From Tannerellaceae bacterium (GTDB taxonomy: Bacteria > Bacteroidota > Bacteroidia > Bacteroidales > Tannerellaceae), in the NCBI GenBank assembly GCA_021204405.1, contig JAJPZJ010000122.1, positions 1 through 39,291 on the forward strand: a stretch of DNA of 39,291 nt, read 5' to 3'. The notes below the pieces were generated by a model. The model was given only the letters and a program-made list of their open reading frames with translations. It made no database searches and was not told the DNA's origin. Positions 1 to 39,291 of this stretch are shown piece after piece. Position 1 is the stretch's first letter; the number at the start of each line of letters is the position of its first letter. The translations under genes and the position numbers were made by a program.

Positions 1-146
1 CATTCATATGATGTTCAATAAATCAACGGACATCATGCGGATAATCATTTTATTTAATAACAGGTACTTTTAAAAAAAGTTTTTAACAGAAGAAATACAG
101 TCACATAGGTAAAAACCAACGCCTTATTGTAAAATGAATATCCGGC

Positions 147-3128
147 TCAGCTAATTTCCAGGTAACTCCGTCCGTTGGAAGCACGGCTTACTTTAATACG
201 TACGGCAATCCGCTCGGTCATTTCCTGTACATGGGAGATCACACCAATCTTACGACCTTGCGTACGCAGGTTTTCCAGCGCATCCAGTGCAATGCGGAGG
301 GTTTCGGCATCCAGTGAACCAAATCCTTCATCAATAAAGAGGCTTTCTACTTTCATCCGGTTGGACGACAGGGAGGAAAGTCCCAGTGCCAGTGCCAGCG
401 AAACCAGAAACGATTCGCCACCCGATAAGGAGTGTACAGTCCGGATCTCATCACACATCTCCCGGTCGATTACCTGTAGTGCCAGGGTATCCGGTACCCG
501 CTCCAGCCGGTACCGCCAGCTCAGGTTTCTGAGCTGCATATTGGCATAGTCTAATAACATATCCAGTGTATATCCCTGGGCAATCCGCCTGAACTTGGCC
601 CCATCTGCCGAGCCGGCCAGTTCGTTTAGTTTAGCCCACTGTTCACTTTTATGCCGGCATTGGTTCAGTTGCTCTTGTAAAGCCGCTACTTTCTGTTGAT
701 TAGCCAGATGGGTACGCAAGCGGAAATCGCATTCGTTTTTCTCGCGGGTCAAGCGTGCGATCGACTCCTGTAAAGGTAATTCCCTGAACTTCTCCTGATA
801 AGCCAACTGCCAGTTTTGAAGTTCACGGCGGTGTGTTTCCAGCCGGCTATTCTCCTCCGCCAGTTCCCTGGTAACCTGTAAGCTAATGCCCCGGAGCTGT
901 TCCGCTTTGCCGGCCTGTTCGGTCTGTACTTCCAACAGTCTGCGCCTTTTCTCTTTCAGCCCTTCCAGTAACAAGGTATGTTGCTGCTCTATGTCGGCGG
1001 CCTTTTTCCCCTCCAGTAGCCCGTTACGTTCTTCCTGCAAAGTAAGTAGTTGTTGCTGCTTTTGCTCCAACAATTGCATCGCCTCTTTTTCCTGTTTAAC
1101 CAGCACCGGTAAAAATCCACGGAATGAGTCGGTTTCGGTCTGGAGGATCCGTTGTTCCTGTTCTAACTGTTGCAGTTTCTCTTTTTTCTCCTGCCAGCCA
1201 CGGGCAAAATCGGTCAGGCTGTTCCGGAAGGTAGCAGGGTTTTTCATCCAGTTGTCTTCCCATCCGGTATACCCAAATAGCGTGCCCGCCTCGCGGATGG
1301 CCCGCGCAGCCAACTCTTCCTGCTCTTTGGCAGAGCCCGATTTCAGTTCTATTTGTTCCGTATAGATACGGCTTTTATTGGTTAATTCCGTTTTTTCTTT
1401 CTCTATAGCCACCAGTTGTTGCTGTGCTTCCACCAGTTGTTGCCGCAACGTAACCAACTGTTTTTGCTTCCGGGTATACAGTTCCGATTGGGCGCTTAAT
1501 TGTTGCACCTGCTCTGTAGCCGAAGTAATGGCAGTAGCCAGTTCTACCAGTTTCCGGCTGGCTTCTGCCGAAGCGTAGGGATGGTTGTAGCTTCCGCAAA
1601 CCGGGCAGGGCGTACCTTCCACCAGGTTATCGCGCATTGTTTTTATATCGCCGGTAGCCATTAAACGTGCCTGTTCCAAGAGTAGCTCTTCGCGCCGGGT
1701 ATGCAATAAAGTAAGCTGTTTTTCCAATGCTTCGGGGTCTATCCTGTTCAGGGCTTCTTCTTCCCCGGCAATCTGCTCATTTAACCGCAGGTAAGCCTCT
1801 TTCTTTTTCCCGACCTGCTGGTCGATAGCCGCCACCTGGGTAGTAATTCCGGCAATTGCCTGCCGGGCTGCCTGTATCTCTTCGTTCAGCTTTTGCCTTA
1901 CCTGCCGGGCTGCCATCGCTGCATCCAGATGTAAAAGCAGGGAAGAAAGTTGCACGGCTGCATTTTCCCTGGAGCGGTTGGCTTCGAACCAGTCTTTGAG
2001 TTGGCGAACCTCGGCTTCTCCTTTTTTCAGACGGAGCTGGAAATCGTTTAATTTATCCTCCCGCTCTTTCCGTTGCCGACTGGCTTCGGCAAGCTGTTTG
2101 CGGCTCTCTTCTACCATACGGATAGCCGCTTCTACCTGTACATCCAGTTTACGAGCCTGCCGGATTTGCGGAAGTAATGCCTGGTAGGTCTGTTCGGCCA
2201 CCTGTAGCTCCTGGGTAGCCTGGGTATAATCTGTCTGTGCTTTTTCCAGCAGGTTAACTGATTCCTGCAAGCGGGTGGCGGTTTGCTCCTGCTGCTGTTG
2301 CTTGAGACTGATCTGCTGTTCGGATACCCTGACGGCCTCCTGTATGGCATTTAATTCTTTTGCAGCACTTTCCAGTTGTCCAAGCAACGTGGTTGTTTCT
2401 TTCAACTGCTGTTGTAAGGCGGCCTCCTCCTCTTCCGGAAGTAGTTCTATCCCCTGGATCGTGCTTTTTATTTTTTCGTAGGCTTCTTTGGCGCGGGCAT
2501 TCTTCTCGTAGATAAGTTTGGATATGGCGGAATAGTGTTCCGTACCGGTCAGTTTTTCAAGCAGGGAGGCTTTTTCGCCCTGTTCGGCTTTCAGAAAGGT
2601 GGAGAAATCATTCTGCGCCAACAGTACCGAACGGGTAAACTGCTCGAAGGAAAGCCCGATCAATTCGGTTATACGGTTCTGGAGTTCGGTGCGGGTACCC
2701 TGTTCCTCTTTCTCATTATCCAGATCGAACAGGGAGATACGTGCCTGTTGTAACCGGCCATCTTCTTTTTCACGCGCACGGCTCACTGCCCAGCGGGAAC
2801 GGTACCGGTTGCCGTTAAGTGCCAGAAAGTCGGTTTCCGCATAGCAGGAGGCAGTCCCGCGGCGTAACAGGAAACGCGGGTCGCCCTGTACCAGCGGTTC
2901 ATTACTGATATCTTTTAGCCTTATATTATTTTCGCGTGCCTGGTCGGTACGGGGTGTCTTGGCAAAGAGGGAAAGACACATGGCATCCAGGATGGTTGAT
3001 TTTCCTGCTCCGGTAGGTCCCGAAATGGCAAAGATACCTGCTGATACTAGCGGTTCACAGGTAAAATCGATTTCAAACTCTCCTTCCAGGGAGGCCAGGT
3101 TACGCCCCCGTATGGCTAATATCTTCAT
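147..3128 (-). CDS. sbcC: SbcC, ATPase subunit of the SbcCD nuclease
   Basis: This is the SMC/Rad50-like ATPase that with SbcD cleaves hairpins and DNA ends during double-strand-break repair. The 993-residue length is normal for SbcC. The N-terminal half-ATPase carries the Walker A motif GPTGAGKST at residues 37-45. Long Gln/Glu/Leu-rich coiled coils follow, interrupted by the zinc-hook CPVC (C508, C511). The C-terminal half-ATPase has the signature LSGGES at 901-906 and Walker B LFIDEGFGSLD at 930-940. All key motifs are present, so it should be functional. Its ATG overlaps the sbcD stop by four bases (ATGA), which implies translational coupling. It is the last gene of the pair; I see no convincing terminator in the 146 bases beyond it. 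Confidence 0.97.
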   Translation of the reverse strand: MKILAIRGRNLASLEGEFEIDFTCEPLVSAGIFAISGPTGAGKSTILDAMCLSLFAKTPRTDQARENNIRLKDISNEPLVQGDPRFLLRRGTASCYAETDFLALNGNRYRSRWAVSRAREKEDGRLQQARISLFDLDNEKEEQGTRTELQNRITELIGLSFEQFTRSVLLAQNDFSTFLKAEQGEKASLLEKLTGTEHYSAISKLIYEKNARAKEAYEKIKSTIQGIELLPEEEEAALQQQLKETTTLLGQLESAAKELNAIQEAVRVSEQQISLKQQQQEQTATRLQESVNLLEKAQTDYTQATQELQVAEQTYQALLPQIRQARKLDVQVEAAIRMVEESRKQLAEASRQRKEREDKLNDFQLRLKKGEAEVRQLKDWFEANRSRENAAVQLSSLLLHLDAAMAARQVRQKLNEEIQAARQAIAGITTQVAAIDQQVGKKKEAYLRLNEQIAGEEEALNRIDPEALEKQLTLLHTRREELLLEQARLMATGDIKTMRDNLVEGTPCPVCGSYNHPYASAEASRKLVELATAITSATEQVQQLSAQSELYTRKQKQLVTLRQQLVEAQQQLVAIEKEKTELTNKSRIYTEQIELKSGSAKEQEELAARAIREAGTLFGYTGWEDNWMKNPATFRNSLTDFARGWQEKKEKLQQLEQEQRILQTETDSFRGFLPVLVKQEKEAMQLLEQKQQQLLTLQEERNGLLEGKKAADIEQQHTLLLEGLKEKRRRLLEVQTEQAGKAEQLRGISLQVTRELAEENSRLETHRRELQNWQLAYQEKFRELPLQESIARLTREKNECDFRLRTHLANQQKVAALQEQLNQCRHKSEQWAKLNELAGSADGAKFRRIAQGYTLDMLLDYANMQLRNLSWRYRLERVPDTLALQVIDREMCDEIRTVHSLSGGESFLVSLALALGLSSLSSNRMKVESLFIDEGFGSLDAETLRIALDALENLRTQGRKIGVISHVQEMTERIAVRIKVSRASNGRSYLEIS

Positions 3129-4366
3129 ACGTTTACCTCCGATATTACTTCTGTAAATAGTTTCTGCAACTCTTCGGGCAGGTCGCCTCCATATTTAGAG
3201 GAAAAGGCATGCCTGAGCATATCTACCGGATCCATTTGCTGCAATTCCCGGCAGGTTGCCGGACGAACCATTTCCGTTTCTTCCCTATCCGGATAAAAAG
3301 GCAATACGGAAGTCAGCCGGGCCGCTTTTCCTTCCAGCGCCTCTTCTACTTTATGGCGTAAGGCGGGTTCGGGTTCTGTTAATAATACCCGTACCTCTAC
3401 AAATGGGTGTAAACAACCGGAAGTCTTATCTGCTACCGGCAGGGCTTCCAGCGCTTTCAATACTTCTGCAGCGGGTAAAGGTTTGGGAGGTACGATTTTC
3501 AGCTCTACCATCTGGGGAACCAGGATCGGTTCAATGGAAATGGCTGCTTCCTGTTCGATATGGACGAATACCACCTGGTGTTTATAATTGGTTTCCGAAA
3601 ACGACATAGGTAATGGACTTCCCGAATACCGTATATTTTCCCGTCCGCCTACCCGTTGGGCTTTATGAATATGGCCCAGGGCAACATAGGCCAGGTCGGA
3701 GGAGAAAGAGGAGGCCGCCACTGATTCCAGCCCGCCCATAATTACCCGCTCGCTGGGGTCGTTATCAGACAATTCTGCTCCGGTAGCATGGAGGTGTCCC
3801 ATAGCAATGAGCGCTTCTCCGGGCTGCCGTTTGGTTTGGGCATATGCCACCAGTTGCTGGTACATCCGGGCCACACCTGTCGCATAGGTTTCGCCCTGGG
3901 TTCCGGCAGGCGGATAATCGCCCTGCCGCAGGAAAGGTACGGCCAGGCAGAGGGCACGGCGGGTATGCGTCCGGTCGTACAGAGGAATGATCATAGAATC
4001 AAAATCAATGGTTCCTTCACCGGTGCGCCTGATTACTCCCGTAATGGTTATATTTAATACTTCCAATAGCGGCAACGGGGCTTCGAGGCGGATCGGTGAG
4101 TCGTGGTTGCCGGCTGTCACTACAATTTGCAGGTGCGGGTTAGCGGTATGTATCTCTTTCAGGAAACTAAAAAAGCGGCGTTGCGACTGGGCGGATGGGT
4201 TTGCTACATCGAATACGTCGCCCGATAAGAGCAAAACATCCGCTTCTACTTCCTTTAAAATACCGGCCAGCCAGACCAGGAACGCTTCGTGCTCTGCTTC
4301 GCGGTCGTAACCGAAAAAGGTTTGTCCCAGGTGCCAGTCGGCAGTGTGTATGATCTTCAATCCCAT
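3125..4366 (-). CDS. sbcD: SbcD, nuclease subunit of the SbcCD complex
   Basis: This calcineurin-like metallophosphoesterase is the Mn-dependent nuclease partner of SbcC (bacterial Mre11). The family motifs appear in order: DWH at 10-12, GDVFD, GNHD, GHLH and GHIH, which together supply the two-metal site. A C-terminal capping region follows. The length of 413 residues is ordinary for SbcD. It is the first gene of an sbcDC operon, and its stop overlaps the sbcC start. A consensus -7 box lies 22 bases upstream of the ATG. The neighbouring transporter is divergent and probably unrelated. Confidence 0.97.
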   Translation of the reverse strand: MGLKIIHTADWHLGQTFFGYDREAEHEAFLVWLAGILKEVEADVLLLSGDVFDVANPSAQSQRRFFSFLKEIHTANPHLQIVVTAGNHDSPIRLEAPLPLLEVLNITITGVIRRTGEGTIDFDSMIIPLYDRTHTRRALCLAVPFLRQGDYPPAGTQGETYATGVARMYQQLVAYAQTKRQPGEALIAMGHLHATGAELSDNDPSERVIMGGLESVAASSFSSDLAYVALGHIHKAQRVGGRENIRYSGSPLPMSFSETNYKHQVVFVHIEQEAAISIEPILVPQMVELKIVPPKPLPAAEVLKALEALPVADKTSGCLHPFVEVRVLLTEPEPALRHKVEEALEGKAARLTSVLPFYPDREETEMVRPATCRELQQMDPVDMLRHAFSSKYGGDLPEELQKLFTEVISEVNV

Positions 4367-4388
4367 GGTTTAGTCTGATTTTCCCGGT

Positions 4389-4396
4389 CAAAGATA
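4389..4396 (-). promoter_or_regulatory. Predicted -7 box of the sbcDC promoter
   Basis: On the minus strand this reads TATCTTTG, a full match to the Bacteroidota -7 consensus TAnnTTTG. It lies 22 bases before the sbcD ATG. I did not find a TTTG at the usual 19-21 bp further upstream, so only the -7 half is supported. Confidence 0.55.
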
Positions 4397-4465
4397 AAGA
4401 GTTTATATGTTAAAACGGATACCGGTTTTGCAGGCAGCCGGTAAAAGAGGGTTTTATTTTACATT

Positions 4466-4517
4466 CTTTATAGTTTAGTGTTAAAACCTTACTTTATAGT
4501 TTAGTGTTAAAACCTTA
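4466..4517. repeat. Perfect 26-bp tandem duplication
   Basis: Two identical 26-base units lie back to back at 4466-4491 and 4492-4517. Each begins CTTTATAG and ends AAACCTTA. The flanking bases differ, so the repeat is exactly two units. It sits in the divergent region between sbcD and the transporter gene, ending 19 bases before the transporter -7 box. Confidence 0.95.
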
Positions 4518-4536
4518 GCGGATATAATCTTTTATT

Positions 4537-4544
4537 TATCTTTG
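4537..4544 (+). promoter_or_regulatory. Predicted -7 box of the transporter promoter
   Basis: TATCTTTG matches TAnnTTTG and lies 21 bases before the ATG at 4566. The expected -33 position falls in the second copy of the 26-bp duplication, where there is no TTTG. Activity may therefore depend on a regulator. Confidence 0.55.
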
Positions 4545-4565
4545 CACCATAATTAACAGTTACGT

Positions 4566-6236
4566 ATGGATTGGCTACTGGAGGCTTTTCAAAAGCCCGA
4601 TATGATCCAGGCAGTACTTATCATCTCGATGGTCTCTGCTATTGGTCTTTACCTGGGGCGGTTACAACTCTTCGGGATATCACTGGGAGTAACATTTGTG
4701 TTTTTTACCGGAATCCTGGCCAGCCATTTCGGGGTAGTGATTAACCCGGATATATTGGGGTTTGCACAGAGCTTCGGACTGATCCTTTTTGTTTATTCGC
4801 TGGGGCTACAGGTAGGGCCCGGTTTTTTCTCTTCTTTCAAGAAAGGAGGTATTGAACTGAACCTGCTGGCGGTTTCGGTAGTAGGTACCGGGCTTTTTCT
4901 CACCTTATTATTACATTACCTGACCGATATATCCTTGTCTACAATGTTAGGTTTGTTTTCCGGGGCAGTTACCAACACACCTGTGCTTGGGGCAGCCCAG
5001 CAAACGTTGCTGCAAATTGATCCCGGAGCAGTTGCCGAGTCGACGGAAATGGCACTGGCCTGCGCGGTGGCTTATCCGATGGGGGTGGTTGGTGTAATTA
5101 TTGCGATTGTATTCCTGCGGAAAAGATTTGCCGGCGACGAGGCTTGCCAGGGGAAAGAATCGGCAGATACCAAAATGAATGTGTCTGAGTTCCATGTAAG
5201 TAACCCGGCAATTTTCGGTAAACGTATTGTAGAGGTAATGAAGTTGACCCCCAGACATTTTGTTATTTCACGGGTATGGCACGATGGAAAAGTAAGCATT
5301 CCTACGTCGGCAACCAAACTGGAAAAGGACGACCATCTGCTTATTACTTCGGTAAAAGCTGATGTAGAAGCGATCAAAACACTTTTCGGTGAGGAAGAGA
5401 ATGTAGACTGGAACAAGGAGGATATTGACTGGAATTCGGTTGACGGCCAACTGGTATCCCGCTGCATTGTGGTAACCCGCGAACGGATCAACGGGGTGAA
5501 GCTGGGAACGCTGCGTTTACGGAATTTATACGGAATCAATATTACCCGGATTAACCGTGCCGGAATTGAGCTGATCGCCTCTCCTACTTTACGTTTGCAA
5601 CTGGGCGACCGGCTAACCATTGTGGGCGAGGCCAACGCGGTAAAAAATGTAGGCAAGATACTGGGCGACGAGGTGAAACGGCTGGATACACCTAACCTGA
5701 TGGCTGTATTTATCGGTATTTTCCTGGGGATGCTGGTGGGGATTATCCCGATCTGGTTGCCGGGGCTGAGCATGCCGGTTAAACTGGGTATTGCAGGTGG
5801 CCCTATTGTGATAGGGATTTGTATGGGTGCATTCGGACCCCGTTTCCATCTCACTACCTATACTACGCAAAGTGCCAACCTGATGTTGCGGCAATTAGGG
5901 ATTGTAATGTACCTGGTGGGGCTGGGTATCCAATCGGGAGCACATTTCTTCGAAACGGTATTCCGCCCGGAAGGGTTAGTGTGGATCGGATTGAGCAGTA
6001 TGTTAACGCTTGTGCCTGTATTATTGGTGGGCTTTATTGCTTCTTATTTCTTTAAACTTGATTATCCGCACAATATCGGGATGTTATGCGGAAGCATGGC
6101 TAATCCTATAGCACTCAATTATGCCAATACAACGGTGGAAGGAGACGAACCTTCGGTATCGTATGCTACGGTCTATCCACTTTGCATGTTCCTCAGGGTA
6201 ATAACCGCACAACTTATTCTTATGCTCTTTCTTTAG
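4566..6236 (+). CDS. AspT/YidE-family membrane transporter with two RCK_C domains
   Basis: This is an integral inner-membrane protein of the aspartate-alanine exchanger (AAEx)/YidE family. About five hydrophobic segments occupy residues 14-190. Two soluble TrkA-C (RCK_C) ligand-binding domains follow, roughly 205-270 and 290-365, the first with KLEKDDHLLI and the second with RLQLGDRLTIVG. Another set of five or six membrane segments spans about 375-556. The conserved membrane-loop motifs GAVTNTPVLGAAQ and GSMANPIALNYAN sit in equivalent positions of the two halves, as expected for an inverted-repeat fold. Length is 556 residues, typical of the family. The substrate cannot be read from the sequence; a carboxylate or amino acid is a guess. 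It stands alone, divergent from sbcDC. Confidence 0.9.
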   Translation: MDWLLEAFQKPDMIQAVLIISMVSAIGLYLGRLQLFGISLGVTFVFFTGILASHFGVVINPDILGFAQSFGLILFVYSLGLQVGPGFFSSFKKGGIELNLLAVSVVGTGLFLTLLLHYLTDISLSTMLGLFSGAVTNTPVLGAAQQTLLQIDPGAVAESTEMALACAVAYPMGVVGVIIAIVFLRKRFAGDEACQGKESADTKMNVSEFHVSNPAIFGKRIVEVMKLTPRHFVISRVWHDGKVSIPTSATKLEKDDHLLITSVKADVEAIKTLFGEEENVDWNKEDIDWNSVDGQLVSRCIVVTRERINGVKLGTLRLRNLYGINITRINRAGIELIASPTLRLQLGDRLTIVGEANAVKNVGKILGDEVKRLDTPNLMAVFIGIFLGMLVGIIPIWLPGLSMPVKLGIAGGPIVIGICMGAFGPRFHLTTYTTQSANLMLRQLGIVMYLVGLGIQSGAHFFETVFRPEGLVWIGLSSMLTLVPVLLVGFIASYFFKLDYPHNIGMLCGSMANPIALNYANTTVEGDEPSVSYATVYPLCMFLRVITAQLILMLFL

Positions 6237-6638
6237 ATAAATTTCCTTCTATTTGTTTAAGCTAAACCTCCACCCAACATATCCCGGCAGAGATCCATGT
6301 AACTAACGATAAATTAAAACACTTTCAGTTCCCCTTTAAAATCTTCCGGCCACGATTAGATATACCTCCCCCAGTGAGTCACCTTTAATTCCTACGGGAT
6401 TAGATAAGAACAGGCAGTCACATCACAACCTGCCATAAAACTATCTATTAAAAGCGATTCCTGGTATGTTATGTACCCAAAAACAGACTAGCTATTTTTG
6501 CCCAATACACAAGCTCTTTTTGGGAAAGATACAAGCTCTTTATCCTTAAAAAGAGCTTGTCCGGAAAGAAAGAAGAGGCTGCCTGTCCGCTAAAAAGTGC
6601 GGGGAACAGGAGCATGTAATGACTAGTCATACGTATAT
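6237..6638. other. Intergenic region with hairpins
   Basis: This 402-base gap lies between the convergent transporter and methyltransferase genes. I see no credible coding sequence in it. It holds the repeat/hairpin at 6509-6560 and a perfect 12-bp palindrome (ATGACTAGTCAT) at 6619-6630, just beyond the methyltransferase stop. Confidence 0.6.
6509..6560. repeat. Direct plus inverted repeat able to form two alternative hairpins
   Basis: ACAAGCTCTTTTT at 6509-6521 is partly repeated as ACAAGCTCTTTA at 6531-6542. Its exact reverse complement AAAAAGAGCTTGT is at 6548-6560. The third element can pair with the first (13 bp, 26-base loop) or the second (11 bp core, short loop). It may be a bidirectional terminator for the convergent genes, although no clean T-run follows on the plus strand. 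Confidence 0.7.
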
Positions 6639-7826
6639 TCATGCTTTTACGGCCTTTATTATTACTTTGCCTCCATCGTGTAAAGTAGTTGCAAACAGGT
6701 AAATATCCCCTCCTTCTTTGATCTTGCTACGTTTACGGAGCTCTTCTACCGAAACCGGGAAATTCCGTACGGTAAGGTTAGCCTGTGGAATTTCCCTGGC
6801 TAATCCTTTCAGGAGTTTATTATTAAAGGAGAATATGCCGGTAATACGGAAAACACGTCCCGGAAAGCCGGGCACTAACTGTTCCGAGGTATACAGGTGG
6901 CTACTCGGATGTAATTTATTTACCTGGTAAGCTGTAGAGATACTTTTGAATGCACCGGCTTTTAGTACGGAGCTATTAGGTTCATACAGAAAAGTACCCG
7001 GAGCAGATGCCGGTTGCAGTGAAGTGTTTAGCTCCTGTTCCGGCGTGAAAGTGTATGCCTGTATATCGCCACCAGCAGTTATATTTATACAGTGGATAGC
7101 AGGAGAGGATACTGCTTTATCACGTTCGAGCACATAGAGTAATTCCTTACATTCATTTTTTACCGATATCACATGGATGGCTGTTGTATGGGGTAATAAG
7201 CGGCATACCTGCTGTATATCAGCCATCGGCGAAAGCTTGGCAATCACCTTTGGGGCTTTTTCAAGTAGCCGGGGCAGCACCTGCGTCAGGTCGGGTTCGC
7301 ACTCCTGCAAGGCAAATACACGCTTGTTCCCTTCGCCGCGCCTGGCCGGATCGAGATAGAATACATCTACCTTATTGATCTCATCTATTAATTGCCCGGA
7401 GTCGCCCTGGTAAACAGTTATATTATCCCATCCCAGTACCCGGAAGTTATGTTGTGCTGCCTGGCAATAGGTTTCAAAACGTTCGATATAAGTTACCCGG
7501 TTTACTTTACGGGAAAAGTATCCTGCGTCGATTCCCAGGCCACCTGTCAGGTCGCACAGATGATCTGTCTCCTGTACCAGTTGTTGCTTATACAGTGCTG
7601 TTGCCTCGGAAGAACATTGTTCGGTTGTGATTTTTGCCGGAAATATCAACTCCGGGTTTGCATACCATGCCGGCAGTTTTTCGCGGATCTGCCTCCGGGA
7701 GGCAATTTGTCCGACAGCAAAAGGGACATCTACCTCCGGATAGCGGGAGGCACTTAACAGCAGGCGGTTGAGGTCGTCCGTCCTATGTTCCCGGATAAAC
7801 TGCTTTGTTTCTTCACTGAGCTTCAT
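6639..7826 (-). CDS. Class I SAM-dependent methyltransferase, PG_1098/THUMP-like family
   Basis: This predicted cytoplasmic methyltransferase resembles the PG_1098 family of Bacteroidota, which carries a THUMP-like C-terminal domain; RNA is the likely but unproven substrate. Visible features are an N-terminal helical region, the SAM-binding motif I CDLTGGLGIDAGYF, an acidic strand end YIERFE that should bind the SAM ribose, and the catalytic-type motif YLDPARR. The C-terminal part corresponds to the THUMP-like segment. I place the start at MKLSEETK (7826), giving 395 residues. The open frame continues upstream to 7907, but those 27 residues look like spurious sequence and a -7 promoter box lies four bases before the chosen ATG. 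Confidence 0.88.
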   Translation of the reverse strand: MKLSEETKQFIREHRTDDLNRLLLSASRYPEVDVPFAVGQIASRRQIREKLPAWYANPELIFPAKITTEQCSSEATALYKQQLVQETDHLCDLTGGLGIDAGYFSRKVNRVTYIERFETYCQAAQHNFRVLGWDNITVYQGDSGQLIDEINKVDVFYLDPARRGEGNKRVFALQECEPDLTQVLPRLLEKAPKVIAKLSPMADIQQVCRLLPHTTAIHVISVKNECKELLYVLERDKAVSSPAIHCINITAGGDIQAYTFTPEQELNTSLQPASAPGTFLYEPNSSVLKAGAFKSISTAYQVNKLHPSSHLYTSEQLVPGFPGRVFRITGIFSFNNKLLKGLAREIPQANLTVRNFPVSVEELRKRSKIKEGGDIYLFATTLHDGGKVIIKAVKA

Positions 7827-7830
7827 AGTA

Positions 7831-7838
7831 CAAAAGTA
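7831..7838 (-). promoter_or_regulatory. Predicted -7 box immediately upstream of the methyltransferase
   Basis: The minus strand reads TACTTTTG, a full TAnnTTTG match, only four bases before the ATG at 7826. A TTTG occurs upstream, but at about 15 bp rather than 19-21 bp. If used, transcription would begin at or next to the start codon. Confidence 0.4.
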
Positions 7839-7944
7839 ATAAATAAGGAAAACCAAACCACCCGTACAGGAAGGAATCCCCCCCCGGAAAGAACCATCCA
7901 ATTCCATAACTTATTGAACTTTAAGCACGACAACAAAGTTATAG

Positions 7945-9003
7945 ATGTGCAGTGAGTATAAATACAAAAATAAGGATATGCGAGAAGTAAATAGAATAAA
8001 TGAAGTAAATGTGGTAGGTAACAGATGTAGAAGAGTATCCTGGGGAGCTATTATCGGCGGACTGGTTACAGTACTGGCCGTATCTTTCCTATTATCCCTG
8101 ATTGGTACCAGTATTGGCCTGTTTATGTATGATCCGCTTGGCAAACATGCGTTCGGAGGTGTAGGTACCTCTGTAGGGATATGGACAGTAATTTCGTTGC
8201 TGGCCAGCCTGGCTGCAGGCGGATTTGTAGCCGGTAAGCTGGCGGCACGTGATGGGATGATCCACGGTTTCCTGACCTGGGCCTCTTCCTTAATCGTAGC
8301 CGTGATTTTAGGAGCAATGCTTATTTCGTCGACTACGAAGATAGCTGCTAACCTGCTGGGATCGGTATCGTCGGTAACAGGTGATATTTTGTCGGGCGTA
8401 GGTTCGGTTGTATCAGAAGGGGCTTCGGATGTTGCTTCTTTGTTTGATAATATTGACCTGGATACGGATGGGGATGAGATCCGCCAGGATGTCAACCAGA
8501 CGTTAAGGAAAACAGGTATCAAAGAGTTTCAGCCCAACTATATCAAAGGACAGTTGTCGGCAGTGGAGTCAGACCTGAAAAGAAGTGTGAAACAGTTGGC
8601 AGCCAATCCTCAACAGGCAGAAAGTATTATCGATGGTTTTACCCAACGGCTGCAAACCCGGGCGGATAATTATGCATCCAATATCGACAGGGAAAAAGTG
8701 GTGACTGCCATTACCAATAGCACCAATCTCTCCCGCGCTGAGGCAGAGGATACGGTAGACCAGTATATGGAACTGCTGCAACAGGGACGGAATAAACTGG
8801 AAGATTTACAAACTTCTATCCAGGAAGCCCGCCAGGAGTGGGAAGAAAAGAAAGAGGAAGCACTTAAAAAATCCGAAGAAGTTGCCAATTCGGCTGCATG
8901 GACTGCCATCTGGTCGTTCTTGGCTTTGCTGCTGGGAGCTGCTATAGCGACCTTTGCCGGACGCTTTGGGGCTATCAGGACAAGAGAAGGATATGAAGTA
9001 TAA
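7945..9003 (+). CDS. Membrane protein with YrzE-like N-terminal helices and a long helical domain
   Basis: I do not recognise a characterised function. Hydrophobic segments lie at about residues 33-60, 74-100 and 105-128, with glycine-rich helices (AAGGFVAGKLAARDG) that resemble YrzE/TIGR04086-type membrane proteins. A soluble, strongly helical and charged region follows at about 165-315, ending in a Lys/Glu-rich coiled coil. One more membrane helix lies at 320-340 with a short tail. At 171-182 the sequence DLDTDGDEIRQD resembles an EF-hand calcium loop. The frame opens at 7945; a start at Met12 (7978, MREVNRIN) is equally plausible. The large antisense frame opposite it is a shadow. The gene stands alone, with repeats downstream. 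Confidence 0.82.
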   Translation: MCSEYKYKNKDMREVNRINEVNVVGNRCRRVSWGAIIGGLVTVLAVSFLLSLIGTSIGLFMYDPLGKHAFGGVGTSVGIWTVISLLASLAAGGFVAGKLAARDGMIHGFLTWASSLIVAVILGAMLISSTTKIAANLLGSVSSVTGDILSGVGSVVSEGASDVASLFDNIDLDTDGDEIRQDVNQTLRKTGIKEFQPNYIKGQLSAVESDLKRSVKQLAANPQQAESIIDGFTQRLQTRADNYASNIDREKVVTAITNSTNLSRAEAEDTVDQYMELLQQGRNKLEDLQTSIQEARQEWEEKKEEALKKSEEVANSAAWTAIWSFLALLLGAAIATFAGRFGAIRTREGYEV

Positions 9004-9055
9004 GCGATTAAGCTAACAATATATTTTTAAACAAAGCTGTCGAAAAAAAGAAGTA

Positions 9056-9153
9056 GTTCCCCGCGCAGGCGGGGACCGCACCAGAACAACCTGTCATCCT
9101 CTTTTGTAGTTGAAACGGCAGGTGGCTTTGCGATCCCCGCCTATGCGGGGAAC
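9056..9153. repeat. Inverted REP-like pair (REPIN-like)
   Basis: Each arm contains a small GC-rich hairpin: CCCCGC-gcag-GCGGGG at 9059-9074 and CCCCGC-ctat-GCGGGG at 9135-9150. The second arm is the reverse complement of the first with about three differences over 24 bases, starting GTTCCCCGC in each case. Weaker similarity continues on both sides. The layout of two short palindromic units in inverted orientation about 60 bases apart is that of a REP doublet. Confidence 0.75.
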
Positions 9154-9310
9154 AGTTTGCTTTTTTGTTTTTATGTAAACATACTTTTGGGACAGGGCAG
9201 TTTTCTTTATCAGTTTAAATCTATAGATAGTACTCCCCTTACTGCCTTTATTATTAATATTAGTTCCACGGGTGCTATTAACTAACTCCAAAGACAGTCA
9301 GATATAACTT

Positions 9311-9398
9311 ATTACACCCAGGTGAAATAACTATTACACCCGGGTAGAATAAGTATTACAGCCTGGTGAAATAAGTATTACACCTGGGTGTAATGATT
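9311..9398. repeat. Four tandem 22-bp repeats with palindromic cores
   Basis: ATTACA recurs at 9311, 9333, 9355 and 9377, an exact 22-base period. Cores are CACCCAGGTG, CACCCGGGTA, CAGCCTGGTG and CACCTGGGTG, each near-palindromic. The last unit carries TTACACC-TG-GGTGTAA, with perfect 7-base arms. Two helical turns per unit would place all cores on one face of the DNA, as in multi-site operators. No spacers are present, so this is not a CRISPR. Confidence 0.9.
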
Positions 9399-9520
9399 TA
9401 GATGTATAGAGTTTTGTAAATAGTTTTCCTTTATAGGTGGATTAGCTATGTAGAAGTATGGCTTTAGGGAAACAGCAGACCCGGAAAGAGTAGCCGGAAG
9501 CATGGGCGGGAATAAAAACG

Positions 9521-10213
9521 TTATGGAAGAAGAGAGATCATATCCCATAAAGTAGTTGCCGTATAGAAGCGGGTATCGACTATGGGTTCGTCTACTTTTT
9601 CATGCAGCCATTCGATAGGGTAAGGGATATGTACGGCATAGCAGCCCAATTGCAACGGAGGAAGGATATCGGAACGCAGGGAGTTTCCTACCATCAGGAA
9701 TTGACCGGGCAGGATATCGAGGTGACTAAGGAGTTTCTGATAGTCGGCCGGTTTCTTATCGCTCATAATTTCTACATGATGGAAGAGATGCTCCAGCCCT
9801 GAGACCCGGAGTTTGCGTTCCTGGTCAAGCAGGTCGCCCTTGGTTACCAGAATCAGGCGGTAACGGCCTACCAGGGCATTTAATACCTCTTCTGCACCTT
9901 CCAGCAGTTCCACCGGTTTGGAGAGTTGTTCTTTACCTGCCTCTACCAGTTTTTGCAGGATAGCCGGGGGAAGTTGCCCGGACGTAATGCGTAAAGCTGT
10001 TTCCAGTACCGATAAGATAAAAGCCTTTACGCCGTAGCCGTACAGAGGCATATTCTGCATCTCGGTACGGTACAGCTCTTCGAGGGCGGTGGTACTGTTG
10101 GTATAGGGAGCAAGCAGTTCGCAGAAATACTGCTCTGTTTGCCGGAAATAGAGTTCATTTACCCAGAGGGTATCATCTGCATCAAACCCGACTACTTCTA
10201 CTTGCTCTATCAT
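9521..10213 (-). CDS. HAD-superfamily hydrolase
   Basis: This is a cytoplasmic haloacid-dehalogenase-type phosphatase of 230 residues. Motif I is FDADDT, with the nucleophile D11 and general acid D13. Motif II is the threonine in LILVTKGD, motif III the lysine in MSDKKPADY, and motif IV appears as MVGNSLRSD. A helical C1-type cap lies between motifs I and II. The substrate cannot be inferred. Its start is 15 bases after the stop of the PNGase F-like gene, so the two are probably co-transcribed. Confidence 0.9.
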   Translation of the reverse strand: MIEQVEVVGFDADDTLWVNELYFRQTEQYFCELLAPYTNSTTALEELYRTEMQNMPLYGYGVKAFILSVLETALRITSGQLPPAILQKLVEAGKEQLSKPVELLEGAEEVLNALVGRYRLILVTKGDLLDQERKLRVSGLEHLFHHVEIMSDKKPADYQKLLSHLDILPGQFLMVGNSLRSDILPPLQLGCYAVHIPYPIEWLHEKVDEPIVDTRFYTATTLWDMISLLP

Positions 10214-10228
10214 ATCTCTGTACCGGCT

Positions 10229-11471
10229 TTATTCTTCCCACACCAGATAGGCAGATACCAGCCAGTGGTTCATTTCATGGCCATCGACAGGCTGGGCTTC
10301 GGGTATACTTACTTTGAAGGTATGTTTACCCGGTTGGATCTGTAAGGTTACCTCTTCAGGGATCACATCCGAACCCGGGCACCAGTTGGAGCGGGACAGA
10401 TCGGAAGAGGCATAGGGTTCTTCCACTATTTTTTCTTTATAGCCTTCACGGGTAATATAGGAAGCGAGGCGCTCTTTCAGCCATACGCCGGTAGCGGGGT
10501 TGAAGCGGCGGAAGGTGGCACAGTCGTTACGCCAGGAGATAAAGTTGCTAACTTCGCGGCCATCTATTGAAACAATGTTTTGTTTTTTTTACAAACTCAT
10601 CGCCGGCGGCATGTCCGCCATGCCCGGTAGTAATGTATTTCAGGCGTACGTTTTTAGCATTTACCGGTACGGTAAAGTCTACGGAGACATCTTTCTGCGA
10701 GAAAATATCGGGGTATTCCTGTCCGATGTAGTACACGGTGTTCATTAAGGGTTCTACATGCCGGCGGGGCAATGGGTCGCAGGCTAACTTAGATTCTTCG
10801 AAATCCAGTTTCATACTGGCTGTATATCCTTCAGTAGTCCATGTATCGATAAAAATACCGACATAAGCTTCGCCTTCCAATAAGGAGTAAAGGTCTGTTA
10901 TATCTTGTTCCCATTTTACATATTGTGCCCATTCGTCGATATAATTGGGTTTGCGTTTGCTGCTCAGGCTATCTGTATCAGAACTATAGAATCCCACGCC
11001 GAAAGGAGTTATGAAACGCATCAGTTCAATGGTAGGCTGGTAACCTGCGTCAGGTACAATGCCACGCATATTTTCCAATAGGGTTGAGTCGATCGCGGGA
11101 AATACGGCTTTTTCCTGTGCGATTGTCAACAGATTGACTGCTGATTGTTTGGGTAAGACAAAGCAGGAACCTGATTTATCCCAACGGTCGCCGGCGGAGG
11201 CAACCTGTACAGTTAGTTCAACTTTTACGTTTCTGCTATACGCAGGTGTTTCTATCTTTTTCAGGATGATCCGTCCGTTGGTGAGCCGGATCACTCCGTC
11301 GGCAGCCGGTTCGTTGTAGCTACCGGGATAGTCTTCGGAACTAAAACGCACCGGGGTGTTGTCGAATACCTGGACACTGTAATTGCCCAGTACAGGTAAT
11401 TGGGCATAGCTATTCCATGTAATAGTAAGGAACAGGGAGATGAAAGCGATTAAGTTGTTTTTAAAAAGCAT
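10229..11471 (-). pseudogene. PNGase F-like peptide-N-glycosidase, frameshifted in an A8 tract
   Basis: This is a secreted or periplasmic peptide:N-glycosidase F-type protein, which would release N-glycans from glycoproteins. A signal peptide ends near SYA at residue 23. The N-terminal frame (10548-11471, 307 residues) has DRWDKSG (D98, aligning with PNGase F D60), [13 protein letters not shown] and [11 protein letters not shown] (E292, aligning with E206). It then runs out of frame after residue 296 (VKK). An eight-A tract at 10583-10590 has one base too many: with seven, the protein continues [11 protein letters not shown]..., passes [13 protein letters not shown] and RSNWCPG, and ends at 10229 as a full 413-residue protein. 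No stop interrupts either half. It could be a fresh pseudogene, a phase-variable or slippage-decoded gene, or a sequencing error. Confidence 0.88.
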
Positions 11472-11474
11472 GTG

Positions 11475-12914
11475 TTATTTGAAATTAGTTAATTGTTTGA
11501 TCAGTAGTTTTTGTCCCGCGGCTTTATCTCCGTGCACACAAGGGCCGGTAACACAACCTCCCTCACAGGCCATCACTTCGATAAACTGTGCCGGTGTTTT
11601 TCCTGTTTTGGCGTAGGCACGTAACAGGGCAACATTCTTTTTAGTCAGGTTAGCCACCTGTACGGCGTTTATCTCTTTATCTTTGAGATATACTTTAACG
11701 GCATTTACTACTCCGCCGGTCTGTGCAAAGCCGTGGGCTTCGCGGGAGGAGTTAAAGAGTACGGAGTAGGGTTTGGTTTCTTCCAGCCGGATATCCATTC
11801 CTGAGAGTACGGAGGCAATTTCTTCGAAGGTCATGGCATAGTCGACAGCCGGGTCGATCCGTACCTCTTTCCGCTTGGCTACACACGGACCTATAAATAC
11901 GATTTTGGCATTGGGGTATTTCTCTTTTACGATACGTACCGTATAATACATAGGCGAACCGGTAGAAGAGATATACTTTTTGAGGTTGGGGATATGTTTT
12001 TCGGCTAATTGCATGTAGGAAGGGCAGCAACTTGTTGTCATAAAGGGCTGACCTTCTTCCAGTTTTTCCAATAGTTCCTGCGCTTCGTGCCGGGTAGTTT
12101 CCATCGCTCCCTGCGCAACTTCCACTACATCTGTAAATCCAAGTTCTTTCAGGGCACCATATACATTCTCCACCGGTGCACTGAATTGCGCCAGGATAGA
12201 AGGAGCAACAATAGCCACTACGGTTTCTTTACGTTTGATGGATTGCAGGATATCAAATACTTCCGAAATCTCGAAGATGGCTCCGAAAGGGCAGGCGTTG
12301 ATACATTTGCCACAGTAGATACATTTGGATTCGTCTATATGTTCTATACCATCTTCCTCTTTACTGATTGCCTTTACAGGGCAGACCTCTTCGCAGGGAA
12401 TAGGGATATAGACAATGGCATAGTAGGGACAGTTTTGCTGGCATTTACCGCATCCGATACAGGTTTCATGATCGATCTTTGCCTGTCCGTTCTTTTTAAA
12501 ACTGATACATTCTTTCGGGCAGTTCATATAACAACTCCGGGCAACGCATCCACGGCACAGGTTGGTGACTTCGTAGTTGACCTGTACACAGGAGGAACAG
12601 GCTTCGTCGATAACGCACATCAGGTTATCTTTTTGTTCTCCGTTCCGCTCTAATGCACGCCGGGCATAGGCAGACAGCGGGGTGAGCTCGTCTATCTCAT
12701 CCTCCATATCAAACCCCAGCAAAGGAAAGGTTTTATATTTCCAAACTGCACGCTCTTTATGAACACAGCAACGGCCAATCACTTTTGATTTTCTTGGGCT
12801 CAGTTCAATGGGCAATCGGTCTATTTGTTCAACGAGGCGCTCTTCTTTCCAAAGTTTTACTAATCTCGCTAGCAATCCGTGGCGTACGATCATTACATTG
12901 TTAGTAAATGCCAT
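11475..12914 (-). CDS. Group B-type monomeric [FeFe]-hydrogenase
   Basis: This 479-residue iron-sulfur protein should interconvert protons and H2 in the cytoplasm, probably with ferredoxin. The H-cluster motifs are TSCCP at 294-298 (L1), GPCVAKRKE at 342-350 (L2) and MACEGGC at 448-454 (L3), followed by GPC rather than the GGGQP of group A enzymes. That points to the group B form common in anaerobes. The N-terminal half has ferredoxin-type cysteine sets at 120-132, 152-162 (CIGCGKCQQNC) and 198-208 (CIYCGKCINAC), plus extra cysteines at 106, 109, 174 and 178. The H-cluster maturases HydE, HydF and HydG are not in this window and must be elsewhere if the enzyme is active. It follows folB by 46 bases and precedes the PNGase-like gene by three. 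Confidence 0.93.
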   Translation of the reverse strand: MAFTNNVMIVRHGLLARLVKLWKEERLVEQIDRLPIELSPRKSKVIGRCCVHKERAVWKYKTFPLLGFDMEDEIDELTPLSAYARRALERNGEQKDNLMCVIDEACSSCVQVNYEVTNLCRGCVARSCYMNCPKECISFKKNGQAKIDHETCIGCGKCQQNCPYYAIVYIPIPCEEVCPVKAISKEEDGIEHIDESKCIYCGKCINACPFGAIFEISEVFDILQSIKRKETVVAIVAPSILAQFSAPVENVYGALKELGFTDVVEVAQGAMETTRHEAQELLEKLEEGQPFMTTSCCPSYMQLAEKHIPNLKKYISSTGSPMYYTVRIVKEKYPNAKIVFIGPCVAKRKEVRIDPAVDYAMTFEEIASVLSGMDIRLEETKPYSVLFNSSREAHGFAQTGGVVNAVKVYLKDKEINAVQVANLTKKNVALLRAYAKTGKTPAQFIEVMACEGGCVTGPCVHGDKAAGQKLLIKQLTNFK

Positions 12915-12960
12915 AACATATAAGATTATGGCTGTAAAGTTAGGTAAACTTATCTAAATA

Positions 12961-13323
12961 TTAGTTATATATTTCACTCAGAATAATGGCGGCCGATTGA
13001 ATATCACCTCCGAACGGCGGATTTTGTTTGGCCAGCTTAATTTCGCAGGCAAGTAATTGAGGGAAGTTTTTTTTCAGGGCAGTTAAGATACGGCCTGCTA
13101 CATATTCAAGGAGGTTGGAGGGTATATCCATTTCTTTCTTCACTACGGCGTATATTTCTGCATAGTTAAGGGTGTCGGCCAGGTCGTCACTTTGAACAGC
13201 TTTGTTTAATGGGGCAGTCAGAAGCAGATCGACAGTGAAGGTATTCCCCACTTTTCTCTCTTGTGGAAATACCCCGTGGTAGGTGTAGAACTGCATTCCT
13301 TTCAACTCTATTTTAGTTATCAT
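12961..13323 (-). CDS. folB: Dihydroneopterin aldolase
   Basis: FolB converts 7,8-dihydroneopterin to 6-hydroxymethyl-dihydropterin and glycolaldehyde in folate synthesis. The 120-residue protein begins MITKIELKGMQFYTYHGVFPQE, with the family pattern of a first strand followed by the YHGV.P.E substrate loop. It also has the TLNYAEIY segment and the C-terminal KQNPPFGGD. The open frame runs on to 13680, but that extension lies antisense to the bactofilin gene and is not real. The start at 13323 is supported by a strong promoter just upstream. Confidence 0.95.
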   Translation of the reverse strand: MITKIELKGMQFYTYHGVFPQERKVGNTFTVDLLLTAPLNKAVQSDDLADTLNYAEIYAVVKKEMDIPSNLLEYVAGRILTALKKNFPQLLACEIKLAKQNPPFGGDIQSAAIILSEIYN

Positions 13324-13340
13324 AACATTCTTTTTTAGGG

Positions 13341-13371
13341 TAAATGTAAGTAAAGTAAACCTTTCTGCAAA
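13341..13371 (-). promoter_or_regulatory. Predicted folB promoter
   Basis: On the minus strand there is TTTG at 13371-13368, 19 bases, then TACATTTA at 13348-13341, which matches TAnnTTTG at seven of eight positions. This gives a leader of about ten bases before the folB ATG. It abuts the divergent bactofilin promoter. Confidence 0.55.
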
Positions 13372-13379
13372 AAATAGGC

Positions 13380-13387
13380 TATATTTG
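13380..13387 (+). promoter_or_regulatory. Predicted -7 box of the bactofilin promoter
   Basis: TATATTTG is a full match to TAnnTTTG, 21 bases before the ATG at 13409. The region where its -33 element should lie overlaps the folB promoter. No TTTG is present there on this strand. Confidence 0.5.
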
Positions 13388-13408
13388 CAACAAAGTAAAT
13401 AACAGGAA

Positions 13409-13762
13409 ATGATGGGAATAAAACACAAAGAAGATACTACTACTAACGGACTACATAATACCCTGGCTGCAGGTACGATCCTGAGAGGCAATATCAATAC
13501 GGAAGCAGATTTCAGGCTGGACGGACAGATTGAGGGAGATGTAAGCTGCAGTGGAAAAACTGTAGTTGGCCCCAAAGGAAAAGTGAAAGGAAATATTACG
13601 GCTGATAGTGCGGAAATCTTAGGGGAAGTGGATGGTTCGGTAAAGGTTAACGCAAAGCTGGTGTTGAAATCGACTGCCATTATTCATGGTGATATTGCTA
13701 CACAGATATTAGAGATTGAGCCTAGTGCCCGTTTCAATGGGGTTTGCGATATGTCTAAATGA
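13409..13762 (+). CDS. Bactofilin (polymer-forming cytoskeletal protein)
   Basis: This is a 117-residue bactofilin, a small nucleotide-free protein that polymerises into filaments and often positions cell-wall or envelope machinery. A short polar N-terminal tail (residues 1-17) precedes a right-handed beta-helix core made of repeating hydrophobic/Gly steps such as GTILRGNINTEADFRLDG, GQIEGDVSCSG and GKVKGNI. A short C-terminal tail follows. There is no membrane segment. It is monocistronic, divergent from folB and convergent with malQ, with a large hairpin between it and malQ. Confidence 0.93.
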   Translation: MMGIKHKEDTTTNGLHNTLAAGTILRGNINTEADFRLDGQIEGDVSCSGKTVVGPKGKVKGNITADSAEILGEVDGSVKVNAKLVLKSTAIIHGDIATQILEIEPSARFNGVCDMSK

Positions 13763-13813
13763 AGAGATAAATGAGGTATAGTATGTCATAAAAGTAACGA
13801 AATATAATTTTCA

Positions 13814-13888
13814 ACACGGAGACACAGAAACACGGAGGTATTATTCTTAAATGATTAAAAACCTCCGTGTTTCTGTGTCTCCGTGTTT
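13814..13888. terminator. Long perfect inverted repeat between convergent genes
   Basis: A 27-base left arm (13814-13840) is perfectly complementary to a right arm at 13862-13888, with a 21-base loop. The left arm itself contains the octamer ACACGGAG twice, flanking ACACAGAA. It lies between the ends of the bactofilin and malQ genes and could stop transcription from both sides. The arms are unusually long and regular for a terminator. Confidence 0.75.
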
Positions 13889-13892
13889 CTAT

Positions 13893-16583
13893 TTATTTTC
13901 TTCCTGCTTGATCTATTAATGAAATGATCTTGTTATTGAGGCTATCCGCGTTCATCAGGTCCTCCAGGTTGATATGCATCCGGTAGCGCCAGTAATGGGT
14001 TGAGTTAGCCGGCACATTGATTCGTTCCGCTTCGATATCATGGTGTTTTACTGTATCATCCATCGCAAACCAGTCCTGGATAGGGATGACGGTAAGCATG
14101 GAAGTGGTTTTAAGATGGTTGCTTATGATCTGTTGAGCGATATCTGCCGTACATTCTTCAGGAGCTTCGCCGTAGCGTTGCAATACGTTATTATAATAAC
14201 GCTGGGTTTTTCCCCGGTCTTCTTTCCACCAGTTCCTTAGCGGTGCCATATCGTGGGTAGAGGTAGTACAAACAGACCGGTACGGGAGGTTAAACATATC
14301 GGTAAACTCCCGTACCGGCGTTTTAGACATACGTTCGATTTCCAGGCTCAGGATCTGCAACTTATTCATTACATCCGGTACTGAATCAGGGATCATTCCC
14401 AGGTCTTCGCCACAGACCAGCATATCCGTTCCCGACACCAATGGGGTTAAACGTTTAAAGGCCTGGGCTTTCCAGAAGTCATTATGCCGGTGGTAGAAAA
14501 AGTGCCAGTATAACTGATCGAAGGCATATTTCTCAGATCCGTCGAGTTCACGGTAGATGAAAGATTGGTTGGCTGAGATACGCGGATGGAACTTATCTTT
14601 TTCCCGTGGGTCACGTAAAAAGAGTACTTCATTGGCAATCGCAAATAAGCCATTGCGGATACGCATAGATACTTCGTCGGTTTTTCCGGCAAACAGGTCT
14701 TGTATTTTACGTTGTGTGTTGCAATGCTGTTGCAGGACCAGGTGATTCCAGGAGTAAGGGGCCAGGTAGTTGGCAGTTACTTCCCCTGTCAGGTCGCCAA
14801 ACAGTTCGTACACGAAATCCCGGTTAATATGGGGGGTTGTAAACCGTTCTTCATTGAAAGAGAGTCCGTATTGTTCTATTTCCCAGCGTGGGAAGGGAAG
14901 AGCCGGGTTAAAATGCCCACATAATCCCTGTATATAGTCCAGGGGAACTTCCCAGATACGGAAAAATCCCAGGATATGGTCAATACGGAAGCAGTCGAAA
15001 TAGTCGCTTAATTTATTAAAACGTTTTTTCCACCAGCTAAAGCCATCTTTTTCCATGGTGTCCCAATTATAGGTAGGAAACAACCAATTCTGGCCCATAA
15101 GTGAAAAATCATCCGGCGGAGCACCAGCCTGTCCGTTCATATTGAAATATTCGGGCTCGGTCCACGCCTCTACACTTGTACGGCTCACCCCAATCGGCAA
15201 GTCGCCTTTTAGTACAATGCCGTTTTTGCGTGCATAGTCGGAAACCGATTTAAATTGTATATACAGGATGTATTGAAGGAAATAGTAGAAAGATATTTCC
15301 TGGTAGATTTCACTTTCAGGGGCACATAGCTGATTAACCCGGGCAGGAGTGAAAACAGCATATTGTTCCCACTGTGAGAAGTCTGACGTATCGTACTTGT
15401 CGCGTAAATAGCTATAAGCTGCATAAGGAACCAACCAGGATTTACTTTGCTCAAAGAATTCCTTAAATGATTCTGTTTCTAAGAGCTGTTTTCCCTCCTG
15501 GTTAAAAAATTCCTGGCAATATTCAGTTTTATATTTACCTACCAATTCGTAATCGACAGCTTCTTTGGCGTTTAGCTCTTTTTGTTTCTGTGCGTAGAAA
15601 GCTGCTTTTTCCGGGTTTTTAAGTTCTCCCATTAATGGCAGGTTTACATACATGGGATGGAGTGCATAGATTGAGATAGCACTATAAGGATAAGAATCCA
15701 CCCATCTGCGTGTCATGGTAGTGTCATTCATAGGTAATACCTGGATGATACGTTGATGGGTTTTCCGTACCCAGTCGACAAGTAAACGCAGGTCGCCCAG
15801 GTCGCCTACACCGAAACTATTTTCCGAGCGTAAAGAAAAGACAGGGATCACCGTGCCGGCACATCTCCATAAGGGTAAATTCTCGCGGAAATACAGGCCC
15901 GAAACGATGATAGTCTCGCCAACTTCCTGTTCCGGCAGTGTGAGTACACGGTTCTCGCTTGTTTCCCAATAAACAGGTTGATGGGTATCATCACCGTATA
16001 CCAGGAATTTAAATTCTAACGGATAAGTAATTTCACTCGCATCCAGATCAATATGCCATACGGGAAAGGTGTCACAACTCAGCACCAGGGCTTTACCGGC
16101 ACTCCAATTTCCCAGGCAGGGCTGATTACCGCTAATGGCTATACTTTGGTTTTTCTCCACTCTGGGAGCTGCCACTTTTATAACCAGTTTTTTACCGCTT
16201 CTGATTACCCGTTCATGGGTATTACAGGGATGGGCAAACCAGCTTTTAGTAAAGGCCGATGAATAAAAGGCCAGGTTCTGCGGGCGTGCCTGCCAGAAAT
16301 CGTATTTGATATAATGGTGTGTTTGTTCGTCTAACTGGATCTGGTGGTTTTTCTCCCATTCTTCGAATACCTGCTCGTCGTTAGTAATCAGGAAATAGCG
16401 GTATTCTATTGTAGTGCCGGAGACCGCCGGAACCTCGAGTTCCAATTGCCAGTTACCGTCTCCGGTATATTTCATTTCTTTAGCAAAAGCCGGGTTCCAT
16501 GCGCCTAGTTCGGGGATTGATCCTACCACACATAACTTTTGCCCCCAAACCGTATGGAAGTTAATATTAAATGCGACTTTCAT
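13893..16583 (-). CDS. malQ: 4-alpha-glucanotransferase (amylomaltase, GH77) with two CBM20 domains
   Basis: This cytoplasmic enzyme transfers alpha-1,4-glucan segments between maltodextrins in starch and glycogen breakdown. The 896 residues are longer than E. coli MalQ because two starch-binding CBM20 domains precede the catalytic part, at about 1-95 (VVGSIPELGAWNP) and 130-225 (ISGNQPCLGNW). The GH77 barrel follows from about residue 245. The catalytic residues are visible: nucleophile D535 in FRIDH, acid/base E726 in CGEDLG, and D778 in STHD. No signal peptide is present. It lies 87 bases downstream of nrdJ but is separated from it by a terminator, so it is probably transcribed separately. 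I could not find a consensus promoter. Confidence 0.96.
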   Translation of the reverse strand: MKVAFNINFHTVWGQKLCVVGSIPELGAWNPAFAKEMKYTGDGNWQLELEVPAVSGTTIEYRYFLITNDEQVFEEWEKNHQIQLDEQTHHYIKYDFWQARPQNLAFYSSAFTKSWFAHPCNTHERVIRSGKKLVIKVAAPRVEKNQSIAISGNQPCLGNWSAGKALVLSCDTFPVWHIDLDASEITYPLEFKFLVYGDDTHQPVYWETSENRVLTLPEQEVGETIIVSGLYFRENLPLWRCAGTVIPVFSLRSENSFGVGDLGDLRLLVDWVRKTHQRIIQVLPMNDTTMTRRWVDSYPYSAISIYALHPMYVNLPLMGELKNPEKAAFYAQKQKELNAKEAVDYELVGKYKTEYCQEFFNQEGKQLLETESFKEFFEQSKSWLVPYAAYSYLRDKYDTSDFSQWEQYAVFTPARVNQLCAPESEIYQEISFYYFLQYILYIQFKSVSDYARKNGIVLKGDLPIGVSRTSVEAWTEPEYFNMNGQAGAPPDDFSLMGQNWLFPTYNWDTMEKDGFSWWKKRFNKLSDYFDCFRIDHILGFFRIWEVPLDYIQGLCGHFNPALPFPRWEIEQYGLSFNEERFTTPHINRDFVYELFGDLTGEVTANYLAPYSWNHLVLQQHCNTQRKIQDLFAGKTDEVSMRIRNGLFAIANEVLFLRDPREKDKFHPRISANQSFIYRELDGSEKYAFDQLYWHFFYHRHNDFWKAQAFKRLTPLVSGTDMLVCGEDLGMIPDSVPDVMNKLQILSLEIERMSKTPVREFTDMFNLPYRSVCTTSTHDMAPLRNWWKEDRGKTQRYYNNVLQRYGEAPEECTADIAQQIISNHLKTTSMLTVIPIQDWFAMDDTVKHHDIEAERINVPANSTHYWRYRMHINLEDLMNADSLNNKIISLIDQAGRK

Positions 16584-16619
16584 GTTTACTATATTAGTTC
16601 AGGTTATGAAGATATTAAA

Positions 16620-16643
16620 AATGCGGAGAATTATCTCCGCATT
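16620..16643 (-). terminator. Terminator of the ribonucleotide reductase gene
   Basis: A 10-bp stem (AATGCGGAGA paired with TCTCCGCATT) with a 4-base loop is followed on the minus strand by a run of T. It lies 28 bases past the nrdJ stop, which fits an intrinsic terminator. Confidence 0.8.
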
Positions 16644-16670
16644 CCTTAAAAAATATTATATTGTATCCGC

Positions 16671-19211
16671 TTACCCACATTTGAAGGCACCGCAGTTGGT
16701 ACAGATCAGACATCCTTCCTGATAGATAAGGGTTTCCAGACTACAGTTCGGACATGTCTGGCCTTTGGCTTCTGTTCCATTTAGCAGATATTTCTTCAAG
16801 GCTCGTTCTACCCCGTTTTTCCAGGTATTGATAGATTCGTCTTTCAGATCCATACCTTGTACCAGTTTGATTACCTGGTCGATCGGCATACCATACCGTA
16901 GTACTCCTGAGATCAGCTTGGCATAGTTCCAGAATTCAGGGTTGAACTTGCCATCTAGTCCTTCGATTGTCATCTTATATCCCCGTTTGTTTTTGAACTG
17001 GAAGTCATAATGTTTCTTTCCATCTTCATCGTAACTCTTGAGGATGGTACCTTTAGATACGTTCTTGGGTAACATCAGTCCTTCATCGTCGTCGGCCAAA
17101 CCTGTAAAGATTTCGTATGGACGGCCATTTAACAAGCCAACAAATGCAATCCATTTTTCCCGGTTATTCTGGAACTTAACTACATCGGCTTCCAGCTCGC
17201 GCGGACGTTTGGCTACGATAACCGGTGGTTCCATGCAGTTACAATCGTCTTTCTTTTTCTTACTGCCTGTTGCCAGCAGGACGCCTGAACGGGAACCGTC
17301 ACGATAAACCGTACATCCTTTACAACCACATTTCCAGGCTTCTACATATAGTTGATCTACTAATTCTTCCGTAGCACTGTTTGGTAGGTTAATGGTTACA
17401 CTGATAGAGTGGTCTACCCATTTCTGGATTTTTCCCTGCATTTTTACTTTTTGTAACCAGTCTACATCGTTAGAGGTTGCTTTGAAATAGGGTGATTTAG
17501 CTACCAGCTCGTCTATTTCTTCCTGGCTATAATTCTTAGTTACCGGATAACCGTTTGCTTCCATCCAGGTTACGAATTTATGGTGGAACACGATGCATTC
17601 TTCGAAAGCATCACCGGTATCATCCACAAAGTCAACCCGTGATTCTGCATCATTCGGATTTACTTTACGGCGACGTTTATATACAGGCAGGAATACCGGC
17701 TCAATACCAGAGGTGGTTTGTGTCATCAGACTGGTCGTTCCTGTAGGAGCGATTGTCAGACAAGCTATATTCCGGCGCCCATATTTGGTCATTTCCTCAT
17801 ACATTTCCAGGTCTGCCTCACGCAGGCGGTTAATGAAAGGGTTATTAGCCTCACGTTCCGCATCATATATTTCAAAGGCACCACGTTCTTTTGCCATAAT
17901 TACGGAAGAGCGGTAAGCAGCAAGTGCCAATGTTTTCTGAATAGTTTCAGCACACTCGGTAGCTTCATCGGTACCATAACGCAACCCTAAGGCGGCCAAC
18001 ATATCACCTTCGGCTGTGATCCCAACGCCTGTGCGGCGTCCTTGTAATGTTTTTTTACGGATTTTTTCCCATAGATGACGCTCGGTACCTTTTACCTCTT
18101 CTGATTCAGGGTCGGTATCTATTTTTTCCAATATCCGATCTATCTTTTCTGTTTCCAGATCGATAATATCGTCCATAATACGCTGTGCCAGTGTGACATG
18201 TTCTTTAAATAAGTCATAATCGAAATAGGCATCTTTTGTAAATGGATTTACTACATAGGAATAGAGGTTAATCGCTAACAAACGGCAACTATCATAGGGA
18301 CATAAAGGAATCTCACCGCAAGGATTAGTTGAAACCGTACGGAAACCAAGATCGGCATATGAATCGGGTACGGATTCTTTCAGGATAGCATCCCAGAACA
18401 ATACACCAGGTTCGGCAGATTTCCAGGCATTATGGATAATTTTTTTCCATAATACAGCGGCGTCAATATCTTTAACAGTTGTAGGATTATCAGAATCTAC
18501 CGGGTATTGTTGAGTATACTTAGTACCGTTTACCATGGCATTCATAAACTCATCATCAATCTTAACAGAAACGTTCGCACCTGTAACTTTCCCTTCTGTC
18601 ATCTTGGCGTCAATAAACGACTCAGAATCGGGATGCTTGATAGAGACACTCAGCATCAAGGCACCGCGGCGGCCATCCTGTGCGACTTCACGCGTTGAGT
18701 TTGAGTATCTTTCCATAAAAGGAACAAGTCCTGTAGAAGTAAGTGCCGAATTTTTTACCGGCGATCCTTTCGGGCGGATATGTGACAAATCGTGTCCTAC
18801 TCCTCCGCGACGTTTCATTAGTTGTACCTGTTCTTCATCGATCCGGATAATGGCACCATATGAATCGGCCTCTCCATCCATACCTATTACAAAGCAATTG
18901 GATAGAGATGCTATCTGGTAGTTATTACCTATACCAGACATGGGGCTTCCCTGGGGTACAATGTATTTGAAATGGTCGAATAAATCGAATAGTTCCTGTT
19001 CCGATAAAGGATTAGGATATTTATTCTCTATCCTGGCTATCTCACCGGCAAGACGGCGATGCATATCTGCGGGAGACTTTTCATAGATATTACCATACGC
19101 ATCTTTCAGGGCATACTTATTAACCCATACTTTTGCTGCCAGTTCGTCACCGGTAAAGTATTGAAGGGAAGCTTTGAATGCTTCATCAAAGGTATAAATT
19201 TTTGATTCCAT
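16671..19211 (-). CDS. nrdJ: Adenosylcobalamin-dependent (class II) ribonucleotide reductase
   Basis: This enzyme makes deoxyribonucleotides without oxygen, using a B12-derived radical. The 846-residue protein shows the class II signatures. NPCGE at 296-300 supplies N296, the thiyl-radical C298 and E300. C106 (SNCFV) and C309 match the redox-active cysteine pair, with the C298-C309 spacing of 11 seen in NrdJ. PTGTT forms the phosphate-binding loop. The C-terminus ends in a zinc-ribbon-like segment CPNC...CTNC, plus a last Cys (KCG), typical of proteins reduced through a tail. It has its own consensus promoter and terminator. The leader is too short to hold a cobalamin riboswitch. Confidence 0.96.
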   Translation of the reverse strand: MESKIYTFDEAFKASLQYFTGDELAAKVWVNKYALKDAYGNIYEKSPADMHRRLAGEIARIENKYPNPLSEQELFDLFDHFKYIVPQGSPMSGIGNNYQIASLSNCFVIGMDGEADSYGAIIRIDEEQVQLMKRRGGVGHDLSHIRPKGSPVKNSALTSTGLVPFMERYSNSTREVAQDGRRGALMLSVSIKHPDSESFIDAKMTEGKVTGANVSVKIDDEFMNAMVNGTKYTQQYPVDSDNPTTVKDIDAAVLWKKIIHNAWKSAEPGVLFWDAILKESVPDSYADLGFRTVSTNPCGEIPLCPYDSCRLLAINLYSYVVNPFTKDAYFDYDLFKEHVTLAQRIMDDIIDLETEKIDRILEKIDTDPESEEVKGTERHLWEKIRKKTLQGRRTGVGITAEGDMLAALGLRYGTDEATECAETIQKTLALAAYRSSVIMAKERGAFEIYDAEREANNPFINRLREADLEMYEEMTKYGRRNIACLTIAPTGTTSLMTQTTSGIEPVFLPVYKRRRKVNPNDAESRVDFVDDTGDAFEECIVFHHKFVTWMEANGYPVTKNYSQEEIDELVAKSPYFKATSNDVDWLQKVKMQGKIQKWVDHSISVTINLPNSATEELVDQLYVEAWKCGCKGCTVYRDGSRSGVLLATGSKKKKDDCNCMEPPVIVAKRPRELEADVVKFQNNREKWIAFVGLLNGRPYEIFTGLADDDEGLMLPKNVSKGTILKSYDEDGKKHYDFQFKNKRGYKMTIEGLDGKFNPEFWNYAKLISGVLRYGMPIDQVIKLVQGMDLKDESINTWKNGVERALKKYLLNGTEAKGQTCPNCSLETLIYQEGCLICTNCGAFKCG

Positions 19212-19235
19212 GATAGTTGGTTTTAAATTTGGCTA

Positions 19236-19267
19236 CAAATATATAAATACTTTATTTATTAGCCAAA
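19236..19267 (-). promoter_or_regulatory. Consensus promoter of nrdJ
   Basis: On the minus strand TTTG (19267-19264) is followed by a 20-base spacer and TATATTTG (19243-19236). This is a full match to the Bacteroidota TTTG/N19-21/TAnnTTTG promoter, 24 bases before the ATG. Confidence 0.75.
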
Positions 19268-19410
19268 CAAAACAATATCAATTTATCAACAGGGAGGAAA
19301 GTTATCCAATCTTCAATATTAGAAATCTAATAATCAACATATTAACTAAAGACTAGAGTTATAAAAGTTTTCCAAAAGTAAAACATGTTTTTTTATAATT
19401 TCCTAAAATA

Positions 19411-19439
19411 AAAAATGCCATATCCGCATGGATACGACA
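19411..19439 (-). terminator. Terminator of dnaA
   Basis: TGCCATATCC at 19416-19425 pairs with GGATACGACA at 19430-19439 (10 bp including two G-U pairs, loop GCAT). On the minus strand it is followed by a T-rich run. It lies about 30 bases after the dnaA stop. Confidence 0.75.
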
Positions 19440-19470
19440 TCTGAAGTTGTGTTTTATAAAAATTATTTAT

Positions 19471-20871
19471 TTAATTCTTCAACTTAACTTCTATTTCCTC
19501 AACTGAGGAACGGAAAGCTTTATTGATTTCAATCTGGTCTTTTATGGTTTTACAGGCATGTAAAACGGTGGCATGGTCTTTCTTGCCTACTATTTTTCCA
19601 ATATGAGAAAAAGAGTAGTCAGTATATTTTTTAGCCAGATACATTGTAATCTGACGTGCCTGTACAATCTCGCGTTTTCTGGAACGGGTTTGTATAGCGG
19701 AAAGTTCGAGATTGAAATGATCGCAGACTACTTCCTGAATCATCTGAACTGATATTTGTTTTTTCTTTTCCAACCGGATCGCCTGGCTAACCACCCGTTT
19801 AGTAAGCGGAAGATCAATTTCTTTATTATTGATTACCGCATTAGCCATTAATGAAACCAGAATTCCTTCCAGATCTCTTACGTTTTCAGTAACATTATCT
19901 GCAATAAAGTTAAATACTTCATCCGGAATCACAATGCCATCGTGATTAATCTTATTTTTAAGAATCTTCTTACGTAAATCGAGATCCGGACGACTTAATT
20001 CGGCTGTTAATCCCCATTTCAAACGGGTGATTAAACGCTCTTCCATTCCCTGAAGGTCTACCGGTGCTTTATCAGAAGTCAGAATTAATTGTTTTCCTAA
20101 CTGATGAAGGTGATTGAAAATATGGAAAAAAGTATTCTGGGTTTTATCCATTCCAATCAATTCCTGAATATCGTCCAGAATCAGGACATCAATATTCTGA
20201 TAAAAATTCAGGAAGTCATTCGTTGTATTTTTACGGATCGCATCTGTGAACTGAACACGAAAAAGATGAGAAGAAACATATAATACTTTTTTCTGAGGAT
20301 GTAATTCACGGATACGGGTACCAATGGCATGACATAAGTGTGTTTTACCAACTCCTGAGGCACCGAATACGAACAACGGATTAAAAGTTGTTTTCCCCGG
20401 ATTTTGAGCCACTGCCTCACCGGCTGTACGGACCAATTTATTACTGGTTCCTTCGAAATAGTTATCAAAATTATATTTTGGATTTAATTGCGGGTCAAGA
20501 TCCTGCGGTACAGTTTGTACAAAAGGATTGGGAGCTTTGCCCACATCTTTGGGATTAGCCTTTTTTACTGCAACTGATCCATTCTCGGCCGGATAATCTA
20601 CTGTACCACCAGTCGTCTTATCTACCATTACACGGTAGTTAAGAATCGTACCCTGGCCTATTACCCGGTACAACGTAACCCGAAGTACATTTACATACTT
20701 CTCCTCCAGGTATTCATAGAAAAATTGACTTGGAACCTGAATGGTAAATTTATTATCCTCATATGACAGAGGCACAATAGGCTTAAACCATGTGTTAAAG
20801 GCGGCTTCGGGCACAATATCTTTTATGACCGTAAGGCATCTATTCCACAATGTTTGATAATCAGTGTGCAT
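19471..20871 (-). CDS. dnaA: Chromosomal replication initiator DnaA
   Basis: DnaA binds oriC and opens it to start replication. From MHTDYQ the domains are: I (about 1-80, WNRCL...FNTWF, helicase/self-interaction), a variable linker II (85-130), the AAA+ domain III with Walker [10 protein letters not shown] at 170-178 and Walker B VLILDDIQ, and the DNA-binding domain IV with the signature [10 protein letters not shown] near the end. I prefer the start at 20871 (466 residues) over the in-frame ATG at 20889, because DnaA proteins usually begin this close to the WNRCL helix. The gene stands alone between an AT-rich 5' region and its own terminator. Confidence 0.97.
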
Positions 20872-21244
20872 GATTTTTATTCTCCCCAACTATAACTAAT
20901 TTCTTTTTTGCGAACACAAAGTTTAAAAATTAATTTTGAAAAAAAAACGTCGCAATATTTGTTTTTTTTATAAGACTTACATTCAGCAAGTTATATAAAA
21001 ACAACCTTAAACACTATGCTAACATTTTAAAAATCAAAACCTTATAAAAGAACCTACATTTAAAAACCTTTTCCAGCCGTAGTTGTGAAATTACGATCCA
21101 GTATATTACTTACAGCAGCAAATCGGCGTTTATTCATTTATACTTCCCTCACAGTAAATCGATTATGAGGGTCGTAATTCTTCACTACATTTTTTTTGCA
21201 AATTAGATTTATTCTAAATAACTACGCTAACATTTTATCAAAAG
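20872..21244. other. AT-rich region upstream of dnaA
   Basis: This 373-base gap holds a pair of 17-base direct repeats (ACTAtGCTAACATTTTA at 21013-21029 and ACTAcGCTAACATTTTA at 21221-21237, one mismatch). The only promoter-like sequence before dnaA is an imperfect TAAACTTTG. I see no clear DnaA box (TTATCCACA) here, so evidence for an origin is lacking. Confidence 0.6.
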
Positions 21245-22138
21245 TTAGAAAACCGAAAAACGAACATATCGTTTAGGGTGTTCTCTGAAATCTATTAACA
21301 GTTTTGACGCGTTTTCGGTTGCATTATTTAGATTATCATATAAAGTCTTATCATTTAACAACAATCCTAAACTGCTGTTGGGGGAATTTAAGTTACTAGT
21401 TGTTAATTGCAGATTATCCAATGTTTGGTTAATAGAGTTAACAGTAGTAGTTAAATCCAGTCCTTTTAATTGGGTACTTACTTCTGCAAAGTTGCCGGTA
21501 ATTAATTTAAGGTCATCCATAATAACCGGCATATCCTGGCTTACTTCGCTTAATAAGTGATCTAGCTTGCGCGTAGAACGATTCAAATTACTGGTGGTGC
21601 TTTCAATATAGTTTAAAGACTGTGTAAGGGCCGAATGATTTACAAGCATCTGTATACCACCCAAAATAGAATCGAGCTTAGGAAGCAGCCCTTCTACGCC
21701 CGGGAGTATCTTGTCCTGTACTGTTTCAAAAATGTCTTCTTCCATTCTTCCTTCAATGACTGACCCAGATTTTAAATAGTCATTTACATACTTATTCAAG
21801 TGGATATGAAGTTCCCCTCCACTTGGTAAACTTCTTACAATAGTTATATAACTTCCTTTATTGATTTTCATGTCTTTTTCAAGACTGATCTCAACCTGTA
21901 TATTGTCGGTTGTACTATAGTCATATTTTATATCACGTACAAGTCCTACCTTAAATCCTTCTACGAAAACAGGGCTTGAAATCGTTACATCTTTTACATT
22001 CGAAAACGTTACATAGTAATGATTAACCGGTTGGAAAAGGTTTATTCCTTTTAAATAGTTAAGTCCGATATATAGTAATGCTAAACTAATAATAGTTACA
22101 ATTCCTATTTTTGCTTCTTTGGTAAATACAGTTTTCAT
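21245..22138 (-). CDS. MCE/MlaD-family lipid-transport protein
   Basis: This 297-residue protein has one N-terminal membrane helix (about 11-30), then an MCE domain at about 38-115 (FSNVKDVTISSPVFVEGFKVGLV). A long helical C-terminal region rich in Asn/Ser/Leu follows. That is the layout of MlaD-like periplasmic proteins that bind lipid for ABC-driven transport between the membranes. The partner permease and ATPase (MlaE, MlaF) are not beside it, so the complex must be encoded elsewhere. It starts 37 bases after the amidase stop and is probably co-transcribed with it. Confidence 0.9.
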   Translation of the reverse strand: MKTVFTKEAKIGIVTIISLALLYIGLNYLKGINLFQPVNHYYVTFSNVKDVTISSPVFVEGFKVGLVRDIKYDYSTTDNIQVEISLEKDMKINKGSYITIVRSLPSGGELHIHLNKYVNDYLKSGSVIEGRMEEDIFETVQDKILPGVEGLLPKLDSILGGIQMLVNHSALTQSLNYIESTTSNLNRSTRKLDHLLSEVSQDMPVIMDDLKLITGNFAEVSTQLKGLDLTTTVNSINQTLDNLQLTTSNLNSPNSSLGLLLNDKTLYDNLNNATENASKLLIDFREHPKRYVRFSVF

Positions 22139-22175
22139 TTTTAAAACTTATTGAACAGAATTATTTTATTCCAGA

Positions 22176-23285
22176 TTAATATTTTACTTTTTTTCCATCT
22201 TTAAATGCGACAATAAAGGCATCTTTGAAGTCTTTAATGACCTGCCTGCGAACCTTTTTCATTTCCTCTAAACTAGTAGATTCACCATAGGTATATTTAT
22301 ATAAACCATTCTCGTAATAGTGACTTACATTTTTATATCCCTTAAACAGTTTAGAGTTAGGAGAAAGTTGTTTAGAGGAGGTTAAAAATTGAACTTTATA
22401 AACCACCTGTCCTTTGGTAGCGGCAGAAGCTGATTCTTTAGAAGGGGAGGTAGGCTGATTATTTGCAACAGGCGTATTGACAACTTTTAGATCGCTATTG
22501 GCCAACGCTCCCTGCTTGCGGTCATATTCTTTCTTATATTTGCAAAAGGCATCATATAGAGATTTAGTCAGTTGCCGTTGGCCTTCGGCCGACTTCATAT
22601 AACGTTCTTCTTCTCTATTAGAGATAAACCCCAATTCTACCAAAACACTGGGCATACTGGTTTTTCTTAGCACTAACAGTCCGGCTTGTCGTACACCACG
22701 GTCTACCCGATTGTGAGACTTAAAAGCCTTTTGTATTTCAGAGGCAAGAGTTATACTTTGCTCCATATGTTTATTTTGCATGAATTCAAAAATAATGTAA
22801 GATTCTGTCGAATTAGGATCGAATCCTTCATATTTCTGTAAATAATCATCTTCCAAAAGGATAGCTGAGTTTTCACGCATAGCCACAGCCAGGTTTTCTT
22901 CCGTACGTGCTAAACCTAATGTAAACGTTTCAGTACCTCTTACGGTATTTGATTTAACGGCATTGGTATGGATAGAGATAAACAGATCAGCCTTATTCCG
23001 ATTGGCAATGTTTGCCCGTTCATCTAATTCGATAAATTTATCTGTTTTACGGGTATAAATGACATTTACATCTTTATGGTTATTACTGATCATTTCTCCC
23101 AGTTTCAGTGCGATAGATAGGTTAATCGTTTTTTCATCTATTGTTGCACTCCGTGCTCCCGGATCTTTTCCCCCATGTCCGGGATCTATTACAACCGTAA
23201 AACTCTTCCCGGCAACCTGAGGCACAGATAGCAGAAAAAGGAAGATCAGGAATAAGTTGATATATAGATTTTTTGTTTTTATCAC
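22176..23285 (-). CDS. N-acetylmuramoyl-L-alanine amidase (Amidase_3)
   Basis: This periplasmic zinc amidase cuts the lactyl-amide bond between muramic acid and the peptide stem during cell separation. The 369 residues comprise a signal peptide (1-26, ending QVAG), the Amidase_3 domain with zinc ligands H37 (DPGHGG), E51 and H106 (ISIHTNA) and catalytic Glu in VLVELGF, a low-complexity linker, and a C-terminal segment (about 295-365) that looks like a SPOR-type peptidoglycan-binding domain. The start codon is GTG; there is no in-frame ATG before the signal peptide. It leads the operon with the MCE gene. Confidence 0.94.
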   Translation of the reverse strand: MIKTKNLYINLFLIFLFLLSVPQVAGKSFTVVIDPGHGGKDPGARSATIDEKTINLSIALKLGEMISNNHKDVNVIYTRKTDKFIELDERANIANRNKADLFISIHTNAVKSNTVRGTETFTLGLARTEENLAVAMRENSAILLEDDYLQKYEGFDPNSTESYIIFEFMQNKHMEQSITLASEIQKAFKSHNRVDRGVRQAGLLVLRKTSMPSVLVELGFISNREEERYMKSAEGQRQLTKSLYDAFCKYKKEYDRKQGALANSDLKVVNTPVANNQPTSPSKESASAATKGQVVYKVQFLTSSKQLSPNSKLFKGYKNVSHYYENGLYKYTYGESTSLEEMKKVRRQVIKDFKDAFIVAFKDGKKVKY

Positions 23286-23412
23286 GGTAATTTATGAAAA
23301 TTTCCTGATAAATGTAATGCTTTTTACGGAGTATGTAGAGTATTTTTTATTATAAATTAAGGCAAAATCCATATAAATTATTCACTACCAACCCTTTTTA
23401 AGAACAAGATAT

Positions 23413-23458
23413 ATAAAAGAAAAGCGGTTGGAAATATCTCCAATCGCTTTTCTTTTAT
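23413..23458. terminator. Terminator of the rpsF-rpsR-rplI operon
   Basis: A 20-base stem (23413-23432 with 23439-23458, one G-U pair) and a six-base loop lie 19 bases after the rplI stop. The AT-rich outer stem gives T-runs on both strands, so it may also work in the opposite direction. Confidence 0.85.
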
Positions 23459-23476
23459 ATAAGAATATTTATTATC

Positions 23477-23920
23477 TTATTCAGAAACTACTTCAAAAGG
23501 AATTTCTACAGATACTTCTTTATGAAGTTTGATGGTTGCTTTATAGCTACCTACTTCTTTAACTGCATCTTTAATATAGATAAGTTTACGATCCACATCA
23601 TATCCGGCTTTTGCCAAAGCTTCAGCAACCTGAATATTTGTAACAGAACCAAAGATGGTACCTGTTGAGCTTGTCTTCGCACCAATTGTAAGGGTTACGC
23701 CTTCCAATTTAGCAGCTATAGCCTGTGCATCTTCTTTGATCTTGGCTAATTTGTGAGCGCGTTGTCTCAGGTTTTCTGCTAATACTTTCTTAGCAGATTC
23801 GGATGCGATCACTGCTTTACCCTGGGGGATTAGAAAGTTACGTCCGTAACCGTCTTTTACAGTTACGATATCGTCTTTGTGGCCTAAGTTTACTACATCT
23901 TCTTTCAAAATAACTTGCAT
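23477..23920 (-). CDS. rplI: 50S ribosomal protein L9
   Basis: L9 binds 23S rRNA near the L1 stalk and helps keep the reading frame. The 147-residue length is normal. The N-terminal rRNA-binding domain has the family signature [20 protein letters not shown]; a long connecting helix and a C-terminal domain follow. It is the last gene of the rpsF-rpsR-rplI operon, 22 bases after rpsR, and is followed by a strong terminator. Confidence 0.98.
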
Positions 23921-23942
23921 ATTCTGTCTCCTCTCTTTATTA

Positions 23943-24212
23943 TTATTTCATCAAATCGGTTACGTAAGGCAGTAAAGCCAAGTGACGTGCTCTCTTAACA
24001 GCCTGCGCTACACGACGCTGGAATTTCAAAGAAGTACCAGTGATACGACGAGGCAAGATTTTTCCCTGTTCGTTCAAAAATTTCTTCAGGAATTCAGGAT
24101 CTTTATAATCGATATATTTGATACCATTCTTTTTGAAACGACAATATTTTTTCTTTTTAACGTCTACCGAAGGTGGAGTTAAATATCTGATTTCTGATTG
24201 AGGTGCTGCCAT
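23943..24212 (-). CDS. rpsR: 30S ribosomal protein S18
   Basis: S18 pairs with S6 on the platform of the small subunit. The 89-residue protein contains the signature [19 protein letters not shown], then [20 protein letters not shown]. It lies two bases after rpsF and 22 bases before rplI. No ssb or priB gene lies between them, unlike in many Firmicutes and Gammaproteobacteria. Confidence 0.98.
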
Positions 24213-24214
24213 GA

Positions 24215-24568
24215 TTAATTCTCCTTTACAGTTTCTTTAGATGATTTTAAACTTCTTCTCTTAGCTGCATATTCAGCTGCAAACTTATCCTGACGGAAAG
24301 TTAGGAAACGGATAACCCGCTCATCACGACGGAAGTTCACTTCCAAAGTGGCAATTGTTTCAGGGTTAGCTTTAAATTCTACCAACTGATAGAATCCGGT
24401 AGTTTTCTTATCGATCGGATAAGCCAACTTACGCAATCCCCAGTTCTCCTCATTCACAATCTCTGCTCCTTCTGCTTTCAGTAGGTTTGTGAATTTTTCT
24501 ACCGCTTCCTTCATCTGAGCATCAGACAAAACGGGAGTTAAAATGAAAACGGTTTCGTAATTATTCAT
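24215..24568 (-). CDS. rpsF: 30S ribosomal protein S6
   Basis: S6 forms a heterodimer with S18 in the small-subunit platform. The 117 residues begin [16 protein letters not shown] and include [12 protein letters not shown] and [12 protein letters not shown], all family hallmarks. A Lys/Ser-rich tail closes the protein. It is the first gene of a three-gene ribosomal operon and has an excellent promoter. Confidence 0.98.
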
Positions 24569-24604
24569 AAATCTGATTTTTTAATTATAAATATTTTAGC
24601 GGTG

Positions 24605-24636
24605 CAAAGGTAGGGATATTTATGAGAAATAACAAA
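24605..24636 (-). promoter_or_regulatory. Consensus promoter of rpsF operon
   Basis: On the minus strand TTTG (24636-24633), a 20-base spacer, and TACCTTTG (24612-24605) match both halves of the Bacteroidota promoter exactly. The leader to the rpsF ATG would be about 30 bases. Confidence 0.85.
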
Positions 24637-24766
24637 CTTTTTTAGTGGTAGATTTTTATATTCATATAGTATACTAAGGTTTTACATGGATAGATAGGGA
24701 TAGGATACAATAAAGTAAGCTTAACACTTGTTTATACCTTTACGAGAAATAAACCGTAGAAATAAT

Positions 24767-24774
24767 TAACTTTG
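24767..24774 (+). promoter_or_regulatory. Predicted -7 box of the Wzi-like gene
   Basis: TAACTTTG is a full TAnnTTTG match, 17 bases before the ATG at 24792, giving a short leader. I did not find a TTTG at the right distance upstream. Confidence 0.55.
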
Positions 24775-24791
24775 CAACAAAATATAATATA

Positions 24792-26267
24792 ATGAAATTT
24801 TTATCTTTCCTGTTATTGATAGTAGCATCTACATTTATAGTAACAGCCCAATCGAAAGAGACGCTCAATACAACTTATTATAATGCAGAAATATTTGGTT
24901 CTGCAGCCACTGGGGATTATACTCCCTTCTGGATGATAAATAATAGATATGGAATTATACCACAAGAGGCTGGTAACGGATATCTAAATTTAGGTGTTTA
25001 TCACAACCAAATTATAAACAAAGATTTTCGCTGGGCAGCGGGTATCAATGTGATAGGTGCAGTACCACGCGACCGGAATATTTACATCCAACAACTTTTT
25101 GCCGAAATTGGCTATAAAAGTATGCTGTTAACCATAGGCAGCAAAGAACAGTATCACTCTTTATGGAATAAAAGGTTAAGCTCAGGAGATATGGTGCAGT
25201 CAATAAATTCCAGACCTATACCTGAAATAAATCTTAGTATGCCGGAGTTTACTATTATTCCTTTAACCAAAGGATGGCTACAGGTAAAAGGAAATTTTGC
25301 TGTCGGACGGTCATTTGATAATAACTATCTTAAAAAAGCTGGGCCGGAAAATCAATACTATGTAGAAGATGTGCTTTGGCATCATAAATCTATTTTTCTA
25401 AAAATAGAAGATAGCAAAAATAATTTTCCTTTTTATTTAACTCTTGGAATGCGTCATATAGCTCAATGGGGAGGGATTTCCACCAATCCTGCAATTGGTA
25501 AACAACCTCATTCACTTAAAGACTTTGCACGTATAATAGTAGCAAAATCCGGAGGGGTAGGAGCTATTGCATCTGATAGTATAAATGCATTAGGAAATCA
25601 TGGAGGCTCGTACGATTTTAGATTAAGCTACAAACATACTTTAGGAAACATTCATACCTATTATCAACATTATTTTTCAGACAAATCCGGTATGGAGTTT
25701 CAAAACGGGACAGATGGTCTGTGGGGAATTGAAGTAGATCTCCATTATACAAAATGGATAAAAAATATTGTAATAGAATATTTTAAAACAACGGATCAAA
25801 GTGGTCCATTCCATTATATATGGTTCGATCATGATACCTGGTCCGGACGTGGTGGTGGAGCAGACAACTACTATAATAACGGAGAATATCCAACCGGATT
25901 TTCTTATTTTAATAGAAATATAGGTTCTCCTTTAATTCCAGGTCCAGAATACAACGAAGACGGAAGTTTTGGATTTAAAAATAATCGTATTTCTACCTGG
26001 CATTTTAGCTTCGAAGGTGAAATAAGTCCGAATGTAAGTTACCGGTTATTATTTACAAATATGAAAGGGTGGGGAACACACTATAGGCCATTCCTGAAAA
26101 CTACTCATGGAACTTCAACTTTATTAGATATTCTTTATAAGCATCCGAACTTAAAAGAATGGCTATTTACTGCCAGTGCAGGATTAGATACAGGAACTAT
26201 AGTTGGAGAAAGTTTTGGTTTCAGCTTAGGAATAAGAAAGCAAGGCATATTAAAAAATTGGCATTAA
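24792..26267 (+). CDS. Capsule assembly Wzi-family outer-membrane protein
   Basis: This is a 491-residue predicted outer-membrane beta-barrel of the Wzi family, whose E. coli member anchors capsule polysaccharide at the cell surface. A signal peptide (1-19, ending VTA) is followed by alternating amphipathic strands rich in Tyr, Trp and Gly. Segments such as GDYTPFWMINNRYG and TIGSKEQYHSLWNKRLSSG resemble Wzi-like proteins of Bacteroidota. No capsule or O-antigen genes are adjacent, so the partner polysaccharide is unknown. It is monocistronic and converges on plsC with only four bases between the stop codons. It is visibly more AT-rich than genes at the left of the window. Confidence 0.82.
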   Translation: MKFLSFLLLIVASTFIVTAQSKETLNTTYYNAEIFGSAATGDYTPFWMINNRYGIIPQEAGNGYLNLGVYHNQIINKDFRWAAGINVIGAVPRDRNIYIQQLFAEIGYKSMLLTIGSKEQYHSLWNKRLSSGDMVQSINSRPIPEINLSMPEFTIIPLTKGWLQVKGNFAVGRSFDNNYLKKAGPENQYYVEDVLWHHKSIFLKIEDSKNNFPFYLTLGMRHIAQWGGISTNPAIGKQPHSLKDFARIIVAKSGGVGAIASDSINALGNHGGSYDFRLSYKHTLGNIHTYYQHYFSDKSGMEFQNGTDGLWGIEVDLHYTKWIKNIVIEYFKTTDQSGPFHYIWFDHDTWSGRGGGADNYYNNGEYPTGFSYFNRNIGSPLIPGPEYNEDGSFGFKNNRISTWHFSFEGEISPNVSYRLLFTNMKGWGTHYRPFLKTTHGTSTLLDILYKHPNLKEWLFTASAGLDTGTIVGESFGFSLGIRKQGILKNWH

Positions 26268-26271
26268 GAGA

Positions 26272-27009
26272 TTATTGGTATTTTTCCCATAATGATGCAT
26301 AAATGATTTTTTGTGTCTGCTCAGCCATATGACGTAAATTTTTATTTGAATGCTCCTGGGTAAAGGTATCAATTGGATCATGGATAATTAATTCCATCCT
26401 ATGTCTCTTTATTTTAAAAGAATCAATAGGCAGCACATCAAAGGGACCATTCAATGTTAAAGGAACAATAGGTAATTGTTGATCTAAAGCCATTTGGAAA
26501 GCCCCTTTCTTAAAAGAAATCATTTTACCATCATAAGTACGGGATCCTTCCGGAAATATAGCAATAGAAGCACCGTTTCGTAAACGCTGTTCTGCTTGGG
26601 ATACACTTTGGGTAGCACTCTTTGGCGTAGAATTATTAACAAAAATAAAACCTGCAGCTCTGCAGGCAACTCCCACAAAAGGAATTTTGCCTATTCCGGC
26701 CTTCATAAACCATTTTATGGGAACGCCTAAAAATCCATAAATTAGAAAGATATCAAAAGCTCCCTGATGATTAGCAACAAAAATATAAGGTTGTTTTTTA
26801 ACTATTTTTTCCTTTCCTATGACTTTCACCGGACATAGAGCCAAGTAACATGTCAAACGAGACCAGATCATTCCGGGATAATAAGCGAATATTTTTTCTC
26901 CTCCCAACAAACATCCTACAATAACAGTTAAAGCTGTAATCAGGGTGAATATAAGAAATAAGGGTATAGCCACCAAACACAAATAAATTACGTAAAGAGT
27001 GCGCACCAT
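26272..27009 (-). CDS. plsC: 1-acyl-sn-glycerol-3-phosphate acyltransferase
   Basis: PlsC adds the second acyl chain to lysophosphatidic acid to make phosphatidic acid at the inner membrane. The 245-residue protein has a membrane-anchoring N-terminus (about 7-36), the catalytic HX4D motif NHQGAFD (H81, D86), and the substrate-binding FPEGSRT at 152-158. A related lysophospholipid acyltransferase role cannot be excluded. It is monocistronic, with a TATATTTG box 19 bases upstream of the ATG. Its stop lies four bases from that of the convergent Wzi-like gene, so the two transcripts probably overlap at their 3' ends. Confidence 0.93.
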   Translation of the reverse strand: MVRTLYVIYLCLVAIPLFLIFTLITALTVIVGCLLGGEKIFAYYPGMIWSRLTCYLALCPVKVIGKEKIVKKQPYIFVANHQGAFDIFLIYGFLGVPIKWFMKAGIGKIPFVGVACRAAGFIFVNNSTPKSATQSVSQAEQRLRNGASIAIFPEGSRTYDGKMISFKKGAFQMALDQQLPIVPLTLNGPFDVLPIDSFKIKRHRMELIIHDPIDTFTQEHSNKNLRHMAEQTQKIIYASLWEKYQ

Positions 27010-27028
27010 AGATTATTATATTATAATA

Positions 27029-27036
27029 CAAATATA
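27029..27036 (-). promoter_or_regulatory. Predicted -7 box of plsC
   Basis: The minus strand reads TATATTTG, a full TAnnTTTG match, 19 bases before the ATG. A TTTA lies about 19 bases further upstream, one base off the -33 consensus. Confidence 0.55.
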
Positions 27037-27142
27037 TAAGGTAAATTGCATGGAATAAATATTTTTATTCTAAAATATTTTTTGAATCGGGTTATTATTA
27101 CTTTATTTGTAGAAAAAAAATAATTATAAAATATCTATAACC

Positions 27143-27313
27143 ATGAATGAATTAATTAAAAATCTTGGAGTAATTGTTCTCCTTATCGGAGTAATTATTT
27201 TAACCGTTCCAGCTCTTATCGGAGGTATGAGTAATGCTATTCTTTTTATCGGATTAGGAGTTATTTTATTGGGATATCTTGGACATATTGTTATCAATAA
27301 AAAAGTGGAATAA
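27143..27313 (+). CDS. Small two-helix membrane protein, 56 residues
   Basis: I read this gene directly from the sequence; it is short enough to be missed by length cut-offs. The product starts MNELIKNLGVIVLLIGVIIL and ends NKKVE. Two hydrophobic helices at about 7-26 and 30-51 are separated by a GGMSN turn, with Lys near both ends. The pattern of small and aliphatic residues and the stop directly before a perfect terminator argue that it is real. A near-consensus promoter (TTTG at 27081, TTTATTTG at 27102-27109, spacer 17) precedes it. The function is unknown. Confidence 0.72.
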   Translation: MNELIKNLGVIVLLIGVIILTVPALIGGMSNAILFIGLGVILLGYLGHIVINKKVE

Positions 27314-27325
27314 GTTAATTCTTAA

Positions 27326-27374
27326 AGATATGAAAAAAGGGGTTATTAGTATAATAACCCCTTTTTTCATATCT
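27326..27374. terminator. Strong bidirectional terminator
   Basis: A perfect 23-bp stem (27326-27348 with 27352-27374) has a 3-base loop. Its A6/T6 tracts give a T-run after the GC core on both strands. It ends the small membrane protein gene on the plus strand and lies 25 bases past the DUF3467 stop on the minus strand. Confidence 0.9.
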
Positions 27375-27399
27375 ATCATCCTTGATTAACTAACTTTTT

Positions 27400-27711
27400 T
27401 CAGGCTTCCCCTTTCATTCCACCCATCGGAGGAATAAAATCATCAAATAGGGCAGTTTTTCCTGCTGCTGTCTGTTGTTCAAATTTCTCAATATTATCCT
27501 GTAAAGCAAGCAATAGTCTTTTTGCATTATCCGGAGTCAGGATTACCCTACTCTTTACTTTTGCTTTAGGTGCTCCTGGCACTACCCGAATAAAATCCAA
27601 TATAAATTCCGAGGAAGAATACGAAATTACAGCCAGATTAGCATAGGTACCCTGTGCCATTTCATCTGATAATTCCACTTGTATTTCATTTGCTGTCCGT
27701 TTATTCTCCAT
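27400..27711 (-). CDS. DUF3467 domain protein
   Basis: This 103-residue soluble protein belongs to the DUF3467 family. Its core runs from NEIQVELSDEMAQGTYANLAVI through SSSEFILDFIRVVPGAPKAKVKSRVILTPDNAKRLL to an acidic helix, with a Gly/Met-rich tail. The family is recurrently found just downstream of rpoC in Bacteroidota, but no function is established. The compact strand-rich fold and the conserved phrase ILDF suggest a small binding protein. It is 297 bases from rpoC and separated by a terminator, so it is likely transcribed on its own. Confidence 0.88.
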   Translation of the reverse strand: MENKRTANEIQVELSDEMAQGTYANLAVISYSSSEFILDFIRVVPGAPKAKVKSRVILTPDNAKRLLLALQDNIEKFEQQTAAGKTALFDDFIPPMGGMKGEA

Positions 27712-27956
27712 ATTTTATTCTTATAATAAGAGTTTCTTTATTGGCAAAATCGGTCACCTTCACAGGCAACCGATTTCAATTGTGTTTTAATTCTCAATTC
27801 TTTAGACCAATGTAAAAAAATTCTCAGTGTTTTTGTATTTAACTCAAATCCAGAAACTCTCCCAGATTCTCATTTAATTGCGTGTCCTACAAAAATAGGA
27901 TATTCCCATGAGATAGACAAATTTTTAATTATGAAAATACATTCGTTTGCTTCAAT

Positions 27957-27988
27957 AAAAAAGGTGATTCAGAAGAATCACCTTTTTT
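27957..27988 (-). terminator. Terminator of the rpoBC operon
   Basis: A 14-bp stem (AAAAAAGGTGATTC with GAATCACCTTTTTT) has a 4-base loop, 20 bases past the rpoC stop. It has T-runs on both strands and marks the end of the transcription/translation cluster. Confidence 0.88.
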
Positions 27989-28008
27989 ATATATGTATGA
28001 CCTTATTT

Positions 28009-31000
28009 TTATAGATCATTACCATCCATAGTACTGAAATCAACAACATTTTTCCGGTTCGCATAAATCCAGTCAAATTCTTCTTTCGCTCCTACTACTA
28101 ATTTGTCATAGTCACATAAACCTGTACCAGCCGGAATTAAATGTCCGCAAATAACATTTTCTTTCAAGCCTTCCAAACGATCTACTTTACCATTGATAGC
28201 AGCTTCATTCAAGACTTTAGTTGTTTCCTGGAAGGATGCCGCCGACATAAAACTATTCGTTTGTAATGCAGCACGTGTAATACCCTGAAGGATCTGGTTG
28301 GCTGTTGCAGGAATAGCATCTCTTACCTCTACCGGCTTCAGGTCACGGCGTTTCAACATACTATTTTCATCCCTCAACTTGCGCGCAGTTACAATTTGGC
28401 CAGCTTTTAGTGTCTGAGAATCTCCCGGATCCATTACAACTTTCTTGCCCCAGATACGGTCGTTTTCTTCCATAACTTCCAGCTTATCAACTACCTGTTG
28501 TTCAAGGAAGCGTGTATCACCCGGCTCTACAACTTCTACTTTACGCATCATCTGACGTACAATCACTTCAAAGTGTTTATCATTAATCTTCACACCTTGC
28601 AGACGATATACATCCTGAACCTCATTTACAATATATTCCTGCACGGCTGTAGGACCTTTGATAGCAAGAATATCCGAAGGAGTAATAGCACCGTCGGATA
28701 AAGGCATACCTGCACGGATATAATCGTTTTCCTGAACTAATAACTGTTTAGACAAAGGAACTATGTATTTCTTTACTTCACCAAGTTTGGAAGTTACCAT
28801 AATTTCACGATTACCTCGTTTAATTTTGCCAAAGCTAATTTCGCCGTCAATTTCAGAAACAACTGCCGGATTAGATGGATTACGCGCCTCAAATAACTCA
28901 GTTACACGAGGCAAACCACCGGTGATGTCACCTGTCTTTCCAACTGCACGTGGGATCTTAACCAATACTTCACCAACTTTTACATTATCACCATTCTCTT
29001 TGATAATATGGGCACCTAATGGTAAAGAATAGTTCTTCAGATAATTTCCATTATCATCAATAATATGGGCAGCCGGCACTTTCGTTTTGTCTTTAGATTC
29101 GATAATAACCTTCTCTTTCAAACCGGTTGTTTCGTCACTTTCAACTTTGTAAGTACTACCTTCAACCAGGCTCTCAAATTCAATCTTACCGGAAACCTCT
29201 GATACAATTACAGCATTAAATGGATCCCATTCTAAAATTACATTTCCTTTTTCAATTTTATCTCCATTATTGAAGAATAATTTTGAACCATAAGGAATAT
29301 TATGAGTAACCAATACAATTTTGGTATTCGGATCTACAATACGCATTTCAGCCAGTCGACTAACAACTACCTGGTGTTTTTTACCAGTAGCTTCATCTAT
29401 TGCATCCACGGCGCGTAGCTCTTCAATTTCAAGAATACCATCATATTTAGAGATTACGCTATTTTCTGTTGCGATATTAGAAGCAATACCTCCTACGTGG
29501 AATGTACGAAGTGTTAACTGTGTTCCCGGTTCACCGATCGACTGAGCAGCAATTACACCAACAACTTCACCTCGTTGAACCATTCGGCCTGTTGCCAGGT
29601 TACGTCCGTAACATTTTGCACAAACACCTTTTTTAGATTCACAAGTCAATACTGAACGAATTTCCACATTTTCAATTGGAGAACCCTGTATCAGTTTAGC
29701 TGCATCTTCCCGTATTTCTTCTCCTGCTTCCACAATTAATTCATTGGTTTGCGGATGGTGAATATCGTGAACAGATACACGACCCAAAATACGTTCGTAT
29801 AGGGAAGCAATAACCTCTTCGTTATTTTTAAGTTCTGTACATATCAGACCACGAAGTGTACCACAATCTTCTTCATTGATAATAACATCGTGAGAAACGT
29901 CTACCAGCCGACGAGTAAGATATCCTGCATCAGCTGTTTTCAAAGCAGTATCTGCCAAACCTTTACGAGCACCGTGTGTAGAGATAAAATACTCTAACAC
30001 TGATAGACCTTCTTTAAAGTTTGATAAGATCGGGTTTTCAATAATCTGTCCTCCTTCTGCCCCACTCTTCTGAGGTTTAGCCATCAAACCACGCATACCT
30101 GATAACTGACGGATCTGTTCTTTCGAACCACGGGCTCCCGAATCCATCATCATAAATACGGAGTTAAATCCGTCATTATCTTCAGTAAGTTTCTTAATAA
30201 GAATATTAGACAACTTACTATTTACGTGTGTCCATGTATCAATAATCTGGTTATAACGTTCGTTGAAGGTAATGAAACCCATACTATAGTTAGCCAGAAT
30301 CTGTTCAACTTCATCATAACCCTCTTTAATCAACTCCTCTTTTTCCGCAGGAATAAGTACATCGGCAAGGTTAAATGATAATCCACCTTTAAAGGCCATG
30401 TAATAACCTAGGTTCTTAATATCATCCAGGAATTGAGCTGTACGGGCAACCCCACATACTTTAATTACCTGACCGATAATATCGCGTAGGGATTTTTTAC
30501 CTAATACCTCATTTACATATCCTACTTCTTTTGGAACGAATTCATTTACCATTACACGCCCTACAGATGTTTCCACCATTACATGGACAGGATTGCCTTT
30601 TTTATCTATGTCGTCCACATATACCTTGATAGGAGTGTGGATGTCTACTTTCTTCTCATTATACGCAATGATAGCTTCTTCTACACCATAAAAGCGTAAA
30701 CCTTCACCCAATGTACCCGGACGCAATTTGGTAATATAATAAAGACCCAATACCATATCCTGTGAAGGAACAGTAATAGGGGCACCATTTGCCGGGTTCA
30801 GAATATTGTGTGAAGCTAACATTAACATTTGTGCCTCCAGTATAGCTTCATTCCCTAATGGTAAATGGACAGCCATCTGGTCACCGTCAAAGTCAGCATT
30901 GAAGGCAGTACAAGCCAATGGATGTAACTGAATAGCTTTTCCTTCGATTAATTTAGGCTGGAAAGCCTGAATACCTAAACGGTGCAGTGTTGGAGCACGG

Positions 31001-32301
31001 TTCAATAAGACGGGATGTCCTTTCATTACATATTCCAGAATATCCCATACGACAGGCTCTTTACGATCGACTATTTTCTTGGCAGACTTCACAGTCTTTA
31101 CAATACCTCTTTCGATCAATTTACGAATTACAAAAGGCTTGTAAAGTTCTGCTGCCATATTTTTAGGCAAACCGCATTCGTGCATTTTTAACTCTGGTCC
31201 CACTACAATTACAGAACGGGCAGAATAGTCAACACGTTTACCTAACAGGTTTTGACGGAAACGTCCTTGTTTACCTTTCAAATTATCAGAAAGAGATTTC
31301 AATGGGCGATTCGCATCTGTTTTAACTGCACTTAATTTACGTGAGTTATCAAATAGTGAATCTACAGCCTCCTGAAGCATACGTTTTTCATTACGCAAAA
31401 TAACTTCCGGAGCTTTGATATTGATCAATCTTTTCAAACGGTTATTACGAATAATAACACGACGATACAGATCATTCAGGTCAGATGTGGCAAAACGTCC
31501 TCCATCCAGTGGTACCAACGGGCGCAGTTCCGGTGGAATAACAGGAACAACTCTTACAATCATCCATTCAGGTTTATTCCGTCTACGTGAAGCACGAAAC
31601 GATTCTACTACCTGAAGACGTTTTAAAGCTTCATTTTTACGCTGCTGCGATCCGTCCGTACTTGCTTTATAACGAAGATCGTATGAAAGTGAATCCAGAT
31701 CCAGGCGTGCTAAAAGATCATATACAGCTTCTGCTCCGATCTTCGCAATGAATTTATTAGGATCACTATCATCAAGTAATTGATTTTCTCTTGGAAGATC
31801 ATCTAAAATCTGCAGATATTCTTCTTCGGATAACAAATCCATTTCAGCTACTGTATCTACACTTCCTGCCTGGATAACCACATAGCGCTCATAGTAAATG
31901 ATAGAATCCAGCTTTTTGGTAGGTAAGCCTAACAAATAGCCGATCTTATTAGGTAAAGAACGGAAATACCAGATATGCACAACAGGCACCACCAAATGGA
32001 TATGCCCCATACGCTCACGACGTACTTTTTTCTCCGTAACTTCCACCCCGCAACGGTCGCACACAATACCTTTATAACGAATACGTTTGTATTTTCCACA
32101 GTGGCATTCATAATCCTTAATAGGACCAAAAATACGTTCGCAGAAAAGCCCATCACGCTCTGGTTTATAGGTACGATAGTTGATCGTTTCCGGTTTAAAC
32201 ACCTCGCCGCTAGAGTTTTCCAGAATCTCCTCAGGGGATGCTAAACCAATGGTTATTTTTGAAAAGTTACTCTTTATCTTGTTTTCTTTTCTAAAAGCCA
32301 T
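28009..32301 (-). CDS. rpoC: DNA-directed RNA polymerase subunit beta prime
   Basis: This is the catalytic large subunit of RNA polymerase, 1430 residues. The N-terminal zinc ribbon is [13 protein letters not shown]...CDRCGVEV. The catalytic Mg-binding loop NADFDGD is at 468-474. A second zinc site [13 protein letters not shown] lies in the C-terminal half. The trigger-loop region and the bridge-helix segment ([19 protein letters not shown]) are intact. It follows rpoB by 72 bases, in which a weak 8-bp hairpin (32333-32359) can be drawn, and is followed by a terminator. Confidence 0.99.
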
Positions 32302-32373
32302 ATTATTTATTTATAAAGAGTTATCGATTTTAAAGGCAAAAACCCGAAGGCTTTGCCTTATATTGTTGTTGAA

Positions 32374-35300
32374 TTAATCCAGCGTGAAGCTCAAACCAAG
32401 ACCTCTAAGCTCGTGTAATAACACATTCAATGACTCAGGAATTCCCGGTTGTGGCATTGGATCACCTTTTACAATAGCTTCATAAGCTTTAGAACGTCCT
32501 ACTACGTCGTCAGACTTAATAGTCAGAATTTCCTGAAGGATATAAGCTGCACCGAAAGCTTCCAGTGCCCAAACCTCCATTTCTCCGAAACGTTGTCCCC
32601 CGAACTGAGCTTTACCTCCTAATGGCTGCTGAGTAATCAATGAATACGGTCCAATAGAACGAGCATGCATCTTATCATCAACCATATGGCCAAGTTTAAG
32701 GAAGTAAGTTACCCCTACTGTAGCCGGCTGGTCAAAACGCTCTCCGGTTTCCCCATCATGCAGATATGTCTTACCATAGCGGGGAATACCAGCTTTATCC
32801 GTCCATTCATTTAGGTCATCTAAATCAGCCCCGTCAAAGATCGGAGTAGCAAACTTCACATCCAGCGTATGACCGGCCCAACCTAATACAGCTTCAAAAA
32901 TTTGACCCAGGTTCATACGGGAAGGCACCCCTAACGGATTCAAACAGATATCAACCGGTGTTCCATCTTCAAGGAACGGCATATCTTCCTGACGAACGAT
33001 CTTTGATACAATACCTTTATTACCATGTCGACCTGCCATTTTATCTCCTACCTGAATTTTGCGCTTCTTAGCAATATATACTTTTGCCATCTGTACAATA
33101 CCAGTAGGAAGTTCATCACCGATAGTCAGGTCAAACTTCTTTCGTCTTAATTCGGCATCCAGTTCTTTATATTTCCTCAGGTAGTTTAAAACTACTTTTT
33201 TGATCAGATCATTTGTATGTTCATCAGCAGTCCATTGACTTACCTCCACAATATTGTAATCAAGATCTTCCAATACTTTACGGGTAAACTTAGCACCTTT
33301 TGCTACAACCTCCGTATTCATAAAATCTTTTACTCCCTGTGAAGGCTTTCCGTTGGTAAGAATTACAAGTTTATCAACCAACAACACCTTCAGGTCTGCT
33401 AATTTCTTTTCGTACTCTCCATCCAGTTTAGGTAAGATTACTTTATCAGTCAATCTTGATTTACGTTTCTTAACTGCCTTAGAGAACAAACAAGTATCGA
33501 TAACAACCCCATGTAAAGAAGGAATCGCTTTCAAAGATGCATCTTTTACATCGCCCGCTTTGTCACCAAAGATCGCACGTAAAAGTTTTTCTTCCGGCGA
33601 AGGATCAGATTCTCCTTTCGGAGTGATCTTACCAATCAGTATATCACCGGACTGGATACGTGCACCAATCCGCACAATACCTCTTTCATCCAAATCTTTA
33701 GTAGCTTCTTCACTTACATTCGGAATATCAGAAGTAAGCTCTTCCATACCGCGTTTGGTTTCACGTACTTCCAGGATATATTCATCTACATGTACAGATG
33801 TAAAAAAGTCTTCACGAACCATGCGTTCGTTCAACACGATAGCATCTTCATAGTTATAACCTTTCCATGGCATATAAGCAACCTTCACATTCCGTCCTAA
33901 AGCTAATTCACCCAATTGAGTAGAATAACCTTCTGTCAGGATCTGGCCTGCTTCCACCCGGTCACCGCGATTACAAATCGGACGTAAGTCTACTGTTGTA
34001 CTCTGGTTCGTTTTACGCCATTTCGGAATAACATATGTTTTAACCGCATCTTCAAAGCTCACAAATTCTTCATCTTCCGAGCGGTCATATTTAATTTTAA
34101 TACAAGTTGCATCTACATATACAACTTCACCGGCACGTTCTGCTATGATCTGTGTACGTGAATCGCGAGCAACCTGTCCTTCAATACCTGTACCCACAAT
34201 AGGTGAATCTGTACGCAACAGAGGTACTGCCTGGCGCATCATGTTAGATCCCATCAATGCACGGTTAGCATCGTCATGTTCCAAGAAAGGAATCAAGGAA
34301 GCAGCAATGGAAGCGATCTGCGTAGGAGATACATCTATCAAATTGACTTCTCCCGGATCCACTACCGGGAAATCAGCCTCATGTCTTGATTTAACACGAT
34401 CACGGATAAATTTACCTTCATCATTCAAAGGAGCATTTCCCTGTGCAATGATCATTTTCTCTTCTTCTTCAGCTGTATAGTATTGCAAACCTTCAGGTGT
34501 AAAGTCAACTTTACCGTTTTCTACCCGACGATAAGGAGTTGTAATAAAACCAAGTTCATTGATCTTAGCATATACACATAAAGAAGAGATCAAACCGATG
34601 TTAGGTCCTTCCGGTGTTTCAATAGGACACAAACGTCCGTAATGAGTATAGTGAATGTCACGAACCTCGAAGCCGGCACGTTCTCTTGAAAGACCACCCG
34701 GTCCTAATGCTGAAAGACGACGTTTGTGTGTAATCTCAGCCAGCGGGTTTGTCTGGTCCATAAACTGTGAAAGTGCATTCGTTCCAAAGAATGAATTCAC
34801 CACAGAAGAGATCGTTTTGGTATTAATAAGGTCAATAGGTGTGAAGACCTCATTATCACGAACGTTCATACGCTCCCGTACTGTACGCGACATACGTACA
34901 AGTCCTATACCAAACTGGTTATATAACTGCTCGCCAACTGTACGTACACGACGGTTACTTAAGTGGTCGATATCATCCACAATAGCTTTTGAATTGATCA
35001 ATTCAATAAGATATTTGATGATCTCGATTATATCTTCTTTTGTTAATACCTTAGTATCTTCACTGGTAGTAAGGTTTAACTTCTTATTAATTCTGTAACG
35101 TCCTACTTCTCCCAGATCATAACGTTTTTCCGAGAAGAACAGGTTTGTAATTACTTCACGGGCACTTACTTCATCTGCAGGTTCTGCATTTCTCAACTGC
35201 CTGTAAATATATAATGCTGCTTCCTTCTCTGAGTTACTTGGGTCTTTCTGCAGGGTATTGTAAATGATTGCAAAATCAGCCAGATTCTGGTCTTCCCGGT

Positions 35301-36186
35301 GCAACAAAATATTGTGCGTTCCCGATTCCAGAATAGCCTCAATATTGTCGCTATCCAATATGGATTCACGGTCAATAATCACATCATTACGTTCAATAGA
35401 AACAACCTCACCAGTATCTTCATCGACAAAGTCTTCCACCCATGTTTTCAGTACGCGGGCAGCTAATTTACGGCCGATATATTTCTTCAGATTGGTTTTG
35501 GTTACTTTTACTTCTTCTGCAAGATTGAATATTTCCAGAATATCCCTATCGCTTTCAAACCCAATAGCTCTTAAAAGAGTTGTTACAGGCAATTTCTTTT
35601 TACGGTCGATATAAGCATACATCACATTGTTAATGTCTGTAGCAAATTCGATCCATGAACCTTTAAAAGGAATAATACGGGCAGAATAAAGTTTAGCACC
35701 GTTAGCATGTGTGCTCTGGCCAAAGAATACTCCTGGTGAACGGTGTAACTGAGATACAACAACACGCTCTGCACCATTGATAACGAATGTACCTTTTTCC
35801 GTCATATAAGGAATAGGCCCCAGATATACATCCTGAATAACTGTATCAAAGTCTTCATGATCCGGATCCGTACAGTACAATTTTAACTTTGCTTTTAAAG
35901 GGATACTATATGTCAGTCCACGTGCAATACACTCATCGATTGTATAACGCGGAGGATCAATATAGTAATCTAAAAACTCTAACATAAAATTGTTACGGGT
36001 ATCTGCGATAGGAAAGTTTTCTACAAATACCTTATACAATCCCTCTTTCTTTCTCTTTTCAGGAGGAGTGTCAAGTTGGAGAAAGTCTTGGAATGACTTC
36101 AATTGTACTTCGAGAAAGTCTGGATAAGGAAGTGGATTCTTAATCGAAGCAAAATTAACTCTTTGGTTTTCAGCTGTTAAAGACAT
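32374..36186 (-). CDS. rpoB: DNA-directed RNA polymerase subunit beta
   Basis: The 1270-residue beta subunit completes the RNA polymerase active centre with rpoC. The rifampicin-binding cluster reads [20 protein letters not shown]477, H487 and S492 correspond to E. coli D516, H526 and S531, so the common resistance substitutions are absent at these three positions. The C-terminus includes [10 protein letters not shown] and the [20 protein letters not shown] motif before the clamp-contacting end. It starts 107 bases after rplL, behind a terminator-like hairpin, and is co-directional with rpoC. Confidence 0.99.
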
Positions 36187-36226
36187 CTAATAAGGAATTT
36201 ATTGAACTTAATGAAATTATAGACAC

Positions 36227-36285
36227 AAAAAGGTTAAGAATCCCCTTTTAAGAAGATTCTTAACCAAATCACCTGGTAACCAGGT
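36227..36285 (-). terminator. Hairpins between rplL and rpoB, probable attenuator
   Basis: Read on the minus strand, a small hairpin (ACCTGG-TTA-CCAGGT, 36285-36271) is followed by an 11-bp stem (GGTTAAGAATC with GATTCTTAACC, 36265-36232, 12-base loop) and then TTTTT. The second structure has the form of an intrinsic terminator inside the operon. A partly read-through terminator at this site is known in E. coli and lowers rpoBC relative to the ribosomal genes. Confidence 0.7.
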
Positions 36286-36293
36286 TATAAATA

Positions 36294-36671
36294 TTATTTA
36301 AGCTCAACTTCAGCTCCAGCTTCTTCCAAGCTTTTCTTTAATCCTTCTGCTTCAGCTTTAGCCATTCCTTCTTTGATGTTGCTAGGAGCACCATCAACTA
36401 AATCTTTAGCTTCTTTCAAACCAAGACCAGTAAGTTCTTTTACTAACTTAACAATAGCCAGTTTATTAGCACCAGGAGCTTTCAATACAACATCGAAAGA
36501 AGTTTTTTCTTCTTCTGCAGCAGCACCAGCACCAGCGCCCGGAGCAGCAACCGCAACAGCTGCAGCAGCAGGTTCGATTCCGTATTCGTCTTTAAGGATA
36601 GTTGCTAATTCGCTAATTTCTTTTACGGTCAAGTTTACTAATTGTTCTGCAAAAGCTTTCAAATCTGCCAT
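36294..36671 (-). CDS. rplL: 50S ribosomal protein L7/L12
   Basis: L7/L12 forms the flexible stalk that recruits translational GTPases. The 125-residue protein has an N-terminal dimerisation domain (1-33), an Ala/Gly/Val-rich hinge (about 35-52) and a C-terminal factor-binding domain with [15 protein letters not shown]. It lies 42 bases after rplJ, its stalk partner. The terminator-like hairpin before rpoB follows it. Confidence 0.98.
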
Positions 36672-36713
36672 TTTTGTATGATTTAAATGATTATTATCTG
36701 TATAAATTAAAAA

Positions 36714-37238
36714 TTATCTTTCTTCCAGAGTTTTCAAAACTCCTACTAATGTTTGTCCTGAAGACTGAAGAGCAGAAACCACGTTCTTCGCCGGAGATTG
36801 CAACAAAGCAACCACATCTGCAATAAGTTCGTTTTTGCTCTTGATATTTACCAAAGCCTCCAGGTTTTCAGCACCTACATAGAAGCTTTCCTGTACATAG
36901 GCAGCTTTCAACTGAGGTTTACCTTTACCTTTCGTATCTTTAGTAAAATCTTTAATCAAGCGGGCAGGTCCGTTAGCCGCCTGTGAGAACATCACAGCTG
37001 TATTGCCTTTTAAAGCATTAAATAGAGGTGAATAATCACCTTCTACATTTTCCAATGCTCTTTTCAACAAGCTGTTTTTAACAACCATCAATTTAACTTC
37101 TCTCTTGAAACATTCTCTTCTCAGGGCAGAAGTTTTTTCCGCATCCAGAGCTTCGATATCAGTAAGGTAGAAGTAAGGATACTCCTGAAGAGTTCCTGTC
37201 AGTTGTTCTATAATTGCGCTTTTATCTTCCTTTCTCAT
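36714..37238 (-). CDS. rplJ: 50S ribosomal protein L10
   Basis: L10 anchors the L7/L12 dimers to 23S rRNA. The 174 residues start MRKEDKSAIIEQLTG and include FKREVKLMVVKNSLLKRAL and FKDTKGK-type basic segments; the C-terminal helix (about 140-174) is the L7/L12 docking site. It lies only 14 bases after rplA, so the long L10-binding leader seen in E. coli has no room here unless it lies inside rplA. Confidence 0.98.
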   Translation of the reverse strand: MRKEDKSAIIEQLTGTLQEYPYFYLTDIEALDAEKTSALRRECFKREVKLMVVKNSLLKRALENVEGDYSPLFNALKGNTAVMFSQAANGPARLIKDFTKDTKGKGKPQLKAAYVQESFYVGAENLEALVNIKSKNELIADVVALLQSPAKNVVSALQSSGQTLVGVLKTLEER

Positions 37239-37252
37239 TGTCCAATCCTTTT

Positions 37253-37951
37253 TTAGTTTTCATCAACTGATTTTGGGTCAATTTTAATACCCGGACTCAT
37301 TGTACTTGAAAGATAAATGCTCTTTACATATGTACCTTTAGCAGCAGATGGTTTTAATTTGATCAGCGTAGAAATAAATTCCTTTGCATTCTCACGGATC
37401 TGATCAGGAGTAAAAGATACTTTACCTACCGAAGTATGTACAATACCTGTTTTATCAACTTTAAAGTCGATTTTACCCTGTTTAACCTCTTTCACTGCAT
37501 TACCTATCTCATTGGTAACAGTACCGCTTTTAGGGTTAGGCATCAAACCGCGAGGACCTAATACTCTACCTAAAGCACCAATTTTACCCATAATAGAAGG
37601 CATTGTAATGATAACATCGATATCAGTCCAACCACCTTTGATTTTGTTTATGTACTCATCCAGTCCGACATAGTCAGCACCAGCAGCAGTAGCTTCAGCT
37701 TCCTTGTCCGGTGTACATAATGCAAGAACCCTTACCTGCTTACCAGTTCCGTGAGGTAATGAAACCACACCTCTCACCATTTGATTAGCCTTACGGGGAT
37801 CTACACCTAAACGGACATCTACATCAACAGAAGCGTCGAATTTAGTGGTAGTAATTTCTTTTACTAACGCTGAAGCTTCCTTTAATGTATATGATTTCCC
37901 AGCTTCAATCTTGCCCAAAGCCAACTTTTGATTTTTTGTAAGTTTACTCAT
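37253..37951 (-). CDS. rplA: 50S ribosomal protein L1
   Basis: L1 forms the mobile stalk at the E site and often represses its own operon. The 232 residues contain the signature [15 protein letters not shown] and the two-domain layout of the family. It follows rplK by 14 bases. I did not recognise an L1-binding mimic in the 65 bases before rplK. Confidence 0.98.
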
Positions 37952-37965
37952 CTGAATTGAAGTTT

Positions 37966-38409
37966 TTAATTATTAACCGGGAAAGTCCCTTTAACAGTGA
38001 TCCCCATACTTCTGGCTGTTCCGGCAACCATTCTCATGGCCGATTCAACAGTGAAACAGTTCAGATCGACCAACTTGTCTTCTGCAATTGCCTTTACCTG
38101 TTCCCAGGTAATTTCCGCAATTTTCTTACGGTTAGGCTCAGCAGAACCACTCTTCTGTTTAGCAGCTTCCAACAATTGGATCGCTACAGGAGGAGTTTTA
38201 ACAACAAAGTCGAATGACTTATCAGCATAATAAGTAATTACCACAGGTAATGCCTTACCAGCCTTGTCCTGGGTTCTGGCATTAAATTGCTTGCAAAACT
38301 CCATAATATTAATACCCTTAGAACCTAAGGCAGGTCCTACTGGGGGAGAAGGGTTTGCTGCTCCTCCTTTAATCTGCAATTTGATTTGTCCAGCAACTTC
38401 TTTAGCCAT
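37966..38409 (-). CDS. rplK: 50S ribosomal protein L11
   Basis: L11 binds the GTPase-associated centre of 23S rRNA. The 147-residue protein begins [16 protein letters not shown] and has the proline-rich switch [13 protein letters not shown] and KQFNART in its N-terminal domain, and the rRNA-binding domain with [10 protein letters not shown] at the end. It follows nusG by 65 bases. Confidence 0.98.
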
Positions 38410-38474
38410 TTTTCTAAAAATTTATATATAACACTAAAAACAGAAAGATAACCCTTGTCGTAACAAACAAAGTA

Positions 38475-39017
38475 TTACTCTTTCTCTACTTGCATATAAC
38501 CTAACTCAAGCGGGGTTTTACGTCCGAAGATCTTCACCATCACTTTAAGTTTCTTTTTCTCGGCATTTACCTTCTCGATCACACCACTGAATCCGTTAAA
38601 CGGACCATAGGTTACCTTCACATTCTCGCCAACATAAAATTGGATATCGATGTCTTCCTGTTGCTCCTGCAATTCGTCTACCGTACCTAAAATACGATTT
38701 ACTTCAGCCGGGCGCAAAGGTACCGGATTATCCGATCCACCTAAGAATCCAATCACATTAGGGATGTTACGTAATCGATGAGCGACCTCTCCTACCAACG
38801 CAGCTTCTACTAATACATAGCCTGGTAAATAAGCTCTTTCTTTCATCACTTTTTTACCATTACGTACTGTAAAAGTTTTTTCTGTAGGGATCAACACCTG
38901 TGATACATACTCTCCCAGATCTGTATTCTTTAATTCAGCCTCAAGGTATTTCCTAACTTTATTTTCCTTACCACTAATGGCACGGAGAACATAAAATTTC
39001 TTCTGGATATCAGACAT
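38475..39017 (-). CDS. nusG: Transcription termination/antitermination factor NusG
   Basis: NusG binds RNA polymerase and couples it to Rho and to the ribosome. The 180-residue protein has the NGN domain (about 1-115, with YLPGYVLVEA and NVIGFLGG) and a C-terminal KOW domain beginning VGENVKVTYGPFNGFSGVIEK. It lies 12 bases after secE, the usual pairing in bacteria. Confidence 0.97.
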   Translation of the reverse strand: MSDIQKKFYVLRAISGKENKVRKYLEAELKNTDLGEYVSQVLIPTEKTFTVRNGKKVMKERAYLPGYVLVEAALVGEVAHRLRNIPNVIGFLGGSDNPVPLRPAEVNRILGTVDELQEQQEDIDIQFYVGENVKVTYGPFNGFSGVIEKVNAEKKKLKVMVKIFGRKTPLELGYMQVEKE

Positions 39018-39029
39018 ACCAAAAACTGA

Positions 39030-39224
39030 TTAAAAGATTTTCTCGTAGAAGAAACGCATCACAGTCTCAAAGCCTAAATCAACAACAAAGATTAATGCTG
39101 CAATTATAAGGGAAGCAATCATAACAACCACAGCACTATTGGAAAGTTCAGCTCTAGTAGGCCAAGAAACTTTATAAACAAGTTCGTTATAAGATTTCTT
39201 AATATAAGTAATTATCTTTTTCAT
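39030..39224 (-). CDS. secE: Preprotein translocase subunit SecE
   Basis: SecE clamps the SecY channel in the inner membrane. The short single-helix form has 64 residues: an amphipathic N-terminus (MKKIITYIKKSYNEL), the conserved KVSWPTRAEL motif, and one membrane helix at about 30-52. The frame stays open to 39272, but I choose the ATG at 39224 because the extra residues run into the tRNA gene and the family starts here. Confidence 0.96.
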   Translation of the reverse strand: MKKIITYIKKSYNELVYKVSWPTRAELSNSAVVVMIASLIIAALIFVVDLGFETVMRFFYEKIF

Positions 39225-39242
39225 CGAATCTATAGATTTTTG

Positions 39243-39291
39243 CACGGAAGGAGAGGCTCGAACTCCCGACACCTGGTTTTGGAGACCAGTG
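39243..39291 (-). tRNA. tRNA-Trp (CCA), 3' part only
   Basis: The minus strand holds the anticodon arm CTGGT-CTCCAAA-ACCAG (anticodon CCA, tryptophan), a T arm with GGGAG-TTCGAGC-CTCTC, the acceptor strand CTTCCGT and discriminator G. The 3' CCA is not encoded. The D arm and 5' acceptor strand lie beyond the window edge. It sits 18 bases upstream of the secE start and is probably processed from the same transcript. Confidence 0.93.

Follow-up and report, generated by a model that had tools for sequence, protein, structure and literature searches.

The PNGase F-like gene of this Tannerellaceae bacterium is split by one extra base in a run of eight As, which breaks the frame. Our best explanation, which we hold with somewhat better than even confidence, is that the gene was recently inactivated by replication slippage in a lineage whose assembly shows many broken genes, including mutS. 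We infer that the breaks are present in the living genome and not merely in its assembly, and the source lineage is probably short of mismatch repair. The window, that is, the whole stretch of 39,291 nucleotides that was analysed, is one contig of an assembly with 184 contigs and 3.45 Mb (95.4% complete, 0.5% contamination).

The frame break in the PNGase F-like gene

The gene and its two neighbours are located on the reverse strand of the window, with the following features:

9521..10213, reverse strand: HAD-type hydrolase, the downstream neighbour, which starts 15 bases past the PNGase stop
10229..10231, reverse strand: TAA that closes the 3′ piece of the PNGase F-like gene
10232..10582, reverse strand: 3′ piece of the PNGase F-like gene, 117 codons in another frame, with the rest of the C-terminal domain including the WCPG region
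10583..10590, reverse strand: A8 run on the coding strand (T8 on the forward strand), the site of the frame break
10551..11471, reverse strand: 5′ piece of the PNGase F-like gene, 307 codons, with the ATG at 11471 and the stop at 10550-10548
11475..12914, reverse strand: monomeric [FeFe] hydrogenase (TIGR04105), the upstream neighbour, whose end is 3 bases away from the PNGase start

A break in this A8 tract had been proposed in the sequence-only reading, and Pfam searches confirmed it, with pieces of the family in two frames on either side. The N-terminal domain of PNGase F (PF09112) was found at residues 33-224 of the 5′ piece and covers profile positions 2-177 of 177, scoring 208.2 bits against a curated cut-off of 22.4, which places the protein in the family. 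The C-terminal domain (PF09113) is divided: positions 1-48 of its 140-position profile match the 5′ piece and positions 46-140 the 3′ piece, and no single open frame contains the complete domain. The A8 run begins in codon 294 of the PNGase F-like frame, the one directly after the motif GDEF, and the final 11 codons of the 307-codon piece, past GDEFVKK, no longer follow the frame of the family. No further stop interrupts the 3′ piece before the TAA at 10231-10229, so the earlier claim that neither half carries a second stop is borne out. The length calculation is correct as well: the 1243 bases would correspond to 413 residues plus a stop if the frame were single.

The gene product is predicted to be an enzyme that removes sugar chains from proteins. 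The catalytic residues of PNGase F are D60 and E206; GDEF is present in the 5′ piece, and its glutamate may be the equivalent of E206, as proposed in the sequence-only reading. A PNGase profile of 27 sequences reaches 1pgs/1pnf only at an E value of about 0.9 and only over an earlier stretch, and does not align to them over GDEF. The 307-residue product, which is without most of the C-terminal domain, would presumably be inactive. A search of the assembly found a single copy of the gene, and neither the scan for promoters and terminators nor Rfam reported a feature on it.

A single-sequence scan for named relatives found none, whereas an alignment-based scan did find relatives. The comparison covered 93 PNGase loci of relatives, several of which duplicate one sequence. 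The locus of Parabacteroides acidifaciens (NZ_QREV01000002.1) has the same site codons and match figures as that of the same-family genome G013; Parabacteroides belongs to the listed genera of Tannerellaceae, which makes this the likely family of the source genome. A single open frame runs across the site in 91 of the 93 loci, and two loci (L016 and L017) gave none. The [FeFe] hydrogenase gene adjoins the PNGase gene in 15 and the HAD hydrolase gene lies near it in 11 of the 93 loci, some of which are too short to show both neighbours. Relatives thus carry intact orthologues, in part at the same genomic place, and measured against them the gene in the window is probably a pseudogene. A run of more than six As at the break site is absent from the 91 readable loci. 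Since six is the longest A run at this site in the relatives compared, all of them from outside the genus, the A8 tract is, judged by these sequences, particular to the source lineage.

The lack of conservation bears on the proposal of the sequence-only reading that the gene is subject to reversible phase variation, with the length of the A tract switching a secreted glycosidase on and off. A homopolymer break in an otherwise clean gene fits such a switch. An evolved homopolymer switch was nevertheless rejected because the tract is not conserved in the relatives; moreover, it comprises just eight As, and similar breaks are found in unrelated genes of the same assembly. The 120 listed PNGase proteins include the exact 307-residue truncated form (P0001), none of the other 119 is more than 71% identical to it, and a full-length form from this species is absent among them. 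Altogether, we regard reversible phase variation as very unlikely. Two of the listed proteins are C-terminal-only fragments, P0129 (151 residues, on 67 contigs) and P0131 (181 residues, on 48 contigs); the PNGase gene may be split in other lineages as well.

The PNGase gene has a match in 9 of the 35 same-family genomes, and one of these matches is a fragment. In the same-family genome G021 (locus L016) a 66-residue remnant with two stops is located beside the same hydrogenase gene. This patchy presence suggests that the gene was under little selection. The part of the window gene behind the break is no more divergent than in intact relatives: the ratio of 3′ to 5′ divergence is 0.703 (rank 17 of 54), compared to 0.726 in the others (sd 0.043). 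In the 5′ half, 2 of 59 invariant columns carry a change unique to the window gene, and in the 3′ half 1 of 43 does. The 3′ part is without extra divergence, so either the break is young or the gene is still alive. Very recent inactivation, which had been one of the options offered from the sequence alone, is the one that survives.

A living gene would be expected if the break were overcome during expression. The motif A AAA AAA is a slippery heptamer of the classic kind, and programmed ribosomal frameshifting at the A-rich site could make use of it. A −1 shift would, however, enter a frame that stops after 8 codons, the 3′ piece is in a frame other than −1, and the site is not conserved in relatives. 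Programmed −1 frameshifting was rejected on the basis of this frame order, and we consider programmed ribosomal frameshifting of any kind at the site extremely improbable.

Transcriptional slippage on the A8 run, which would restore part of the PNGase protein in a gene still under selection, agrees better with the state of the gene: there is a single break, it is located in a run, and apart from it the gene is intact, with no other stop and no sign of decay behind the break. Slippage has been proposed for homopolymer frameshifts in Blochmannia and Buchnera, which provides a precedent, and the Blochmannia authors, in the excerpted text, consider a rescue possible where a single break lies in a run (PMC3017870). 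Here, however, a frame rescue requires an RNA that is one base shorter (or two bases longer), whereas insertions make up most of the transcription errors in A/T runs, and in Buchnera no restoring error was observed (PMC5574713, in excerpt). In addition, selection against slippage typically becomes apparent once runs reach nine bases (PMC1088944, in excerpt) and the run here has eight As, and the tract is not conserved in relatives. The slippage proposed in the sequence-only reading is therefore weak, and we give it little credence.

Frame breaks across the assembly

We sampled 41 stretches of the same genome (512,210 bases, 404 kb coding) with a frame model that counts as a break a same-strand frame switch without an ATG near the upstream stop. 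Two relatives served as controls, the closed genome G009 (348 kb coding) and a draft, G015 (142 kb coding). Breaks account for 52 of the 171 same-strand frame switches in the own assembly (12.9 per 100 kb coding), for 1 of 75 in G009 (0.3 per 100 kb coding) and for 3 of 28 in G015 (2.1); these counts depend on the frame-switch penalty setting of a crude model, which includes among the 52 a site that resembles an ordinary gene boundary (L124:14762) and missed two breaks visible by eye (L107:16613 and L110:2903). In-frame stops without a following ATG make up 20 of 47 read-through stops, compared to 0 of 17 in G009 and 2 of 7 in G015. TAG is the stop codon in 14 of the 20 candidates.

The break in the PNGase F-like gene is one among many in the assembly, which indicates that it is no special switch. 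The description of a clean single lesion is true of the gene itself but does not distinguish it, since the assembly contains many similar breaks. These are found in unrelated genes and 28 of the 52 have no run of more than four bases nearby, which further weakens the reading as phase variation. The case is a warning that a frameshift in a homopolymer, however clean, calls for a look at the remainder of the genome before one speaks of a switch.

The number of long A/T runs is ordinary (31 runs of at least 8 in 276,729 bases of the own genome). In this first sample 12 runs of at least 8 are located inside open frames. According to inspection and Pfam, five of these are at broken genes, encoding PNGase, a P-type ATPase, a hybrid two-component regulator, Cas9 and Cas1; another five are read in frame, among them the runs in folB (an A8 at 13067-13074 of the window, across which the frame is kept) and in a MgsA-type gene, and two are undecided. 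Breaks are concentrated at runs: 5 of the 52 have a run of at least 8 no more than 20 bases away (0.3 expected), 14 have a run of at least 7 within this distance (0.9 expected) and 24 a run of at least 5. Ten of the 14 breaks at runs of at least 7 are of the +1 type, and 10 of the 14 runs consist of A or T. Among the 28 breaks without a nearby run longer than four, 21 are of the other shift type; these 28 carry no mismatch-repair signature and could be due to error or ordinary decay.

Some further sites were observed in the sample. On L110, a contig of 3,568 bases, cas9 is broken twice, at an A8 and close to an A7, a further A8 is the site of the break in cas1, and a C12 run is located near the contig start. 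A broken rhamnosidase gene on L115 (about 936-1000) encodes the same short peptide in both frames, as if a segment had been duplicated at the break. Two G9 runs (L105:7429-7437 and L107:9869-9877) are candidates for length variation; one of them lies between genes, in a short stretch, and the other in a phosphoesterase gene that is read in frame.

The main rival explanation is that the living PNGase gene is intact and that the low quality of the consensus, in an assembly that consists of 184 contigs, accounts for the extra A and for many other breaks as well. A very high density of breaks is seen in the own assembly only and not in the relatives, and 24 of the 52 breaks are close to a run of at least 5, as given above. 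Two of the genes hit, proB (broken at L105:19103) and mutS, are usually kept by free-living relatives. The 3′ piece of the PNGase gene is conserved like that of a living gene. Moreover, RpoB of the own genome has unique changes at 16 of 921 otherwise invariant columns, the most of 30 sequences (next 13 and 13; median 3), although this excess would fit relaxed selection or base errors alike.

Several observations nevertheless favour decay over error. The same broken forms recur on other contigs. The truncated PNGase P0001 is found on two contigs, the longest of which has 8,365 bases, so that neither is the 39,291-base contig of the window, and the broken ProB form (P0227) recurs on seven contigs, the longest with 13,894 bases, although the contigs with P0001 and P0227 may stem from further assemblies of one and the same sample. 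An intact ProB at 94% identity exists as well (P0228), showing that a close relative keeps proB.

The lesions also depend on gene function. All 11 genes for tRNA synthetases and GroEL have long unbroken frames, where 3.99 lesions were expected (P for none 0.0185). If 11 core genes of the window are added, the expectation rises to 6.74 lesions (P 0.0012), but these genes were picked after they had been seen to be intact and were partly named by eye. In contrast, 5 of the 12 GH3 genes are broken and one, near a contig end, is unclear; the GH3 matches in six relatives are all unbroken (30 of 30, with frames of 739-1024 residues). Nonsense codons are raised together with indels. Short contigs have the same break rate as long ones (four length classes: 10.2, 9.0, 11.0 and 10.0 per 100 kb), and 5 of the 12 runs of 8-9 are read in frame, as described for folB and the MgsA-type gene. 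Taken together, this makes error as the source of the PNGase break unlikely, though still worth serious consideration. If the breaks were errors after all, the assembly would be unfit for claims about gene loss.

mutS and the proposed course of gene loss

Mismatch repair genes were inspected in the same assembly. The canonical mutS gene is split: TIGR01070 matches with positions 115-750 of 840 in one frame and with positions 749-840 in another, and a single full-length frame for this family was not found in the own genome. The break is located at a run of five Gs (locus L232, contig C143, about 11016-11026). The truncated MutS is presumably inactive. The gene for MutS2 (L233) is intact, and a third gene of the MutS family (L234) seems to be split into pieces of 473 and 181 codons. 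Loss of mutS would have preceded or accelerated the slips in the runs. The mutS break, however, sits in the same assembly and shares every doubt that applies to the other breaks, which counts against our explanation.

Recent inactivation in a decaying lineage would have proceeded in four steps. Selection would first have been relaxed, probably in a stable host-associated niche, a setting that is a guess; mismatch repair would then have decayed through mutS, homopolymer runs would have slipped, and accessory genes would have been lost one by one, the PNGase gene recently. If the breaks are real, the assembly represents a Tannerellaceae-like genome in mid-decay in which mutS itself is frame-broken, and sister strains could reveal the order of events from relaxed selection through loss of repair and slips to the disappearance of glycan-degrading genes.

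A broken mutS would also raise the rate of switching at the A8 tract, and according to the excerpted report on Pseudomonas mutators runs revert frequently in such strains (PMC4702332). A7 and A8 runs might then act as accidental switches in a genome with a broken mutS, with the PNGase gene and other accessory genes flickering on and off in the population. We consider this very unlikely. If it were true, a decaying mutator symbiont would gain contingency loci that no ancestor had selected.

Comparison with known systems

The closest known proteins are the PNGase F-like proteins of Bacteroides, 3ks7 and 4qhb. 3ks7, a solved protein annotated as 'Putative PNGase F', is matched by the 5′ piece at chain residues 5-280 and by the 3′ piece at residues 280-397. 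Unlike in these Bacteroides proteins, the frame in the window is split in the C-terminal domain. PNGF-II (4r4x) has a long extra N-terminal region (the match starts at chain residue 189), which the protein of the window does not have.

The pattern of the breaks can be compared with that of mismatch-repair-deficient Pseudomonas lines, in which, according to the excerpted report, each of the 108 indels fell in a single-nucleotide run and insertions were 3.32 times as frequent as deletions (PMC4702332). As in these MutS-deficient Pseudomonas aeruginosa lines, indels are concentrated at homopolymer runs here, and at the long runs +1 shifts are the more common type. In the Pseudomonas aeruginosa mutators, however, G:C runs dominate, whereas A or T makes up most of the long runs at breaks here (10 of 14), and roughly every second break here is located off runs, unlike in those lines.

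A homopolymer frameshift as the first step of gene loss in symbionts is of a known kind, and the PNGase case is new to the literature searched. As described in the excerpted accounts of Blochmannia (PMC3017870) and of the pseudogenes of Sodalis (PMC7067036), single indels in A/T runs appear here as first lesions, many pseudogenes are present, and core genes are kept. Unlike in these decaying symbionts, the genome is not small and AT-rich (3.45 Mb, 42% GC in the sample), the run at the PNGase break has 8 and not 9 or more bases, and host association is a guess here.

Within the family, Synergitannerella mixotrichae is an ectosymbiont of a termite-gut protist with a genome of 3.16 Mb and 100 listed pseudogenes, and its excerpted description reports no proline synthesis (PMC12483993); in the genome studied here proB is broken. 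Identity with Synergitannerella mixotrichae was rejected on the basis of GC content, which is 48.4% in that species (PMC12483993) and 41.8% in our sample. By analogy, a lifestyle similar to that of Synergitannerella mixotrichae is a fair guess.
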